Part shown: one piece after another, positions 1 through 64,000 of the stretch
How positions within the stretch are numbered: the stretch's first letter is position 1
Layout: each line of letters begins with the position of its first letter
Notes under the pieces: model-generated
Seen by the model: only the letters and a program-made list of their open reading frames with translations
Told to the model about the DNA's origin: nothing
Databases searched by the model: none
Program-made: the position numbers and the translations under genes
Assembly (NCBI RefSeq): GCF_000341105.1
Contig: NZ_ANBB01000004.1
Coordinates: forward strand, 1 to 64,000
Source: Nocardiopsis potens DSM 45234
GTDB taxonomy: Bacteria > Actinomycetota > Actinomycetes > Streptosporangiales > Streptosporangiaceae
Reading direction: 5' to 3'
DNA: 64,000 nt

Positions 1-1291
1 GCTGCGGCGGCGCGCCGCGGACGTCCGGGCCGGGGCCCTGGACGATCTGGAGCGGCTGCTCGTCGCGTTCGAGAAGAACGCCACCGCGGCCGGGGCCCGG
101 GTGCACTGGGCGCGCGACGCGGCGGAGGCCGGCCGGGTGGTGGCGGGGATCCTGGGGGCGGGGCCGGGGGCGGTGGCGCGGTCCTCCTCGGCGACCCTCG
201 GCGAGCTCCGCATCGACGAGGCGCTGCGCGGCGGCGGGGCCGAGGTGCGCGCGGCGGCGGTGGCCGACCTGATCGCGGAGGCGCGGGGCGCCGGGGGCGG
301 TGCGCCGCGCGGCCACGGCCGGGCCCGGGCGCGGGCCGCCCTGGCCGGGGTGCTCCCCGGGGGCCTGGAGGGGCTGCCCGCCGACCCGGGGGCGCTGGTG
401 GGGGCGGCCCGGGACCACCTGCGGGAGGTGCTGCTGTCCGCCCGCGCCTCGCTGACCGGGGCGAACGCGCTGGTGGCCGAGACCGGCAGCGTCGCGGTCC
501 TGGAGAGCGAGGGGAACGTGCGGCTGGGGGCGGCGGCGCCGCGCACCCTGGTGAGCGTGGCCGGGATCGACAAGGCGGTGCCGTCCTGGTCCGATCTGGC
601 GGTGCTGGTCCGGGCCTGGTCGCGCTCGGCGACCGGGGCGCCGATGCCGCCGGTGCTGTCCACCTGGACCGGGGCCGCCCCGGGGGACGGCCCGCAGGAG
701 GTGCACGTGGTCCTGGTCGACGCGGGGCGGACCCGGGCGCTGGCCGACCGCACCGGCCGCCAGGCGCTGCGCTGCATCCGGTGCACCGCCTGCATGGACG
801 TCTGCCCGGTCTACGAGCGCACCGGGGACGCGCCCTACGGGGCGGTGCACACCGGCCCGATCGGGGCGGCGCTCGTCCCGCAGCTGCGCGGGACGCGGTC
901 GGCCAGGGAGGCGTCGCTGCCGTTCGCCTCCACGCTGTGCGGCGCCTGCGGGCAGGTGTGCCCGGTCGGGGTGGACATCCCGGCGGTGCTGCTGGAGCTG
1001 CGCGCCCGGGTGGTGGACGAGCGGCGGGCCGCCCCGGTGCCGCCGCCGGAGAGGGTGGCCGCGCAGAGCGCGGAGTGGGTGATGTCGGACGAGCGCCGGT
1101 ACCGGCGGGCGCAGCGGGCCTGGGAGCGGTGGGCGCGGGTGGCGGCCCGGGGCGGCCGGATCCGCCGGCTGCCGGGCCTGCTGGGCCGCTGGACCGAGGC
1201 GCGCGACCTGCCGGCCCCGCCGCGGCGCTCGTTCCGGGAGTGGTGGGCGGGCGGCGGTTCCTCGGCCGGGCCGGACGGGGAGCGCGGGTGA
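1..1291 (+). CDS. lutB: LutB, iron-sulfur subunit of L-lactate oxidation complex (5' partial)
   Basis: The reading frame is open from base 2, and upstream residues (LEEL-type helix, then NATAAGARVHWARD) match the family, so the true start lies before the window. About 430 residues are visible. The N-terminal half is a LUD-type domain (LTGANALVAETGSVAVLESEG). Two 4Fe-4S motifs follow: CIRCTACMDVCP and CGACGQVCPVGVDIP. In LutABC, LutB passes electrons from lactate oxidation to pyruvate on the cytoplasmic side of the membrane. The neighbouring lutC supports the assignment. The stop overlaps a GTG (GTGA at 1288-1291), part of a duplicated junction described separately. Confidence 0.9.
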   Translation, partial: LRRRAADVRAGALDDLERLLVAFEKNATAAGARVHWARDAAEAGRVVAGILGAGPGAVARSSSATLGELRIDEALRGGGAEVRAAAVADLIAEARGAGGGAPRGHGRARARAALAGVLPGGLEGLPADPGALVGAARDHLREVLLSARASLTGANALVAETGSVAVLESEGNVRLGAAAPRTLVSVAGIDKAVPSWSDLAVLVRAWSRSATGAPMPPVLSTWTGAAPGDGPQEVHVVLVDAGRTRALADRTGRQALRCIRCTACMDVCPVYERTGDAPYGAVHTGPIGAALVPQLRGTRSAREASLPFASTLCGACGQVCPVGVDIPAVLLELRARVVDERRAAPVPPPERVAAQSAEWVMSDERRYRRAQRAWERWARVAARGGRIRRLPGLLGRWTEARDLPAPPRRSFREWWAGGGSSAGPDGERG

Positions 1292-1442
1292 GCGGCGGCG
1301 GTGCGGCGCGGGCCGGGGTCTTCGCGCGGGCGCGGCGGGCGGGCGGCGGTCTTTCGGCCGGTCCGGCCAGGGGGGACGGAGGGCGCGGGTGAGCGGCGGC
1401 GATGCGGCGCGGGAGGAGATCCTCGCGCGGGTGCGGCAGGCG
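1246..1442 (+). repeat. Imperfect tandem duplication of the lutB-lutC junction (offset about 101 bp)
   Basis: The end of lutB plus the start of lutC is present twice. Bases from about 1246 to 1341 resemble those from about 1338 to 1442. Both copies contain a GCGCGGGTGAGCGGCGGCG junction, with GTG at 1288 and at 1389. The first copy makes a 34-codon ORF (1288-1392) whose N-terminus ([10 protein letters not shown]) mimics LutC (VSGGDAAREE). Its stop overlaps the real lutC start in the same GTGA manner. The mini-ORF may couple translation of lutB to lutC or may simply be a scar. Confidence 0.75.
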
Positions 1443-2051
1443 GGGGTGGCGGCCGGCGCGGCGGCCCCGGAGGAGGGGGCGGCGCGCGGGGAGCGCGCGG
1501 AGCCGGGGCGGGGCTCCGGCGGGCGGGCGCCGGAGGAGGTGTTCACCGAGCGGCTGGCCGAGCTGGGGGTCGGGGTGCAGCACGTGACCGGAGCCGAGGA
1601 CCTGCCCCGGATGGTCGCCTCGGCGCTGTGGGCGCGCGGGGCGGCCCGGGTGGCGGTGCCCAAGGGGCTGCCCGCCGCGTGGCTGGCGGAGCTGGACGGG
1701 GTGCGGGTGGTGCGGGACGACCCGCCGCACGCGCCGCTGGCGGTGCGCGAGCTGGAGGGCGCGGACGCGGCGGTCACCCGGTGCGCGCTGGCGGTCGCCG
1801 AGACCGGGACGCTGGTCTTCGACGGCGGGGTGGGGCAGGGGCCCCGGCTGCTGTCCGCGCTGCCCGGCCACCACCTGTGCGTGGTGGAGGCCGGGCAGGT
1901 CGTCTGGGACATGCCGGCGGCGCTGGCCGCGCTCGACCCGCTCCGGCCCACCACCTGGGTCACCGGGACGACCCGGTCGGCCGCGGTGGGCGCGGCGGAG
2001 GTGCGCGGCGTGCACGGCCCGGACCGGATCGACGTGGTGCTGGTGGACTGA
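1389..2051 (+). CDS. lutC: LutC, LUD-domain subunit of lactate utilisation complex
   Basis: This 220-residue protein has the LUD (DUF162) fold expected of LutC. Landmarks are an N-terminal helix (AREEILARVRQAG), VAVPKGLPAAWL in the middle and ALAVAETGTLVFDGGVGQG, followed by LPGHHLCVVEAGQVVWDMP. It works with LutA and LutB in oxidising L-lactate to pyruvate. GTG at 1389 is preferred because it overlaps the stop of the upstream mini-ORF and begins the LutC homology. It converges on the next gene, with only 10 bases between the stops. Confidence 0.9.
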   Translation: MSGGDAAREEILARVRQAGVAAGAAAPEEGAARGERAEPGRGSGGRAPEEVFTERLAELGVGVQHVTGAEDLPRMVASALWARGAARVAVPKGLPAAWLAELDGVRVVRDDPPHAPLAVRELEGADAAVTRCALAVAETGTLVFDGGVGQGPRLLSALPGHHLCVVEAGQVVWDMPAALAALDPLRPTTWVTGTTRSAAVGAAEVRGVHGPDRIDVVLVD

Positions 2052-2061
2052 GCGGCGCGGG

Positions 2062-3495
2062 TCAGGCGCCGCCGCGGGTGCGCCGGGCCGCCGGGCGGTG
2101 CCGGCGGCCGGCGCCGGCCAGTCCGCCGCGCTGGAAGGCGCGGACCAGCTCGCCGCCGAGGTTGACCCCGGCGCCGAGGGCCAGGCCGACGGCGACCGCC
2201 TCGCTGATGGTGAGCAGCCCGTCGGCGGGGTGGCCCATGGTGATCTCCAGCAGGCCCCGGTAGAGGATGCTGCCGGGGAGCAGCGGGGCGATGGCGGGGA
2301 TGACGTAGGGCAGGACGGGGCGGCGGCTGCGGCGGGCCAGCCAGTGGCCGATCATGCCGATGACGACCGCGCCGGCGACCGCGCCGACCACGGCGGGGGC
2401 GTCGAAGGCGGACCGCACGCCCGCGTAGATCAGCCAGATGACCACGCCCATCGCCCCGATGGCGGGCAGCATCCGGGGCGGCACGGTGAGCGAGACCGCG
2501 AACGCCATGGCGATGCCGGCCGCGCCGATGAGCACCCACGGGCCGACGGAGGTCCCGGCGGAGGGGAGGTTCTCCAGGTCCATGTTGACGCCCAGCCGGA
2601 TCGCGGCGTAGGCGACCGCGCCCACCCCGGAGATGATCGCGCCGAGGGTGAAGAAGACCTCCAGCAGCCGGGCCGAGGAGGAGACGTAGCTGCCGCTGAT
2701 GCCGTCCTGGAGGCTGGAGACGAGCGGGCGCCCGGGCAGCAGCGCCATGATGTTGCCGGTGATGATCGCGCCGGCCTGCAGGCCCAGGTCGAGCTGGCTG
2801 CTGGCCCACAGCAGCCCCACGCCGATCACCGAGGCGGTCGCCGAGGCCACCGCCATCTGGTAGAACTCGGCGATCCCCCGGTTGGCCAGGAAGACGGCGG
2901 CGCGGTCGCCGAGCACGGTGGCGGTGAACGCGGCGGCGGCGACGATGAACCCGCCGCCCACCATCAGGCTGGCGCTGGAGGCGATGAGGCCGAACCCGGT
3001 GACGATCATCCAGTTGGGGTAGGGCGAGCGGGAGCGCTTGATGGCCTGGAGGCGGGCGATGGCGCCCTCCAGCTCGGTCAGGCCCAGCGCGGCGTCCTGC
3101 ACCAGCGTGTGCAGTTCGTTGACCCGGTGGTAGTCCAGGGTGCGCCGCCGGACCACGCGCTCCCCGGTGATCGGCGGGCTGTCGCCGCCGGGGTGGGTGG
3201 AGAGGGAGATGACGGTGAAGGTCACCGACACCTCGGTGCGGGGGAGTTCGAAGGCGACGGACAGGCTCAGCATCGCCTCGCTGACGGCCTCGGTGCTCTC
3301 TCCGCTGGCCAGCATCAGTTCGCCGACGCGCAGCACCAGGTCGATGGCGCGCGGGTCGGGCAGGGTCTCGTCGGCGTCGTCGTCGGGGCCGTCGGTGTGC
3401 GGGTCGGTCTCCCGGGAGGAGCGCCAGTCGCGGAGCCGGCTGAGCAGGTTGTCCTCGTCGGAGGGCTCCGGCCGCTGCGGCGGGTTCTCGGCCAT
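2062..3495 (-). CDS. Threonine/serine exporter, ThrE family (DUF1212-DUF3815 fusion)
   Basis: This 477-residue membrane protein has a soluble N-terminal part (about 1-165) with LVLRVGELMLASGESTEAV, typical of the DUF1212/ThrE hydrolase-like domain. About ten hydrophobic segments follow (residues 165-460), including GRPLVSSLQDGISGSYVSS and LPGSILYRGLLEI near the C-terminus. The family exports threonine and serine; ThrE of Corynebacterium is the model. Both halves are fused in one chain, as usual in actinobacteria. The ATG at 3495 begins MAENPPQRPEPSDEDN. The substrate is inferred from family only. Confidence 0.87.
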   Translation of the reverse strand: MAENPPQRPEPSDEDNLLSRLRDWRSSRETDPHTDGPDDDADETLPDPRAIDLVLRVGELMLASGESTEAVSEAMLSLSVAFELPRTEVSVTFTVISLSTHPGGDSPPITGERVVRRRTLDYHRVNELHTLVQDAALGLTELEGAIARLQAIKRSRSPYPNWMIVTGFGLIASSASLMVGGGFIVAAAAFTATVLGDRAAVFLANRGIAEFYQMAVASATASVIGVGLLWASSQLDLGLQAGAIITGNIMALLPGRPLVSSLQDGISGSYVSSSARLLEVFFTLGAIISGVGAVAYAAIRLGVNMDLENLPSAGTSVGPWVLIGAAGIAMAFAVSLTVPPRMLPAIGAMGVVIWLIYAGVRSAFDAPAVVGAVAGAVVIGMIGHWLARRSRRPVLPYVIPAIAPLLPGSILYRGLLEITMGHPADGLLTISEAVAVGLALGAGVNLGGELVRAFQRGGLAGAGRRHRPAARRTRGGA

Positions 3496-3722
3496 GGGCG
3501 GTTCTCGCTACTTCGCGATCGTGGGTGCGGCGGTCGGGTCGGCCGGGCGGCGGTTCGCGCCGCTCCGGCCAGGGGTGGGACGCCGCGTCCGGGCGGCCGG
3601 TTGGCGCCCGGTCGGCGGACCGGCCGGTGAGGTCGGTCACGGGTCCCATCGTCCCAGCCGGCGGGCGGGAACGGTGCGATCCGGGGCGGTCCGCGGCGGG
3701 TCGGCCCGTCCCCGGGGGCGGG

Positions 3723-4403
3723 TCAGTCCGCTCCGCCGGGGCGGACGATCCCGGTCTCGTAGGCGTGCACCACCGCCTGGACGCGGTCGCGCAGGCCGAG
3801 CTTGGTCAGCACGTTGCCGACGTGCGTCTTGACGGTGGTCTCGCTGACCACGAGGCGCTCGGCGATCTCGGAGTTGGACATGCCCCGGGCGAGCAGCCGG
3901 AGCACCTCCCGCTCCCGATCGGTGAGCCGGTCCAGCCCGGGGGAGGCGGTCTCGCGGGTGCTGGGCAGCCGGTCGGCGAACCGGTCGAGGAGCCGGCGGG
4001 TGACGGTGGGGGCGACGATGGCGGCGCCGTCGGCGACCACCCGGATGGCGCCGGCGAGCTCGTCCGGCGGGACGTCCTTGAGCAGGAAGCCGCTGGCGCC
4101 CGCGCGCAGCGCCTCGACGACGTACTCGTCCAGGTCGAAGGTGGTCAGCACGAGCACCCGCATGGAGTGGCCGGCCCCCCGGGCCCAGGAGAGGATCTCC
4201 CGGGTCGCCTCGATGCCGTCCTTGCCGGGCATCCGGATGTCCATCAGGACCACGTCGGGCAGGAGGCGCTTGGCCGAGGAGACGGCGCCGTGGCCGTCGG
4301 AGGCCTCGCCGACGATGGAGATCTCCTCCTCGGCCTCGAGGATGAGGCGGAAGCCGGTGCGCAGCAGCGGCTGGTCGTCGACGAGCAGAACACGGATGGG
4401 CAT
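3723..4403 (-). CDS. NarL/FixJ-type response regulator
   Basis: The 226-residue protein has a receiver domain (1-120) with DD near residue 9, the phospho-acceptor aspartate in DVVLMDIRMPG and the conserved lysine in LLKDVPPDELA. A LuxR-type helix-turn-helix ends the chain (LTDREREVLRLLARGMSNSEIA). It lies downstream of, and in the same direction as, the kinase at 4591-5919 and is its obvious partner. A strong hairpin separates the two genes. Target genes are not evident. Confidence 0.93.
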   Translation of the reverse strand: MPIRVLLVDDQPLLRTGFRLILEAEEEISIVGEASDGHGAVSSAKRLLPDVVLMDIRMPGKDGIEATREILSWARGAGHSMRVLVLTTFDLDEYVVEALRAGASGFLLKDVPPDELAGAIRVVADGAAIVAPTVTRRLLDRFADRLPSTRETASPGLDRLTDREREVLRLLARGMSNSEIAERLVVSETTVKTHVGNVLTKLGLRDRVQAVVHAYETGIVRPGGAD

Positions 4404-4494
4404 GGGAGGGATTCTTCCCGATCCGCGCCCCCGGCCGCACCTCCGCCCCGGCGGCCGGGGCGGGGAGCGCCGCGGCCGGTTCCCGCCCCGGGGC

Positions 4495-4556
4495 GGTGGT
4501 CTCGGCGCCGCCGCCGTCCCGAAGCCGGTCGGGACGGCGGCGGCGCCGAGACCACC
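4495..4556. terminator. Perfect 26-bp inverted repeat between kinase and regulator genes
   Basis: Arms at 4495-4520 and 4531-4556 are exact reverse complements, with a 10-nt loop whose ends add two more pairs. There is no T-tract. It sits between the stop of the sensor kinase (4591) and the start of the regulator (4403), so it may attenuate regulator transcription or protect the upstream mRNA end. Confidence 0.7.
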
Positions 4557-4590
4557 GGGAAGGGCCGGCCGGCGCCGGCCGGCGCCGGGG

Positions 4591-5919
4591 TCAGCAGCGG
4601 TCGTGCAGCGGGATGCGGGCGCTGACCCGGAAGCCGCCGCCCGGCAGCGGGCCGGTGTCCAGGTCCCCGCCGAACATGGCGGTCCGCTCGCGCATGCCGA
4701 GGATGCCGTGGCCGGGTTCGTCGGCGTCCCCGGCCCGCCGGTCGGGGGCGGGGCGGCGGCCGGCGCCGTCGTCGGTGACCTCCACCGCGATCTCGCCGGG
4801 GCGGTAGTCCAGCCCGACCCGGGCGCGGGCGCCCGGTCCGGCGTGCTTGAGCACGTTGGTCAGCGACTCCTGGACCACCCGGTAGACGGTCAGGCCCTGC
4901 ACCGGGGGGAGGTCGCGGGCGGCGCCGGAGACGCGGAGCTCGGCGTCCACCCCGGCGTCGCGCAGGTGGCCCAGGAGCGCGTCGATGTCGGCGACGCCGG
5001 GCTGGGGGCTGCGCGCGGCGCCGTCGTCGCGGTCCGGCTCCGACATGCGCAGCACGCCCACGATCCGGCGCATCTCGGCGAGGGTCTCCCGCCCGGTCCG
5101 CTCGATCTCGGCCAGCGCCTGCTCGGCCCGCTCCGGGGAGCGGCCGATGACCCGGCGGCCCGCGGTGGCCTGCACTGTCATCACGCTGACGTGGTGGGCG
5201 ACCACGTCGTGCAGCTCGCGGGCGATGCGGGAGCGCTCCTCGGCGAGCACGGCGCGGGCGTGGGCGTCCCGGGCGCGCTCGACCCGGCGGGCGTGCTCGC
5301 GGACCTCGGCGGTGTCGAAGGCGCGCAGCCGCACCAGGCGCCCCAGCCACCAGACGAAGGCCATGGAGCCCAGCGCGAAGGCGTACGGCGCCCACCAGGG
5401 CCGGGCCGGGTCGGGCGGCGCCGAGGCGGTGTGCAGCGCGGCGGCGTCGACGGCCCCGGCCAGTGCGATGGAGGCCAGGGCGCGGGCCAGCGGCAGGTAG
5501 CGCCCGATGGAGTAGGAGGCGATCACGATGCCGGTGGAGGCGGCGCCCCAGGCGAAGGCGCCGGCCTGCCCGGCCGCGGTGCCGCCCGCGATGAGCAGGA
5601 GGAGGACGGTGAGGGGGTGGCTGCGGCGCAGCGGCAGGAGCAGCGCCAGTGCGGCGCCGGCGGCGTGCCCGGCCGCGTCGCGGGGCCAGGCGGAGGCCCA
5701 TTCGGGGGTGCCGGCGGCGGTCAGCAGGACGACGGAGTTCAGCGCGGCCGGCCCCAGCACGACGAGGGCGTCGGTGATCCGGTCGCGGCGGCGCTCGGGG
5801 AGGCGCGGCCGGGCCGCGGGCAGCAGGGCGGCCAGGCTCCGGACCGCGGTCCGGGCGCGGGCCCGGGGCCGCCGCCGTCGCCCGGGTTCAGGAGGCGTCG
5901 TCGAGGCGGTTTCGGTCAC
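4591..5919 (-). CDS. Sensor histidine kinase, HisKA_3 family
   Basis: The protein has 442 residues with a membrane part of several hydrophobic helices (about 48-195). A HisKA_3 dimerisation helix carries ERSRIARELHDVVAHHVSV, with the phospho-acceptor His near residue 237. A HATPase_c domain follows (VVQESLTNVLKHAG N-box; DDGAGRRP and GHGILGMRERTAMFGG). It pairs with the response regulator directly downstream. The GTG at 5919 is preceded by a TAGTTT box six bases upstream, so the mRNA may be leaderless. The signal sensed is unknown. Confidence 0.93.
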   Translation of the reverse strand: MTETASTTPPEPGRRRRPRARARTAVRSLAALLPAARPRLPERRRDRITDALVVLGPAALNSVVLLTAAGTPEWASAWPRDAAGHAAGAALALLLPLRRSHPLTVLLLLIAGGTAAGQAGAFAWGAASTGIVIASYSIGRYLPLARALASIALAGAVDAAALHTASAPPDPARPWWAPYAFALGSMAFVWWLGRLVRLRAFDTAEVREHARRVERARDAHARAVLAEERSRIARELHDVVAHHVSVMTVQATAGRRVIGRSPERAEQALAEIERTGRETLAEMRRIVGVLRMSEPDRDDGAARSPQPGVADIDALLGHLRDAGVDAELRVSGAARDLPPVQGLTVYRVVQESLTNVLKHAGPGARARVGLDYRPGEIAVEVTDDGAGRRPAPDRRAGDADEPGHGILGMRERTAMFGGDLDTGPLPGGGFRVSARIPLHDRC

Positions 5920-5925
5920 CTGTCC

Positions 5926-5931
5926 AAACTA
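5926..5931 (-). promoter_or_regulatory. -10 box of a likely leaderless promoter (sensor kinase)
   Basis: On the minus strand the sequence reads TAGTTT, then six bases, then GTG at 5919. This spacing puts the transcription start on or next to the start codon. I see no ribosome binding site. Confidence 0.5.
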
Positions 5932-6142
5932 GGCCGGGCCGCTTCCCGGGGTGACCTTCCCGGGGCGGATCCGCTCTCCTCCCTCCGGACGAGCGGGACC
6001 GGTCGGGGCGCGGTCCCGGCCGGGACCGCTCGCCCGGGGCGGCGCCCCGGCGCCGGGCGGCCGTCGCGGCCGCCTTGGCCGCCCCGGCCGCTCCGCCGGG
6101 GGACCGCCGCACCCCGGCGGCCTGCGCGGGCGGCGTCCCGGG

Positions 6143-6976
6143 TCAGCGGCGGCGGGCGGCCTCCGGGAGGGGCGGCGGGGTGCCGCCGAACTCGGGGCAG
6201 ATGGCCTGGTGGTCGCACCAGCCGCAGAGCGGGGTGCGGCGCGGCCGCCATTCGCCGCTGCGCGCGGTCGCCTCGATGTCGTGCCAGATGGCGAGGATCT
6301 CCGCCTCCGCGGCGCGCAGCTCCTGCTCGGTGGGGTCGTACCAGCGGGTCACGCCGTCGGCCAGGTACATCAGCTGCAGCCGGGTCGGCACCTCGCCCAG
6401 CTCGCGCCAGAGCATCACGCCGTAGAAGAAGATCTGGAACTTGGCCTTGTCCTCGTAGCGCGGCTTGGGCGACTTGCCGGTCTTGTAGTCGACCACGCGG
6501 ATCTGCCCGGCGGGGGCGACGTCGAGCCGGTCGACGTAGCCGCGCAGCCGCAGCCCGGACTCCAGGGTGACGTCCAGCCGCAGCTCCCGGTCGCGCGGTT
6601 CCAGGTTCTCCGGGCGCTCCATGTCGAAGTAGCGCTCCACCAGGGAGCGGGCCGATTCCAGCCAGGCGTCCAGGTCCTCGGCGCCCTCGCCGGTGAACAG
6701 CTGCTCGCTCTCCGGGCGGGAGGTGCGCAGCCGCTCCCACTGCGGGTCGACCAGCGACCGGGCGGTGCGCGGGGTGCGCGCCTCGGCCGGCAGCTCGAAC
6801 AGCCGCTCCAGCACGGCGTGCACCAGGGTGCCGCGGAGCGCGGCCGAGCTGGGCTTCTCCGGGATGCGGTCGATCACGCGGAACCGGTACAGCAGCGGGC
6901 ACTGCAGGAAGTCGGCGGCGCGGGAGGGGGACAGGGCCGGTAGGAGTGCCGGAAGGGCCGGGCGGGCGGTGTCCAT
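6143..6976 (-). CDS. RecB-family PD-(D/E)XK nuclease with Fe-S motif
   Basis: The 277-residue protein starts at ATG 6976 (MDTARPALPALLPALSPSRA); an open frame further upstream overlaps the divergent gene and is rejected. Nuclease motifs are ALRGTLVHAVLERLF, IRVVDYKTGKSPK (catalytic D and K) and LQLMYLA. A cysteine in FLQCPLLYRF plus CGWCDHQAICPEF gives the four-cysteine pattern of Fe-S nucleases of the AddB/Cas4 type. It resembles the exonuclease gene beside trmI in mycobacteria, so a repair role is likely. A TATCGT box lies six bases before the ATG. Confidence 0.85.
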   Translation of the reverse strand: MDTARPALPALLPALSPSRAADFLQCPLLYRFRVIDRIPEKPSSAALRGTLVHAVLERLFELPAEARTPRTARSLVDPQWERLRTSRPESEQLFTGEGAEDLDAWLESARSLVERYFDMERPENLEPRDRELRLDVTLESGLRLRGYVDRLDVAPAGQIRVVDYKTGKSPKPRYEDKAKFQIFFYGVMLWRELGEVPTRLQLMYLADGVTRWYDPTEQELRAAEAEILAIWHDIEATARSGEWRPRRTPLCGWCDHQAICPEFGGTPPPLPEAARRR

Positions 6977-6982
6977 GTTCCA

Positions 6983-6988
6983 ACGATA
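6983..6988 (-). promoter_or_regulatory. -10 box of a likely leaderless promoter (RecB nuclease)
   Basis: TATCGT on the minus strand is followed by six bases and the ATG at 6976. It shares a 64-bp spacer with the divergent site-2 protease promoter. Confidence 0.5.
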
Positions 6989-7028
6989 GGCCCGCGCCCG
7001 CCGAGGTTCCGCCCTTCCCGGGACCGCG

Positions 7029-7034
7029 TAGCCT
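7029..7034 (+). promoter_or_regulatory. -10 box of a likely leaderless promoter (site-2 protease)
   Basis: TAGCCT is followed by six bases and the GTG at 7041, without a ribosome binding site. It lies back to back with the RecB nuclease promoter. Confidence 0.5.
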
Positions 7035-7040
7035 GGCAGT

Positions 7041-8201
7041 GTGACGACGGACGACGGCAGCGCCTCCCGGGAGCCGGCGGCGCGCGACAGCGGCGGCCGG
7101 AGGTCGGGCTGGGTCATGGCCCGCCCCTACGGGATCCCCATCTACGTGACCCCCTCGTGGCTGGTCATCGCCGCCATCATCACCATCCTGTACGAGCCCG
7201 TGGTGGAGTCGCTGCTGGCGCTGGGGCCGGCCTCCTACCTGGTCGCGTTCGTGTTCGCGGTGCTGCTGTACGCCTCGGTGCTGGTGCACGAGCTGGCGCA
7301 CGCGGTGGTGGCCCGCAGGTTCGGCATCCCGGTGGAGCGGATCACGCTGTTCATGCTCGGCGGGGTCACCGAGATGCGGGGCGAGGCGCGCACCCCGGGC
7401 CGGGAGTTCCTGATCGCCTTCGCCGGGCCGCTGCTCTCCCTGGTGCTGGCGGCGATCGGGTGGGCGGCCCAGTGGTTCGTCCCGCCGGACACGGTGCCCG
7501 GAGTGCTGCTGTGGCAGCTGTTCGTGGCCAACCTGCTGGTGGGCGTCTTCAACCTGATGCCGGGGCTGCCGCTGGACGGCGGCAAGGTGGTGCGCTCGGC
7601 CGTGTGGGCGCTGACCCGCAGGCCGAACGCGGGCACCGTGGTGGCCGCCTGGGGCGGCCGGGTGCTGGCGGTGTTCGTCATCGGGATGCCGTTCCTGCTC
7701 TACCTGCCCTCCGGCCGGATGCCGAGCGTCTTCATGGTGCTGCTGGGGGTGCTGCTCGGCGGTTTCATGTGGATGGGGGCCGGGTCCGCGCTGCGCGGCG
7801 CCCGGTTCCGGGAGCGCGTCCCCCGGCTGCGGGTGCGGCTGCTGGCCCGGCGCGCCGTCGCGGTGCCCTCCGGGACGCCGCTGGCCGAGGCGGACCGCCG
7901 GATGGCCGAGGCCGACGCCGGCGCGGTCCTGGTGACCGACTCCTCCGGCGCCCCGGTCTCGATCGTCTCGGCCGACGCCGCGGGCGCCGTGCCGGAGGGG
8001 CGCCGGCCGTGGATCTCGGTGGACCACGTCTCCCGGGCGGTGACCGGCGGCGCCGTCATCCCCGCCGGCCTGGAGGGCGAGCGGCTGCTCGCCGCGATGC
8101 GCGCCCACCCGGCCGCCGAGTACCTGGTGGTCCGGGAGGACGGCGGCGTCTTCGGGGTGCTGCGCACCAAGGACGTCGACGACGCCTTCGCCGGGATCTG
8201 A
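7041..8201 (+). CDS. M50 site-2 protease with C-terminal CBS-like region
   Basis: This 386-residue zinc metalloprotease cleaves within membranes. The HELAHAV motif (HExxH, residues 83-87) lies in one helix and NLMPGLPLDGGKVV (third zinc ligand, Asp about 180) in another, as expected for M50B. About six transmembrane segments span residues 38-255. The remainder (about 265-386) looks like a CBS pair (AVPSGTPLAEADRRMAEADA; YLVVREDGGVFGVLRTKDV), probably a ligand-sensing module. The divergent neighbour is the RecB nuclease. The substrate is unknown. Confidence 0.92.
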   Translation: MTTDDGSASREPAARDSGGRRSGWVMARPYGIPIYVTPSWLVIAAIITILYEPVVESLLALGPASYLVAFVFAVLLYASVLVHELAHAVVARRFGIPVERITLFMLGGVTEMRGEARTPGREFLIAFAGPLLSLVLAAIGWAAQWFVPPDTVPGVLLWQLFVANLLVGVFNLMPGLPLDGGKVVRSAVWALTRRPNAGTVVAAWGGRVLAVFVIGMPFLLYLPSGRMPSVFMVLLGVLLGGFMWMGAGSALRGARFRERVPRLRVRLLARRAVAVPSGTPLAEADRRMAEADAGAVLVTDSSGAPVSIVSADAAGAVPEGRRPWISVDHVSRAVTGGAVIPAGLEGERLLAAMRAHPAAEYLVVREDGGVFGVLRTKDVDDAFAGI

Positions 8202-8249
8202 CCGGGCCCCGCCCGAGCCCCCTTCCCCCTTCCCCACTTCCCGGGAGGC

Positions 8250-8723
8250 TCAGCGGCGGGCGCCCTCCGGCCACACGACGGCGGTGGGCCGACCGGCCTC
8301 GTGCGCGTAGTCGACGATGTCGGCGGTGCCGCCCGGGCCGCGGGCCGGGCGGCCGTCCCAGACCGCGATCAGCTCGTCGGAGTGGTCCACCATGTAGCGG
8401 CCGGCCTCCAGGTGGGCCCGGGCGGTGGAGTCGACGTGCGGCAGCCGGTGCACCAGGCAGGCGCGGGCGAGCAGGGCGTCGTAGACCGGGTGGTGGGCGG
8501 CGGGCAGGCCGTCTCGGTACCGCTCGGCGGGCACGATCGCCTCCAGCGGCGCGCCCAGGTCCAGCACCGCCCGGGCGAACAGCGCGTCGGCGCCGTCGGC
8601 CAGGCAGGACAGCCCGATCAGGCGGCCCCGCAGGGGCTCCAGCCGGGCGCGGATCGCGCGGTCGATGCGGGCCTCCGCGTCCGGGGGCAGGCCGCGGTGG
8701 CCGGTGATGGCGATGCGTCGCAC
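8250..8723 (-). CDS. SLOG-fold (LOG/DprA-like Rossmann) protein
   Basis: The 157-residue protein starts at GTG 8723 (RRIAITGHRGLPPDAEARI). The TGHRG opening, LADGADALFARAVLDLG and the ending GGTADIVDYAHEAGRPTAVVWP fit the SLOG nucleotide-binding superfamily. Such proteins bind or cleave nucleotide-derived ligands. It lies downstream of, and in the same direction as, the XRE-TPR regulator, 206 bases away, and may act with it. I cannot assign a substrate. An open frame running to 9302 lacks family similarity and was not used. Confidence 0.75.
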   Translation of the reverse strand: MRRIAITGHRGLPPDAEARIDRAIRARLEPLRGRLIGLSCLADGADALFARAVLDLGAPLEAIVPAERYRDGLPAAHHPVYDALLARACLVHRLPHVDSTARAHLEAGRYMVDHSDELIAVWDGRPARGPGGTADIVDYAHEAGRPTAVVWPEGARR

Positions 8724-8929
8724 GGTGGCGCTCCCTCTCCTGTGGTTCGGGCCTGCGGTCCGGGGGCGCGGGCCGGGTCCCGCCGGGGCGGGCGCGGCCC
8801 GCGCCCGGACCCGGGAAACAGGCCCTGTCCTGGGAATACCCGGTCGGCCGGGGTGCCGCTCCGGGCGGTGTGCCGGGGCGGGGCCGCCCGGAGCCGTGCT
8901 CCGGCGGGCGGCACCGCGCGGGCGGTTCC

Positions 8930-10237
8930 TCACGGCAGCGGCGGCAGGCCCCCCGTCAGGGCGGCGGTGAGCCGGTCGTCCAGCCGGTCGGCGCCGGGGC
9001 CGCGCATCCGGTAGGCGCGGCGGAAGCCGCGGACCCGGTCCACCACCCGCTCGGACTGGAGCCGGACGCCGACGGCCAGCGCGTCGGCGGCCAGCCGGAC
9101 CGCTTCGTCGCCGTCGCCCGCGTCGGCGTAGGCCTTGGCCATCTCCACCTGGAGGATCGCGCTCTGCTTGGGCCCCGGGCGGGCGCCGGCGAAGGCCTCG
9201 GCGAAGGCGTCGTGGGCCTGGCGGGGCCGGTGCAGCCGGACGCCGGCCAGGGCCCGGTAGCCGGCGACCTTGGCGTGGTCGAAGGCGAACACCCAGGGCC
9301 ACGGGGGTTCGGCGTTGTCGGACCGGTTCACCGCCTGCTCGGCGAGGGCGATCTCCTGGTCGGCCTCGGCGGCCGCGCCCATGCCGGCGTGGCCGAGCGC
9401 CCGCACGCAGGCCAGCCAGGCGGTGGCGGTGGGGTGGGCGCCGGGGCCGAGCCTGCGGCCCGCCTCGTGCGCCAGCGACAGCCCCAGCGCCGGGTCGTCG
9501 GCGTCGATCTCGAACGCGGCGAGGCTGCCGAGCATGTAGACGTCGAGCAGGCGCTGCCCGGCGCGGCGGGCCCGGTCGACCGAGGCGCGGTAGAAGGCCC
9601 GGGCGGACCCGGCGTCGCCCATGTCGGCGTGGAGCCAGGCGGCGAACCCGGCGGCCTCGCTCGCGGCCGCGGCGACGTCGGCGGCGAACGGCGTGCCCTG
9701 GGCGCGCTTCAGGGTGCGCCCGGCCAGTTCGACGTGGGCCACCGCGCCCCGGGCGAGGTCGCGGGCGGGGGAGGAGGCGTCCAGGCGCCTCTGCCCGCCG
9801 GTGATGGCGCGGAGCACGGCGGCGGTCTGCTCGTGGATCTCGCTGTCGGCCGGGGCCGTGCCGCCGTGCCGCTGCGCCGAGGCGAGCGGCAGCGTGAGCG
9901 CGGAGACGGTCACGGCCTTGCCGAATTCCCTGCGTCGCGTGGGATCAGCCCCCTTAGCCGGTTCGGCGGCGCCGCCGAACCGGAGCAGGTGGAGCGGGAT
10001 CCCCAGGCGGCCGGCGAGGTCGCGGACCTGGTCGATGGTGAGTGACTGCTGGCCGTTGACCACGCGTGACACCCAGCTCTGGGAGTAGCCGACCGCTTTG
10101 GCCAGTTCCCCCTGGGACCAGCCCCGCGTGCGGCGGATGTCCTCGACGATCGTGGCGATGTCACAGGTGGCCAGTGCCGCTGCGGTGGCCGGGCGCGTCC
10201 AAAACTCCGGCGGCAGAGCGCCGTCTCGCTGGGGCAT
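8930..10237 (-). CDS. XRE-family regulator with TPR-like helical repeats
   Basis: The 435-residue protein has an N-terminal XRE helix-turn-helix (about 30-88: RGWSQGELAKAVGYSQSWVSRVV, split as RGWSQGELAKAVGYSQ then SWVSRVV). A long alanine-rich, TPR-like helical region covers about 150-420. This domain order is common in actinomycete developmental or ligand-responsive regulators. TAGCCT six bases before the ATG at 10237 suggests a leaderless mRNA. Facing it is a small unknown gene (10399); behind it is the SLOG protein. Confidence 0.85.
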   Translation of the reverse strand: MPQRDGALPPEFWTRPATAAALATCDIATIVEDIRRTRGWSQGELAKAVGYSQSWVSRVVNGQQSLTIDQVRDLAGRLGIPLHLLRFGGAAEPAKGADPTRRREFGKAVTVSALTLPLASAQRHGGTAPADSEIHEQTAAVLRAITGGQRRLDASSPARDLARGAVAHVELAGRTLKRAQGTPFAADVAAAASEAAGFAAWLHADMGDAGSARAFYRASVDRARRAGQRLLDVYMLGSLAAFEIDADDPALGLSLAHEAGRRLGPGAHPTATAWLACVRALGHAGMGAAAEADQEIALAEQAVNRSDNAEPPWPWVFAFDHAKVAGYRALAGVRLHRPRQAHDAFAEAFAGARPGPKQSAILQVEMAKAYADAGDGDEAVRLAADALAVGVRLQSERVVDRVRGFRRAYRMRGPGADRLDDRLTAALTGGLPPLP

Positions 10238-10243
10238 GAGCCT

Positions 10244-10249
10244 AGGCTA
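10244..10249 (-). promoter_or_regulatory. -10 box of a likely leaderless promoter (XRE-TPR regulator)
   Basis: TAGCCT on the minus strand is followed by AGGCTC and the ATG at 10237. The shared intergenic stretch up to 10398 also holds a small inverted repeat (TATGCG, five bases, CGCATA) that could be an operator of the regulator itself. Confidence 0.5.
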
Positions 10250-10398
10250 GGGGCGCCACCTGGGGTTGGTGGCTATGTGTGAGAGAAATGATGCTATGCG
10301 TAGCGCGCATATCGCTGTCCTCGAAGTCGTCGGTGGTGCAGAGTCAAGGGACTGAAGTCCTTGTGCCGCAGGGATTCCGAACACAATCAGGAGGGTGG

Positions 10399-10776
10399 AT
10401 GAGAGGGGAGAACAGCGGGTCCGAAAAGCCCTGTCTGGCCGGAAGCGGTCATGAGCTTGACCGGGGCGCCGACCCCGGCTGGGCGCGCGCGCTCAGCGGG
10501 CTCACCGCGGAACTCCGCTCCCGGGGTCTGGACGTCGGCATCGACGGGCGCACGGGCGTCGTCGAGGCGACCGTCGAGGGGTCCTCCCGGCGCACCCAGC
10601 GGGCGGTGCTCCGCCCGCACCGCGGCCGGCTGTGGTGGTGGCTCCGCTGGGAGGAGGAGGCCGCCGGCGCCGGGTGCGCGATGCGGCACAGCCCCCTCAC
10701 GCCCGCCGCCCGCACCGGCGACGCGGCCCGCAGGATCGCCGGCGTGATGGGCCCGGTCCGCACCAGGATCGGCTAG
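10399..10776 (+). CDS. Hypothetical protein, small, next to XRE regulator
   Basis: I do not recognise this 125-residue protein. ATG 10399 (MRGENSGSEK) is chosen because CAGGAGGGTGG just upstream is a good ribosome binding site; longer frames lack one. It has a central segment (ALSGLTAELRSRGLDVGID), a tryptophan-rich stretch (GRLWWWLRWEEE) and ends RRIAGVMGPVRTRIG. No signal peptide or membrane segment is seen. It is divergent from the XRE-TPR gene and ends before a strong palindrome. Confidence 0.65.
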   Translation: MRGENSGSEKPCLAGSGHELDRGADPGWARALSGLTAELRSRGLDVGIDGRTGVVEATVEGSSRRTQRAVLRPHRGRLWWWLRWEEEAAGAGCAMRHSPLTPAARTGDAARRIAGVMGPVRTRIG

Positions 10777-10843
10777 AGACCACTCCCCGCCCGCCCCCCG
10801 CAGTGCCCTCCGCGCATTCCCCGGCGCGCGGCGGGCGCGCCCT

Positions 10844-10885
10844 CCCCTTCTTCCGGCGCGGACCGGTCCGCGCCGGAAGAAGGGG
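10844..10885. terminator. 42-bp perfect palindrome between convergent genes
   Basis: Two 21-bp arms meet at an ACCGGT centre without a loop. It lies between the small + strand gene ending at 10776 and ppgK ending at 11034, so it can serve as a bidirectional terminator. No T-tract is present. Confidence 0.65.
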
Positions 10886-11033
10886 CGCGGTCGGGCGGAC
10901 CCGCGCCCGCTCCCGCACGGGAGCCGGGCCGCGGACCGATGCCGGGCGGGGCCGCCCGCACCCTCCCCTCGCGGGCCGGCCCTGCCCTTCCGCCCCGCCG
11001 CGGCGCACCGGGGCGGTGGAGGGGCCGCGCCGC

Positions 11034-11822
11034 TCAGCGCGGGTAGCGCTCGGCGGCCAGCAGCGCCGCGCCGACGATGCCCGCCGAGTTGCGCAGCCGG
11101 GCCGGGACCAGCTCCGCGCGGGTGCGCACGCGCGGGAGGAACTTGTCGGCCTTGCGGCTGACCCCGCCGCCGACCACGATCAGGTCCGGTGAGAGCAGCT
11201 TCTCCACCTCGTCGTAGTAGCGCTGCAGGCGCTCGGTCGCCCACTCCTCGTAGGAGAGCCCCTCGCGCTCCTTGGCCGCCGAGGAGGCGCGCGTCTCCGC
11301 GTCGTGCCCGTCGATCTCCAGGTGCCCGAACTCGGTGTTGGGCACCAGGCGCCCGTCGGTGAGCAGGGCGGTGCCGATGCCGGTGCCCAGGGTGGTCAGC
11401 AGCACCACCCCGCGCACCCCGCGGGCCGCGCCGTAGCGGTGCTCGGCGACCGCTGCGGCGTCGGCGTCGTTGACCACCGCGACCGGCCGGCCGGTCGCCG
11501 CCTCGCACAGCTGCTGCGCGTGCACGCCGATCCAGGCGTCGTCCACGTTGGCCGCGGTGCCGACGACCCCGCCGCGCACCACCCCGGGGAAGGTCACCCC
11601 GACCGGGGCGCCCTCGCCGGCGTGCGCGCCGATCCGCTCGCCGATCTCCGCGACCACCTGGGCCACCGCCTTGGGGGTGGAGGGGTGCGGCGTGTGGATC
11701 TTGACCCGGTCCGTGGTGAACGCCCCCGTGCCCAGGTCGACCGGGGCGCCCTTGATGCCGCTGCCGCCGATGTCGATGCCCAGTCCCACGCCGTGCGCCG
11801 CGGCCGCGCCGTCACTCGCCAT
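11034..11822 (-). CDS. ppgK: Polyphosphate glucokinase
   Basis: The 262-residue ROK-family kinase phosphorylates glucose using polyphosphate or ATP. The N-terminus carries the nucleotide/phosphate loop ([18 protein letters not shown]). The centre has [35 protein letters not shown] (catalytic Asp) and [12 protein letters not shown]; the end has [18 protein letters not shown]. This combination is typical of actinobacterial PpgK. ATG 11822 gives the usual family length, and GGAGAGGGCGG upstream can serve as the ribosome binding site. Confidence 0.92.
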
Positions 11823-12025
11823 GATCCGCCCTCTCCGGTGCAGTCGGTGCCGCGGATCCGGCCGATCCGCACTGTGTGAGATGCCCCCTCGCCCGCCGAT
11901 TACGCCGTGTCCGACCACGGCGGATAACCTGGGCGCTCGCGCAGTCCGGCGGGAGGGGCGGGCGCCCGGAAGGGGCGGCGCGCCCCGCTCCCGCGCCATG
12001 TACGACCCCGGAGAGACGAGCACCA

Positions 12026-12988
12026 GTGACCGGCATCCACGGCCGCCGAGGACCCTTCGGCGACGGCGACATCGTGCAGCTGACCGACCCCAAGGGGCGG
12101 ATGCACACCATCACCCTGAAGGCCGGTTCGGCGTTCCACACCCACCGGGGGCGGCTCGACCACGACGACCTGATCGGCAGCCCCGAGGGCAGCGTGGTCC
12201 GCTCCACCTCGGGCACCGCCTACGTCGCGCTCCGCCCGCTGCTGCTGGACTTCACCCTGTCCATGAAGCGCGGCGCGACCATCGTCTACCCCAAGGACGC
12301 CGCGCAGATCGTGGCCCAGGCCGACGTCTTCCCCGGGGCCCGGGTGATCGAGGCCGGGGCCGGCTCCGGCTCGCTGTCCAGCTGGCTGCTGCGCGCGGTC
12401 GGGGACAAGGGGAAGGTGTACTCCTTCGAGCGGCGCGAGGACTTCGCGGCGATCGCCCGGGAGAACGTGCGCCGCTACTTCGGCGAGGTGCCCGAGGCCT
12501 GGGAGCTGACCGTGGGCGACCTCAACGAGGCGCTGGCCGGCCCGGACGCGCCGACCGGGGTCGACCGGGTGGTGCTGGACATGCTGGCCCCCTGGGAGTG
12601 CATCGGCCCGGTGGCCGAGGCGCTCATCCCCGGCGGGCTGTTCTGCGCCTACGTCGCCACCACCACCCAGGTGTCCCGGGTGGTGGAGGAGCTGCGCGAG
12701 CACGGCTCCTTCTACGAGCCGCACGCCTGGGAGACCATGGTGCGCAATTGGCACGTGGAGGGGCTGGCGGTCCGACCGGACCACCGGATGATCGGGCACA
12801 CCGGCTTCCTGGTCACCGCCCGCCGGCTGGCGGACGGCGCGGAGGCCCCTGAGCGGCGCCGCCGCCCGGCGAAGGGCGCTTATGGGGAGGACTGGGCCAA
12901 AACGCGCGAGGGGCGCGGATCGGGAAGCGCCGGAGAAAGCGCTGGGGAAGGGGCCGGGAACGGCGCCGCGGAACCCGCCGGGGACTAG
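12026..12988 (+). CDS. trmI: tRNA (adenine-58-N1)-methyltransferase
   Basis: This 320-residue SAM-dependent enzyme makes m1A58 in the tRNA T-loop as a homotetramer. An N-terminal small beta domain ([18 protein letters not shown]) precedes the Rossmann core: [19 protein letters not shown] (SAM loop), [18 protein letters not shown] and [15 protein letters not shown]. The tail (about 275-320) is low-complexity. GTG 12026 matches the family start. Its place just before arc/mpa is conserved in actinobacteria. Confidence 0.94.
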
Positions 12989-13157
12989 GCGGGGACGTTA
13001 CTTTCTCATTACGACGGGGGCCTCATTACCAGCCTGACCTAGGCTTTCACAAGATCGAAAAGTGAGTCCTCAAACACTTGCGGAGCACCGGAGGTTAGGA
13101 ATAGTCCATGGGTAGGTAGGGTTCCGAGTAGTCGTCCTCTTATAGGAGGTGGCGGAC
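12989..13157 (+). promoter_or_regulatory. AT-richer leader/promoter region of arc
   Basis: This 169-bp gap is clearly poorer in GC than the genes around it. It contains several TANNNT-like boxes (TAGGCT near 13040, TAGGAA near 13096, TAGGGT near 13115) and a TTGCGG at 13078-13083 that could be a -35 element. I cannot choose one promoter. The ribosome binding site of arc, AGGAGG at 13144-13149, closes the region. Confidence 0.35.
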
Positions 13158-14915
13158 GTGGCCGATCGCGACGACGAGCGTCAGGCGGAGCGCGACCGAG
13201 AAGTCGAAGAGCTCACGGCTCAAGTCTCCTACTTGGAAAAGGAGCTCAGCGTAGTCCGGCGCAAGCTCGCCGATTCCCCCCGCCATGTGCGGCTCCTGGA
13301 GGACCGACTGCGTGAGGCGCAGGCCAACCTCGCCGCGGCGAACGGCCAGAACGAGCGGCTGGTCTCCACGCTGAAGGAGGCGCGGGACCAGATCGTCGCC
13401 CTCAAGGAGGAGGTCGACCGGCTGGCCCAGCCGCCGTCCGGCTTCGGGGTGTTCCTGGAGGCCCGCGAGGACGGGACCGTCGAGATCTTCACCAACGGCC
13501 GCAAGATGCGGGTGAACGTCAGCCCGTCGGTCGAGGTGGAGGAGCTCAGCCCCGGCCAGGAGGTCATGCTCAACGAGGCGTTCAACGTCGTCGAGGCGCA
13601 GTCCTTCGAGACCGTCGGCGAGGTCGTGATGCTGAAGGAGGCGCTCGGCGGCGACCGGGTGCTGGTGATCTCCAACCACGACGAGGAGCGGATCGTCCGG
13701 CTGGCCGAGCCGCTGCGCGGGGAGGCCATCCGCCCCGGCGACTCGCTGCTGCTGGAGACGCGCTCGGGCTACGTCTACGAGCGCATCCCCAAGTCGGAGG
13801 TGGAGGAGCTCATCCTCGAAGAGGTCCCCGACATCGCCTACACCGACATCGGCGGCCTCAGCGGGCAGATCGAGATGATCCGCGACGCGGTCGAGCTGCC
13901 CTACCTGCACAAGGACCTGTTCTACGAGCACCGGCTGCGCCCGCCCAAGGGCGTGCTGCTCTACGGCCCGCCCGGGTGCGGGAAGACGCTGATCGCCAAG
14001 GCGGTCGCCAACTCGCTGGCCAAGCAGGTCGCCGAGCGCACCGGCCAGGACGTCGGCAAGAGCTTCTTCCTCAACATCAAGGGCCCCGAGCTGCTGAACA
14101 AGTACGTCGGCGAGACCGAGCGGCACATCCGCCTGGTCTTCCAGCGGGCCCGGGAGAAGGCCGGCGAGGGCACCCCGGTGATCGTGTTCTTCGACGAGAT
14201 GGACTCGATCTTCCGCACCCGCGGCTCCGGCGTCTCCAGCGACGTGGAGAACACCATCGTCCCCCAGCTGCTCAGCGAGATCGACGGCGTGGAGGGGCTG
14301 GAGAACGTCATCGTCATCGGCGCCTCCAACCGGGAGGACATGATCGACCCGGCGATCCTGCGCCCGGGCCGGCTGGACGTGAAGATCAAGATCGAGCGGC
14401 CCGACGCCGAGGCCGCCCGGGACATCTTCTCCAAGTACATCACCGACGGCCTCCCGCTGCACGAGGACGACCTCGCCGAGCACGGCGGCTCCACCAAGGC
14501 CACCGTGGAGGCGATGATCCAGCGGGTCGTCGAGCGGATGTACACCGAGACGGAGGAGAACCGCTTCCTGGAGGTCACCTACGCCAACGGCGACAAGGAG
14601 GTCCTCTACTTCAAGGACTTCAACTCCGGGGCGATGATCCAGAACATCGTGGACCGGGCCAAGAAGATGGCCATCAAGGACTTCATCGACAACAAGTCCA
14701 AGGGCATCCGGGTGGCGCACCTGATGCAGGCCTGCGTCGACGAGTTCAGCGAGAACGAGGACCTGCCCAACACCACCAACCCGGACGACTGGGCCCGCAT
14801 CTCCGGCAAGAAGGGCGAGCGGATCGTCTACATCCGCACGCTGGTCTCCGGCAAGAAGGGCGCGGACTCCGGCCGGTCCATCGACACCGTGGCCAACACC
14901 GGCCAGTACCTGTAG
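13158..14915 (+). CDS. arc: Proteasomal AAA+ ATPase ARC (Mpa)
   Basis: The 585-residue ring ATPase unfolds pupylated proteins and threads them into the 20S core. It has an N-terminal coiled coil (about 10-90) that captures Pup, an OB region (about 95-230), Walker A GPPGCGKT (about 269), Walker [11 protein letters not shown] and arginine-finger region RPGRLDVKI. The C-terminus ends in QYL, which docks into the proteasome alpha ring. GTG 13158 is chosen because AGGAGG lies eight bases upstream; the GTG at 13149 is inside that site. Confidence 0.97.
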
Positions 14916-14924
14916 CGGCGCAAA

Positions 14925-14953
14925 GGGGCCCGCCGGGGGATCCGGCGGGCCCC
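14925..14953. terminator. Terminator hairpin after arc
   Basis: Perfect 12-bp arms (14925-14936 and 14942-14953) enclose a five-base loop, ten bases after the arc stop. It also faces the convergent response regulator, so it may work in both directions. Confidence 0.75.
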
Positions 14954-14971
14954 TCGCCGTTCCCGGGCCGC

Positions 14972-15607
14972 TCAGCGCGGGCGCAGGATGCCGCGCTCCA
15001 TCGCGACCGAGATCGCCGCGGTCCGGTTGTCCACCCCGAGTTTTTCGTAGATGTGCCCCAGGTGCGTCTTGACGGTGGCCTCGCTGACGAACAGCTCCCG
15101 GGAGAGCGCCCTGTTGGACAGGCCGCGGGCCAGCAGGTGCAGGATCTCGGTCTCCCGCGGGCTGAGCGCGGTGCGCGGCGCGCGCAGCCGGCCCACCAGC
15201 CGGGCGGCGACCCCGGGGGAGAGCGCTGTCTCGCCGCGCGCCGCCGCGGCCACCGCCTCGCACAGCCGGTCGGGCGGGGAGTCCTTGAGCATGTAGCCGG
15301 CGGCCCCGGCCTCCACCGCGGCGAGGATGTCGGCGTCGCTGTCGTAGGTGGTCAGCACCAGCACCGGCGGGGCGTCCGGGAGTCCGCCGACGGCCCGGGT
15401 GGCGTCGGCGCCGTCCATGCCGCCCATCCGCAGGTCCATCAGGACCACGTCGACGGCGGTGCCGGCGAGCACGGCCAGCGCCTCCCGGCCGTCGGCGGCC
15501 TCGGCCACCACCTCCATGTCCGGGCGCTCGTCGAACATCGCGCGCAGCCCGCGCCGGACCACCGGGTGGTCGTCGACGAGCAGCAGGCGCAGCGGTCGGT
15601 CGGTCAC
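14972..15607 (-). CDS. NarL/FixJ-type response regulator
   Basis: The 211-residue protein has a receiver domain (LLLVDDHPVVRRGLRAMF; phospho-acceptor in DVVLMDLRMGG; LKDSPPDRLC) and a LuxR helix-turn-helix (LSPRETEILHLLARGLSNRAL). GTG 15607 overlaps the kinase stop by four bases (GTGA), so the pair is translationally coupled. With the divergent ABC transporter (17052-18820) this resembles export modules induced by cell-envelope or antibiotic stress. Confidence 0.93.
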   Translation of the reverse strand: MTDRPLRLLLVDDHPVVRRGLRAMFDERPDMEVVAEAADGREALAVLAGTAVDVVLMDLRMGGMDGADATRAVGGLPDAPPVLVLTTYDSDADILAAVEAGAAGYMLKDSPPDRLCEAVAAAARGETALSPGVAARLVGRLRAPRTALSPRETEILHLLARGLSNRALSRELFVSEATVKTHLGHIYEKLGVDNRTAAISVAMERGILRPR

Positions 15608-16848
15608 GTCTCCTCCTCGGCGCCGGCGGGCTCGGCGCCCAGCGGCAGGGTCACGGCGAGGGCGGTGCCCTCCCCGGGGGCGGACTCCAGCTGCAGGCGG
15701 CCGCCGAGCTCGGCGACCCGGCCGGCCAGCCCGCGGGTGCCGTAGCCGGTGCCGTCGGCGCGGCCGTGCTCCACCCCGGCCGGGTCGAAGCCGCGCCCGT
15801 CGTCGTAGACGTCGAGGGCGACCTCGCCGTCCAGGTAGGCCAGAGTGACCACGGCGGTGCGCGCGCCGGAGTGCGCCGCGACGTTGGCCAGGCCGACCTG
15901 CCCGGCGCGGAGCAGCGCCACCTCGAAGCCGGCCGGCAGCGGCACCGGGTCGCCCTCCAGGCGGAACCGGCAGTCGGTGCCGCTCTCGGCGGCGGTGCGC
16001 GAGCAGAGCCGGCCCAGGGCGTCGGCGAGCGAGCCGGAGGAGAGCGAGGGCGGCGCCAGGGCGCGGACGAACCGGCGGGCCTCGGCGAGGTTCTCCGCGG
16101 CGGTGTCCCGGGCGTCGGCGATCCGCGCGGCCGCGGCGCCCGGGTCGGTGCGCACCGCCCCCTCCGCGGAGCGGAGCAGCAGCACGATGCTGGACAGGCC
16201 CTGGGCCAGGGTGTCGTGGATCTCCCGGGAGAGCCGCTCCCGCTCGGCGAGGGCACCGGCCCGGTGCTGGGTCTCGGCCAGTTCGCCGCGGGTGCGCTCC
16301 AGGTCCTCGATCAGCCGCCGGCGCTGCTCGCTCTCGGTGTACAGGGCGGCGTAGCCCAGCGCGATCACCACCGCGAAGGCCGCCCCCAGCACCGGGCCGA
16401 GCAGCATGCCGGTGTCCAGTCCGCGGGCGTGCAGCGCCTGGGAGGCGACGACCGCGGCGGTGATCACGGCGACCGCGGCCACCGCGTGCAGCCGGCGCAG
16501 CAGGTGCAGGTGGAGGAAGAACAGCGGGAAGGCGAGCCAGGAGAAGTCCGGGCTGAGCAGCAGCAGCCCCGCCCACACCGCGGTGACCAGGGCGAGCCAG
16601 GCCAGGGCGGTGCGCCGGCCGGGCAGCAGGCGCAGCAGCGGCGGGCCGCAGGCGTAGACCGCGCCCAGCACGGCGGCGCCGGCCAGGGCCGCCCAGTCCG
16701 CCGGGCCGGCGCCGCCGGTGAACAGCCGGGCCGCGGCCACCGCCAGCAGCAGGAAGAACGCGGCGTGCAGGCAGCCGCGCAGGACGGCGAGCACGGTCGC
16801 GGTCCCGGTGGAGAGCGAGGCGAAGGGCGCCCGGTGAGCAGGGTGCAT
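15604..16848 (-). CDS. Sensor histidine kinase, HisKA_3 family
   Basis: The protein has about 414 residues with several transmembrane helices (about 12-165), a coiled linker, the HisKA_3 motif ERLSREIHDTLAQGLSSIVL and a HATPase_c domain (GQVGLANVAAHSGA; YDDGRGFDP; GTRGLAGRVAELGG). ATG 16848 (MHPAHRAPFASL) was chosen for a sensible membrane N-terminus; a start near 16884 is possible. It is divergent from an FtsX-type permease, which the two-component system probably controls. Confidence 0.9.
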   Translation of the reverse strand: MHPAHRAPFASLSTGTATVLAVLRGCLHAAFFLLLAVAAARLFTGGAGPADWAALAGAAVLGAVYACGPPLLRLLPGRRTALAWLALVTAVWAGLLLLSPDFSWLAFPLFFLHLHLLRRLHAVAAVAVITAAVVASQALHARGLDTGMLLGPVLGAAFAVVIALGYAALYTESEQRRRLIEDLERTRGELAETQHRAGALAERERLSREIHDTLAQGLSSIVLLLRSAEGAVRTDPGAAAARIADARDTAAENLAEARRFVRALAPPSLSSGSLADALGRLCSRTAAESGTDCRFRLEGDPVPLPAGFEVALLRAGQVGLANVAAHSGARTAVVTLAYLDGEVALDVYDDGRGFDPAGVEHGRADGTGYGTRGLAGRVAELGGRLQLESAPGEGTALAVTLPLGAEPAGAEEET

Positions 16849-17051
16849 CCAGTCCACGGTAGGCCGCGGCCGCCCGGCCCGCATCGACCGAACGGCGGAT
16901 GCCGGGCTCAGCCCTTCCGCTCCGCGGAACCGCCCGCCCGTCCGATGGAATCCGGGGCGGGCGGCGCGAGGGTGGGAAGTGCGCGGCGGAACCGCGCCGC
17001 GGGGCCGGTCCCGGCGCCCGCGCACCCCTACCCCTTCCAGGAGGCCCTGCC

Positions 17052-18131
17052 GTGTTCGTGGCCGTCCGCGACATCCGCGCCGCCAAGGGGCGGTTCGCGC
17101 TGATGGGCTCGGTCGTCGCCCTCATCACCCTGCTGGTGGTCCTGCTCTCCGGGCTCACCGCGGGGCTGGCCGACGAGTCCGTCTCCGCGATCGACCGCCT
17201 GCCCGCCACCAGGATCGCCTTCGGGGCGGCCGGCGGCGCCGACCCCGAGGAGTCCTTCGCCGACAGCTCGGTCACCGCCGAGCAGGTGCGGGCCTGGGCC
17301 GGCACCGACGGGGTGGCCTGGGCCGAGGCGCTGGCCGTCACCCCCGCCCGGCTGGAGCTGGCCGACGGCTCCACCGCCGCGGCGACGGTGCTCGCCGCCG
17401 AGCCCGGCGGGCACCTCGCCCCGGAGGGCACCGGCGACGGCGCCCTGGTCGTGTCCGAGCCGCTGGCCGAGGAGGAGGGCCTGGCGGCCGGGGACACCGT
17501 GGTCCTCGCCGGCCGCGAGTTCACCGTGGACCGGGTCGCCGGCGACGACTCCTACAGCCACACCCCCGCCGTCTGGACCTCGCTGGCCTCCTGGCGCGGC
17601 CTGGCGCCGGACGGCGCCGCGGACGTCCCGGCCGGCACCGTGGTCGCCGCCGAGGCCGGCGGGGACGCCGCCGCGGCGGCCGACGGCGCGGCGGGCACGG
17701 TCTCCGCGACCCGCTCGGGGAGCCTGGCGGCGATCGGCGCCTACTCCTCGGAGAACGGGTCGCTGATGATGATCCAGGGCTTCCTCTACGCCATCTCCGC
17801 CCTGGTGGCCGGGGCGTTCCTGACCGTGTGGACGGTCCAGCGCACCGGCGACATCGCCATCCTCAAGGCGCTCGGCGGCTCCACCGGCTACCTGGTCCGC
17901 GACGCGCTGGCCCAGGCCCTGGCGGTGCTGGCGGCCGGCTCCCTGGCCGGGGGAGCGGCCGGCGCGGCGCTGGGCGCCGCGGCCGCCTCCGCGGTCCCGT
18001 TCTCGGCGAGCGCCGCCACCACCCTGCTCCCGGTCGCCGCCATGGTGGCCCTGGGCATGCTCGGGGCGGTCCTGGCGGTCCGCCGCATCACCTCCGTCGA
18101 CCCGCTGACCGCCCTTGGAGGCGTCCGATGA
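17052..18131 (+). CDS. ABC transporter permease, FtsX/MacB-like
   Basis: This 359-residue protein has an N-terminal transmembrane helix (about 17-38), a large extracytoplasmic domain (about 40-235) and three C-terminal helices (about 240-350), the single-unit FtsX layout. The ending VLAVRRITSVDPLTALGG is typical. GTG 17052 has AGGAGG seven bases upstream. The stop overlaps the ATPase start (ATGA). It probably exports a lipid-like or peptide compound or signals to the cell wall; the substrate is unknown. Confidence 0.9.
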   Translation: MFVAVRDIRAAKGRFALMGSVVALITLLVVLLSGLTAGLADESVSAIDRLPATRIAFGAAGGADPEESFADSSVTAEQVRAWAGTDGVAWAEALAVTPARLELADGSTAAATVLAAEPGGHLAPEGTGDGALVVSEPLAEEEGLAAGDTVVLAGREFTVDRVAGDDSYSHTPAVWTSLASWRGLAPDGAADVPAGTVVAAEAGGDAAAAADGAAGTVSATRSGSLAAIGAYSSENGSLMMIQGFLYAISALVAGAFLTVWTVQRTGDIAILKALGGSTGYLVRDALAQALAVLAAGSLAGGAAGAALGAAAASAVPFSASAATTLLPVAAMVALGMLGAVLAVRRITSVDPLTALGGVR

Positions 18132-18820
18132 GCATCGAACTCACCGACATCACCCTGACCTACCCGGACGGCGACTCCCGGGTGACGGCGCTGGACCGGG
18201 TCTCGCTGGCGGCCGGCCCCGGGGAGCTGCACGCCGTGGTGGGCCCCTCCGGGTCGGGCAAGTCGAGCCTGCTGGCGGTGGCCGCCGCGCTGATCCGCCC
18301 GGACTCCGGCGGCGTCCGCATCGACGGGCGGGAGGCGGCCGGGCTGTCCCCGGGGGAGCTGAGCCGGCTGCGCATGCACCGGGTCGGCATCGTCTTCCAG
18401 CAGCCCAACCTGGTCTCCTCGCTCACCGCGGTGGAGCAGCTGCTGGCGGTGGAGCACATGCGCGGCCGCCCGGTGCGCTCGCACCGCGCCGCGGCCGAGC
18501 GGATGCTGGCCGCGGTCGGGCTGGCGGGCCGGGAGCACCGCCGCCCGGCGCGGCTCTCCGGCGGCGAGCGGCAGCGGGTCAACATCGCCCGGGCGCTCAC
18601 CGGGTCGCCGCGGGTGCTGGTGGTCGACGAGCCCACCGCCGCCCTGGACCACGAGCGCGGCGCCGGGATCATGGACCTGCTCGCGGAGGTCACCGCGGAG
18701 TTCGGCACCGCCACCCTGGTGGTCACGCACGACACCGAGTACCTGGACCGGGCCGGCGCGGTCTGGGAGATGCGCGACGGCCGGCTGTCCGCCCGGGACG
18801 CCGCCGCGGCGGCCGGCTGA
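18128..18820 (+). CDS. ABC transporter ATP-binding protein, LolD/MacB type
   Basis: The 230-residue ATPase has Walker A GPSGSGKSS (about residue 39), Q-loop FQQPNLVSSLTAVEQ, signature LSGGERQRVNIARAL, Walker B VLVVDEPTAALD and the switch histidine in VVTHD. The sequence and the overlap with the FtsX-like permease place it in the MacB/LolD branch. Together they form a complete exporter driven from the divergent promoter next to the two-component genes. Confidence 0.95.
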   Translation: MSIELTDITLTYPDGDSRVTALDRVSLAAGPGELHAVVGPSGSGKSSLLAVAAALIRPDSGGVRIDGREAAGLSPGELSRLRMHRVGIVFQQPNLVSSLTAVEQLLAVEHMRGRPVRSHRAAAERMLAAVGLAGREHRRPARLSGGERQRVNIARALTGSPRVLVVDEPTAALDHERGAGIMDLLAEVTAEFGTATLVVTHDTEYLDRAGAVWEMRDGRLSARDAAAAAG

Positions 18821-18832
18821 CCGCGTCGGCGG

Positions 18833-18866
18833 CCCCGGGGGCGGCGCGCCCCGGCCCGCCCCGGGG
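18833..18866. terminator. Possible terminator after ABC exporter operon
   Basis: A GC-only stem (CCCCGGGG near 18833 with CCCCGGGG near 18859, one bulge) lies 13 bases after the ATPase stop and upstream of dop. Confidence 0.45.
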
Positions 18867-19008
18867 AGCGGCGGCGCCCCTCGGGTCCGCCGGGGAAGGG
18901 GAGCCGGGGGTCCGGCCCCGGGGCGGGTGGGGAACCGGCCCGGAGACGGTCCGGCGGCAATTCGCGGCGCGGAGTTCAAGACGCGGTATCGGTGGATAAC
19001 CTTCCAAC

Positions 19009-20529
19009 ATGACTGTGCGGCGGATTATGGGCATCGAGACCGAGTACGGCATCTCCGTGCCCGGCAACCCCGGTGCCAACGCGATGGTGACCTCGACCCA
19101 GGTGGTCAACGCCTACCTGGCGGCCTCGGCCGCGCGGGCCCGCAAGGCCCGCTGGGACTTCGAGGAGGAGAACCCGCTGCGCGACGCGCGCGGGTTCGAC
19201 CTGGCCCGGGAGGTCGCCGACCCCACCCAGCTCACCGACGAGGACCTGGGGCTGGCCAACGTCATCCTCACCAACGGGGCGCGGCTCTACGTCGACCACG
19301 CCCACCCCGAGTACTCCGCGCCGGAGGTCACCAACCCGCGCGACGCCGTGCTGTGGGACAAGGCCGGCGAGCGGGTGATGGCGGACGCGGCCGGCCGCGC
19401 CTCCGCCGTGCCCGGGGTGGAGCCGATCCAGCTCTACAAGAACAACACCGACAACAAGGGCGCCTCCTACGGGTGCCACGAGAACTACCTGATGCGCCGC
19501 TCCACCGCGTTCGGCGACATCGTCCGCCACCTGATCCCCTTCTTCACCTCCCGCCAGGTGATCTGCGGCGCGGGCCGGGTCGGCATCGGCTCCGACGCCC
19601 GCGACGCCGGCTTCCAGATCAGCCAGCGCGCCGACTTCTTCGAGGTCGAGGTGGGGCTGGAGACCACCCTGAAGCGCCCCATCATCAACACCCGGGACGA
19701 GCCGCACGCCGACCCGGACAAGTACCGCCGGCTGCACGTCATCATCGGCGACGCCAACATGAGCGAGCTGTCCACCTACCTCAAGCTGGGCACCACCTCG
19801 CTGGTGCTGGCGATGATCGAGGACGGCTTCATCGGGGTGGACCTCACCCTGGACACCCCCGTCGCCGACCTGCGCGCCATCTCCCACGACCCCACCCTCA
19901 CCCACCAGGCCCGGCTGCGCGACGGCCGCCGGATGACCGCGCTGCAGATCCAGCGCGAGTACCTGGAGCTGGCCCAGAAGTACGTGCAGGACCGCTACGG
20001 CAGCGAGCCCGACGCCGACACCGCCGACGTGCTGCAGCGCTGGGAGTCGGTGCTGGACCGGCTCGCCGAGGACCCGATGGGGCTCGCCGGCGAGCTGGAC
20101 TGGGTGGCCAAGCTCAAGCTGCTGGAGGGCTACCGCGACCGGGACGGCATCGACTGGGACCACCACCGGCTCCAGCTGGTCGACCTGCAGTACTCCGACG
20201 TCCGCCAGGAGAAGGGCCTGTACAACCGGCTGGTGTCCCGGGGCCGGATGAAACGCCTGCTGGACGAGGCCGAGGTGCAGCGCTCCATCACCGAGCCGCC
20301 GGAGGACACCCGCGCCTACTTCCGCGGCCGCTGCCTGGCCAAGTACGCCGACTCGGTGGCCGCCGCCTCCTGGGACTCGGTGATCTTCGACCTCCCCGGC
20401 CACGACTCCCTCCAGCGGGTGCCCACCCTGGAGCCGCGGCGCGGCACCAGGGAGCACGTCGGCGCCCTCCTCGACTCCTCAGACACCGCCGCCGACCTGG
20501 TCGCCGTGCTCACCGGCGGCCGCGGCTGA
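19009..20529 (+). CDS. dop: Deamidase/depupylase of Pup
   Basis: Dop (506 residues) converts the C-terminal Gln of Pup to Glu and also removes Pup from substrates. It shares the glutamine-synthetase-like fold with PafA. Visible landmarks are IMGIETEYG at the N-terminus (metal and ATP site), [16 protein letters not shown] with the nucleophilic Asp near residue 96, [18 protein letters not shown] and NTRDEPHAD. The segment [15 protein letters not shown] before DLAREV fits the Dop-specific loop absent from PafA. GATAAC ends eight bases before the ATG, so initiation may be close to leaderless. Confidence 0.97.
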
Positions 20530-20728
20530 GGCGCCCGGCCCCGCCCCCCGCCCGGCGCGCCCCCGGCGCCGGCGGGAACACTCTCCGGTGACCCGCCGTT
20601 CGCACGGATGTACGGACAATCCGGCGGGAAGTGGGTAACGTGCACACAACGGGACCCGTGATCGAGGTTGAGGCGGGGCCCGGCGGGCCAAGATAAGGGG
20701 CGAGAGCCCCGATCGAGGAGGTTGTGGG

Positions 20729-20932
20729 ATGGCGACCAAGGACACCGGCGGGCAGAAGCACGGCACTCGGCGGGACGAAGAGGTCGAGGAGACCGAGGCC
20801 TCCGCCGAGACGACCACGCGCAACGAAGAGCTGGACTCCGACGTCGACGACATCCTGGACGAGATCGACGAGGTCCTCGAATCCAACGCCGAGGACTTCG
20901 TCCGCCAGTTCGTGCAGAAGGGCGGGCAGTGA
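20729..20932 (+). CDS. pup: Prokaryotic ubiquitin-like protein
   Basis: Pup is 67 residues, acidic and probably disordered (DSDVDDILDEIDEVLESNAE). The C-terminus is GGQ, so Dop deamidation is required before PafA can attach it to lysines. GGAGG stands nine bases before the ATG. It follows dop by 199 bases and is followed by a perfect hairpin, so it may be made in excess of the proteasome subunits. Confidence 0.98.
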   Translation: MATKDTGGQKHGTRRDEEVEETEASAETTTRNEELDSDVDDILDEIDEVLESNAEDFVRQFVQKGGQ

Positions 20933-20968
20933 CGCGGACCGCCGCCTCCGGGGCCGCCGCTGAGCACC

Positions 20969-21002
20969 GGGGCCGGGCCGCCTCCCGGGGCGGCCCGGCC
21001 CC
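20969..21002 (+). terminator. Hairpin between pup and prcB
   Basis: Perfect 14-bp arms (20969-20982 and 20989-21002) with a six-base loop begin 36 bases after the pup stop. It may terminate most pup transcripts, leaving prcBA to read-through or to a promoter near TAGGGT at about 21096. Confidence 0.7.
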
Positions 21003-21189
21003 GCCCGTTCCGGAGGGCGCGGGGCCCGGCTCCCCCGCCGGGTTCGCCCTCAGCGGAGCGGCCACCGGCCGCTACCCCCGGTTCCCCCGGGATCAGTAGG
21101 GTCGACACCAGGAAACGTCAAACGCCGCATGCGCCCCGCCGCCCCTTCGGCGACGCGATCACGGGCGGGGCGCCATCGAAGGGAGTCGC

Positions 21190-22035
21190 GTGTCTGAAGC
21201 GTTCGAGGGCGGACGGCTGCCCGCCGCGTACATGAATCCGGGGATGTCGTCTTTCACCGAGTTCCTCGGCGCGGTCCATCCCGACCTGCTGCCCAACTGG
21301 CGGGACCTCCCGCAGGCCTCCGGGGCGCACCAGCTCACCCCCGACGCCACCACCATCGTGGCGCTGACCTTCCCCGGCGGCGTGGTGCTGGCCGGCGACC
21401 GGCGGGCGACCGCGGGCAACGTCATCGCCAACCGGGACATGGAGAAGCTGTTCCGCGCCGACGAGTTCTCCGCGGTGGCGATCGCCGGGTCGGCCGGCAT
21501 CGGCATCGAGCTGGCCCGGCTCTACCAGGTCGAACTGGAGCACTACGAGAAGCGGGAGAGCCGGCCGCTCTCCCTGGAAGGTAAGGCCAACCGGCTGGCC
21601 AACATGCTCCGCGGCAACCTGGGGCTGGCCATGCAGGGCTTCGTCGTGGTGCCGCTGCTGGTCGGCTACGACGAGGCGCGCGGCATCGGCCGGATCTTCA
21701 GCTACGACCCGGTGGGCGGCCGCTACGAGGAGCAGCGCTACCACTCGATCGGCTCCGGCTCGGTGTTCGCCAAGGGGTCGCTGAAGAAGCTGTTCACCGA
21801 CGACCTCACCGAGGCCCAGGCGGTCGAGGCCGCGGTGCAGTCGCTCTACGACGCCGCCGAGGACGACTCCGCCACCGGCGGCCCGGACCTGCACCGCAAG
21901 ATCTACCCGCTGGTCGACATCGTCACCGAGGAGGGCTACCGGCGGCTGCCGACCGACGAGGTCGCGCGGGTCGCCGAGACGGTCGTCGCCGGGCGCGCCG
22001 AGCGCCCGGACGGCCCCATCGCCCCGCTCTCCTGA
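21190..22035 (+). CDS. prcB: 20S proteasome beta subunit
   Basis: The 281-residue precursor is cleaved before Thr54 ([16 protein letters not shown]), which then becomes the N-terminal nucleophile. [11 protein letters not shown] and [11 protein letters not shown] follow as in other actinobacterial beta subunits. The propeptide is about 53 residues. GTG 21190 has GAAGGGAG upstream. A 10-bp inverted repeat (21131-21140 with 21164-21173) lies in the 5' leader and may influence translation. Confidence 0.98.
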
Positions 22036-22108
22036 CCGGTGGTCCGCGCCGCCGGCGGCGCGGACCGACCAGCTCCCCGCAGCACGAACAGCAAAGGAAC
22101 GATCAGCG

Positions 22109-22882
22109 GTGTCGATGCCGTTCTACGTCTCGCCCGAGCAGAGCATGAAGGACAAGGCGGACTACGCGCGCAAGGGGATCGCGCGCGGCCGCAGCGCCGT
22201 GGTACTGCAGTACGACGGCGGCATCCTGCTCGTCGCGGACAACATGTCCCGCACCCTGCACAAGATCAGCGAACTCTACGACCGGGTGGCGTTCGCCGCC
22301 GTCGGCCGCGGCAACGAGTTCGAGAACCTGCGCCTGGGCGGCGTCCGCTACGCCGACGCGCACGGCTACGCCTACGACCGGCGCGACGTCACCGGCCGGA
22401 TGCTGGCCAACGCCTACGCCCAGACCCTGGGCACGGTCTTCAGCGAGAGCAACAAGCCCTGGGAGGTGGAGATCGTCGTGGCCGAGGTCGGCGACGACGC
22501 CGACTCCGACCAGATCTACCGGATCACCTTCGACGGCTCGGTCGCCGACGAGAAGGGCCTGGTGGGCATGGGCGGCTCCGCCGAGGCGGTGACCAACGCG
22601 CTCAAGGAGCGGTTCGACCCGGCGGCCCCGCTCAGCGAGGCGCTGTCCGCGGCGATGTACGCCCTCTCCCACGAGCAGCACGAGCGGCGCGAGCTGGACG
22701 CGGCCAACCTGGAGGTCGCGGTCCTGGAGCGGGCCCGCGAGCACCGCAAGTTCCGCCGGATCCGCGGCGCCCGCCTGGAGCGGCTGATCGAGGAGGCGCG
22801 CGCCGCCGACGGGGCGCCGGCCTCCGGCGCGGGCGGCGCCTCCGCCGGCGACGGCGCGGAGGACGCGGAGAACGGGGCCTGA
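22109..22882 (+). CDS. prcA: 20S proteasome alpha subunit
   Basis: The 257-residue alpha subunit forms the outer gated rings. [21 protein letters not shown] is the conserved N-terminus, shown here as [11 protein letters not shown] then [10 protein letters not shown]; the body has [17 protein letters not shown] and [16 protein letters not shown]. The C-terminal tail (about 230-257) is Gly/Ala/acidic low complexity. GTG 22109 follows AAAGGA by about ten bases; ATG 22115 is an alternative. It lies 73 bases after prcB, in one operon. Confidence 0.98.
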
Positions 22883-22889
22883 GGCCCGG

Positions 22890-22925
22890 CCGGTCGGCCC
22901 CGCCGCATCCGGGCGGGCCGACCGG
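22890..22925 (+). terminator. Terminator after prcA
   Basis: Arms at 22890-22900 and 22915-22925 are exact 11-bp reverse complements, followed by TTT. It begins eight bases after the prcA stop and separates prcBA from pafA. Confidence 0.7.
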
Positions 22926-23050
22926 TTTCCCGAGCCGGGACGGTGCCGATAAACAAGGTGGAGTCGTCGGCAGCGCAGCGGGGCTCCGGCCGGGCCCCCG
23001 GCCGAACCGGGCCCGCGCGGCTGCCACGGGACGGGAAATGGTGAGGCCGC

Positions 23051-24409
23051 GTGGAACGACGCATTTTCGGACTGGAGAACGAGTACGGCGTCACCTGCAC
23101 GTTCCGGGGACAGCGCCGGCTGTCGCCGGACGAGGTGGCGCGCTACCTGTTCCGGCGCGTCGTGTCGTGGGGGCGCAGCAGCAACGTCTTCCTGCGCAAC
23201 GGCGCCCGCCTCTACCTCGACGTCGGAAGCCACCCCGAGTACGCCACCCCCGAGTGCGACGACCTGGCCGACCTCGTCGCGCACGACAAGGCGGGCGAGC
23301 GCATCCTGGAGGGCCTGCAGGTCGACGCGGAGCAGCGGCTGCACGAGGAGGGCATCGCCGGGGAGATCTACCTGTTCAAGAACAACACCGACTCGGCCGG
23401 GAACTCCTACGGCTGCCACGAGAACTACCTGGTCGGCCGGCACGGCGAGTTCGGCCGGCTCGCCGACATCCTGATCCCCTTCCTGGTCACCCGGCAGATC
23501 ATCTGCGGCGCCGGCAAGGTGCTGCAGACCCCGCGCGGGGCGCTGTACTGCGTCAGCCAGCGCGCCGAGCACATCTGGGAGGGCGTCTCCTCGGCGACCA
23601 CCCGCTCCCGCCCGATCATCAACACCCGGGACGAGCCGCACGCCGACGCCGAGCGGTTCCGCAGGCTGCACGTCATCGTCGGCGACTCCAACATGAGCGA
23701 GGTGACCACCCTGCTCAAGCTGGCCTCCACCGACCTGGTGCTGCGGATGATCGAGACCGGCGTGGTGATGCGCGACTACACCCTGGAGAACCCGATCCGG
23801 GCGATCCGCGAGGTCAGCCACGACATGACCGGGCGGCGCAAGGTGCGGCTGGCCAACGGGCGCGAGGCCAGCGCCCTGGAGATCCAGCGGGAGTACCTGG
23901 AGAAGGTCCAGGCCTACGTGGACCGCAACGGCACCGACGCCACCGGCAAGCGGGTGCTGGAGCTGTGGGCGCGCACCCTGGAGGCGGTGGAGACGCAGAA
24001 CCTCTCCCTGGTGGAGCGGGAGATCGACTGGGTCGCCAAGTACAAGCTGCTGGAGCGGTACCGGTCCAAGCACGGGCTGTCGCTGTCCTCCCCGCGGATC
24101 GCCCAGCTCGACCTGACCTACCACGACATCCACCGCGACCGTGGCCTGTTCTACCTGATGCAGCGCAAGGGCCAGATGGACCGGGTCGTCGGCGACCTGC
24201 GGATCTTCCAGGCCAAGTCGGTGCCGCCGCAGACCACCCGGGCCCGGCTGCGCGGCGAGTTCATCCGCAAGGCCCAGGAGAAGCGCCGCGACTTCACCGT
24301 GGACTGGGTCCACCTCAAGCTCAACGACCAGGCGCAGCGCACCGTGCTGTGCAAGGACCCGTTCAAGGCGGTGGACGAGCGGGTGGAGAAGCTCATCGCG
24401 GGCATGTGA
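23051..24409 (+). CDS. pafA: Pup ligase
   Basis: PafA (452 residues) joins the C-terminal Glu of Pup to a substrate lysine with ATP. The N-terminus [10 protein letters not shown] contains Glu9, known to be essential in the family. [17 protein letters not shown] holds the conserved Asp (residue 57). [18 protein letters not shown] and NTRDEPHAD are shared with Dop, while the Dop-type insertion is missing. GTG 23051 gives the typical N-terminus. It sits between its own terminator and that of prcA, so it is probably transcribed separately. Confidence 0.97.
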
Positions 24410-24417
24410 CCCGGCGG

Positions 24418-24443
24418 GGGAGGGGCCGCGCCCGGCCCCTCCC
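24418..24443 (+). terminator. Terminator after pafA
   Basis: Ten-base arms (24418-24427, 24434-24443) with a six-base loop begin nine bases after the pafA stop. Confidence 0.65.
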
Positions 24444-24529
24444 TCTCAACCGGCTCTTACCCGGATACGGCACCATGCCCTTTTCGGTAATGTGTCTGGG
24501 ACCCGAGCCGGATATTGAGGTAGTGCCCT

Positions 24530-25609
24530 ATGCGACGACGTGCCGCCGCCCTCGCGGTGCCGTTCTCGGTCGTGCTGCTGGCGTCGTCCGCCTGCGGTGC
24601 GATCCCGGAGAAGTACCAGGTCCCCGCCTTCATGCGGATGGACGAGCAGGAGATCGACGAGCGCCTGCCCACCGTCGAGGGCAAGCCCGGCGAAGAGCCC
24701 GAGGTGGCCTTCCCCGACATCGCCCCGCCCGGCGAGCAGATCTCCGGCGTGGTCCGCCCCGGGGACGAGGAGGAGATCATCCGGGCCGATGACACGCTCC
24801 TCGTCGACATCGTCGACTACCAGTGGAGCGGCAAGGGCGAGGCGGAGAAGACCAACTCCACCTACGAGACCGACACGCCGTTCCTGCTCCAGCTCAACCA
24901 GGTGCAGGAGGAGCTCAGCGGCGTCCTGGTGAACCAGGCGGTCGGCGCGCAGGTGGCGTTCGTGCTGCCCGGCCCGGACCCGGCGCAGGCCGAGGCGCAG
25001 GGCATGGAGCCGCAGGAGGGCGACACCGTCTCCATCGTCGAGGTGCGCGACCGGTACGGCAAGGGCGACACCGTCGAGGGCGAGCAGCAGACCGACGGCG
25101 GCGACGGCCTGCCCACCGCGGCCGACGCCGGCGCGGCGGCCCCCGAGATCAAGATCCCGAAGGAGACCGACCCGCCGAAGAAGCTGGAGAAGGTCGAGCT
25201 GATCGAGGGCGACGGCCCCGAGACCGAGAAGGAGCAGCAGCTCGTCGTCCAGTACACCGGGGTCCGGTGGGACGACGGCGAGATGTTCGACTCCTCCTGG
25301 AAGCAGGGCGGCACCCCGTTCACCTTCCCGCTCGGCCAGGGCCAGGTCATCGAGGGCTGGGACGAGGGCCTGGAGGGCGTGAAGGTCGGCTCCCGGGTCA
25401 TGCTGGTCATCCCCGAGGACCAGGCCTACGGCAAGGAGGCCGAGGAGAGCGGCCAGCCGGCCGGCACCCTGGTCTTCGTCGTCGACGTGCTGGGCGCGGT
25501 CAACCCGCCGCCGCCCCCGGAGGAGGAGAAGTCCGAGGAGGGCGGGGACTCCGGCGACAAGGAGTCCAAGGACTCCGAGGACAAGGGCGGCGAGGGCTCC
25601 GAGGGCTAG
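24530..25609 (+). CDS. Secreted FKBP-type peptidyl-prolyl isomerase, probable lipoprotein
   Basis: The 359-residue protein has an export signal with a lipobox-like end (VVLLASSAC, Cys22; Ser at -3 is atypical). The C-terminal FKBP domain (about 225-325) is clear: QYTGVRWDDGEMFDSSW, FPLGQGQVIEGWDEGLEG and LVIPEDQAYG. The region 45-165 looks like a second, degenerate FKBP-type fold. The tail is Glu/Ser/Lys-rich. It probably folds exported proteins. An FKBP gene after pafA is common in this order, next to tat genes. Confidence 0.85.
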   Translation: MRRRAAALAVPFSVVLLASSACGAIPEKYQVPAFMRMDEQEIDERLPTVEGKPGEEPEVAFPDIAPPGEQISGVVRPGDEEEIIRADDTLLVDIVDYQWSGKGEAEKTNSTYETDTPFLLQLNQVQEELSGVLVNQAVGAQVAFVLPGPDPAQAEAQGMEPQEGDTVSIVEVRDRYGKGDTVEGEQQTDGGDGLPTAADAGAAAPEIKIPKETDPPKKLEKVELIEGDGPETEKEQQLVVQYTGVRWDDGEMFDSSWKQGGTPFTFPLGQGQVIEGWDEGLEGVKVGSRVMLVIPEDQAYGKEAEESGQPAGTLVFVVDVLGAVNPPPPPEEEKSEEGGDSGDKESKDSEDKGGEGSEG

Positions 25610-25630
25610 CCCTCCCGGCTCGGGCGCCCG

Positions 25631-25665
25631 CGCCCCGGGGGCGGCGACGCGCCGCCCCCGGGGCG
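25631..25665. terminator. Bidirectional terminator between FKBP and DUF3866 genes
   Basis: Perfect 16-bp arms (25631-25646 and 25650-25665) with a three-base loop lie between two convergent genes. Confidence 0.75.
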
Positions 25666-25727
25666 CCGCCGTGTCCGGCCGCCGCCCGCGGACGGCGGCG
25701 CCGGGACCGGCGCGACAGAGGGCGCCC

Positions 25728-25785
25728 GGCCGCCGCTCAGGCGTTGAGCAGGGCCGCCGCTCAGGCGTTGAGCAGGGCCGCCGCG
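25728..25785. repeat. 24-bp exact tandem repeat across the DUF3866 stop codon
   Basis: Bases 25728-25751 and 25752-25775 are identical, and about ten bases of a third copy follow. The repeat carries the last codons and stop of the DUF3866 gene, so a second in-frame copy of the C-terminal residues and a second TGA lie just past the real stop. Confidence 0.85.
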
Positions 25786-26999
25786 TGCCGACCCGCCGCG
25801 GCGGCGCTCAGGAAGCAGGCGGTGTCCTCCTCCAGGGAGCGGCCCATGCTGGACAGCCGGACCGGCAGCGCCTGCAGCGCCTCCTCCAGGCCGTCCAGGT
25901 CGATGTGGACCAGCCGGTGCCGCTCGGCCAGCAGCGCCGCGTCCCTCGCCACCCGGGCGCCGAACGAGCCGCGCAGCGCCGGGACCGGCACGTCGGCGCG
26001 GGCCAGGGCGACCCTCCCGTAGGCGGTCAGGCTGTGGTGGGAGACCCCGCGGTGCCGCTCGCGCGGGTCGGCGTCGCTCACCCGCAGCGCGGCGACCGGG
26101 CGGCCGCCCAGCACCGAGGCGGCGTTCACCGCTTCCCCGGCGGCCACCCCGGAGAACCCCCACGGGGTGCCGGTGCCCAGGTTGCCCGGCCCCTGCGCGA
26201 CCACCGCCAGCTCCGCGCCGAGCACATGCCGGGCGGCGAGCAGGCCGCTGTGCACCGTCACCGTCTCCAGGTCCCCGCCGAACGCCTGGCCGGTGGTGAC
26301 CACCCCGGCCAGCAGCCCGGCCTCGCGCAGCGCCGCGGCGGTCCGGGAGAACGCGGCCGGCAGCGCACCGCCGTCGAGCATCACGTAGACGGCCCGCACC
26401 CCGGGCCGGTCCGCGTCCGCCCCGGCCAGGATCGCGGGCAGCGCCGAGTGCAGGTCCGCGGCGACCACCGGCATGCCGTCCAGCCCTTCGGCGCCGCGCA
26501 GCACCGCGTGGTGCGGGGAGTCCTGCCCGTCGGCGCCCAGCACGGTGGTCTGCAGCGGCGTGTAGCGCGCCTTGACCAGGTGCCCGGGGACGGGGGCGTC
26601 GTCGGGCAGCCGGTCCGGCAGGGCGGCCACCATCGCGTATCCGCCGGTGCCCAGGCCCAGGTCGAGGGCGGTGGTGTTGAGCAGCACCCGGTCGCCGGGG
26701 GCCGGGGTGCCGACCAGGTCGGTGTAGGCCAGCGCGCGGCAGACCCGGACCCGGCGCTCGGCGGGATCGGCGGGGGCGGCGACGGCCCCCGCGGCCGGGG
26801 CCTCCTCGGCCTCCGGTGAACCGGGCTCCGGAGGGGCGCCGCCGGCCCCGCCGATGTCCGCCCCGCGCCCCTGCTCCGGGACCGGCCCCGCCCCGCCGGG
26901 AGGCGCCTCGGCCCGGTCGTCCAGCTCGGCGTCGACCTCCACCGCGCCCGGCCATGCGCGGCGGACCGCGGCCACTCGTCCAGCTCGCCATCGGATCAC
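25761..26999 (-). CDS. DUF3866 family protein
   Basis: The protein has about 412 residues and belongs to DUF3866, a conserved actinobacterial family of unknown function. Landmarks are ALAYTDLVGTPAPGDRVLLN, LGTGGYAMVAALP, HLVKARYTPLQTTVLG and VAQGPGNLGTGTPWGFSG. An acidic/proline-rich stretch (about 25-75) is an insertion near the N-terminus. GTG 26999 is preferred, with GTG 27008 possible. It is divergent from pafBC, a conserved placement near the proteasome genes, though no link has been shown. Confidence 0.83.
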   Translation of the reverse strand: MIRWRAGRVAAVRRAWPGAVEVDAELDDRAEAPPGGAGPVPEQGRGADIGGAGGAPPEPGSPEAEEAPAAGAVAAPADPAERRVRVCRALAYTDLVGTPAPGDRVLLNTTALDLGLGTGGYAMVAALPDRLPDDAPVPGHLVKARYTPLQTTVLGADGQDSPHHAVLRGAEGLDGMPVVAADLHSALPAILAGADADRPGVRAVYVMLDGGALPAAFSRTAAALREAGLLAGVVTTGQAFGGDLETVTVHSGLLAARHVLGAELAVVAQGPGNLGTGTPWGFSGVAAGEAVNAASVLGGRPVAALRVSDADPRERHRGVSHHSLTAYGRVALARADVPVPALRGSFGARVARDAALLAERHRLVHIDLDGLEEALQALPVRLSSMGRSLEEDTACFLSAAAAGRHAAALLNA

Positions 27000-27140
27000 G
27001 GGAAGCACGGTACCGTCGGGGCGTGAGGCGGCGCTGCGACGGCACGCCGCCGGATGACCGGAGCAGGCGCCGGCGGAGGGCCGCCGGGTCCGCGACCGCT
27101 CCCAGCGAGGGCGGCGCGTGCAGCGGGAGGACGGAGAAAG

Positions 27141-29141
27141 ATGTCCAGGAAGAAGACGGAACGCCAGTTGAACCTGGTCATCTGCCTGCTGGCGACTCGG
27201 CGCTTCCTCACCGCCAGGGAGATCCGGGCGACGGTGGCGGGCTACGAGGAGGCGGAGAGCGACGGCGCCTTCAAGCGGATGTTCGAGCGGGACAAGAAGG
27301 AGCTGCGGGACAGCGGCATCCCGATCGAGACCGGCGGCGGCGACGTGTGGAGCGACGAGGAGGGCTACCGGATCTCCCGGGCCGCCTACACCCTGCCCGA
27401 CATCGAGCTGCTGCCGGACGAGGCCGCGGTGCTGGGCCTGGCGGCGCGCGCCTGGCGGCACGCCGCGCTGGGCGAGGCGGCGGCCGGCGCGATGATGAAG
27501 CTGCGCGCGGCCGGCGTCCCGGTCGACTCCGACGCCGCGCCGGCCATCACCCCGGTGCTGGACGCCGACGAGCCGGCGTTCCTGCCGATCTGGCAGGCGG
27601 TGCGGGACCGCCGCCCGATCGAGTTCGACTACCGCAAGCCCCGCGCCGAGCAGGCGGAGCGCCGGGTGCTGGAGCCGTGGGGCGTGGTGAACGTGCGCGG
27701 CCACTGGTACGTGGGCGGCCACGACCGGGTCCGCGGCGAGCGCCGGGTGTTCCGGCTCGGCCGGATCGTCGGCGGGGTCAAGGTGGTCTCCTCCGGTCCG
27801 CCGGTGGAGGTCCCGGAGGGCGTCGACGTCCGCTCGCTGGTGCGGGCGCAGCGGCCCGAGCCGGAGCACACCGCCCGGCTGCGGGTCCGCGGCGACTCCG
27901 CGCACGAGTTGCGCCGCGCCGCGCTGCGCATCGTCCCCGGCGGCGACGCCGCCCCGGAGGACCGCTGGGACCAGGTCGACCTGCCCTACACCGACCTGCC
28001 CGACCTGGTGGGGATGGCCGCCCGGTTCGGCGACCGGGTGGTGCTGGAGGAGCCGGCCGAGGCGCGCGCCGCGGTCGCCGAGCACCTGCGGGCGGTCGCC
28101 GAGCGGGAGCCGGAACCGGAGCCGGAGGCCCTGCCCGCCGGCGAGGAGGGCGTCCGCGGCGAGCGGCGCGCCGCCGCCTCCGCCGAGCAGCTGCGCCGGC
28201 TGCTGATGCTGGTGCCCTACGCGCTCAGCCACGACGTGCGGGTGCCCGAGGTCGCCGCGCACTTCGGGCTGACCGAGAAGCAGGTGCTCAAGGACCTCGC
28301 CCTGCTGTGGATGTGCGGCCTGCCCGGCTACACCCCGGGCGACCTGATCGAGGTCGACCTGGAGGCCGCCGAGTCCACCGGGGAGATCATCATCGGCAAC
28401 GCCGACACCCTGGCCCGGCCGCTGGCGCTCACCGCCGACGAGGCGGCCAGCCTCATCGTCGGCCTGGAGCTGCTGGGCGAGCTGCCCGGCACGGCCGGCG
28501 GCGACGCGCTGAAGCGGGTGGGGGAGAAGCTGCGCGCCGCGGCGGGCGCCGCCGCCGAGGAGGTCGCCGCCGCGGTGGCGGTCCGGGTCGACCTGGACGA
28601 GGAGGAGCGGGAGAAGCAGCGGCGCTGCAAGGAGGCGCTCGACGCCGGCCAGGCGGTGCACCTGCGCTACCTCTCCGGCTACGTGGACGAGGTGACCGAG
28701 CGCGACGTCGACCCGATGGGGCTGGTGGTGCAGGACGGCCACGCGTTCCTGGAGGGCTGGTGCCGGCTGCGCGACGGGGTCCGGCTGTTCCGGCTGGACC
28801 GGGTGCTCGACCTGGCCGTGCTGCCCGAGCCGGCCCGGGTGCCCAGCGCCGCCCGCCGCCGGGACATCAGCGGCGGCCTGGTGCAGTTCTCCGAGGACGA
28901 CCTGCGGGTCACCCTGGAGCTCGAACCGGCGGCCCGGTGGATCTCCGAGGACTACATCTGCACCGACGTCCGGGAACTGCCCGGCGGCCGGCTCCGCGTC
29001 ACCCTGCGCACCCCGGCCCCGCGCTGGGTCCGCCGCCTGCTCCTCCGCCTGGGCCCCGACGCCCGCGTCATCGCCCCCGCCGACGTCGCCGCCCGCGTCC
29101 GCGAGGACGCCCGCCGCGCCCTGGAGGCCTACCCCTCCTGA
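27141..29141 (+). CDS. pafBC: Fused PafB-PafC transcriptional activator
   Basis: This 666-residue protein joins PafB and PafC, separate genes in Mycobacterium. Each half has a winged HTH and a WYL domain: HTH 1 at about 1-80 (LLATRRFLTAREIRATV), WYL 1 at about 145-240, HTH 2 at about 345-420 (LLMLVPYALSHDVRVPEVAA) and WYL 2 at about 515-600. PafBC activates DNA-damage genes independently of LexA, probably on sensing single-stranded DNA. ATG 27141 follows GGGAGGACGGAG. Natural one-piece PafBC is known in Arthrobacter. Confidence 0.93.
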   Translation: MSRKKTERQLNLVICLLATRRFLTAREIRATVAGYEEAESDGAFKRMFERDKKELRDSGIPIETGGGDVWSDEEGYRISRAAYTLPDIELLPDEAAVLGLAARAWRHAALGEAAAGAMMKLRAAGVPVDSDAAPAITPVLDADEPAFLPIWQAVRDRRPIEFDYRKPRAEQAERRVLEPWGVVNVRGHWYVGGHDRVRGERRVFRLGRIVGGVKVVSSGPPVEVPEGVDVRSLVRAQRPEPEHTARLRVRGDSAHELRRAALRIVPGGDAAPEDRWDQVDLPYTDLPDLVGMAARFGDRVVLEEPAEARAAVAEHLRAVAEREPEPEPEALPAGEEGVRGERRAAASAEQLRRLLMLVPYALSHDVRVPEVAAHFGLTEKQVLKDLALLWMCGLPGYTPGDLIEVDLEAAESTGEIIIGNADTLARPLALTADEAASLIVGLELLGELPGTAGGDALKRVGEKLRAAAGAAAEEVAAAVAVRVDLDEEEREKQRRCKEALDAGQAVHLRYLSGYVDEVTERDVDPMGLVVQDGHAFLEGWCRLRDGVRLFRLDRVLDLAVLPEPARVPSAARRRDISGGLVQFSEDDLRVTLELEPAARWISEDYICTDVRELPGGRLRVTLRTPAPRWVRRLLLRLGPDARVIAPADVAARVREDARRALEAYPS

Positions 29142-29282
29142 CCCGCCGCCCGGCCGTCGAGGGCCCCACCGGAGCACACCTCCGCGGGGCCCTTCCCGTG
29201 CGCCCCTCCGCACCGTGCTTCAACCGGAACATGGAATCCGTCGGGAAGACGGGCGGAGTGATCGCAGAGGGCGGCGAACAGC

Positions 29283-29704
29283 GTGGGGAAACGCACTCTT
29301 GCGGCCGCCGTCGGCATGGTCGTCCTCTGCGGGGACCGCCGGAGGAGGCCGGCGAGGAGAACGTCGAGCGGCCGCACGGCCACTGGGCGTCCAACGGCTG
29401 CCGGGTGTTCGAGGACCTTCGGCCGGACGACCTCTTCCTTCCCCTGCAGCGCGGGAAGGACTCCTTCCGGGCGGGGAACGGAGAGGCGGGGGACGGGACG
29501 CTGGTCCTTTCCGCCTCCTCGCCCTGCATCCGGCCTGGGGCCCAGGCCCCCGAGCAGCCGCCGGGGCCGCTCCCCTCCCCCCTTACTCCGCCGGGAGGTC
29601 CGGGGCGGGGGAGCGCGCGCTGCGGGGGCCGCGTCCGGATCGTGACGATTCGGACCACTCCGGGTCATCCGGGGTGCGGATGGGTTTCATGTGCGACCGA
29701 GTAA
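29283..29704 (+). pseudogene. Frameshifted small secreted-protein gene (probable remnant)
   Basis: GTG 29283 opens a signal-like peptide (GKRTLAAAVGMVVLCG) that then becomes arginine-rich nonsense. From about 29340 a neighbouring frame gives a normal-looking protein (EENVERPHGHWASNGCRV; FEDLRPDDLFLPLQRG; GDGTLVLSASSPCIRP). A shift of one frame between 29325 and 29345 would join them. No homologue is recognised. The gap 29142-29714 otherwise holds nothing clear. A sequencing indel is an alternative. Confidence 0.4.
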
Positions 29705-29707
29705 GGT
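29702..29707 (+). promoter_or_regulatory. -10 box of a likely leaderless promoter (small membrane protein / tatA)
   Basis: TAAGGT is followed by seven bases and the GTG at 29715. It may drive the small membrane protein and tatA. Confidence 0.45.
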
Positions 29708-29714
29708 TGTCCCC

Positions 29715-29903
29715 GTGGTTCCGTTCCTTGGTCTTGCCGCCGTCACCATCGTCGGCCTGCTGGTCCTGGGGGTGCTCGCGGCCCGGGCGCTCGTCGAGCT
29801 GCGTCGTCTGGAGGCGCAGGTGGAGCGTACTCGGGCCGAGGTGGGACCCGCATACCGCGCCTACCGCGCGCGAACCCGGAACGCCCGAACGCGGGGCCCG
29901 TGA
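29715..29903 (+). CDS. Small single-span membrane protein upstream of tatA
   Basis: The 62-residue protein has one hydrophobic segment (VPFLGLAAVTIVGLLVLGVL) followed by a charged helix (RALVELRRLEAQVERTRAEV) that could form a coiled coil, and a basic tail. GTG 29715 is preferred over GTG 29691 because the -10 box overlaps the longer version. Function is unknown; it lies 61 bases before tatA and probably shares its transcript. Confidence 0.65.
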   Translation: MVPFLGLAAVTIVGLLVLGVLAARALVELRRLEAQVERTRAEVGPAYRAYRARTRNARTRGP

Positions 29904-29964
29904 TCGCGCGGGGGACCGGGCGTACGATCGTGGGGCGCACGGCGCCTGAAGAGAGGTTTTAGAC

Positions 29965-30279
29965 ATGGGTTTGGACGGGCGGACCCTCCTCATCCTGCTG
30001 CTGATCGCGCTGATCCTGTTCGGCGCGTCGCGGCTTCCCCAGCTCGCGCGCTCCCTGGGGCGCAGCGCTCGGATCCTCAAGGCCGAGGCCAAGGGGCTGG
30101 CCGACGACGACGGCGGCGATGACGACGCCGGGCGGGGGGCCCAGGCGCGGGAGGAGCAGCAGCCGCAGCAGCAGCCGTACCAGCAGCAGGAGCAGCGGAG
30201 GCCCTCCTACCCGGATCTCCCTCCGGGGCAGCGGATCGTGAACGAGAAGGGCGAAGCGGTCCGCCCCTACGAGGACTGA
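29965..30279 (+). CDS. tatA: Sec-independent translocase subunit TatA
   Basis: TatA (104 residues) has one N-terminal transmembrane helix (about 6-20), the hinge FGASRLPQLARSLGRSA typical of the family and an amphipathic helix, then a Gln/Glu-rich tail (EEQQPQQQPYQQQEQ). It polymerises to form the pore for folded twin-arginine substrates. tatC follows by 153 bases. ATG 29965 has GAAGAGAGG upstream. Confidence 0.95.
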   Translation: MGLDGRTLLILLLIALILFGASRLPQLARSLGRSARILKAEAKGLADDDGGDDDAGRGAQAREEQQPQQQPYQQQEQRRPSYPDLPPGQRIVNEKGEAVRPYED

Positions 30280-30432
30280 GACCGACGGAACACCGACCCC
30301 GGCCGGACCCGATCCGCCCGGGGCGGACCCGGTGGAGGCGACGGCCCCGCCGGGCGGAGACGTGCCCGGTGACCCCGGGACGAGGAAAGCGGGCCGGCGC
30401 CACCGGCCCGGTGCGAGGAGCGTAAGCGGACC

Positions 30433-31278
30433 ATGCAGCTGGGACGGTCGAAGGGGAACCCCGAGGCGCGCATGCCGTTGATGGAGCACCTGCGGGAGCT
30501 GCGCAAGCGGCTGTTCCGGGCGTTCCTGGGGATCGCCGCGGGCGTGGTGGCGGGCTTCTTCGTCTACCAGCCGGTCTGGAACTTCCTGCAGCGCCCCTAC
30601 TGCGACCTGCCCAGCTCGGTGCGGACCGGCGGTGAGGGCTGCGAGCTGGTCTTCACCGGCATCTTCGACCCGTTCGTGCTGCAGTTCAAGGTCGCCATCG
30701 TGGTCGGCCTGCTGCTCGCCTGCCCGTTCTGGCTCTACCAGCTGTGGGCGTTCGTGGCCCCCGCGCTCAACGGCCGGGAGAAGCGCTACACCTACTACTT
30801 CATCGCCGCCGCGGTGCCGCTCTTCCTGGCCGGCGCGTCGCTGGGCTACTACATCACCGGTCTGGCCATGCAGGTCCTGTTCGGCTTCGCCACCGAGCAG
30901 ATGACCGCGATGATCACGATCACCAACTACCTGAACTACATGCTCCTCATGATCATCGTGTTCGGGATGGGGTTCGTGTCCCCGCTGGTCGTGGTGCTGC
31001 TCAACCTGATGGGCGTGGTCAGCCAGGCCGCCATCGCCAAGCACCGCCGGCTCATTCTGTTCGTCATCTTCGTGGTCGCCGCGGTGGTCACCCCGGCCGA
31101 GCCGCTGTCCATGCTGGCCCTGGCGGTCCCGCTGATCGTGCTCTTCGAGCTCGCCGAGGTGTTCTGCTACTTCAACGACCGCCGCCGCAGGAACGCCGAC
31201 CCCTACGCCGGCCTGGACGACGACGAGATCTCCCCGATCGAGGACGACGGCCCCTCCGAGGCGGAGCTCAACCGCTAA
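30433..31278 (+). CDS. tatC: Sec-independent translocase subunit TatC
   Basis: TatC (281 residues) is the twin-arginine signal receptor with six transmembrane helices. The opening MPLMEHLRELRKRLFRAF is diagnostic, as are FVAPALNGREKRY and VVAAVVTPAEPLSMLALAVP. The cytoplasmic tail is acidic. GAGGAGCG precedes the ATG. It forms the minimal TatAC system with tatA; no tatB is seen here. Confidence 0.96.
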   Translation: MQLGRSKGNPEARMPLMEHLRELRKRLFRAFLGIAAGVVAGFFVYQPVWNFLQRPYCDLPSSVRTGGEGCELVFTGIFDPFVLQFKVAIVVGLLLACPFWLYQLWAFVAPALNGREKRYTYYFIAAAVPLFLAGASLGYYITGLAMQVLFGFATEQMTAMITITNYLNYMLLMIIVFGMGFVSPLVVVLLNLMGVVSQAAIAKHRRLILFVIFVVAAVVTPAEPLSMLALAVPLIVLFELAEVFCYFNDRRRRNADPYAGLDDDEISPIEDDGPSEAELNR

Positions 31279-31341
31279 GGTCTCTCCCGACCGCTCTTCC
31301 CGAGGGAGCGGGCAGCAGAACCGGAAGGACGAGGCAGGCGC

Positions 31342-31707
31342 ATGAGTGACGAGAAGAAGCGCGAGCTCCCGCCCGAGGCGATGGGCAACGAGAAGTGGCA
31401 CGACACCACCGACGCGGTGTGGATGCGCTCCTCGCTCTCCAGGGAGGACTCCGAGGCCATCGTCGAGGTCGCCAAGTTCGACGACGGGTTCCGCGCGGTC
31501 CGCGACGGCAAGAACCCGGAGAAGGGCATCCTCTTCTTCACCCCGCAGGAGTGGGAGGCCTTCGTGCTGGGCGCCAAGGACGGCGAGTTCGACATCCCGG
31601 AGGAGTACCTCACCGAGGAGGAGGCGCGGATCCAGCGCGGCGAGGTCGAGGTGCACGCCGTCCCGTCGCCGCTGAACAAGAAGCGCGACGGGGGCGCCGC
31701 GGACTGA
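31342..31707 (+). CDS. DUF397-domain protein
   Basis: The 121-residue protein contains a DUF397 core (about 27-85): WMRSSLSREDSEAIVEVAKF, then VRDGKNPEKGILFFTPQEW. N- and C-terminal extensions are charged, so it is longer than the usual 60-70 residues. DUF397 proteins usually accompany XRE regulators; none is adjacent here. It is 63 bases after tatC and may be cotranscribed. Function unknown. Confidence 0.75.
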   Translation: MSDEKKRELPPEAMGNEKWHDTTDAVWMRSSLSREDSEAIVEVAKFDDGFRAVRDGKNPEKGILFFTPQEWEAFVLGAKDGEFDIPEEYLTEEEARIQRGEVEVHAVPSPLNKKRDGGAAD

Positions 31708-31826
31708 CGCGGCCGGGGCAGGGGCGGGAGGCCCCGGGGTGCAACCGGTTCTACCTGTCGGTATCCTCGACCCACTCCGGGACCCGAGCCCGGGCAGGCC
31801 GTCCCCGCCCCTGAACGGAACCCCCC

Positions 31827-32717
31827 ATGCCCTCCTCCGTCTCCCTCCTCGTCAACCCCGCCTCCGGAAGCGGCCGCGCCGCGGTGGCCGCCGGCCGGGT
31901 GCTCACCGGGCTGCGCGCGCTGGGCGCCGAGCCGACGGTGCTGATCGGCCGCTCCGCCGCGGACAGCGCCAGACTGGCCCGGGAGGCGGTGCGGAAGAGG
32001 CCGGACGCGCTGGTCGCGGTAGGCGGCGACGGCATGGTGCACACCGCGCTGCAGGCGGTCGCCGGGACCGACGTCCCGCTGGGCGTGGTGCCCGCCGGGA
32101 CCGGCAACGACATCGCCCGCGAGCTGGGCATCGGCCGCTCGGCCACCGAGGCCGCGGAGCGGATCGCGCGCGGCTACACCGTCCCCGCCGACACCGTGCA
32201 CTGCACCGGCCGCGGCGTCGACCTGCACTACCTCAGCGTGCTGGCCTGCGGGTTCGACTCCCGGGTGAACGAGCGGGTGAACGGCTTCTCCGTCCCCATG
32301 GGCCGGGCCGGCTACCTGGTCGGCCTCGCCGCCGAGCTGCGCTCCTTCCGCCCCATCCCGTACCGGATCGAGGTGGACGGCGAGGTCCTGGAGGCCGAGG
32401 GGATGCTCGCCGCGGTCGGCAACACCCGCTGCTACGGCGGCGGCATGAAGGTCTGCCCCGGCGCGCGCTACGACGACGGGCTGCTCGAAGTGGTGTTCGT
32501 GCACGCCGTCGCGGTCTCCGACTTCGTCCGGTTCTTCCCGCGGGTGTTCGGCGGCACCCACACCGAGCTGGACGAGGTGACGGTGCTGCGCGGCCGCCGC
32601 GTCACCATCACCACCGGTGGCGGCACCCCGGTGGCCGGCTACGCCGACGGCGAGCGCGTCGGCGATACCCCGCTCACCTGCGAGATCGCCCCGAAGTCGG
32701 TGCGCGTGCTGATGTAG
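31827..32717 (+). CDS. Diacylglycerol kinase-like lipid kinase
   Basis: The 296-residue protein belongs to the DAGK_cat/YegS family: SLLVNPASGSGRAAV at the N-terminus, the nucleotide motif VAVGGDGMVHTAL (GGDGM instead of the commoner GGDGT) and PLGVVPAGTGNDIARELG. The C-terminal beta domain has NTRCYGGGMKVCPGARYDDG. It likely phosphorylates diacylglycerol or a related lipid at the inner membrane face. The position between tatC and helY agrees with actinobacterial order. Confidence 0.9.
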   Translation: MPSSVSLLVNPASGSGRAAVAAGRVLTGLRALGAEPTVLIGRSAADSARLAREAVRKRPDALVAVGGDGMVHTALQAVAGTDVPLGVVPAGTGNDIARELGIGRSATEAAERIARGYTVPADTVHCTGRGVDLHYLSVLACGFDSRVNERVNGFSVPMGRAGYLVGLAAELRSFRPIPYRIEVDGEVLEAEGMLAAVGNTRCYGGGMKVCPGARYDDGLLEVVFVHAVAVSDFVRFFPRVFGGTHTELDEVTVLRGRRVTITTGGGTPVAGYADGERVGDTPLTCEIAPKSVRVLM

Positions 32718-32732
32718 CCGCGGCCGGTCCCC

Positions 32733-32760
32733 CGTTGATCTTGGCGCTGTCGCGGTCTCG
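32733..32760 (+). repeat. Left terminal inverted repeat of the island (REP-like)
   Basis: This 28-mer, containing GATCTTGGCG and GCGGTCTCG, matches the reverse complement of 34275-34302 at 22 positions. The next shared element, GTTGCAAC, lies at the same 23-base distance in both ends. Confidence 0.75.
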
Positions 32761-32844
32761 CCCCGCCTTGTCGCCGAGTGGTCGTTGCAACGAGGAACTC
32801 GGGGAGGGGCGAGGGAAGGGAGGTCCCCGACCGGGTGCGGCCTC

Positions 32845-33290
32845 CCGCGGGGTGGCGGTTCAGGCGGGCGGCGACGGTGTAGGTAGGGGCGGGGCGGAGG
32901 CGGTCGCCCGGGCGCCGGGCCCCACGGGGTGAGGGTTCAGGCGGGCGGCGAGGGCGGCGGTGGGCACCGGCCGGTCGGTCTGGCGCGGCGCCTCACGGGG
33001 CGGGGGTTCAGACGGGCGGCGACGGTGAAGGTAGGGCCGGGGTACGGGAGTCGCCCGGGCGCCGGGCCCCACGGGGCGAAGGTCCAAGCGGGCGGCGAGG
33101 GCGGCGGTGGGGGACCGGCCGGTCGGTCGGGCGCGGCGCCCCACGGAGCGGAGGTCAAGACGGGCGGCGACGGCGGGAGTAGGGGCGTGGCGGGGGCGGT
33201 CGCCCGGGTGTCGGGCCCCACGGGGTGGGGGTTCAAGCGGGCGGCGAAGGCGGGGAGGGGCACCGGCCGGTCGGTCCGGTGCGGCAGAGC
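32845..33290 (+). repeat. Left array: six direct repeats of 71-77 bp
   Basis: A core close to GGTTCAAGCGGGCGGCGA starts at 32857, 32934, 33005, 33081, 33153 and 33230. Spacing alternates 77, 71, 76, 72, 77. Two intervening sequences alternate: one holds GTCGCCCGGGCGCCGGGC, the other ACCGGCCGGTCGGTC. Each core is preceded by CCACGGGG. Confidence 0.9.
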
Positions 33291-33799
33291 AGGGAGGGGC
33301 GGCCGGGGCAGGGTGGGGTGGCGGGGTGGCCGTTCCCGCGTCGCCCAGGCGCCGGGGCCGGCCGCCCGTGAAACCGCTGCCCCTTCCCGACCTGGGTGAA
33401 TACGCAGAGTGATGGCGGTGTGGGGTGCCCTGCGCACCGCGAGAGCACCCCGGTGATTCCCGGGCGCGCATCCTGGGCCGGATCGGCCCCCGGGAGGCCC
33501 GGATCGCCTTGATCGAGCCGGTGTTCGGGGGTTCGAGCCGTCCGGAAGGCCGGGATGCAGGGGGCTGGAACCCGGGGAGAGGCGGCGCGGGGACGGGATG
33601 TCGCTTTTGTTCTCCCGGGGAGCCCTGTTTGGCCACTCTGGGTGAGCGGTGAGGGGGTGGTGGGGGCCTGGGGGCTTACTACTCGCTGGTAGATGTAATC
33701 GGGGTGCTCTCGCGGTGCGCAAGGCGCCCCCGCCCCTGCCTGTTCCCTACCGAGAACCCGGCATAGGGGATAAGGCCACCCTGCTCGGCTCGGGCGGAC

Positions 33800-34235
33800 C
33801 CACCCCCACCGCCGGGGCGCCGCGCCCGGGCGGCCGCCTCCGCCCCGTTCCCACCGCTGCCGTCGCCGCCCGCTTGAACCTCCGCTCCGCGGGGCGCCGC
33901 GCCCGGGCGGCCGCCTCCGCCCCGCTCCCACCGCTGCCGTCGCCGCCGGTTTGAGCCTTCGCCCCGTGGGGCGCCGCGCCGAACCGACCGGCCGGTCCCC
34001 CTCCCCGCCGTCGCCGCCTGCTTGAACCTCCGCTCTGCGAGGCGCCGCGCTCGGGTGGGGCGCCGGGCCCGGTTCCTGCCTGCGCCGTCGCCGCTCGTCT
34101 TGACCTTCGCTCCGCGGGGCGCCGCACCCGACCGACTGACCGGCAGGTCGCCCTCCCCGCCGTCGCCGCCCGCTTGAATCTGCACCCCGTGGGGTGCCGC
34201 GCCCGACCGGCCGGCCGGTCCCCTCCTGTCCTCTG
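33800..34235 (-). repeat. Right array: five inverted copies of the same repeat
   Basis: The reverse complement of the left-array core occurs at 33861-33880, 33938-33957, 34009-34028, 34086-34105 and 34161-34180. Spacing is 77, 71, 77, 75. The outermost core lies 64 bases from the GTTGCAAC octamer, against 65 on the left, so the arms are homologous throughout. Confidence 0.9.
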
Positions 34236-34274
34236 GTACGCGGTGTTGCAACGGACACCGGAGAGCACCGGCTC

Positions 34275-34302
34275 TGAGACCGCAACGGCGCCGAGGCCAA
34301 CG
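34275..34302 (-). repeat. Right terminal inverted repeat of the island
   Basis: It contains GAGACCGCAACGGCGCCGAG, the counterpart of the left end. Only 67 bases separate it from the helY start codon. Confidence 0.75.
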
Positions 34303-34356
34303 CTGAGGGGCGCCAACGCCGAGGGGCGCGGATTCCGGGACGTCGCTCCGACGCCA

Positions 34357-34362
34357 TAGGCT
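34357..34362 (+). promoter_or_regulatory. -10 box of a likely leaderless promoter (helY)
   Basis: TAGGCT is followed by seven bases (GGAGGCG) and the ATG at 34370. The GGAGG is too close to the ATG to be a normal ribosome binding site. Confidence 0.45.
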
Positions 34363-34369
34363 GGAGGCG

Positions 34370-37228
34370 ATGAATAACCACGCCGCCTCCTACGCCGCCT
34401 TCCGCCGGCGCCAGTCCCAGACGAGCACCGTGATCGAGGAGTTCAAGGGGCTCTACGGCTTCGACTTCGACCCGTTCCAGGTGCGGGCGTGCAAGGCGCT
34501 CGAAGACGGCGAGGGGGTCCTCGTCGCCGCGCCCACCGGGTCGGGCAAGACCATCGTCGGCGAGTTCGCCGTCCACCTGGCCCTGCGCGACGGCGCGAAG
34601 TGCTTCTACACCACGCCGATCAAGGCGCTGTCCAACCAGAAGTACAACGACCTCGTCGCCCGCTACGGGGCGGAGAAGGTCGGCCTGCTCACCGGGGACA
34701 ACAGCGTCAACGGCGAGGCGCCGGTGGTGGTGATGACCACCGAGGTGCTGCGCAACATGCTCTACGCGGGCTCGCAGACCCTCTCCGGCCTGGCGTTCGT
34801 GGTGATGGACGAGGTCCACTACCTCGCCGACCGGTTCCGCGGCGCGGTGTGGGAGGAGGTCATCATCCACCTCCCCGAGTCGGTGCGGATCGCCGCGCTG
34901 TCGGCCACGGTCAGCAACGCCGAGGAGTTCGGCGAGTGGCTGCAGGAGGTCCGCGGCGACACCACCGTCATCGTGGACGAGAAGCGGCCGGTGCCGCTCT
35001 GGCAGCACGTCATGGTCGGCCGCAGGCTGCACGACCTGTTCGTGCCGGTCGAGGGCGCCGACGCCGGCGAGGACGGGGAGCCCTCGGGCAACGGGCGCAA
35101 GCGCAGCCGCAAGCGCGACCGGGACCGCAGCGGCCTGGCCAAACCGGTCGAGATGTCGGTCGGCGGCGAGAAGATGCTGATCAACCCCAGGCTGATGCGG
35201 ATGGCGGTGGAGGACGACCGGGTCACCCAGCTGGCGCACCGCCGCCGCCACCCGCAGTCCCGCGCGCGCAGCGCCCCGCGCCCGCGCACCAAGCACTTCC
35301 CGCCCAGCAGGGTGCAGATCGTCGACGAGCTGGACCGGGACGGCCTGCTGCCCGCGATCACCTTCATCTTCAGCCGCGCCGGCTGCGAGGCCGCGGTGCG
35401 CGAGTGCCTGGCCGCGGGCCTGGTCCTCACCACCGACGAGGAGGCCGCGGAGATCCGCGAGTACGCGGAGCGGCAGTGCGCCGACATCCCGCAGGCCGAC
35501 CTCGCCGTGCTCGGCTACCACGACTGGCTGCGCGCGCTGACCTGCGGCGTCGCCGCGCACCACGCGGGCCTGCTCCCGGCGTTCAAGGAGATCGTGGAGA
35601 AGCTGTTCTCCCGGGGCCTGATCCGCGCCGTGTTCGCCACCGAGACGCTGGCGCTGGGCATCAACATGCCCGCCCGCACCGTGGTCATCGAGAAGCTGGA
35701 CAAGTGGAACGGGGAGACCCACGCCCCGCTCACCGCCGGCGAGTACACCCAGCTCACCGGGCGCGCCGGGCGGCGCGGCATCGACGTCGAGGGCCACGCG
35801 GTGGTGATCTGGCAGGCCGGCATCGACCCGGAGGCGGTCGCCGGGCTGGCCAGCACCCGGACCTACCCGCTGGACTCCAGCTTCCAGCCGTCCTACAACA
35901 TGGCGGTCAACCTGGTCGGCCAGGTCGGCCGGGAGCGCAGCCGCAACATGCTGGAGGCGTCCTTCGCCCAGTTCCAGGCCGACCGCGCGGTGGTCGGCCT
36001 GGTCAAGCAGCTGCGCAAGCACGAGGAGGCGCTGGCCGGCTACGCCGAGGCGGCCGACTGCCACCTGGGCGACTTCATGGAGTACGCCGCGCTGCGCAGG
36101 CGGCTCAGCGACCGGGAGAACGAGCAGTCCAAGCGGCGCGGGGCGCGTCGCCGGGACGAGGCGGTGGAGTCGCTGGGCCGGCTGCGCCCCGGCGACGTGA
36201 TCCGGATCCCGGCCGGCCGGCACACCGGTTTCGCCGTGGTGCTCGACCCGGGGCTGCGCGACGCGCTGCCCGCGCCGCTGGTGCTCACGGTGGACAAGCA
36301 GGTCAAGCGGGTCAACGCGGCCGACTTCCCGGTCCCGGTGGAGCCGGCCGGGCGGCTGCGCATCCCCAAGGGGTTCTCGGCGCGCTCGGCCAAGTCGAGG
36401 CAGGACCTCGCGTCCACGCTGCGCAACAAGATCAACGACGGGACGGTCGACACCCGGGTGGTCAAGGCGCGGCACGGCGCCAAGGAGGAGGACCCGGAGA
36501 TCGCCCGGCTGCGCGCGGAGATGAAGGCGCACCCCTGCCACGGCTGCGCCGACCGGGAGGAGCACGCCCGCTGGGCCGAGCGGTACTTCCGGCTGAAGAA
36601 GGAGACCGAGGGGCTGCGCCGCCGGGTGGAGGGGCGCTCGCACGTCATCGCGCGCACCTTCGACCGGGTGTGCGGGGTGCTGCAGTCGCTGGGCTACCTC
36701 GCCCCGGAGGACGGCGACACGGTCACCCCGGAGGGCGCGGTGCTCGCCCGGATCTACTCCGAGCTGGACCTGCTGGTCGCCGAGTCGCTCCGGCGCGGCC
36801 TGTGGGACGACCTCACCCCGCAGGAGCTGGCCTCCTGCGTGGCGTCGATGGTGTACGAGTCGCGCCGGAACGACGACCCCTACCCGCGGGTGCCCGAGGG
36901 CCGGGTGGCGGACGTGCTGACCGAGATGGAGCGGCTCTGGGGCGAGCTGCAGGAGGTGGAGCGGGACAACAGGGTCTCCTTCCTGCGCCGCCCGGACATG
37001 GGCTTCGTGTGGCTGGCGCACCGCTGGGCGCGCGGCGACCGGCTCGACCGGATCCTCGCCGACGCCGACATGCCGGCCGGCGACTTCGTCCGCACCGCCA
37101 AGCAGCTGATCGACCTGCTGGAGCAGATCGCCGCCGCGGCGCCGGACGACGGCGGGGTCCGCTCCACCGCCCGCAAGGCGGTGGACCTGGTCCGGCGGGG
37201 CGTGGTCGCCTACACCTCGGTGGGCTGA
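34370..37228 (+). CDS. helY: Ski2-like DEAD/H-box helicase HelY
   Basis: The 952-residue superfamily 2 helicase resembles mycobacterial HelY and eukaryotic Ski2/Mtr4. It has Walker A AAPTGSGKT (residues 53-61), motif II DEVH (147-150), SAT in AALSATVSNAEEF and motif VI QLTGRAGRRGID. A basic, low-complexity insertion (about 225-310) lies between the RecA domains, and a long helical C-terminal DSHCT-type region follows. It probably remodels structured RNA. The start lies just after the repeat island. Confidence 0.94.
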   Translation: MNNHAASYAAFRRRQSQTSTVIEEFKGLYGFDFDPFQVRACKALEDGEGVLVAAPTGSGKTIVGEFAVHLALRDGAKCFYTTPIKALSNQKYNDLVARYGAEKVGLLTGDNSVNGEAPVVVMTTEVLRNMLYAGSQTLSGLAFVVMDEVHYLADRFRGAVWEEVIIHLPESVRIAALSATVSNAEEFGEWLQEVRGDTTVIVDEKRPVPLWQHVMVGRRLHDLFVPVEGADAGEDGEPSGNGRKRSRKRDRDRSGLAKPVEMSVGGEKMLINPRLMRMAVEDDRVTQLAHRRRHPQSRARSAPRPRTKHFPPSRVQIVDELDRDGLLPAITFIFSRAGCEAAVRECLAAGLVLTTDEEAAEIREYAERQCADIPQADLAVLGYHDWLRALTCGVAAHHAGLLPAFKEIVEKLFSRGLIRAVFATETLALGINMPARTVVIEKLDKWNGETHAPLTAGEYTQLTGRAGRRGIDVEGHAVVIWQAGIDPEAVAGLASTRTYPLDSSFQPSYNMAVNLVGQVGRERSRNMLEASFAQFQADRAVVGLVKQLRKHEEALAGYAEAADCHLGDFMEYAALRRRLSDRENEQSKRRGARRRDEAVESLGRLRPGDVIRIPAGRHTGFAVVLDPGLRDALPAPLVLTVDKQVKRVNAADFPVPVEPAGRLRIPKGFSARSAKSRQDLASTLRNKINDGTVDTRVVKARHGAKEEDPEIARLRAEMKAHPCHGCADREEHARWAERYFRLKKETEGLRRRVEGRSHVIARTFDRVCGVLQSLGYLAPEDGDTVTPEGAVLARIYSELDLLVAESLRRGLWDDLTPQELASCVASMVYESRRNDDPYPRVPEGRVADVLTEMERLWGELQEVERDNRVSFLRRPDMGFVWLAHRWARGDRLDRILADADMPAGDFVRTAKQLIDLLEQIAAAAPDDGGVRSTARKAVDLVRRGVVAYTSVG

Positions 37229-37271
37229 CCGGCGGGCCGCCGGAGCGGCGCCCGGTGGCCAGCCCGGGGGA

Positions 37272-37299
37272 GGCGGGGGCCGGGCGCCGGGCCTCCGCC
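37272..37299. terminator. Possible terminator between convergent helY and ATPase genes
   Basis: A GGCGG-rich arm (37272-37281) pairs with 37290-37299 with one mismatch and an eight-base loop. Confidence 0.45.
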
Positions 37300-37307
37300 G
37301 GGCGGTC

Positions 37308-37799
37308 TCAGCGGGCGGCCCCGGCGCGCGCGGGCAGCGGGGAGCGGTCCGGGGTCAGCAGGGTCATGCAGAGCCGGCCGCGGTCGGGCGCGGGGACGTA
37401 GAGCCAGTGCGCGGCGATGGCGTCGATGAGCAGCATCCCCCGGCCGGACTCGGCGCCCAGGTCGAGGGCGCGGCGGGCGACGCGGGGGCGGTCGCCCGGG
37501 CGGAGCGGCCCCGCGTCGCCGACGTCGATGTAGAGCGGGCCGTCGGCCAGGGCGTAGAGGCGCAGGGAGACGGTGCCGCCGCCCAGGCCGCTGCGGGTGT
37601 GCCGCCAGGCGTTGCAGAACGCCTCGTCCACGCAGATCTCGGCGTCGTCCATCAGTGAGTCGGACCAGAGCGGCCGCAGCCTGGCCCGGGTGAGCGACCG
37701 CGCCCGCCGCAGCCCGTTTTCGGTGCAGGGGAGTTCTTCGCCCGCATCGAGGGCGAATCGGTGGATCGGCGGGGGAGGAGGAGGGATAAACTGCTCCAT
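37308..37799 (-). CDS. RsbW-like ATP-binding protein (anti-sigma-factor type)
   Basis: The 163-residue protein has a HATPase_c fold: VDEAFCNAWRHTRSG (N-box), YIDVGDAG (G1 region) and ESGRGMLLIDAIAAHW (G2). Such proteins in actinomycetes are often anti-sigma or partner-switching kinases. ATG 37799 is chosen because GAGGTGA lies a few bases upstream; an open frame extends to 37886. It is divergent from an XRE regulator with a DUF397 partner, the layout of whiJ-like cassettes. Confidence 0.85.
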   Translation of the reverse strand: MEQFIPPPPPPIHRFALDAGEELPCTENGLRRARSLTRARLRPLWSDSLMDDAEICVDEAFCNAWRHTRSGLGGGTVSLRLYALADGPLYIDVGDAGPLRPGDRPRVARRALDLGAESGRGMLLIDAIAAHWLYVPAPDRGRLCMTLLTPDRSPLPARAGAAR

Positions 37800-37981
37800 G
37801 TCTTCACCTCTGGTCAGGTGGGGGCCGCGCCCCGGGGTCTCGTAGCGGCCGCCGGGGTCTTCTATGTCTTCAGTGATCTTGAGCATGCCGACCTGCGGCT
37901 TCCACTTCCAGCGGGGATACGTTTCTGGCTCTTTCTGGCTTTCTCGTCCTCATGTGTCTCCAGGAATGACAGCCTGTCTCC

Positions 37982-38818
37982 ATGGCGGAGCAGGTGCATG
38001 AGAAGTGGGTCCGGTTCGGGCGGGAGCTGCGGCGTGTGCGCTCGTCATCGGGGATGACGCAGCGCCGGCTGGCGGGTCGGCTGGCGCTGCACTACACCAT
38101 GCTGGGGAAGATCGAGCGGGCCGAGCGGACCCCGCAGCGGGAGCACGCGGAGGAACTGGACGCCATTCTGGAGACAGGGGGGACCTTCTCCCGTCTCTGG
38201 CAGGAGGCGTCCCGGCAGGGAAACGTTCCGGACTGGTTCAAGAGCGTCCTCGCGATAGAACGCCGCGCCCAGGAGATCCGCGCCTATGAATCGACCGTCG
38301 TTCCCGGGATTCTGCAGATCGCCGAGTACACGCGTGCTCTGGCCGAGGACCGGATGATAACCGCCACTCCGGAAGAGATAGGCGAAATCGTCGAAACGCG
38401 CTCCAAACGGCTCGGCGCCGTTCTCGAACAGGGGCGTCCGCTGATGTGGTTCATCGTCAAAGAGGCCGTGTTGTTGGACGTGGTGGGGAGTGAGAGGATC
38501 ATGCACCGAGAGCTGGGACACATGGCCGAACTCTCGGAGAGCGGCGTCATCAGATTGCAGCTCCTGCCGGTCGACGCCCGCACCAGCATCGGACTCTGTC
38601 TTCCGTTCTGGATGTACAGGCTCGACCAGACGAGGACGATCGCCTACGCGGAGCATGCGAAGGGCGGGGAGGTCGTCGACACCCCCGCAGAGGTGGAGGA
38701 GTTCCGGACGCTGTTCGGGCAGCTCCAGGCCGAGTCCCTGCCGCCCTCACAGTCCGTCACGTCGATACGCAAGATCATGGAGAACCGCTATGGAGACGTG
38801 GAAGAAGAGCAGCTATAG
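37982..38818 (+). CDS. XRE regulator with DUF5753 ligand domain
   Basis: The 278-residue protein has an HTH (about 12-70: LRRVRSSSGMTQRRLAGRLA) and a DUF5753 domain (about 90-265: VLAIERRAQEIRAYESTVVP, GILQIAEYTRAL). It is the regulator of the XRE/DUF397 pairs common in Streptomyces development and antibiotic control (whiJ, Scr1/Scr2). The DUF397 gene overlaps its 3' end by 29 bases. Base composition is somewhat less GC-rich than neighbours, hinting at mobility. Confidence 0.9.
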   Translation: MAEQVHEKWVRFGRELRRVRSSSGMTQRRLAGRLALHYTMLGKIERAERTPQREHAEELDAILETGGTFSRLWQEASRQGNVPDWFKSVLAIERRAQEIRAYESTVVPGILQIAEYTRALAEDRMITATPEEIGEIVETRSKRLGAVLEQGRPLMWFIVKEAVLLDVVGSERIMHRELGHMAELSESGVIRLQLLPVDARTSIGLCLPFWMYRLDQTRTIAYAEHAKGGEVVDTPAEVEEFRTLFGQLQAESLPPSQSVTSIRKIMENRYGDVEEEQL

Positions 38819-38969
38819 CCACGGCAACGGCGGCGCCTGCGTCGAGGTCGCCGAGGCGCCGCAGGCGGTGAAGATGCGGGACACCCAGAACCGCGAGCGC
38901 GGCCATCTGGCCTTCCCCCGCGCCGAGTGGCAGGGCTTCCTGGACTCGGTGAAGCGCGGCCGGCTGTAG
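38790..38969 (+). CDS. DUF397 protein, partner of XRE regulator
   Basis: This 59-residue protein begins METWKKSSYSHGNGGACVEV, the DUF397 signature, and continues VKMRDTQNRERGHLAFPRAEW. ATG 38790 lies within the end of the regulator gene, so the two are translationally coupled. In Streptomyces such proteins modulate or counteract the XRE partner. Confidence 0.88.
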   Translation: METWKKSSYSHGNGGACVEVAEAPQAVKMRDTQNRERGHLAFPRAEWQGFLDSVKRGRL

Positions 38970-39113
38970 CCTCCGCCCCGCCGTCCGGTCCGCGGGCGGG
39001 GCGGCGGGATGGGTTAAAGTGCCCCATGTCACCATGTAGTTGGACGACCGAGTAAATACCTCTCGCGAGGCCGTCCACCGGCACGACCTGCCGGTACTAC
39101 CTGAGGGAATGGC

Positions 39114-40277
39114 ATGGGCGTTGAGCGCACTCTTCCGACTCCGGAGGCCGCCGACCTCCTGGAGCTGGTCCGGGACCTGGTGGACAAGGAGGTCCGGCCC
39201 AGGGCGGCCCGGGGGGAGGAGGACGCCGCGTTCCCCCGCGACCTGTTCACCCTGCTCGGCGACTCCGGGCTGCTCTCCCTGCCCTACCCCGGCGAGTACG
39301 GCGGCGGGGACCAGCCCTACGAGGTCTACCTCCAGGTCGTCGAGGAGCTCGCGGCCGGCTGGCTGGCCGTCGGGCTCGGGCTGAGCGTGCACACCCTGGC
39401 CTGCTACCCGGTCGCCTCCTTCGGCACCGCCGAGCAGAAGGAGCGCCTGCTGCCCGACATGCTCGGCGGCCGGCTGCTCGGCGCCTACTGCCTCTCCGAG
39501 GCGCACTCCGGATCCGACGCCGCCGCCCTGTCCACCCGGGCCGCCAAGACCGGCGCCGGCTACCGCATCGACGGCGCCAAATCCTGGATCACCCACGGCG
39601 GCGTCGCCGACTTCTACACCCTCTTCGCCCGCACCGGGGCCCCCGGCTCCGGCGCGAACGGCATCGGCTGCCTGCACGTGCCCGCCGCGACCCCCGGGGT
39701 CGCCGCCGACGCCCCCGAGCGGAAGATGGGCATGAGCGCCTCGCCCACCGCCGCGGTCCGCTTCGACGGCGCCGAGGTCGGCGCGGACGCGCTCGTCGGC
39801 GAGGTGGACAAGGGCTTCGCCATCGCGCTGTCCGCGCTGGACTCCGGCCGGCTGGGCATCGCCGCCTGCGCGGTGGGCGTGGCCCGGGCCGCACTGGACG
39901 CCGCCGTCGCCTACGCCGCCGAGCGCAGCCAGTTCGGCCGCCCGATCATCGAGCACCAGGGCCTGTCCTTCCTCCTCGCCGACATGGCCACCCAGGTCGA
40001 GGCGGCCCGCGAGCTCTACCTGGCCGCCGCCCGGCGGCGGGACGCCGGGCGGCCGTTCGCCAAGCAGGCCGCGATGGCCAAGCTCTTCGCCACCGACACC
40101 GCGATGAAGACCGCCACCGACGCGGTCCAGGTCCTCGGCGGCTCCGGCTACACCCGGGACTTCCCGGTCGAGCGGTTCATGCGCGAGGCCAAGGTGCTGC
40201 AGATCGTGGAGGGCACCAACCAGATCCAGCGCATGGTGATCGGCCGCCACCTGGCCCGGGAGGAGCGGGCCGGGTAG
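39114..40277 (+). CDS. Acyl-CoA dehydrogenase
   Basis: The 387-residue FAD enzyme has the standard three-domain fold: YCLSEAHSGSDAAALSTRA (FAD/substrate loop), AERSQFGRPIIEHQG and a C-terminal LQIVEGTNQIQRMVIGR whose Glu (about 366) is the catalytic base. It oxidises acyl-CoA to enoyl-CoA in fatty-acid or branched-chain degradation. TGAGGGA precedes the ATG. The upstream gap holds an AT-rich stretch and a CTCGCGAG palindrome near 39062 that could be an operator. Confidence 0.93.
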   Translation: MGVERTLPTPEAADLLELVRDLVDKEVRPRAARGEEDAAFPRDLFTLLGDSGLLSLPYPGEYGGGDQPYEVYLQVVEELAAGWLAVGLGLSVHTLACYPVASFGTAEQKERLLPDMLGGRLLGAYCLSEAHSGSDAAALSTRAAKTGAGYRIDGAKSWITHGGVADFYTLFARTGAPGSGANGIGCLHVPAATPGVAADAPERKMGMSASPTAAVRFDGAEVGADALVGEVDKGFAIALSALDSGRLGIAACAVGVARAALDAAVAYAAERSQFGRPIIEHQGLSFLLADMATQVEAARELYLAAARRRDAGRPFAKQAAMAKLFATDTAMKTATDAVQVLGGSGYTRDFPVERFMREAKVLQIVEGTNQIQRMVIGRHLAREERAG

Positions 40278-40289
40278 CGCCCGGGCGGA

Positions 40290-40328
40290 GCGCGGGGCGG
40301 TGCCGGGGCGTCCGGCGCCGCCCCGCGC
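40290..40328 (+). terminator. Terminator after acyl-CoA dehydrogenase
   Basis: Arms at 40290-40300 and 40318-40328 are exact 11-bp complements and lie 12 bases after the stop. The rest of the gap to 40617 holds only the operator-like repeat listed next. Confidence 0.65.
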
Positions 40329-40431
40329 CCTTCCCGGGGCCGCCACCGCCTTCCGAACGGGCCGAAACCCCGCCACCGGGGGCTTTCCGCTCACCGCCCC
40401 GCGAACGCCGCCAAAGGCGGGAAACAGATCA

Positions 40432-40458
40432 GTAACAGGGGGCGTCGCCCACTGTTAC
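40432..40458 (+). promoter_or_regulatory. Inverted repeat upstream of sugar ABC operon (candidate operator)
   Basis: GTAACAG at 40432-40438 mirrors CTGTTAC at 40452-40458, with partial pairing inside. It sits 160 bases before the ABC ATPase in an AT-richer stretch, a good place for a LacI- or GntR-type repressor. Confidence 0.45.
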
Positions 40459-40617
40459 GCCGGAACAAACGCTGGTACGACAAGGGTCGAGAGTTCGGTG
40501 TGGCCCACGGCACAGCCGCGGGCCCGGACCGCGGCCGCACCGCGGCGCGGCGCCCGCCACGGGGTCCGCGGGACCGGCTCCCCGATGCCGAGCGGCGAAG
40601 ACGGGTGGTGGCTGATC

Positions 40618-41850
40618 GTGGCGGATGTCCGGCTGGACGGGGTCTACAAGATCTACCCGGACGGCACCAGCGCGGTGAACGACCTGAACCTGGAGATCGC
40701 CGACGGCGAGTTCCTGGTGCTGGTCGGCCCCTCCGGGTGCGGCAAGACCACCGCGCTGCGGATGATCGCCGGGCTGGAGGAGATCAGCAAGGGCACCGTC
40801 GCCATCGGCGACCGCACCGTCAACCGGGTCCCGGCCCGCGACCGCGACGTGGCCATGGTCTTCCAGAGCTACGCCCTCTACCCGCACCTGACGGTGGAGG
40901 ACAACATCGGCTTCGGCCTGCAGCTGCGCAAGATGCCCAAGGCGCAGATCGCCGAGCGGGTCGCGAAGGCCGCCGCCACCCTGGGCCTGACCGACCACCT
41001 CAAGCGCAAGCCGCGCAACCTCTCCGGCGGCCAGCGGCAGCGGGTCGCCATGGGCCGGGCCATCGTCCGCGAGCCGCAGGCGTTCCTGATGGACGAGCCG
41101 CTGTCCAACCTGGACGCCAAGCTCCGGGTGCAGATGCGCGCGGAGATCTCCCGGCTCCAGCGCGACCTCGGAGTCACCACCGTCTACGTCACCCACGACC
41201 AGGTCGAGGCGATGACCCTGGGCGACCGGGTCGCGGTGATGAAGAAGGGCGTGCTGCAGCAGGTCGCCCCGCCGCAGGAGCTCTACGAGCGGCCCGGCAA
41301 CCTCTTCGTCGCCGGGTTCATCGGCTCCCCGGCGATGAACCTGGTCCAGGGCCGGCTGGAGGCCGACGGCGACGGCGCCCTGCTCTCCCTGGGCGACCAG
41401 CGGCTCGCGGTGCCCGCCGCGCTGCTCGCCGAGCGCCCCGGGCTGCGCGGGATGCTCGGCCGCGACGTCGCGGTGGGCGTCCGCCCCGAGGACATGGACG
41501 ACGCCGACCTGCCCGGGGAGGCCCCCGAGGGCACCGTGCTGGAGTCGGAGACCGAACTGGTCGAGGCGCTCGGCTCGGAGCTGCTCGTGCACTTCGCCAT
41601 CGGCGCGCCGCCGGTGGTCACCGAGGACACCAGGGAGCTCGCCCGGGACGCCGGCGCCGACGAGATCGGCGCGGCCGGCGGGCGCAGCCCGATGATCGCG
41701 AAGTTCAGCCCCCGCTCGCAGACCGGCGAGGGGCGGCCGGTGCGGGTCCGGGTGGACACCGCGCGGCTCTACTTCTTCGACCCCGAGACCGGCGCGGGCA
41801 TCTGGGGGGAGCCCGGAGCGGAACAGCGACGAGAGGGAAGCCATGGCTGA
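40618..41850 (+). CDS. Sugar ABC importer ATP-binding protein, MsmK/UgpC type
   Basis: The protein has about 410 residues: Walker A GPSGCGKTT, Q-loop FQSYALYPH, signature [15 protein letters not shown], Walker [12 protein letters not shown], and a C-terminal TOBE regulatory domain (about 240-400). GTG 40618 (MADVRLDGVYKIYPDG) matches relatives; ATG 40585 is possible. It overlaps the binding protein by eight bases. It is a paralogue of the convergent ATPase at 45677-46918, with long exactly shared stretches. Confidence 0.93.
   Translation: MADVRLDGVYKIYPDGTSAVNDLNLEIADGEFLVLVGPSGCGKTTALRMIAGLEEISKGTVAIGDRTVNRVPARDRDVAMVFQSYALYPHLTVEDNIGFGLQLRKMPKAQIAERVAKAAATLGLTDHLKRKPRNLSGGQRQRVAMGRAIVREPQAFLMDEPLSNLDAKLRVQMRAEISRLQRDLGVTTVYVTHDQVEAMTLGDRVAVMKKGVLQQVAPPQELYERPGNLFVAGFIGSPAMNLVQGRLEADGDGALLSLGDQRLAVPAALLAERPGLRGMLGRDVAVGVRPEDMDDADLPGEAPEGTVLESETELVEALGSELLVHFAIGAPPVVTEDTRELARDAGADEIGAAGGRSPMIAKFSPRSQTGEGRPVRVRVDTARLYFFDPETGAGIWGEPGAEQRREGSHG
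41020..41141 (+). repeat. 122-bp exact inverted repeat, copy 1 (within ABC ATPase)
   Basis: Identical, in reverse complement, to 46377-46498. It covers the signature and Walker B codons. A further run of about 65 bases after the H-loop codons is also shared. Confidence 0.9.
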
Positions 41851-43150
41851 GCACAGGAAGAGGGCCCGCGGCGCCGCCGCCGCGGCGGCGGCGGGGCTGC
41901 TGGCCGTGGCGGGCTGCGCCCCGGGCGGCGGCGAGGGCCCGGCGGGCGGCGGCGACCTGGCGGGCGTCCAGCTCAAGGTCGCCGCCAAGTGGACCGGCGT
42001 GGAGCAGGACAACTTCGAGGAGGTGCTGGCCGGCTTCGAGGAGCAGACCGGGGCCACCGTCTCCTACGAGCCCACCGGCGAGGACACCGGCGCCTACCTC
42101 GGCCCCAAGATCGAGGCGGGCGAGCCGCCGGACGTCGCACTGCTCCCGCAGCCCGGCCTGCTCGCCGAGTACGCGGAGCAGGACGCCTTGGTCCCGCTGG
42201 AGGGCGACGCCGCGGCCGCACTGGAGGAGAACTACACCGACTACTGGCGCGAGCTGGGCTCGGTGGACGGCGAGGCCTACGGCATCCTGCTCAAGGCCGC
42301 GCACAAGTCCATCGTCTGGTACCGGCCGGACGCCTTCGAGGCCGCCGGGGTCCAGCCCCCGAGCACCTGGGACGACATGGTCGGCACCACGGCGAGCACG
42401 CTGTCGGACTCCGGCACCGTCCCGTTCGCGATGTGCGGCGCCTCCGGGTGGACGCTCACCGACTGGTTCGAGAACGTCTACCTCTCGCACGCCGGGCCGG
42501 AGAAGTACGACCGGCTGACCGCGCACGAGATCCCGTGGACCGACGACAGCGTGGTGCAGACCCTGGAGACGCTGGCCGACGTCTGGGGCGAGAAGGACTT
42601 CATGGCCGGCGGCACCGACGGGGCGGTCCAGACCGACTTCCCCACCTGCGTCAGCCAGGTCTACGGCCAGCAGGACGCGGCCATGGTCTTCGAGGCCGAC
42701 TTCGTCGCCGCCAACGCGGCCGAGGCCGGCGCCGCCGTCGGCGAGGACGCCCTGGCGTTCCCCTTCCCCGCGGTCGGCGAGGAGCCGCCGGTCGTGGTCG
42801 GCGGCGACATCGCGGTGGCGATGAGCGAGAACGAGGGCACCCAGGAGCTGCTCGCCTACCTCGCCTCGCCGGAGGCCCAGTCCACCTGGGCCGGGCTCGG
42901 CGGCTACCTGTCGGCCAACTCCCAGGTGGAGTCCTCGGCCTACGCCGACGAGTTCACCCAGGAGCTCGCGCAGACCATCCTGGACGCCGGCGAGAACGTC
43001 CGCTACGACATGTCGGACCAGGTGCCCAGCCGGTTCGGCGCCACCGAGGGGCGCGGCATGTGGTCGATCCTGCAAGACTTCCTGCGCGACCCGGGCGACC
43101 CCGAGGCGACCGCGGAGGACCTGGAGGCGGCCGCCAAGGAGGCCTCCTGA
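41843..43150 (+). CDS. ABC importer substrate-binding lipoprotein
   Basis: The 435-residue protein has a lipoprotein signal with lipobox LAVAGC (Cys25) and a type 1 solute-binding fold: VLAGFEEQTGATVSYEPTGE, GEPPDVALLPQPGLLAEYA, AAHKSIVWYRPDAFEAAGV and MWSILQDFLRDPG. It resembles alpha-glucoside/AglE-like binding proteins. It sits between the ATPase and the two permeases. The exact sugar is not evident. Confidence 0.92.
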   Translation: MAEHRKRARGAAAAAAAGLLAVAGCAPGGGEGPAGGGDLAGVQLKVAAKWTGVEQDNFEEVLAGFEEQTGATVSYEPTGEDTGAYLGPKIEAGEPPDVALLPQPGLLAEYAEQDALVPLEGDAAAALEENYTDYWRELGSVDGEAYGILLKAAHKSIVWYRPDAFEAAGVQPPSTWDDMVGTTASTLSDSGTVPFAMCGASGWTLTDWFENVYLSHAGPEKYDRLTAHEIPWTDDSVVQTLETLADVWGEKDFMAGGTDGAVQTDFPTCVSQVYGQQDAAMVFEADFVAANAAEAGAAVGEDALAFPFPAVGEEPPVVVGGDIAVAMSENEGTQELLAYLASPEAQSTWAGLGGYLSANSQVESSAYADEFTQELAQTILDAGENVRYDMSDQVPSRFGATEGRGMWSILQDFLRDPGDPEATAEDLEAAAKEAS

Positions 43151-43275
43151 CCCTGCCCTGAGCGCGCCCGGCGGCCCGGCACCCCGGGGCCGCCGGGCCC
43201 AGGCGGAGAGCGAGACGGAGAGGAGGGGCGCGGCCGGCGGTCCGCGGGGACCGGGAGGCGCCGCGCCGAACCGGG

Positions 43276-44637
43276 ATGGCCGACACCCCACAGCCGCCGC
43301 CCGGCGCCGCCCAGGGCGCGCCGCCGGGCGCCGAGGACGAGGAGCGCGCCGGGACGCTGGGACCGCCCCGGTGGCTCTCCCTGGTCTTCCTGCTGCCCGC
43401 CCTGCTCTTCCTGGGCGCCTACATGGTCTATCCGATCCTGTTCTCGGTGTACCGGAGCCTGTGGGACGCGGCGGGGACCCAGTTCGTCTGGTTCGACAAC
43501 TACGCCGAGATGTTCACCAGCCCGGGCACCTTCATCGCGCTGCGCAACAACGCGGTGTGGGTGGTGGTGGCCCCCATCGTGGTCACCGTCGCCGGGCTGA
43601 TATTCGCGGTGCTCACCGAGCGGATCAGGTGGGCCACCGCGTTCAAGCTGGTCGTGTTCATGCCGATGGCCGTCTCCTTCCTGGCCTCCGGCGTGATCTT
43701 CCGGCTCGTCTACGAGCAGGACCCCGAGCGCGGCCTGGCCAACGCGGTGATCACCACCGTGCAGGACACCGTCTCGCCGGCCGGCGCCTACCCGGACGCC
43801 CGGCCGCGCGAGGAGGGCGACCTGCCGGCCCTGCCCGGCGGCGGCTACCGGGCGCCCGGCGAGGTCTCCGCCGGGCAGGGCGTCGCGATCGGCCTGGTCG
43901 GCGTCGCCCCGGACGACCTGCCCGGGGACGCCGCCCCGGCTGCGGAACCCCGGCCGGGCGGGCCGGACGCGATCACCGGGACGGTCTGGCTGGACTTCAC
44001 CCCCGGCGGCGGGGGAGAGGAGGGCGCCGTCGACCCGGAGGAGAAGGGCCTGCCCGGCATGGAGGTGCGGCTGGTCTCCGGCGGGGAGGTCCGGGCGACC
44101 GCCCGCACGGCGCCGGACGGCTCCTTCGCCTTCGAGGACGTCGGCTCCGGCGCCCACACCGTCCAACTCTCCGAGCGGAACTTCACCCCGCCCTACGCCG
44201 GGGTGACCTGGCTGGGGCCGACCCTGGTCACCCCGGCCATCATCGGCGCCTACCTGTGGGTGTGGGCCGGGTTCGCCATGGTGCTCATCGCCGCGGGGCT
44301 GGCCGCCATCCCGCGCGACGCGCTGGAGGCCGCCCGGGTGGACGGCGCCACCGAGTGGCAGGTGTTCCGCCGGGTCACCGTGCCGCTGCTCTCCCCGGTG
44401 CTGATGGTCGTCTTCGTCACCCTGATGATCTACGTGCTGAAGATCTTCGACCTGGTGTTCGTGATCGCCCCCGGGTCGGTGCAGGCCGACGCGAACGTGC
44501 TCGCCCTGGAGATGTGGCGGGTCGCGTTCGGCATCAACGACCAGGGGCTGGGCAGCGCGCTGGCTGTCTTCCTGCTGGTCCTGGTCATCCCCGCGATGGT
44601 CTTCCAGATCCGACGGTTCCGCCGGGAGGGGTCATGA
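43276..44637 (+). CDS. Sugar ABC permease with inserted extracellular SdrD-B-like domain
   Basis: At 453 residues this is about 150 longer than usual MalF/UgpA-type permeases. Helices at about 32-55 and 95-145 are followed by an insertion (about 165-310), then the remaining helices with the EAA motif (AIPRDALEAARVDGATEWQ). Residues 232-300 (ITGTVWLDF; LPGMEVRLVSGG; TARTAPDGSFAFEDVGSG) look like an SdrD-B/Cna-B beta-sandwich. The loop faces outside and could contact the binding protein, sugar or wall. Confidence 0.9.
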   Translation: MADTPQPPPGAAQGAPPGAEDEERAGTLGPPRWLSLVFLLPALLFLGAYMVYPILFSVYRSLWDAAGTQFVWFDNYAEMFTSPGTFIALRNNAVWVVVAPIVVTVAGLIFAVLTERIRWATAFKLVVFMPMAVSFLASGVIFRLVYEQDPERGLANAVITTVQDTVSPAGAYPDARPREEGDLPALPGGGYRAPGEVSAGQGVAIGLVGVAPDDLPGDAAPAAEPRPGGPDAITGTVWLDFTPGGGGEEGAVDPEEKGLPGMEVRLVSGGEVRATARTAPDGSFAFEDVGSGAHTVQLSERNFTPPYAGVTWLGPTLVTPAIIGAYLWVWAGFAMVLIAAGLAAIPRDALEAARVDGATEWQVFRRVTVPLLSPVLMVVFVTLMIYVLKIFDLVFVIAPGSVQADANVLALEMWRVAFGINDQGLGSALAVFLLVLVIPAMVFQIRRFRREGS

Positions 44638-45563
44638 GCGACGACGCCGCGACGACGGAGGCGCCGCCCGCCGCGGGCGGCGGGCCGGAGCCGGGGGCGG
44701 AGGGGGCGCCGCGCAGGACCGTGGCGGCCCGGCTGACCGGTGCGCTGGGCTCGGGCCTGGCGCAGCTGCTGCTGGTGCTGATCGCGCTGTTCTGGCTGGT
44801 GCCCACGCTGGGCCTGTTCGTGTCCAGCCTGCGCACCCCGGCCGACAACGCCTCCTCCGGCTGGTGGACGGCGCTGCTGGAGCCGGCCCAGCTGACCCTG
44901 GAGAACTACGCCCGGCTGCTGGACAACGCGGTCTTCACCGGATCGTTCCTGAACACGATCCTGATCACGGTGCCCTCCACGCTGCTCATCGTGGTCATCG
45001 CCGCGCTGGCCGCCTACGCCTTCGCCTGGCTGGAGTTCCCCGGCCGGGACTGGCTGTTCCTCGGCGTGGTCGCGCTGCTGGTGGTCCCGCTGCAGGTGGC
45101 GCTGGTGCCGATCGCGCAGCTCTACGGCGGGCTGGGCATCTACGGCTCGATCGCCGGGGTGGTGCTGTTCCACGTCGGCTTCGGCCTGCCGTTCGCGATC
45201 TTCCTGCTGCGCAACTTCTTCGCCGCCATCCCGCGCGACCTGCTGGAGGCGGCCCGGATGGACGGCGGCAAGGAGTTCACCATCTTCCGCCGGGTCATCC
45301 TGCCGCTGGGCGGCCCGGCGATCGCCTCGCTCACCATCTTCCAGTTCCTGTGGGTCTGGAACGACCTGCTGGTCGCGCTGGTCTTCGCCGACGCCGCCAA
45401 CCAGCCGATGACCAAGGCGCTGCAGGCGGAGATGCGCCAGTTCGGGGCGAACATCGACATCATCTCCTCCGGGGCGTTCATCTCGATGCTGGTGCCGCTG
45501 GTGGTCTTCTTCGCCTTCCAGCGCTACTTCGTCCAGGGCGTCATGGCGGGCGCGGTGAAGTAG
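44634..45563 (+). CDS. Sugar ABC permease, MalG/UgpE type
   Basis: The 309-residue protein has six transmembrane helices and the EAA motif AIPRDLLEAARMDGGKEFT. The first 35 residues are Pro/Gly-rich. The ATG overlaps the stop of the first permease (ATGA), so the pair is coupled. With the ATPase and binding protein it completes a carbohydrate importer. Confidence 0.95.
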   Translation: MSDDAATTEAPPAAGGGPEPGAEGAPRRTVAARLTGALGSGLAQLLLVLIALFWLVPTLGLFVSSLRTPADNASSGWWTALLEPAQLTLENYARLLDNAVFTGSFLNTILITVPSTLLIVVIAALAAYAFAWLEFPGRDWLFLGVVALLVVPLQVALVPIAQLYGGLGIYGSIAGVVLFHVGFGLPFAIFLLRNFFAAIPRDLLEAARMDGGKEFTIFRRVILPLGGPAIASLTIFQFLWVWNDLLVALVFADAANQPMTKALQAEMRQFGANIDIISSGAFISMLVPLVVFFAFQRYFVQGVMAGAVK

Positions 45564-45577
45564 CCGCGCCGGGGTAC

Positions 45578-45620
45578 GGCGCCGCGGGCCCTCCTGCGCG
45601 GAGGGAGGGCGCGCGGCGCC
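45578..45620. terminator. Terminator between convergent ABC operon and ATPase gene
   Basis: GGCGCCGCG (45578-45586) pairs with 45612-45620 and an inner GCCCTCC/GGAGGG segment extends the stem. Confidence 0.65.
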
Positions 45621-45676
45621 GCCTTCGCGCCCCGCCCCGGGAACGGCCGGGCCCCGGGGAGCCGGGGAGCGGCGGG

Positions 45677-46918
45677 TCAGGCGTCGGCCGGGCGGCCGAT
45701 GGCCAGGCCGCTCTCCTTGTCGAAGAAGTGCAGCTGGGTGACGTCCACGGCGAGCGTGATCGACTTGCCGGGGGAGACCTCGCTGCGCGGGTTGACCCGG
45801 GCGGTGAACACCGAGCGGTCGCCGGAGAGCGGCAGCGAGGCGGCCCCCTCGTCGTCCTCCCCGTCGCCGGCCGCGTCGGCGGCCAGCGCCGCGGCGTCCT
45901 CGTGCTGCACCGGCGGGGCGTCCACCCCGAAGATGACGTTGATCTCGGTGCCCAGCTCCTCGGTGACGTCCGCGGTGACCTGGATCGTCGCGGAGTCGTG
46001 CGCGGCCAGCGCGGCGTCGTCGAAGTCGGAGGGGCGGATGCCGAGGATGAGCGAGCGGCCGAAGTAGTCGCGCAGCCCCTCGCGGGAGTCGAGCACCTCG
46101 GCGGGGACCGGCAGCTTGTGCGAGGCGAAGGAGAGCACCCCGGCGTCGCCGTCGCGCTGCAGCTCGGCGCCGACGAAGTTCATCGCGGGGGAACCGATGA
46201 AGCCGGCCACGAACAGGTTCACCGGGTTGCGGAACAGGTTCTTGGGCGTGTCCACCTGCTGCAGCCGGCCGTCGCGCAGCACCGCGACCCGGTCGCCCAG
46301 GGTCATCGCCTCGACCTGGTCGTGGGTGACGTAGACGGTGGTGACACCGAGACGCTCGTGCAGCTGGTTGAGCGAGGCGCGCATCTGCACCCGGAGCTTG
46401 GCGTCCAGGTTGGACAGCGGCTCGTCCATCAGGAACGCCTGCGGCTCGCGGACGATGGCCCGGCCCATGGCGACCCGCTGCCGCTGGCCGCCGGAGAGCG
46501 CGGCCGGCTTGCGCTTGAGGTAGGTCTCCAGGCCGAGCATGGCGGCGGCCTCGGCGACCCGGCGCTGGATCTCCGGCTTGGCGATCTTGCGCAGCTTCAG
46601 GCCGAAGGCCAGGTTCTGCTCGACCGTCATGTGCGGGTAGAGCGCGTAGTTCTGGAACACCATGGCGATGTCGCGGTCCTTCGGCGGCCGGTCGTTGACC
46701 ACCTCGTCGCCGATCCGCAGCTCGCCGGCGCTGATCTCCTCCAGGCCCGCGATCATCCGCAGCGCGGTGGACTTGCCGCAGCCGGAGGGGCCGACCAGCA
46801 CCATGAACTCGCCGTCGGCGATCTCCAGGTCGAGGCCGTCGACGGCCTTCACGCCGGTGGACCCCTTGCCGCCGCCGGGGTAGACCTTGTCGACGCCGCT
46901 GAGGGCGATCTTCGCCAT
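45677..46918 (-). CDS. msiK: Multiple-sugar ABC ATPase, MsiK/UgpC family
   Basis: The 413-residue protein has Walker [10 protein letters not shown], signature [12 protein letters not shown], Walker [12 protein letters not shown] and a TOBE domain. It stands alone, as MsiK does in Streptomyces, where one ATPase serves many sugar importers. An acidic stretch ([16 protein letters not shown]) interrupts the TOBE part. The upstream region holds repeated CGATC-type boxes. The MsiK label is by analogy with gene context. Confidence 0.85.
46377..46498 (-). repeat. 122-bp exact inverted repeat, copy 2 (within msiK)
   Basis: Reverse complement of 41020-41141 without a mismatch, although the flanking codons differ between the paralogues. 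Confidence 0.9.
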
Positions 46919-46943
46919 GGGACCAGCTCCCGTGTCCGTACCT

Positions 46944-47015
46944 GATCGATCGCCGATCGATCTTGAGCGTTGTGTCGATCACATCGAACAGCATCGGACG
47001 CGATCTGTCGATGCT
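46944..47015 (-). promoter_or_regulatory. Cluster of CGATC palindromes upstream of msiK
   Basis: GATCGATC occurs twice (46944-46951, 46955-46962), three bases apart, and AGCATCG/CGATGCT form a second inverted repeat (46990-46996, 47009-47015). All are within 100 bases of the msiK start, suggesting an operator region. Confidence 0.4.
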
Positions 47016-47101
47016 CCGCCCGGTTTCGATCCGGTTTCGGTCACGCGGGCGGTTCCGGGCGGAGCCGGCGACCGCCTCGTTCACCTCTGGTTTCCATCCC
47101 G

Positions 47102-47120
47102 TTCCACGAGTGGCGTGGAA
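47102..47120. promoter_or_regulatory. Inverted repeat TTCCACG-N5-CGTGGAA
   Basis: A perfect 7-5-7 repeat in the 638-bp gap between msiK and lnt, about 15 bases before a TAGCCT box. It is a likely dimeric-regulator site, but the gene it serves is unclear. Confidence 0.4.
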
Positions 47121-47420
47121 TCGGTGGGTGCTGTTAGCCTGTCGGCGGTTATCCGATTCCAGGGCGCCGTGTGCGCCCGCCGGCGCATGCCGGGCCCGAT
47201 CGGCCCGGTTCCGTGCCGGGCCGGTGCGGCCGGGTCCGACACGGGCGCCGGGGGTTGCAGCGGACACTCGGGAGTCTGGGTAATCTAGCGAACCAGTCCA
47301 GCACTGGACGGACCGGTTGAGCGGTCCGGGACTTGCCCCGCCGGCCGCCGCGCCACGCACCAGGTGCGGCCGGGGGCCGGGTAAGGACCGGGGTGCCGCG
47401 ACCGGGCGGGGGGTTGGACC

Positions 47421-47512
47421 CGGAAAAGGCCCGAACATCCAGTAGACAACGGTCTCCGCGCTCGCCGCCGACGAGACGGATCCGGTCCGAAGGGTGCTTC
47501 GGGCCTTTTCCG
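47421..47512 (+). ncRNA. Candidate structured leader RNA upstream of lnt
   Basis: Fifteen-base perfect arms (47421-47435 and 47498-47512) enclose 62 bases that hold an inner GTCTC/GAGAC stem. The outer stem ends in a CCTTTTCC run. It begins about 135 bases after a TAATCT box (47281) and ends 44 bases before the lnt start. It could be an attenuator or a separate small RNA. It matches no class I recognise. Confidence 0.35.
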
Positions 47513-47556
47513 CGTCCCCCCATACCGCCCCGCTCGGCGCGGGGCGGTGACAAACG

Positions 47557-49188
47557 GTGGAAAGCGAGTCGAACGTGGTAGCCCAGGGCGCCCTTCCCGA
47601 CACCGGCGACGCCGGAGAGGAACCGACCGCCTCCACCCCCCGGAGCCGCTTCCGCCTGCCCGGCCGGTCCGCTCTGCCGAGCGCCGCCGCGGCGGTCGGC
47701 TCCGGGCTGGCCCAGCTCCTCGCGCTCCCGCCGTACGGCCTGTGGTGGCTCGGCCCGATCGGCGTGGCCCTGCTCGGCTGGGCGCTGTACGGGGTGCGCC
47801 CCCGCCGCGCCGCCTGGCTCGGCCTGCTCTCCGGCGCGGTGCTGATGGTCCCGCTGCTCCGCTGGCAGGACGTGTTCGGCGCCGACGTGTGGCTGGCCAT
47901 CGCCGCCGCGGAGACCGTCTACTTCGTCCCGATGGCGATGGGCCTCTCCCTGCTCTACCGGTTCCGCTGGTGGCCGCTGTGGACCGCGGCCGTCTGGATC
48001 CTGCAGGAGGCCGTGCGGGCCCGCTTCCCGCTCGGCGGCTTCCCCTGGGGCAAGCTCGCCTTCGCCCAGCCGGACACGCCGCTCGGCGGCTACGCCGCCT
48101 GGGGCTCCTCCGCGCTGGCCTCCTTCGCCGTGGCGCTGACCGGCACCCTGCTGCTGGCCGCGGTCCTCAAGGCCGCCCCCGCGCCGCGCAGCGGCCGCGC
48201 CCTGGGCGCCGCCGCGGGCCTGCTGGCCGGCGCGGTCGCGGTGACCGCCGTCGGCGCCGCGGCCCCCCGGATCGGCGCGCCGGCCACCGACCACACCGCC
48301 ACCGTCGCGATGATCCAGGGCGACGTGCCCAACGCCGGCGAGATGGACATCCTCGGCGAGCGGATGCAGGTGCTGCGCAACCACACCGAGGCGGTGCACG
48401 AACTGGCCGCGGAGGTGCGGGCCGGCGAGGCCGAGCGGCCCGACCTGGTGGTGCTGCCGGAGAACGCCAGCGACATCGACGCCTACACCGACCCCGAGGC
48501 CGCCGAGCTGATCACCGCCGCCGCCCGGGACATCGGCGCCCCGCTGCTCTTCGGCATCACCCGCTACAGCGAGGACGGCTCCCGGCGGGAGATCCGCAGC
48601 GTGGTCTGGGACCCCGAGACCGGCCCCGGCGAGCACTACACCAAGCGCTTCCTGGTGCCCTTCGGCGAATACGTCCCCTACCGGGACTTCTTCACCCGGT
48701 TCGTCTCCCGGCTGGAGCAGGTCGGCAGCGACGCGGTGCCCGGCACCGAGCCCGGCGCCCTGGAGCTCAACGGCACCACGGTGGGCGCCGCGATCTGCTT
48801 CGACGTCGCCTTCGACGCCCCGGTCCGCGAATCGGTGCAGGCCGGCGGCGAGATCATCGTGGTCCCCACCAACAACGCCAACTACAACTTCACCGGCCAG
48901 TCCGACCAGCAGCTGGCCATCACCCGGCTGCGCGCGATCGAGCACGGCCGCCCCGCGGTGGTCGCCTCCACCAGCGGGGTCAGCGCCTTCGTCGACGAGC
49001 GCGGCGAGGTGGTCTACCGCTCCCCGGAGGCCGAGCGGGACTGGCACGTCGCCGAGCTGCCGGCGAAGACGGGCTTCACCCCGGCCACCCGGCTCGGCCC
49101 GGTGCCCGAGGCGCTGCTGTGCGCCGCCGCCCTGGGCGCCCTGGGCGCGGCCCTGGTCTCCGCCCGCCGGGCCCGCCGCGCCGGGTGA
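47557..49188 (+). CDS. lnt: Apolipoprotein N-acyltransferase
   Basis: Lnt (543 residues) adds the third acyl chain to lipoproteins. An N-terminal membrane part (about 40-235) precedes the nitrilase-like domain with the catalytic triad Glu302 (VLPENASD), Lys363 (TKRFLVPFGEYVP) and Cys414 (AAICFDVAF). A final helix lies at about 515-535. GTG 47557 gives a 40-residue cytoplasmic N-terminus; GTG 47575 is possible. Likely clients in this window are the FKBP and sugar-binding lipoproteins. Confidence 0.93.
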   Translation: MESESNVVAQGALPDTGDAGEEPTASTPRSRFRLPGRSALPSAAAAVGSGLAQLLALPPYGLWWLGPIGVALLGWALYGVRPRRAAWLGLLSGAVLMVPLLRWQDVFGADVWLAIAAAETVYFVPMAMGLSLLYRFRWWPLWTAAVWILQEAVRARFPLGGFPWGKLAFAQPDTPLGGYAAWGSSALASFAVALTGTLLLAAVLKAAPAPRSGRALGAAAGLLAGAVAVTAVGAAAPRIGAPATDHTATVAMIQGDVPNAGEMDILGERMQVLRNHTEAVHELAAEVRAGEAERPDLVVLPENASDIDAYTDPEAAELITAAARDIGAPLLFGITRYSEDGSRREIRSVVWDPETGPGEHYTKRFLVPFGEYVPYRDFFTRFVSRLEQVGSDAVPGTEPGALELNGTTVGAAICFDVAFDAPVRESVQAGGEIIVVPTNNANYNFTGQSDQQLAITRLRAIEHGRPAVVASTSGVSAFVDERGEVVYRSPEAERDWHVAELPAKTGFTPATRLGPVPEALLCAAALGALGAALVSARRARRAG

Positions 49189-49299
49189 GGGGCCGAGCGC
49201 GAAGGTGAGAACCGGGTGAGGACCGGCCCGCCCGGGAACGCCGCGCGCCCGCGGCGCGTTCAACACGGTGGGAAGCGGAATCGTTCGAGGATGGTGCCC

Positions 49300-49812
49300 A
49301 TGCCGCTGCTGATCGTCCTGGCGCTGCTGGCGCTGCCGTTCGCCGAGATCGCGCTGATGATCGCGGTCGGCTCCTGGATCGGGGCGCCGTGGACCATCGC
49401 CCTGCTCTTCCTGCTCTCGGCCGCCGGTGTGCTGGTGCTGCGCCGCGCCGGGACCAAGGCGTTCCGCGAGGCCGACGCCGCGATGCGCACCGGCACCCCG
49501 CCCGAGGGCGGCCTGCTGGGCACCCTGATGCTGATGGTCGGCGGCATCCTGCTGGCGATCCCGGGCTTCCTCACCGCCGCGGTCGGCGCCGTCCTCGCGC
49601 TGCCCTTCACCCGGCCGCTGCTGCGCTGGGCGTTCGCCTCCTGGGCCGAGCGGCGGATCAAGAAGATGGGCGTCACCGTGCACGGCGCCTTCCCGGACGG
49701 CTCCGGCGTCCCCGGCCAGTGGAGCGGGCCCGAGCGCGAGGCCCCCGGCCGCGGCAAGGTCATCCAGGGCCGCTTCACCGACTCCCCCGAGGAGCCCGGC
49801 GCCCCCGCCTGA
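49300..49812 (+). CDS. fxsA: FxsA family membrane protein
   Basis: The 170-residue protein has FxsA landmarks: LPFAEIALMIAVGSWIGAPW and TLMLMVGGILLAIPGFLTAA, with four hydrophobic segments (about 2-150) and a polar tail. E. coli FxsA limits phage F exclusion; the actinobacterial role is unknown. ATG 49300 is chosen because GAGG lies about nine bases upstream; ATG 49291 is too close to it. Confidence 0.88.
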   Translation: MPLLIVLALLALPFAEIALMIAVGSWIGAPWTIALLFLLSAAGVLVLRRAGTKAFREADAAMRTGTPPEGGLLGTLMLMVGGILLAIPGFLTAAVGAVLALPFTRPLLRWAFASWAERRIKKMGVTVHGAFPDGSGVPGQWSGPEREAPGRGKVIQGRFTDSPEEPGAPA

Positions 49813-49828
49813 CCCCGCCCCGCTCTCC

Positions 49829-49893
49829 CGACGAGCGCGGCGCCGCGGGCCCTGCCGGAGCACTCCGGCGGGGCCTCGGCGCCGCGCTCGTCG
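49829..49893 (+). terminator. Large hairpin after fxsA
   Basis: CGACGAGCGCGGCGCC at 49829 pairs with the mirror ending at 49893, and inner segments pair further, giving a stem of about 30 bp. Confidence 0.7.
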
Positions 49894-49981
49894 CCTCGGG
49901 GCCTGTGCTTCCCCGGCCCGGAGCGGCTGTGTGCTCGGTCCCTTCCGGTGCGCCGGGGTCGTTTCCACCCGTGACTCAGGG

Positions 49982-49987
49982 GACAAT
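49982..49987 (+). promoter_or_regulatory. -10 box of a likely leaderless promoter (HAD hydrolase)
   Basis: GACAAT is followed by six bases and the GTG at 49994, without a ribosome binding site. Confidence 0.4.
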
Positions 49988-49993
49988 CGAGAC

Positions 49994-50809
49994 GTGAGCA
50001 ATGAATCGGGCTGGAACTTCCTGATGGACATGGACGGGGTCCTGGTGCGCGAGGAGCACCTGGTCCCGGGGGCCGACGCGTTCGTCGCCGAGCTGCGCGA
50101 CAACGGGATCGGCTTCATGGTGCTGACCAACAACTCGATCTACACCCCGCGCGACCTCCAGGCGCGCCTCAAGCGGACCGGGCTGGAGATCCCCGAGGGC
50201 TCCATCTGGACCTCGGCGCTGGCCACCGCCCGGTTCCTGGACGAGCAGCGCCCCGGCGGGTCGGCCTACGTCGTCGGCGAGTCCGGGCTGACCACGGCGC
50301 TGCACAACATCGGCTACGTGCTGACCGACCGCGACCCCGACTACGTGGTGCTCGGCGAGACCCGCACCTACAGCTTCGAGGCGATCACCCGGGCCATCCG
50401 CCTGGTGGAGAACGGGGCCCGGTTCATCGCCACCAACCCCGACGAGAAGGGGCCGAGCCGCGAGGGCTCGCTCCCGGCCACCGGCGCCGTCGCCGCGCTG
50501 ATCGAGCGGGTCACCGGCCGCGCCCCCTACTACGTCGGCAAGCCCAACCCGCTGATGATGCGCTCGGCCCTGCGCACCCTGGGCGCCCACTCCGAGAGCA
50601 CCCTGATGATCGGCGACCGGATGGACACCGACGTCCGCTCGGGCCTGGAGGCCGGGCTGCAGACCATCCTGGTGCTCTCCGGCATCTCCGACCGGAACAC
50701 CGCCGACCTCTTCCCCTACCGCCCCACCAAGGTCCTGGACTCCGTCGCCGACCTGGTCGGCACCACCCACGACCCGTTCGGCTCCATCGCCGCGGCGGAG
50801 AACGCCTAG
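49994..50809 (+). CDS. HAD-IIA family phosphatase, NagD-like
   Basis: The 271-residue protein has HAD motif 1 LMDMDGVLV (nucleophile Asp and general acid Asp), motif 2 FMVLTNNSIY, motif 3 YVGKPNPLMM and motif 4 LMIGDRMDTDVRSGLEAG. The IIA cap lies between motifs 2 and 3. Relatives dephosphorylate small sugar or nucleotide phosphates. Its substrate here is unknown. Confidence 0.92.
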   Translation: MSNESGWNFLMDMDGVLVREEHLVPGADAFVAELRDNGIGFMVLTNNSIYTPRDLQARLKRTGLEIPEGSIWTSALATARFLDEQRPGGSAYVVGESGLTTALHNIGYVLTDRDPDYVVLGETRTYSFEAITRAIRLVENGARFIATNPDEKGPSREGSLPATGAVAALIERVTGRAPYYVGKPNPLMMRSALRTLGAHSESTLMIGDRMDTDVRSGLEAGLQTILVLSGISDRNTADLFPYRPTKVLDSVADLVGTTHDPFGSIAAAENA

Positions 50810-50900
50810 CGCGCCGCAGGGGACCGGGACCCGCCCGGGGGCCCTCCCCGGAAACGGGCGCGCCGCCCCGGGGCGGCCCTGACGGGCCCCGGGACGGCTT

Positions 50901-50931
50901 CGGGCGGCGGCCCCGGCAGGGCCGCCGCCCG
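50901..50931. terminator. Terminator between convergent HAD and rbpA genes
   Basis: Exact 11-bp arms (50901-50911 and 50921-50931) with a nine-base loop. Confidence 0.65.
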
Positions 50932-50985
50932 ATATCGACCACCGCTCCCCGCGAGCGCGGGGCGCCTGGAACCGCCTCCCCCGGG

Positions 50986-51369
50986 TCAGGCGCTCTTGCG
51001 CTGGGCCGCGATGGCCTCCATGTGCTCCTGCTCCTCCCTGCGCCGGTCGCGCAGGAGCTGGAGGCGCTCGGCGAGGACCTCCTCCAGCTCTTCCATGCTC
51101 CGCCGCTCCAGCAGCATGTCCCAGTGGGTGCGGGCGGGCTTGGCCTTCTTCTCCTGGGGCTCCTGGCCGTTGACCATCAGGGCGTTGTCGCCGCAGAAGC
51201 GGCATTCCCAGTTGGGCGGAGTCTCGGCCTCGGTCGCGAAGGTGACGGAGAAGCGATGACCCCGAGGGCAGTCGTAGGTGACCTCCTGGCGCGGGGCCAG
51301 GTCGGTGTTGCGGTCGTTCTCGTAGCTCGTCGCCCCGAGCCGGGTACCGCGAAGTGCTCGCTCGGCCAT
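50986..51369 (-). CDS. rbpA: RNA polymerase-binding protein RbpA
   Basis: RbpA (127 residues) binds RNA polymerase and group 1 sigma factors and stabilises the open complex. MAERALRGTRLGATSYENDR is the conserved start. Zinc ligands C34, H38, C56 and C59 are all present, with the same numbering as in Streptomyces coelicolor. The C-terminal sigma-interaction domain has ARTHWDMLLERRSMEELEE. ATG 51369 has GGAGG ten bases upstream. A SigR-type promoter lies before it. Confidence 0.96.
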   Translation of the reverse strand: MAERALRGTRLGATSYENDRNTDLAPRQEVTYDCPRGHRFSVTFATEAETPPNWECRFCGDNALMVNGQEPQEKKAKPARTHWDMLLERRSMEELEEVLAERLQLLRDRRREEQEHMEAIAAQRKSA

Positions 51370-51411
51370 CGTCTGCATGCCTCCAGGCGCTCTAGCGGTC
51401 TTCGTGGATGT

Positions 51412-51437
51412 AACGTGCCGGTCCGTGTCAAGATTCC
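51412..51437 (-). promoter_or_regulatory. SigR-type (disulfide-stress) promoter of rbpA
   Basis: On the minus strand GGAAT (51437-51433), exactly 18 bases, then GTT (51414-51412) fits the SigR/SigH consensus GGAAT-N18-GTT. rbpA is a known SigR target in Streptomyces. The start codon is about 43 bases downstream. Confidence 0.7.
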
Positions 51438-51676
51438 CCGGGCGACGGTGATCCAACCGTGCGATAATGGCCTGTCGCTCGGGCCCCGGGCCGCACCGTG
51501 CGCGTCCTCCTCGGGGGCCGCCCCTGGTCGCGTCGGCTCACGCCAAGGCCGTACGCGCGGTGGTCATGACCCCCGGATCGGGTGCAACGCCCCCCGCCGC
51601 CGCCGGATTCCCGGACCGGCGGCCTTTCCCGCCTTTCTCCGCCGCCGGTTCACTCCGGCACCACCCGCCCCAGGGC

Positions 51677-51738
51677 GGCGATCCTGGTGTCGCGGGGGCG
51701 TCAGGGCGCCCTGATGCCCCCGCAACGCCAGGATCGCC
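51677..51738. repeat. 62-bp REP-like palindrome
   Basis: Two 31-base arms (51677-51707, 51708-51738) match except at three positions and meet at TCAGGGCGCCCTGA. Each arm contains GATCCTGG then GCGGGGGC, resembling the ends of the island at 32733-34302. It lies in the 473-bp gap between rbpA and the antiporter, which otherwise shows only the rbpA promoter. Confidence 0.75.
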
Positions 51739-51842
51739 GGGGGAGGGGCGGGCGCGGGGCGCGTGTCGCAGCCGCCGGGCGGCGGCCGCCCTGCATAGGG
51801 TGCCGCCGACGGGGAGGCGGCACGGGGGCTTGAGGGGGCGCC

Positions 51843-53051
51843 GTGGAGGGGGAGTCGGCGGAGACGCTGAGGATGCTGCTGGTCATCCTCACCGCGGCGT
51901 TCCTGGCGCCGCTGGTGAGCGATCGGATCGCCCGCTGGGTGGTGGTCCCGGCCACGGTGCTGGAGATCCTGTTCGGCATCGCGCTGGGCCCCGCGGGCGC
52001 CGGCCTGGTCCACGAGACCGAGGCGGTGGCGATGCTCTCCGAACTCGGGCTGGCGCTGCTGATGTTCATGGCCGGCTACGAGATCGACTTCGACCGGATC
52101 AAGGGGCGGCCGCTCCGCCGGGCGCTGCTGGCCTGGCTCTGCTCGGTCGCGCTGGGCATGGCGGCCGCCGCGCTCTTCTTCGGCGCCTCGCAGACGGCCC
52201 TGATCATCGGCCTGGCGCTGACCACCACCGCACTCGGCACGGTGCTGCCGATCCTGCGCGACTCCGGGGCGCTCGGCGGCGCCTTCGGGACGCGGTTCCT
52301 CGCCTCGGGGACGGTGGGCGAGTTCGGTCCGATCGTGCTCATCGCCCTGCTGCTCAGCGGCTACCGCCCGATCGAGGGGACGCTGCTGCTGGCGGTCTTC
52401 TTCGCGCTCGCCGGGCTGGCCGCCTGGCGCGCCACCCGGCCGCCCTCGGAGCGGCTGGGCCGGCTGCTCCGCGCCACCCTGGGCTCCAGCGCCCAGCTCG
52501 CGGTGCGGCTGTGCATGCTGCTGGTCGTGCTCCTGGTCTGGGTCGCCTCCAGCATGCGGCTGGACGCGCTGCTCGGAGCGTTCGCGGCCGGGGTGATCGT
52601 GCGGCTGATGCTGACCACCAACCACCCGGAGGAGGCGGAGGCGGTGGAGTCGAAGATGGACGCCATCGGCTTCGGCTTCCTCATCCCGCTCTTCTTCGTG
52701 GTCACCGGGGTCCGCTTCGACCTCCCGGCGCTGCTCGCCGACCCGGTCGCCCTGCTGCTGGTCCCGCTCTTCCTGGCCGCGCTGCTGCTGGTCCGGGGCG
52801 GGCCGGAGTACCTGCTGTCCCGGGGCGAGGTGTCCGGGGCCGAGCGGCCCGCGCTGGCGCTGTTCTCCGCCACCGCGCTGCCGCTGCTGGTGGTGCTGAC
52901 CACGATCGGCACCGAGTCCGGCGCGCTGGACGGCGCGGTCGCGGCGGCCCTGGTGGGCGCCGGCATGCTCAGCGTGCTGGTGCTGCCGCAGGTGGGCGGC
53001 GCCCTGCTGCGCCGCGAGGCGGCGCACCCCGGCGGCCCGGAACGGGATTAG
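51843..53051 (+). CDS. Cation:proton antiporter, CPA2/KefB-like
   Basis: The 402-residue membrane protein has about 11-12 helices. Typical CPA2 features are VVVPATVLEILFGIALGPAG, LGLALLMFMAGYEIDF, TTTALGTVLPILRDSG and LIPLFFVVTGVRFDL. It lacks a C-terminal TrkA/RCK domain, so control is unclear. It probably exchanges Na+ or K+ for protons. GTG 51843 is the first in-frame start giving a full first helix. Confidence 0.9.
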   Translation: MEGESAETLRMLLVILTAAFLAPLVSDRIARWVVVPATVLEILFGIALGPAGAGLVHETEAVAMLSELGLALLMFMAGYEIDFDRIKGRPLRRALLAWLCSVALGMAAAALFFGASQTALIIGLALTTTALGTVLPILRDSGALGGAFGTRFLASGTVGEFGPIVLIALLLSGYRPIEGTLLLAVFFALAGLAAWRATRPPSERLGRLLRATLGSSAQLAVRLCMLLVVLLVWVASSMRLDALLGAFAAGVIVRLMLTTNHPEEAEAVESKMDAIGFGFLIPLFFVVTGVRFDLPALLADPVALLLVPLFLAALLLVRGGPEYLLSRGEVSGAERPALALFSATALPLLVVLTTIGTESGALDGAVAAALVGAGMLSVLVLPQVGGALLRREAAHPGGPERD

Positions 53052-53074
53052 CAGGCCGCCGGAGGGCCACCGGG

Positions 53075-53479
53075 TCAGCCGGCCCGGTCCAGCACCACCA
53101 CCGGGATGTCCCGGTCGGTCCTGGCCTGGTACTCGTCGTACTGCGGCCAGGTCGCGGCCATCACCGGCCACAGCCGCCGCTTCTCCTCCGGTGAGGCGGT
53201 GCGCGCCCGCGCGGTGAACCGGTCGCCCCCGACCTGCACCCCGACCTCGGGGTCGGCGAGGATGTTCCGGTACCACTGCGGGTGCTCGTCGGCCCCGCCC
53301 TTGGAGGCCACCACCACATAGGAGTCCCCGTCCCGCCGGTAGATCAGCGGTGTACTGCGGGGCAGCCCCGAGGAGCGGCCGGTGGTGGTGAGGATCAGCA
53401 CCGTGGTGCCGTTCCAGTCATGGCCCTCGGCCCCGTCGGTCTCCTGGTACCTGCGCACGTGCTCCTTGCCGAAAAGCAT
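53075..53479 (-). CDS. F420-type nitroreductase family protein (Ddn-like)
   Basis: The 134-residue protein matches the deazaflavin-dependent nitroreductase family: GTTVLILTTTGRSSGLPRST, PLIYRRDGDSYVVVASKGGA and HPQWYRNILADPEVGVQ. Such enzymes use reduced F420, a cofactor of actinobacteria, to reduce quinones or other compounds. GGGGGGAC precedes the ATG. The physiological substrate is unknown. Confidence 0.9.
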   Translation of the reverse strand: MLFGKEHVRRYQETDGAEGHDWNGTTVLILTTTGRSSGLPRSTPLIYRRDGDSYVVVASKGGADEHPQWYRNILADPEVGVQVGGDRFTARARTASPEEKRRLWPVMAATWPQYDEYQARTDRDIPVVVLDRAG

Positions 53480-53579
53480 CGTCCCCCCTGCGGAACTCTC
53501 CGGTGGCCGGGCGCGGCGGACGCCGCCGGGGAGTCCTACCCGGGCGGGGCGGGCGCCATGCGGGCGCCGGCCCCGCCGG

Positions 53580-54977
53580 TCACACCCTCTCCGGGGCCTC
53601 GTTGCCGACGTCGCGGATGCCCTTGCGGATGTCGGTGCGCCACAGCAGGAAGCCGCCGACCACGAAGAACACGATCAGCGAGAGGATCGCCACCCGGTAC
53701 CCGCCGGTCCAGGTGACCGCCAGGGTCACCGCGAGCGAGCCGAGCAGCGACGAGCCCTTGTCGCTGATCTGGTAGACGGCGAAGTACTCCGCCTCCCGGC
53801 CGCGCGGGATGAGCTGCGAGAACAGCGCGCGGGAGAGCGCCTGGGAGCCGCCGAGGACCAGGGCGATGCCCACCGCGAGCGCGACGAACAGCAGCGGCTC
53901 GCCGGCCGGCAGCAGGTAGCCCAGGCCGACCAGGACGCACCACACGCCCAGGGTGCACAGCACCGCGTTCTTCGGCCCGATCCGGCGGGCCAGCGCGCCC
54001 ACCGCCAGCGCCCCGCCGAAGGCGACGAACTGGATCATCAGGATGGTGCCCATCAGCACCTCCTGGGAGATCCGCAGGTCCTGGGTGGCGAACGGCGCCG
54101 CGTACCGCAGCGCCGCCTGGATGCCGTCGTTGAACAGGATGAACGCCAGCAGGAAGAGCAGCGTCTGCGGGTAGCGCCGCATGCCCCTGACGGTGTGCAC
54201 GAACTGGCCGACCGTCGCTCCCGGGCGCAGCCGCGGTCCCTGCGCGGCCGCCGCGCTGTACCGGTTGCGCAGCGGTTTGAGCGCCAGCAGCATGAAGCCG
54301 ATCCACCAGACGCCGACCGAGGCGAACGCGATGCGCACCGCCTCGCCCTGCTCCAGCCCCAGCGAGGGGGCGGCCATGACCAGCCCGAGGTGCGCGGCGA
54401 GCAGGACCGCCCCGCCCAGGTAGCCGACGGCCCACCCGGTGCTGGAGACCCGGTCCCGCTCGTCCGGGGTGGCGATCTCCAGCAGGAAGGCGTTGTAGAC
54501 CACCTCGGCGGCGCCGTAGGCCACGTTGGCGGTCAGGAACAGCAGCGTGGAGAGCAGGTAGCCGTCGGTGGTCAGGTACAGGGCGCTCACCGAGAGCGCG
54601 CCGGTCAGGGCCAGCGAGAACAGCCAGCCCTTCTTGTTCCTGGACCGGTCGGCCAGCGACCCCACGATCGGCAGCAGCAGGATCTGCAGCAGGATCGCGA
54701 CCACGGTGGCCGCCGGGTACAGCGCGTTCGCGTGCACCTGGATGCCGAGCGGGTACACGTAGTAGGCGCCGCCGGTGCAGGCCGCGGCGTCGGGCGCGCC
54801 GGCCTCCGCGCAGGCCAGCCCGCTCAGGTAGGGGCCGATCAGCACGGTGATCACCGAGGTGAAGAAGACCTGGTTGGACCACTCGTAGAGGTACCAGCCG
54901 CGCTGCTCCCGGCGGCGCTGCGCGGGGTCGGGCGAGGGGGCGTTGCCGGGGTCCGGCTTCGGGGCCGCGGAGGTCAT
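53580..54977 (-). CDS. MFS transporter, UMF1/Atg22-like
   Basis: The 465-residue protein has about 12 helices and the UMF1-type N-terminus WYLYEWSNQVFFTSVITVL. Other marks are VGSLADRSRNKKGWLF, VVYNAFLLEIATPDERDRV and SRALFSQLIPRGREAEYFAV. Eukaryotic Atg22 exports amino acids from vacuoles; bacterial substrates are unknown. The neighbour downstream on the same strand is the F420 protein and upstream the phosphodiesterase, possibly one transcription unit. Confidence 0.88.
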   Translation of the reverse strand: MTSAAPKPDPGNAPSPDPAQRRREQRGWYLYEWSNQVFFTSVITVLIGPYLSGLACAEAGAPDAAACTGGAYYVYPLGIQVHANALYPAATVVAILLQILLLPIVGSLADRSRNKKGWLFSLALTGALSVSALYLTTDGYLLSTLLFLTANVAYGAAEVVYNAFLLEIATPDERDRVSSTGWAVGYLGGAVLLAAHLGLVMAAPSLGLEQGEAVRIAFASVGVWWIGFMLLALKPLRNRYSAAAAQGPRLRPGATVGQFVHTVRGMRRYPQTLLFLLAFILFNDGIQAALRYAAPFATQDLRISQEVLMGTILMIQFVAFGGALAVGALARRIGPKNAVLCTLGVWCVLVGLGYLLPAGEPLLFVALAVGIALVLGGSQALSRALFSQLIPRGREAEYFAVYQISDKGSSLLGSLAVTLAVTWTGGYRVAILSLIVFFVVGGFLLWRTDIRKGIRDVGNEAPERV

Positions 54978-55071
54978 GGGGAGCGCCGTCCGTCCTGGGG
55001 GTCGGGGGAGCAGGCCGGGGAGGGGCCGGCCGGGGGCGTGCGGGGCGGGCCGCCGGCGGCGGCCGGGCCGG

Positions 55072-55869
55072 TCACCGCCCCGCCCCGGGCCAGGCGCCGC
55101 GGGCGGCGAGCACGTCGCGCAGCCCGGCGGTGTCGTCGGTGACGATGCCGTCCACGCCCGCGTCGAGCAGCCGCTCCATCAGCGCGGTGTCGTTGACCGT
55201 CCACACGTGCACCTGCATGCCGAACCGGTGCGCGGTGGCGATGAGGTCCCGGCTGAGCACCGGGAAGCCGTTCATCTCGAGCGGGATCTGCACGCAGTCC
55301 ACCCCGCGCCGCACCAGCGGCAGCAGCGGCGGCACCAGCGAGGCGAACCGCAGCCGGGCCACGTCCCAGGGGCCGCAGGAGAGCGCGGTGCGCCGGTCGG
55401 ACAGGCGGCGGACCCGGTCCAGCCGGCGCTGGTCGAACGAGCCCAGGCAGACCCGGTCCCAGGCGCCGGTGCGGCGCAGCACCTCGATCAGCGGCCCGAC
55501 CGCGCCGTCGGACTTGACGTCGATGTTGAACCGGGCCTCCGGCCAGGAGCCCAGCAGCTCCTCCAGCACCGGCACCGGCTCCTCGCCGCCGACCCTGGCC
55601 CGCTCGACCTCGCTGTAGGGCAGGTCGGCGATGGCGCCGGGCATGTCGGTCGCCCGGTCCAGGGTCTCGTCGTGGAAGGCCAGCAGCACGCCGTCCCGGG
55701 TGGCGTGCACGTCCGTCTCCAGGTAGCGGTAGCCCAGGTCGATCGCGTGCTGGAACGCCGCCGCGGTGTTCTCCAGCCCGGTGCGGGGGCGCCCGGAGGC
55801 GTCGAGGGGCCAGCCGCCCCGGTGGGCCAGGCCGATGGGGACGGGGGAGTCGAGATACCGGTGAGTCAC
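55072..55869 (-). CDS. Glycerophosphodiester phosphodiesterase
   Basis: The 265-residue enzyme hydrolyses glycerophosphodiesters to glycerol-3-phosphate and alcohol. It shows LAHRGGWPL, LENTAAAFQHAIDLGYRYLE, TDVHATRDGVLLAFHDETLD and VHVWTVNDTALMERLLDAGV, ending with DGIVTDD. No signal peptide is seen, so it acts in the cytoplasm. GTG 55869 follows a CATACT box by six bases, so the mRNA may be leaderless. Confidence 0.92.
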   Translation of the reverse strand: MTHRYLDSPVPIGLAHRGGWPLDASGRPRTGLENTAAAFQHAIDLGYRYLETDVHATRDGVLLAFHDETLDRATDMPGAIADLPYSEVERARVGGEEPVPVLEELLGSWPEARFNIDVKSDGAVGPLIEVLRRTGAWDRVCLGSFDQRRLDRVRRLSDRRTALSCGPWDVARLRFASLVPPLLPLVRRGVDCVQIPLEMNGFPVLSRDLIATAHRFGMQVHVWTVNDTALMERLLDAGVDGIVTDDTAGLRDVLAARGAWPGAGR

Positions 55870-55875
55870 ATCAGC

Positions 55876-55881
55876 AGTATG
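55876..55881 (-). promoter_or_regulatory. -10 box of a likely leaderless promoter (phosphodiesterase)
   Basis: CATACT on the minus strand, then six bases, then GTG at 55869. Confidence 0.4.
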
Positions 55882-56025
55882 CCGGGCGTCACAGGCCTCC
55901 GGATCCACCGGGGACGGCCGATCAGGGGAGAAAGCTGGAATTCCGGGTGACCGGGAGGAGGCCGGCGCGGATCTGTCCCGGTGCCGGTCGCAGCGGCGCC
56001 CGGCGCAGCCCGGAAGGAGACCGCA

Positions 56026-56388
56026 GTGCACCCCCGACCCTGCCGTTCCCGCCGCCCCCGACTGCACGCCCCCCGCTGCCCGGGCCAGGCCGCCCGCCTG
56101 GCCCAGATCACCGCCGAGGTGCTCGCCGGCGAGCGCGCCCCCGACCAGGTCGCCGGGCTGGTCGCGCCGCGCGCCTACGCCCTGCTCCGCCGCCGCGTCG
56201 GCGCCTACCGGTGCCGCCACCGCCCCCGGGTCCGCAGCGCCTGGCTGCGCCCGGCCGGCCCCGGCGCGGCCGAACTGGGCGCGGTCGTCGAGGTCGGCGC
56301 CCGCCGCCGCGCCCTGGCCATCCGGGTCGCCGACCACCCCGGCGGCTGGCTGTGCACCCACATCGAGGGCGACTTCGGCCGCTGCTGA
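56026..56388 (+). CDS. DUF6459 / Rv3235-like small protein
   Basis: The 120-residue basic protein resembles the actinobacterial DUF6459 family: ARLAQITAEVLAGERAPDQV, RAYALLRRRVGAY and the end VADHPGGWLCTHIEGDFG. Function is unknown; relatives usually sit near secA. GTG 56026 is chosen because GGAAGGAGA lies six bases upstream; a longer frame from 55981 lacks a ribosome site. Confidence 0.7.
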   Translation: MHPRPCRSRRPRLHAPRCPGQAARLAQITAEVLAGERAPDQVAGLVAPRAYALLRRRVGAYRCRHRPRVRSAWLRPAGPGAAELGAVVEVGARRRALAIRVADHPGGWLCTHIEGDFGRC

Positions 56389-56564
56389 CCCGAGGGCCCG
56401 CGACCGACCGGAGGGCCCGTCGGCGAGGGGCCCTCCCGGTGCGGTCCGCCGGGCGCGGCGGGCCGCACCGCGGGCCCCGGCGGAGGGCGGCGCTCCCGCC
56501 ACCTGGGTGCGGCGGCGCCGCCGGGCGGGCACGCCGCCCGCCTCCGGTGATCTCGGCGCCGGGA

Positions 56565-57599
56565 TCACCGCCCGGAGGCGGGCTCCTCCGGGCGCAGCCG
56601 GAGCGGGACGGTGCGCACGTAGCGCTGCTCGCGGTCCATGACGTTGCCCATGAACTTGAAGGTGTGCAGCACCATCCGCCGGTCGGCGATGCGCAGCCCG
56701 GGCAGCGCCTCCAGCAGGCGGTGCTCCACCCGGGTCAGGTCGGGGACGGTGCGCAGCCAGACGATGAAGTGGGTGTTCTCCGGGCCGGCGATGGTGCTGC
56801 ACAGCCGGAGCTCCGGGACCCGCTCGCCCAGGTCCTCGGCGCGCTCCAGCACCTGCGGGTCCACCGTCCCCCAGAGCACGGCCGCCGTCGGCCAGCCCAT
56901 CTCGGCGCGGGCGATGTCGCAGCGCAGCCCGATGATCCCGGAGCGGATCAGCCGGTTGAGCCGGCGCGCGGCGGTGGTCGGCGCGATGTCCAGCCGCTCG
57001 GCGATCCGCTGGTAGCCCATCCGGCCGTCGGTGCAGAGCAGGTCCGCGATCCGCTGGTCCAGCCCGGTCACCCGGTCGTCGCCGTCGGCCTCCTCGGTCC
57101 GCGGCGCCAGCGCGCGCAGCCGGCGGCGCTGCTCCGGGGAGAGCGCGCGGACCTGCCAGCGGTGCGCCTCGGACACCACCCGGGTGACCATGTGCACCCG
57201 GTAGGAGACCACGTCGGGGAAGGCGCCGATCCAGTCCATCAGGTACTCGGCCATCCCCTGGCCGGGCGCGATGGTGAGCAGCAGCTGGTGGGAGCCGGCG
57301 GTGAACTGGATGCTGAGCGTCCCGGGGTCCTCGGCCAGCGCCGAGGCGACCTGCTCGACGGTGCCGTTGCGGCAGGTCAGCTCCAGGTAGGCCATGTTCC
57401 GCCGGGTGGTCAGCCGCTCCCGGGGGAACACGGTGATCCGGGCCAGCCCGGACTCCTCCAGCCGCCGCCACCGCCGGGCCAGGGTGGTCGCGTCCGCGTC
57501 CAGGATCGGGGCCAGGTCCGACCACGCGGCGCGCGGGGCCAGCTGCAGCGCGTTGATCAGGGACAGGTCGAACTCGTGCAAGGCGCTCGATTCCTGCAT
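56565..57599 (-). CDS. Lrp/AsnC regulator, double-length
   Basis: At 344 residues it is about twice a normal Lrp and has two AsnC-type units: HTH 1 (DLSLINALQLAPRAAWSDLA) with a RAM-like domain (about 65-160), and HTH 2 (DQRIADLLCTDGRMGYQRIA) with RAM 2 (about 255-335). It likely senses an amino acid or related ligand. It is divergent from the amidohydrolase operon (57802 onward), which it probably controls through the 202-bp spacer. Confidence 0.9.
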   Translation of the reverse strand: MQESSALHEFDLSLINALQLAPRAAWSDLAPILDADATTLARRWRRLEESGLARITVFPRERLTTRRNMAYLELTCRNGTVEQVASALAEDPGTLSIQFTAGSHQLLLTIAPGQGMAEYLMDWIGAFPDVVSYRVHMVTRVVSEAHRWQVRALSPEQRRRLRALAPRTEEADGDDRVTGLDQRIADLLCTDGRMGYQRIAERLDIAPTTAARRLNRLIRSGIIGLRCDIARAEMGWPTAAVLWGTVDPQVLERAEDLGERVPELRLCSTIAGPENTHFIVWLRTVPDLTRVEHRLLEALPGLRIADRRMVLHTFKFMGNVMDREQRYVRTVPLRLRPEEPASGR

Positions 57600-57801
57600 C
57601 AGACCCCCGAGGCAAAATCTTTTCCGGCGATTCTCGATGTTCACCTTTATCACACCGTAGGTTTCCGCAGAGCCGGAGCAAGGCCCTGAGCTGGGGGTTT
57701 CCGGCAGGTTACGGACCCGCCCGGCCGCGCTTCCGCCCAGCGGAACACGGCCGGGCCCAGACCGGCCCGGCGCGGCCGGCGACACGGAAAGGTGGCACCC
57801 G

Positions 57802-59079
57802 ATGTCCTCGCAGGACACGATCGTCGTCCGCAACGGAGCCGTCATCGACGGGACCGGGGCCGACCCGCGCCCGGACTGGGCGCTCGTGGTCCGCGGCGGG
57901 CGCATCGACTGGACGGGACCGGCCGCCGAACTGCCCCGGATCGGCGCGGACCACCGGGTGCTCGACGCCCGGGGCGGCACCGTCCTGCCCGGGTTCATCG
58001 ACGCCCACGTGCACCTGACCATGCCGGCCGGCGGGCTCAACCCCGCCCACCTGCTCGACGACCCCCCGCACTACGGCTACTACCGGGCGATCCCGATCCT
58101 GCGCGCCACCCTGGAGGCCGGCGTCACCGGCGCCCGCGACCTCGCCGGGATGGACATGGCGGTGCAGAAGGCGGTGGACGAGGGCGTCGTCGACGGCCCC
58201 CGGCTCACCATCGCCTACCGGGCGCTGGGCCCCACCGGCGGGCACGGCGACTTCCGCACCTGCTGCGGCTTCGACTCCGGCACCGTGCTCGGCCCCGACG
58301 GCGGCATCTCGATGCTCACCGACGGCGTCGACGAGGCGCTGCGCAACACCCGCGAGGCGATGCGCCGCGGCGCCGGCGTGATCAAGGTGATGGCCAGCGG
58401 CGGCGTGTGGAGCCCGCGGGACACCCCCTGGCACGACGGGCTCAACGTGGAGGAGATGACCGCGATCGTCCGGGAGGCCGCCGGGCACGGCGTCCCGGTG
58501 GCCGCGCACGCGCAGAGCGCGCGGAGCATCCGCAACGCCCTGGCCGCCGGGGTGACCAGCGTCGAGCACGGCTACGAGATCGACGCCCGGGGCATCGACA
58601 TGCTCGGCGAGAGCGGGGCCTTCCTGGTGCCGACGCTGTCCACCGCGACCACCCCGCCCGACCCGGAGAAGTCCGCCCCCTACGCGGTGGCCAAGAAGCT
58701 CAAGCTCCAGGAGCACCTGAGCGAGAACATCTCCGCGGCCATCGCCGCCGGGGCCAAGGTCGCCCTGGGCACCGACGCCGGCATCTGCCCGCACGGCCGC
58801 AACCTGCGCGAACTGGAGCTGCTGGTGCAGCACGGGATGACCCCGATGGGCGCCCTGCTGGCCGGCACCCGCAACGCCGCCGAGCTGCTCGGCACCGCCG
58901 CCGAGGTCGGCACCCTGGAGCCCGGAAAGCGGGCCGACATCGTGGTCTGCGCCGGCGACCCGCTGGCCGACATCGCGCTCCTCGGCGACCCGGACAACAT
59001 CACCGCGGTCCTGATGGACGGCGCCGTCCGCAAGGACACCACCGGAGCGACCCGGACGGTTCCGGGCGCCGAGGACTGA
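57802..59079 (+). CDS. Amidohydrolase, imidazolonepropionase/Xaa-Pro-dipeptidase-like
   Basis: The 425-residue metal-dependent enzyme has a TIM barrel: FIDAHVHLTM (two His ligands), VIKVMASGGV (candidate carboxylated Lys), VAAHAQSARSIRN and EHGY (His ligands), LGTDAGICPHG (catalytic Asp). Relatives hydrolyse N-acyl amino acids, dipeptides or cyclic ureides. It is 35 bases before the AbgT transporter gene and is a paralogue of the 60791 gene. Confidence 0.9.
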   Translation: MSSQDTIVVRNGAVIDGTGADPRPDWALVVRGGRIDWTGPAAELPRIGADHRVLDARGGTVLPGFIDAHVHLTMPAGGLNPAHLLDDPPHYGYYRAIPILRATLEAGVTGARDLAGMDMAVQKAVDEGVVDGPRLTIAYRALGPTGGHGDFRTCCGFDSGTVLGPDGGISMLTDGVDEALRNTREAMRRGAGVIKVMASGGVWSPRDTPWHDGLNVEEMTAIVREAAGHGVPVAAHAQSARSIRNALAAGVTSVEHGYEIDARGIDMLGESGAFLVPTLSTATTPPDPEKSAPYAVAKKLKLQEHLSENISAAIAAGAKVALGTDAGICPHGRNLRELELLVQHGMTPMGALLAGTRNAAELLGTAAEVGTLEPGKRADIVVCAGDPLADIALLGDPDNITAVLMDGAVRKDTTGATRTVPGAED

Positions 59080-59114
59080 TCCCCTTCCCCCGTTTCTTCC
59101 TGGTGAGGTGACCC

Positions 59115-60713
59115 ATGACCACGCCGAGCCGCAAGCTCAAGCGCGCCTCCGCCGAGCCGGCCCCCGGGCGCATCGCCCGGGTGCTCGACGGCATCGAACG
59201 CGTCGGCAACCGGATCCCCGACCCGTTCGTGCTCTTCCTCATCCTGTTCGCCCTGGTCGCCGTGGTCTCCGCGGCCATGGCGGCGCAGGGCGCGCAGGTC
59301 GAGGTCCCCGGCGGCGAGGACGGCCCGCAGCCGATCCGCAGCTTCTTCACCGCGGAGGGGCTGACCTGGCTGACCACCTCGATGGTGAGCAACTTCATCG
59401 GCTTCCCGCCGCTGGGCGTGGTGCTCACCGTGCTGCTGGGCGTCGGCGTGGCGCAGCGGACCGGCCTGCTGATGGCCCTGGTCCGCCGGGCCTTCGGCGG
59501 CGCCCCGCGCTGGCTGCTGCCCTACGTGGTGGCGCTGGTCGCGGTCTCGGCGAGCATCATGAGCGACGCCTCCATGGTGGTCGTCCCGCCGCTGGCGGCC
59601 ATGGTGTTCAAGGCCGCCGGCCGGCACCCGGTCGCCGGGCTGATGGGCGGGTTCGCCGTCGCCACCGCCGCCTTCAGCTGCAGCCCCTTCATCACCAGCA
59701 CCGACGCGCTGCTGTCCGGCATCACCAACACCGCGGCCGCCGGGGTCGACCTGGGCACCCACGTCAGCCCGGTCTCCAACCACTTCCTCACCTTCACCAT
59801 CGCGATCCTGCTCAGCCTGGTCGGCGGCCTGCTCATCGACCGGGTGCTGGAGCCCTCCCTGGAGCGGGCGAAGGTCACCCGGGAGCGGGTCGCCGCCGAG
59901 GACGCGGGCCGCGCCGAGGAGGGGCCCGACACCCGGATGGACCCGGAGCTGTCCCGGGAGGAGCGGCGCGGGCTGCGCTGGGCCGGGGTGACGCTGCTCG
60001 TCCTGGTCGCCGCGGTGCTGGCGGTCTGCCTGCCGGAGGGCGCGCCGATGCGCAACGAGGACGGGGCGTTCCTGCCCGAGTCCCCGCTGCTGAGCTCGGT
60101 GGTGTTCCTGGTCTTCCTGGTGCTCGCGCTCCCCGGCGTGGTCTACGGCCTGGTCACCCGCTCCATCACCGAAGGGGCCGACATCGCGCGGATGATGGGC
60201 CACACGATCAAGGAGATGTCCGGCTTCATCGTGCTGGCCTTCGTGATGGCCCAGTTCCTGGAGCTGTTCAACTGGACCAATCTGTCCACCTGGATCGCGG
60301 TGCAGGGCGCCGAAGGGCTGGAGGCCACCGGCTTCACCGGGTTCCCCGCCATCGTCTGCTTCATCCTGCTGGCGTTCCTGATCAACCTGTTCATCATCTC
60401 CGGGTCGGCGCAGTGGGCGCTGTTCGCCGCGGTGTTCGTGCCGATGTTCGCGCTGCTCGGATACGAGCCCGGCTTCATCCAGGCGGCGTTCCGGGTCGGC
60501 GACTCCACCTCCAACGTGCTCTCCCCGCTCAGCCCCTACGTGGTGATCATCCTCGGCTTCCTGCGGGCCTACGAGCCCAAGGCGGGGATCGGCACCGTCA
60601 TCGCGCGGGCGCTCCCCTTCTCCCTGGTCTTCCTTGTGCTGTGGACACTGGTGCTGGCGATCTTCTTCTTCGCCGGCATCCCGGTCGGCCCCGGCATGGA
60701 GGCCCGCATCTGA
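59115..60713 (+). CDS. AbgT family transporter
   Basis: The 532-residue carrier has about 12-13 transmembrane helices and AbgT marks: GNRIPDPFVLFLILFALVAV, SASIMSDASMVVVPPLAAMV, CSPFITSTDALLSGIT and FLINLFIISGSAQWALFAAV. E. coli AbgT takes up p-aminobenzoyl-glutamate; other members export sulfonamides. Between two amidohydrolases, uptake of an amide-linked acid that they then cleave is plausible. GTGAGGTGACCC precedes the ATG. Confidence 0.93.
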   Translation: MTTPSRKLKRASAEPAPGRIARVLDGIERVGNRIPDPFVLFLILFALVAVVSAAMAAQGAQVEVPGGEDGPQPIRSFFTAEGLTWLTTSMVSNFIGFPPLGVVLTVLLGVGVAQRTGLLMALVRRAFGGAPRWLLPYVVALVAVSASIMSDASMVVVPPLAAMVFKAAGRHPVAGLMGGFAVATAAFSCSPFITSTDALLSGITNTAAAGVDLGTHVSPVSNHFLTFTIAILLSLVGGLLIDRVLEPSLERAKVTRERVAAEDAGRAEEGPDTRMDPELSREERRGLRWAGVTLLVLVAAVLAVCLPEGAPMRNEDGAFLPESPLLSSVVFLVFLVLALPGVVYGLVTRSITEGADIARMMGHTIKEMSGFIVLAFVMAQFLELFNWTNLSTWIAVQGAEGLEATGFTGFPAIVCFILLAFLINLFIISGSAQWALFAAVFVPMFALLGYEPGFIQAAFRVGDSTSNVLSPLSPYVVIILGFLRAYEPKAGIGTVIARALPFSLVFLVLWTLVLAIFFFAGIPVGPGMEARI

Positions 60714-60790
60714 CCCGGTCCGCGCCGCGCCTCCCCGGCGCGGCGCGGACCCCGTGACAGCCCGTCCGCACGCACCAGTGAGGAGCACAC

Positions 60791-62032
60791 ATGACCGCCC
60801 GCAGGACCCTCTACCGGAACGCGACCCTGATCGACGGCACCGGGGCCGCCCCGGTGGCCGACGCCGTCGTCGCGGTGGCCGACGGGGTGATCGGCTACGC
60901 CGGGCCCGCCGCGGGGGCGCCCGAGCCCGCCCCCGGCGACACCGTGGAGGACCTCGGCGGCCGCACCCTCCTGCCCGGGTTCATCGACGCCCACGTGCAC
61001 TTCGGCATCGGCGACAGCCGGCAGATCCTGTTCAACAACGCCGAGATCCCGCGCAGCCTGCACGCCTTCGAGACCGCCGACCGGATGCGCCGCACCCTGG
61101 AGGCCGGCGTCACCACCGCCCGCGACCTCGGCGGCACCGACGCGGGCTTCCGCACCGCCCAGCAGCGCGGGCTGCTCTCCGGCCCCCGGCTGAGCCTGGC
61201 GCTGCGCCTGGTCAGCCACACCGGCGGGCACGCCGACTTCACCCTGCCCAGCGGCGTCGACCTGCACGCCTGCGGCGCCCACTCGATGGCGGAGATCGCC
61301 GACTCGGTGCAGGAGGCCCGGGTCGCGGCGCGGCGGCTGATGCGGGACGGCGCCGACGTGATCAAGGTCTGCGCCACCGGCGGCGTCTCCAGCCCCTCGG
61401 ACACCCCCGACGACGAGGGGCTCACCCCCGAGGAGATCGCGGCCATGGCCGCCGAGGCCGCCCGGCACGGCGGACGGCCCGTCGCCGCGCACGCCCAGGG
61501 CGCGGCCGGCATCCGCAACGCGGTTCGCGGCGGGGCGTCCAGCATCGAGCACGGCTACCTGGTCGACGACGAGGGCATCGACCTGATGCTGGAGCACGGC
61601 ACCTACCTGGTGCCCACCCTGGCCACCTTCGACTTCGAGGACCGGGTCCACCTCATGACGGAGAAGGCGGTGCGGACCAAGCGGGCGCTGGCCGGGCGGA
61701 CCTTCGAGCGGATCTCCGAGGCGGTGCGGCGCGGGGTGAAGGTGGCGATGGGCACCGACGCCGGCATCTCCCCGCACGGCGCCAACCTGGCCGAGCTGGG
61801 CCACCTGACCCGGGTCGGGCTCTCCCCGATGGAGGCGATCACCGCCGCCACCCGCAACGCCGCCGAACTGCTCGGCCTCGCCGACCGGGTGGGCACCGTG
61901 CGCGCGGGCATGCTGGCCGACCTGGTGGTGTGCGACGGCGACCCGCTGGCCGACATCGCGCTGCCCGCCGACCCGGACAACATCGTCCTGGTGGTCCAGG
62001 AGGGCCGCACCGTCAAGGACATCCGCCCCTGA
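60791..62032 (+). CDS. Amidohydrolase, paralogue of the 57802 gene
   Basis: The 413-residue enzyme has the same metal sites: FIDAHVHFGI, VIKVCATGGVSSPSDTPDDE, VAAHAQGAAGIRN, EHGYLVDDEG and MGTDAGISPHGANLAELG, ending with RNAAELLGLADRVGTVRAGM. GTGAGGAG precedes the ATG. The two enzymes may cleave successive or related substrates imported by the AbgT protein. The substrate is not known. Confidence 0.9.
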   Translation: MTARRTLYRNATLIDGTGAAPVADAVVAVADGVIGYAGPAAGAPEPAPGDTVEDLGGRTLLPGFIDAHVHFGIGDSRQILFNNAEIPRSLHAFETADRMRRTLEAGVTTARDLGGTDAGFRTAQQRGLLSGPRLSLALRLVSHTGGHADFTLPSGVDLHACGAHSMAEIADSVQEARVAARRLMRDGADVIKVCATGGVSSPSDTPDDEGLTPEEIAAMAAEAARHGGRPVAAHAQGAAGIRNAVRGGASSIEHGYLVDDEGIDLMLEHGTYLVPTLATFDFEDRVHLMTEKAVRTKRALAGRTFERISEAVRRGVKVAMGTDAGISPHGANLAELGHLTRVGLSPMEAITAATRNAAELLGLADRVGTVRAGMLADLVVCDGDPLADIALPADPDNIVLVVQEGRTVKDIRP

Positions 62033-62298
62033 CACCGGCCCCGGGCGCGGCGCCGGGCCGCCGCGCTGCCGGGCAGGGGCGCCCCGCCGGGCACCGCCGC
62101 CCCGCCCGGAGGCCTCCGGGCCCGGCCCGCCGCGCAGGCGGGCCGGGCCGGTCGGGGAGACCCCCGCGCCCGCCCCCGTATCCGGAGCGGGACCGCTGCA
62201 CCCGCTCTCCCTCCCTGAAGTGAAATCGCAGGTCAGAGCGGAAACCGGCCCCGGCGCGCTGGCGGCCCCGGAAACCGGGCGATCGCTTTCCGTAACGT

Positions 62299-62304
62299 TA
62301 TAGT
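62299..62304 (+). promoter_or_regulatory. -10 box of a likely leaderless promoter (glycosyltransferase)
   Basis: TATAGT, the best -10 match seen in the window, is followed by six bases and GTG at 62311. No -35 box is clear. Confidence 0.6.
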
Positions 62305-62310
62305 GTCGAT

Positions 62311-63855
62311 GTGTTGTCGCAATGCCACTCGGGGTCGCCCGAGGGCGGCTCCCCAGCCGACCGCCGCGTGCAGCCGTCCCGCACGCGGGTCTTCCGCAAC
62401 GACTGGACGGCGCTGGCACCGCCGGAACCCGCCTCCTGGCGGCCCGAACTCGCGGTCAGCGTGGTCGTCCCGGTGTTCCCCGGGGACAGGCTGGAGCTGA
62501 CGCTCGCCGCGCTGTCCGTGCAGACCTACCCGGCGCACCTGCTGGACGTGGTGGTGGTCGCCCCGCAGGGGCTGCGGCTGCCGCTCTCCGGGGAGATGCT
62601 GCCCGACCGGCTGCACGTGGAGCGCGCCCCGGCGCACGCCGGCCCGGCCCGGGCCCGCGCCGCCGGGGCCCGCGCCGCCTCCGGCGACGTCCTCTGCTGG
62701 CTGGACGCCGGAACGCTGGTGGACCCGTTCTTCGTCGAGGTGCACGCGCGCTGGCACCACCTCCGCCCGGAGTGCGTCACCTTCGCCGACCTGCTGCAGG
62801 CGCACCGGGTCCCGGACGGCCCGGCCGACGCCGGGTCGCTGGCGATGTCCGGCGGCATGGTCGACGCGCTGGGCGCCGACGGGGCGAGCCCGCCGCGCGA
62901 CGCCCTGCTGGAGGCCACCGCCGACCTCGCCGAGGCCGGCGAGGACGGGCACCGGGCCTTCACCTCGGCCGCCACCGCGGTCCGCCGCACCCTCTACGAG
63001 GGCATCGGCGGCCCGGAGACCAAGGACGACCACGAACTCGGCCGCCGGCTCTGGCACGCCGGGGCGCTGTTCGTCCCGGACCGGGACGCCCCCGCCTGGC
63101 GCACCGGCGCCCAGGGCGGCGGCGGGGCCGCCCCGTGGTCCGACCCCGGGAGCCAGGGCGGCGGAGCCGCCCAGCCGCTGGTCCGCGCGGTGATCGACGT
63201 CGAGGGCGCCCCCTACGACATGGTCCGCGCCTGCGTCGACCGGCTCCTCGACGGCACCGAGTCCGACCTCGACGTGGCGCTCGCCGCCGACTGGGACGCC
63301 CGGGAGGAGCCCGGCGGCGACCCGATGGACCTGCGCCTCCTCCAGGCCGCCTACCTCACCGACCCCCGGGTCGGCTTCACCGCCCGGCCGCCGGGCACCG
63401 GGTTCCCGGCGCCGTTCGTGCTCCGCCTCCCGGTCGTCTGGGGGGTCGCCCCGGACACCCTGGCGGTGATGGTCGCCCGCGCCGAGCGGGCCCGGGCCGG
63501 CCTGGTCGAGCTGATCCCCGACCCCGGCGGCGGCAACGACGCCGGCGTCCGGCTGTGGCGCACCCGGGCCCTGCTGCGCGGCATGCGCGACCGGAAAGAG
63601 GAGGAGGGGCTGGCCGAAGCGGTGGAGTCGGTGTACGGCCGCTACCGGATCCAGTGCGGCCCCGGGGCGCTGACCGACCTCACCGACCCGGAGGCGCGCC
63701 GGTACCGCTCGGCGGTCCCGCGCGCCAAGCCGGCGGCGGTCCCGCAGCCCGCCCCGCCCGGCGACACCGGTCCGCCCGCGGGCCGCTCCCGCCCGGCCCG
63801 GAGGGAAGAGCCCCCGGCCTGCGCGGCGCCGCCGCACCGCGGGGGCGCCGAATAG
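62311..63855 (+). CDS. Glycosyltransferase family 2-like protein
   Basis: The 514-residue protein has a GT-A fold near the N-terminus: AVSVVVPVFPGDRLELTLAA, LSVQTYPAHLLDVVVVAP and GDVLCWLDAGTLVDPFFVE (in place of the usual DxD). GGPETKDDHELGRRLW fits the acceptor region. A second, less clear domain covers about 290-450; the tail (about 470-514) is Pro/Ala-rich. No membrane segment is evident. Donor and acceptor are unknown. Confidence 0.8.
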   Translation: MLSQCHSGSPEGGSPADRRVQPSRTRVFRNDWTALAPPEPASWRPELAVSVVVPVFPGDRLELTLAALSVQTYPAHLLDVVVVAPQGLRLPLSGEMLPDRLHVERAPAHAGPARARAAGARAASGDVLCWLDAGTLVDPFFVEVHARWHHLRPECVTFADLLQAHRVPDGPADAGSLAMSGGMVDALGADGASPPRDALLEATADLAEAGEDGHRAFTSAATAVRRTLYEGIGGPETKDDHELGRRLWHAGALFVPDRDAPAWRTGAQGGGGAAPWSDPGSQGGGAAQPLVRAVIDVEGAPYDMVRACVDRLLDGTESDLDVALAADWDAREEPGGDPMDLRLLQAAYLTDPRVGFTARPPGTGFPAPFVLRLPVVWGVAPDTLAVMVARAERARAGLVELIPDPGGGNDAGVRLWRTRALLRGMRDRKEEEGLAEAVESVYGRYRIQCGPGALTDLTDPEARRYRSAVPRAKPAAVPQPAPPGDTGPPAGRSRPARREEPPACAAPPHRGGAE

Positions 63856-63917
63856 GCACCGGGCGAAGGGGGAGCGGGGCCTCGATCGCCGATGGGAGAA
63901 GCCCCGGCCCGGGCGGG

Positions 63918-63973
63918 GATCTTGACGTCGCGGCCCCATCGGAGCGCTCCGATGGGGCCGCGACGTCAAGATC
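63918..63973. repeat. 56-bp perfect palindrome, REP-like
   Basis: Two 28-base arms meet at AGCGCT without a loop. The outer part GATCTTGACGTCGCGG resembles the palindrome at 51677 and the island ends. It lies 62 bases after the glycosyltransferase stop and may also terminate transcription. Confidence 0.8.
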
Positions 63974-64000
63974 ACCGGAGGAGGGGCCGGACAGGGGCCG

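What the first reader, a model, noticed from the sequence alone, without database searches (positions are those of the whole stretch)
32733..34302. Symmetric, non-coding repeat island with two opposed arrays
Seen directly: six direct units (cores at 32857, 32934, 33005, 33081, 33153, 33230) face five inverted units (33861, 33938, 34009, 34086, 34161). Spacing alternates between about 77 and 71 bp in both arms. Two spacer types alternate, one with a GCCCGGGC palindrome and one with ACCGGCCGGT. GTTGCAAC octamers stand exactly 23 bases inside 28-bp inverted ends, and 65 or 64 bases from the outermost core. A 21-bp inner repeat frames a 249-bp centre. No transposase, integrase or plausible gene is inside. 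Such ordered symmetry suggests a DNA-structure or protein-binding locus, or a very large structured RNA. I know of no described class with this design.
Basis: partly seen in the sequence, partly recalled or inferred. Interest (0 to 1): 0.88.

Follow-up and report, generated by a model that had tools for sequence, protein, structure and literature searches.

The report
Bacterial fold-back repeat, over 100 copies
What looked like one odd symmetric stretch of non-coding DNA is a copy of a roughly 1.4-kb mobile-looking repeat, present more than 100 times in this Nocardiopsis-group genome, built like the fold-back transposons of insects, and new to us in bacteria.

Summary
The element (opposed arrays of 71/77-bp units around a conserved ~0.5-kb core) has 123 core matches in this 6.9-Mb genome and at least 38 listed places, more diverged, in one congener. 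It was not found in the other four species of the genus or the rest of 341 family genomes. A match to Nocardiopsis halophila placed the genus. At the window site the congener has 67 bp where this genome has 1,618. Of 13 element sites in one syntenic region 2 are shared and 11 private to one species. Near-identical cores with rearranged arms mark recent copying. No gene, Rfam match or RNA covariation was found. Best reading: a non-autonomous fold-back-type mobile element whose arms are arrays of possible ends; common variants in its copies are in linkage equilibrium, which implies frequent exchange. The enzyme that moves it was not found.

The parts
32724..34341 (.). whole stretch present in this genome and absent at the orthologous site of congener G004
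   Evidence: G004 has 67 bp between the two aligned flanks, this genome 1,618 bp; sequences read
32733..32765 (+). left half of a target palindrome of the TGATCTTGACG...CGTCAAGATCA family
   Evidence: same sequence class occurs as solitary ~66-bp palindromes elsewhere; flanks the E ends of other copies
32766..32826 (+). end module E2 (CCTTGTCG...GTTGCAACGAGGAACTCGGGGA...); limits by eye
   Evidence: 13 matches in this genome, 1 in G004, 0 in four congeners
32827..33292 (+). left arm: six direct units, spacing 71/77 alternating
33255..33784 (+). core region as aligned in 57 copies picked by their 26-mer; asymmetric, gives the element a direction (overlaps the last spacer of the left arm)
   Evidence: its 316-bp middle found independently in 40 of 40 scored places
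33422..33452 (+). left arm of the 31-bp inner inverted repeat
   Evidence: I21
33675..33700 (+). most conserved 26-mer CTTACTACTCGCTGGTAGATGTAATC, an interrupted dyad
   Evidence: 123 matches in the genome with up to 3 mismatches
33700..33730 (-). right arm of the 31-bp inner inverted repeat
   Evidence: I21
33803..34215 (-). right arm: five inverted units, with a degenerate stretch inside of them
   Evidence: (D1)
34222..34269 (-). end module E1 (GGTG..TCCGTTGCAACACCGC..ACCAGAGGACAGGAGG); limits by eye
   Evidence: 25 matches in this genome, 3 in G004, 0 in four congeners
34270..34302 (-). right half of the target palindrome

Best explanation
It is one copy of a non-autonomous mobile element with fold-back architecture. 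Two long inverted arms, each a tandem array of 71/77-bp units, flank a conserved non-coding core of about 0.5 kb. SHOWN: high copy number in one species, fewer and older copies in one congener, none seen in four others; most compared sites occupied in one species only; some copies with palindrome halves on the outside; near-identical cores with rearranged arms; common variants among the copies of one genome in near-complete linkage equilibrium. INFERRED: the private sites are gains by transposition; the copies exchange short tracts; a recombinase or transposase encoded elsewhere binds the units, each of which can serve as a terminal inverted repeat. Which unit is used, together with slippage and recombination inside the arrays, sets arm length, and E1/E2 are original ends where still present. 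The core, above all its 26-mer dyad, carries a signal needed for propagation. The mover is unknown.
For: Copy number: 123 core 26-mers, reversed control 0; 40 of 40 scored centres 86-100% identical over at least 302 of 316 bp, of 272 candidates. Narrow range: 2 of 341 family genomes, this one and G004. At the window G004 has 67 bp against 1,618. In the stretch syntenic with C27: 2 sites shared, 9 private to this genome, 2 private to G004. No arm hit in about 198 kb fetched from the other four species. Recent copying in G004: cores 98.6-99.1% identical, and one pair identical over eleven 60-bp windows while its arm windows are 62-98% identical in register; in that pair 12 of 12 units of one copy match a unit of the other at 95-100%, mostly at shifted positions. 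E ends only in the two element-bearing species of six, with palindrome halves outside 25 of 27 E ends by eye. A minimal copy: E2, one unit, E1. The outermost unit tends to start in phase: 88 of 154 outer ends keep at most about 6 bp of array upstream, against 201 of 638 internal units. Linkage equilibrium: mean r2 0.233 at 1-5 bp, 0.029 at 6-15 bp, 0.018-0.045 beyond, where 0.017 is expected without linkage; 25 multi-base two-allele blocks, 13 of 226 pairs beyond 60 bp with p<0.05.
Against: No transposase or integrase could be linked to it. 43 of 61 copies show neither E1 nor E2 at the threshold used, and no clean target-site duplication was defined, so termini are not proved. The in-phase excess at outer ends is moderate, since 201 of 638 internal units pass the same test. 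Many 'empty' sites are not clean: between the flanks G004 has 193, 1,607, 1,691, about 4,800, 76, 350, 678 and 191 bp at eight of the nine private sites, and the spacer at the window differs in sequence, so the state before insertion is only approximate. Copies differ 17% pairwise although at least some were gained after the split from G004; I explain this by spread of already mixed copies plus exchange, but mutagenic copying would fit as well. In other G004 pairs with similar cores (L180/L182, L180/433.8k) a part of the arm units match at only 54-77%.
Confidence: 0.62

Rival explanations
1. Host-maintained chromosomal sites: binding arrays for a nucleoid, gyrase or condensin-type protein, with spacing of about 7 helical turns (14 for a unit pair). 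Their spread would be a by-product of recombination, with the function being DNA organisation or relief of supercoiling downstream of genes.
For: Regular 71/77-bp phase: 536 of 638 internal unit pairs are 70, 71, 76 or 77 bp apart (both species); uneven site conservation, variance 24.9 against mean 4.3 changes per G/C site; more convergent intergenic sites than background, 19 of 58 against 35 of 186, p=0.03; in G004 7 of 19 are convergent.
Against: Present in 2 of 6 species of the genus and 2 of 341 genomes of the family; 11 of 13 compared sites private to one species; the convergence bias is weak and rests on a crude gene caller; the largest class of sites is co-directional (31 of 58).
Confidence: 0.15
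2. Homing-like spread of the core: arrays are the older landing sites and only the core moves or is gene-converted between them.
For: Cores up to identical between sites whose arm windows are 62-98% identical in register; at a site shared by both species the flanks match at 84-100%, the centre at only 67-82%; the core of a second shared copy groups with cores of its own genome.
Against: At that shared site the arms match little better than the centre (about 69-94% of ungapped columns). Whole elements are missing at orthologous sites, so complete units are gained; in the best pair the arms share units at 95-100%, so arms travel too; only one array-only stretch inside a contig was seen in 372 kb (C27 123.8k, by arm hits alone).
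Confidence: 0.12
3. A large structured RNA gene family, possibly spread by reverse transcription.
For: Long inverted arms would fold in RNA; the core is conserved and asymmetric; mosaic copies could come from template switching.
Against: No covariation beyond shuffles; part of the 31-bp inner repeat is changed on its right side in 20 of 61 copies (block 521; 4 copies match neither form); no Rfam match at gathering score.
Confidence: 0.05
4. REP/REPIN-type repeats moved by a RAYT (Y1 transposase).
For: Extragenic palindromic repeats in opposed pairs; CTAC..GTAG dyad in the core.
Against: Neither element-bearing genome has a Y1_Tnp match at E<=0.001, while all four element-free species have one, two of them short and weak.
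Confidence: 0.02

Closest known systems
Foldback and Galileo-type transposons of Drosophila (Galileo: P superfamily; PMC3573991 abstract and passages read, PMC3688188 abstract read)
   Same: Long inverted arms with internal tandem repeats of varying number, a middle region, deletion derivatives and short forms, rearrangement and exchange mainly affecting the arms, repeated binding sites in the arms (shown for Galileo by footprinting and sequence, per its abstract).
   Different: Bacterial host; no coding copy found; arms are almost wholly tandem units; no target duplication of fixed length established; sequence relation not tested and not expected.
BrickBuilt, a minisatellite-bearing MITE of Porphyromonas gingivalis (PMC4596501, abstract read)
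   Same: Non-coding, intergenic, dispersed bacterial element with a tandem array inside and distinct end subunits.
   Different: 23-nt units in one array, 19 copies in one strain, small inverted ends; the abstract mentions no opposed arrays and no conserved asymmetric core.
REPINs and tagged REPs (PMC3116915, PMC3733652, abstracts read)
   Same: Dispersed extragenic palindromic repeats in opposed arrangement, often downstream of genes.
   Different: REPs are 20-40 bp against roughly 1.4 kb here; RAYT-linked, while no Y1 transposase match is present here.
IS elements that insert into REP palindromes (PMC1525189, abstract read)
   Same: Use of small extragenic palindromes as insertion targets.
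   Different: Those are coding insertion sequences; this element is non-coding.
Tandem repeats of constant size in Bacillus (PMC8161180, abstract read)
   Same: Bacterial non-coding arrays with constant unit length and variable sequence.
   Different: 52 or 20-21-nt units; no inverted symmetry or core is mentioned in the abstract.

Membership tests
Fold-back (Foldback/Galileo-like) transposable element | long inverted arms made of tandem sub-repeats around a middle region | tested here: met
Fold-back (Foldback/Galileo-like) transposable element | variable unit number between copies and between the arms of one copy | tested here: met
Fold-back (Foldback/Galileo-like) transposable element | mobility: occupied and empty orthologous sites | tested here: met
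   not all empty sites are clean
Fold-back (Foldback/Galileo-like) transposable element | target-site duplication of fixed length | tested here: inconclusive
   spacers differ between species; a 2-3 bp overlap at palindrome centres was read by eye
Fold-back (Foldback/Galileo-like) transposable element | autonomous relative with a transposase | tested here: inconclusive
   only an ISL3-type insertion beside one core; whole gene content not compared
MITE (non-autonomous inverted-repeat element) | terminal inverted repeats shared with an insertion sequence of the same genome | tested here: inconclusive
   at the E1/E2 places that I fetched and read I saw arms or remnants of the element, no IS with these ends; not every place was read
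MITE (non-autonomous inverted-repeat element) | small size, usually below about 600 bp (recalled) | tested here: not met
   about 0.9-1.9 kb by array limits for copies not cut by contig ends or an IS; the mini copy is smaller
REP/REPIN with RAYT | Y1-type transposase in the genome | tested here: not met
Structured non-coding RNA | covarying base pairs above background | tested here: not met
Known Rfam family | match at the family's gathering score | tested here: not met
   4 matches in 32300-34500, all far below gathering score

The most novel reading that the evidence does not exclude
A bacterial fold-back transposon class in which each arm is an array of alternative ends recognised by an unknown trans-acting enzyme, and in which more than 100 copies in one genome recombine so freely that they behave like a sexual population (linkage equilibrium at tens of bp).
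Probability: 0.35. Interest if true: 0.78.

Novelty: new variant of a known kind. Interest (0 to 1): 0.66.

Why it matters
Large non-coding dispersed repeats are, as far as I recall, rare in bacteria; this family takes up of the order of 2% of the genome (estimate: 123 copies, of about 0.9-1.7 kb). It would extend the fold-back design, known to me only from eukaryotes, to bacteria. It offers a natural system for how long palindromes survive, spread and exchange sequence in a bacterial chromosome. It also helps explain broken assemblies: at least 15 contig ends lie within 450 bp of a core motif (positions, contig lengths).

Tried and rejected
Rejected: coding repeat (unit spacing not a multiple of 3, frame-shifting indels, no Pfam match); structured RNA; RAYT-moved REPIN; assembly artefact (complete copies in a 3-contig genome); plasmid or phage origin (no blastn match at E<=1e-5 in 72,556 plasmid and 50,697 phage records; no exact match of an 18-mer in viral contigs).

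Led nowhere: the genome-contig scan with a core pattern found 0, but the pattern used the minority C at its third base and near records may be left out, so it says little about range. In one search only the two best candidates per genome were scored. The ISL3-type insertion sequence beside one shared copy (L269, L274) looked like a possible autonomous version; it has its own GGCTCTTCG ends and reads as a passenger. The strand of the 26-mer (63 against 60) shows no bias. Literature searches for a bacterial fold-back element or repeats in Nocardiopsis found none: (8 of 10 searches; open-licence library only).

Dropped rows and weak spots: the 60 fetched copies of this genome were picked by their 26-mer, so that all carry it is no finding. 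In one search, 3 of 61 copies near contig ends were left out, 57 of 61 sequences were given (three at contig ends and L083 left out), 3 of 61 were unclassified; copies matching neither allele of a block were set aside. The unit finder over-counts (9 instead of 6 in the window's left arm) and the output was cut. The gene caller is crude and misjudged at least one site (L182, by eye). In some searches some 'outermost' units still have array sequence upstream, and both species are pooled.

Full report
WHAT WAS CHECKED. The window holds six direct and five inverted units at the places named, with alternating 77/71-bp spacing, two spacer types, an inner inverted repeat (31 bp, 247 bp apart) and two GTTGCAAC octamers. 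The right octamer is 22, not 23, bases inside its end. The neighbours are a YegS-type lipid kinase upstream (31827-32717) and a DEAD-box/DSHCT helicase downstream (34370-37228), both on the + strand.

IT IS A FAMILY, NOT A LOCUS. A search of the window's own genome (G000, 6.9 Mb, 133 contigs) with the 1,570-bp element gave 40 scored places of about 0.85 kb up to full length, of 853 candidates. The 316-bp centre gave 40 of 40 scored matches at 86-100% identity (the 100% being the window itself), of 272 candidates. An 18-mer from the inner repeat has 192 matches, reversed control 0. The most conserved 26-mer, CTTACTACTCGCTGGTAGATGTAATC, has 123 matches with up to 3 mismatches, control 0, against 4 in congener G004 and 0 in four other species of the genus. 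In the family it occurs in 2 of 341 genomes, and the whole element reaches E<=1e-15 in the same 2 of 341, two candidates per genome scored. G004 has at least 38 listed places of the element, most with a diverged core (list cut, 40 candidates scored). Plasmid, phage and viral collections gave nothing. The genus was placed through a lookup of the lipid kinase: the best named hit is Nocardiopsis halophila DSM 44494, contig_102, whose length (59,318 bp) equals that of contig C102 of congener G005. The species of the window itself was not named.

ANATOMY ACROSS COPIES. I fetched 60 copies of this genome with up to 8 kb of surroundings, picked by their 26-mer, and added the window. Unit numbers vary between copies and between the arms of one copy (the finder over-counts). 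Of 638 internal neighbours in both species 536 are 77, 71, 76 or 70 bp apart. 58 cores align over about 0.5 kb with mean pairwise identity 0.83 (0.74-0.93). Changes from the consensus are 1,600 transitions and 703 transversions, and very uneven between sites. The 26-mer and several A/T-containing stretches hardly vary.

MOBILITY. At the window site G004 aligns at 91% and 96% on the two sides but has 67 bp where this genome has 1,618 (window 32724-34341). The other four species have 96-214 bp (stretches read). Across contig C27 (206,754 bp), syntenic with G004 C1 229-437 kb, I put together. Elements at C27 0.5-0.8k and 107.9-109.6k have a G004 counterpart. Those at 21.6k, 69.8k, 95.0k, 123.8k (array remnant), 138.3k, 150.9k, 174.1k, 192.0k and 206.5k (at the contig end) do not. 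Two in G004 (394.7k, 433.8k) have none here. Thus 2 of 13 sites are shared. The gaps left in G004 at the private sites range from 76 bp to about 4.8 kb, so not all are clean empty sites. About 198 kb fetched from the four other species show no arm. One more shared copy (L103/L171) and one interrupted shared copy (L269/L274) lie outside that region. So the family existed before the two species parted, and most compared sites were gained later; precise loss is possible but less likely, since no copy was seen in the four other species.

RECENT COPYING AND ARM TURNOVER. In G004, core pairs are 98.6-99.1% identical (L182 with the copy at 433.8k and with L180), and L178 and L179 are identical over eleven 60-bp windows, while their arm windows drop to 62-98%. 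In the L178/L179 pair 12 of 12 units of L178 match a unit of L179 at 95-100%, mostly shifted by whole units. In the L180 pairs some units match well and others at only 54-77%. So arms travel with the core, at least in one pair, and are quickly rearranged by unit gain, loss and exchange.

ENDS AND TARGETS. 18 of 61 copies show at least one end module, E1 or E2 (both: E1/E2 6, E2/E1 2 including the window, E1/E1 1; one end only 9), 43 show none. E1 has 25 and E2 13 matches in this genome, 3 and 1 in G004, 0 in the four element-free species. Outside 25 of 27 E ends, by eye, lie halves of a palindrome, TGATCTTGACG...CGTCAAGATCA, which also occurs alone as a ~66-bp near-perfect palindrome in this genome, in G004 and, in a variant, in element-free G002. 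In copies without E ends, arrays often begin in phase at the start of a unit: over all copies, 88 of 154 outer ends have no more than about 6 bp of array upstream, against 201 of 638 internal units. This is moderate support for each unit being able to act as an end. A minimal copy, E2 plus one unit plus E1 without core, lies at C9 76.4-76.6 kb.

EXCHANGE BETWEEN COPIES. Among 61 cores in this genome, 67 sites have a second allele at 20% or more. Their mean r2 falls from 0.233 at 1-5 bp to 0.029 at 6-15 bp and stays at 0.018-0.045 beyond, where 1/(n-1) is 0.017; all four combinations occur in 99-100% of pairs beyond 5 bp. Point mutation hot spots could mimic this. Therefore I used 25 blocks whose two alleles differ at 3 bases within 10: beyond 60 bp 13 of 226 pairs reach p<0.05, about the chance rate, and 211 of 226 show all four combinations; nearer, 7 of 46 pairs reach p<0.05. 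Several blocks have both alleles in G004 too. So old variants appear shuffled between copies over short distances. Gene conversion is the usual cause; template switching or repair templated by the opposite arm would also fit. This may also explain why copies gained after the species split differ by 17%.

WHAT IT IS NOT. Not coding. Not an RNA with covarying pairs: 97.0% of cells paired against 97.0% in shuffles, 10 doubly changed pairs against 10.6 (fold). The slid controls pair less (44-54%), as expected for a structure derived from the same consensus. Not RAYT-driven: no Y1_Tnp match in either element-bearing genome, one each in the four others. The transposase beside one copy belongs to an ISL3-type insertion with its own ends.

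POSITION. By a crude gene caller, 58 classified sites of 61 are 31 co-directional, 19 convergent and 8 divergent, against 104, 35 and 47 of 186 background gaps above 100 bp; convergent excess p=0.03, divergent deficit p=0.07. In G004 19 sites are 9, 7 and 3. This fits insertion between genes with loss from promoter regions better than a site-specific host role.

HOW IT MOST LIKELY WORKS. Shown: amplification, sites private to one species, recent copying, arm turnover, linkage equilibrium. Inferred: an enzyme supplied in trans binds the units, pairs two units from opposite arms as ends, and moves whatever lies between; hairpin-prone targets such as the small palindromes are favoured. Galileo of Drosophila is the best parallel for mode of life: long internally repetitive inverted arms, structural dynamism mainly in them, short derivatives (PMC3573991, abstract and passages read), and several transposase binding sites in the arms (PMC3688188, abstract read). 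Among bacterial elements BrickBuilt, an array inside a MITE, is nearest of those I saw (PMC4596501, abstract read). Membership in any named family is not claimed.

VERDICT. A real, unusual, lineage-specific mobile-looking repeat with a design that I could not find described in bacteria (searches; open-licence papers only). The mechanism stays partly inferred because the mover is unknown.

Noticed in passing
window about 63912-63978 (minus strand, starting at 63978): A solitary ~66-bp near-perfect palindrome of the TGATCTTGACG...CGTCAAGATCA family, the same family whose halves flank the element; other solitary copies at C27 48.2k, 74.5k, 181.0k, 187.9k.
   Followed up: partly
L269 about 4513-5888 and L176/L274 (shared site in both species): An ISL3-type insertion sequence with GGCTCTTCG ends sits directly after the conserved core end GGGATAAGG of one old copy, followed by a mycothiol-S-transferase/DinB-like gene and a fragment of the same IS. 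The transposase frame is open here and split in two frames in G004.
   Followed up: partly
L103 (G000 C68) and L171 (G004 C1): An orthologous complete element in both species, but its core in this genome groups with other cores of this genome in the tree, which hints at replacement by exchange.
   Followed up: partly
L073 and L115 (G000 C19 about 22.5k and 43.7k): Two copies 21 kb apart share 108 bp of outer flank at 93.5% in opposite orientation, possibly a trace of recombination between copies.
   Followed up: no
G004 elements (L177, L181, L183, copies at 394.7k and 433.8k): G004 has its own recurrent end module containing forms of CGATCACCCGCGATCCCGACAGCC next to homologous arms, so ends and cores differ by species while arms stay alike.
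   Followed up: no
G004 C1 about 4.87-6.03 Mb: No element was listed in the last 1.16 Mb of the largest G004 contig, although copies are spread over the rest; the listing was cut and only 40 candidates were scored.
   Followed up: no
G001, G002, G003, G005: All four element-free species carry a Y1_Tnp match (two strong, two short and weak), the two element-bearing species none.
   Followed up: no
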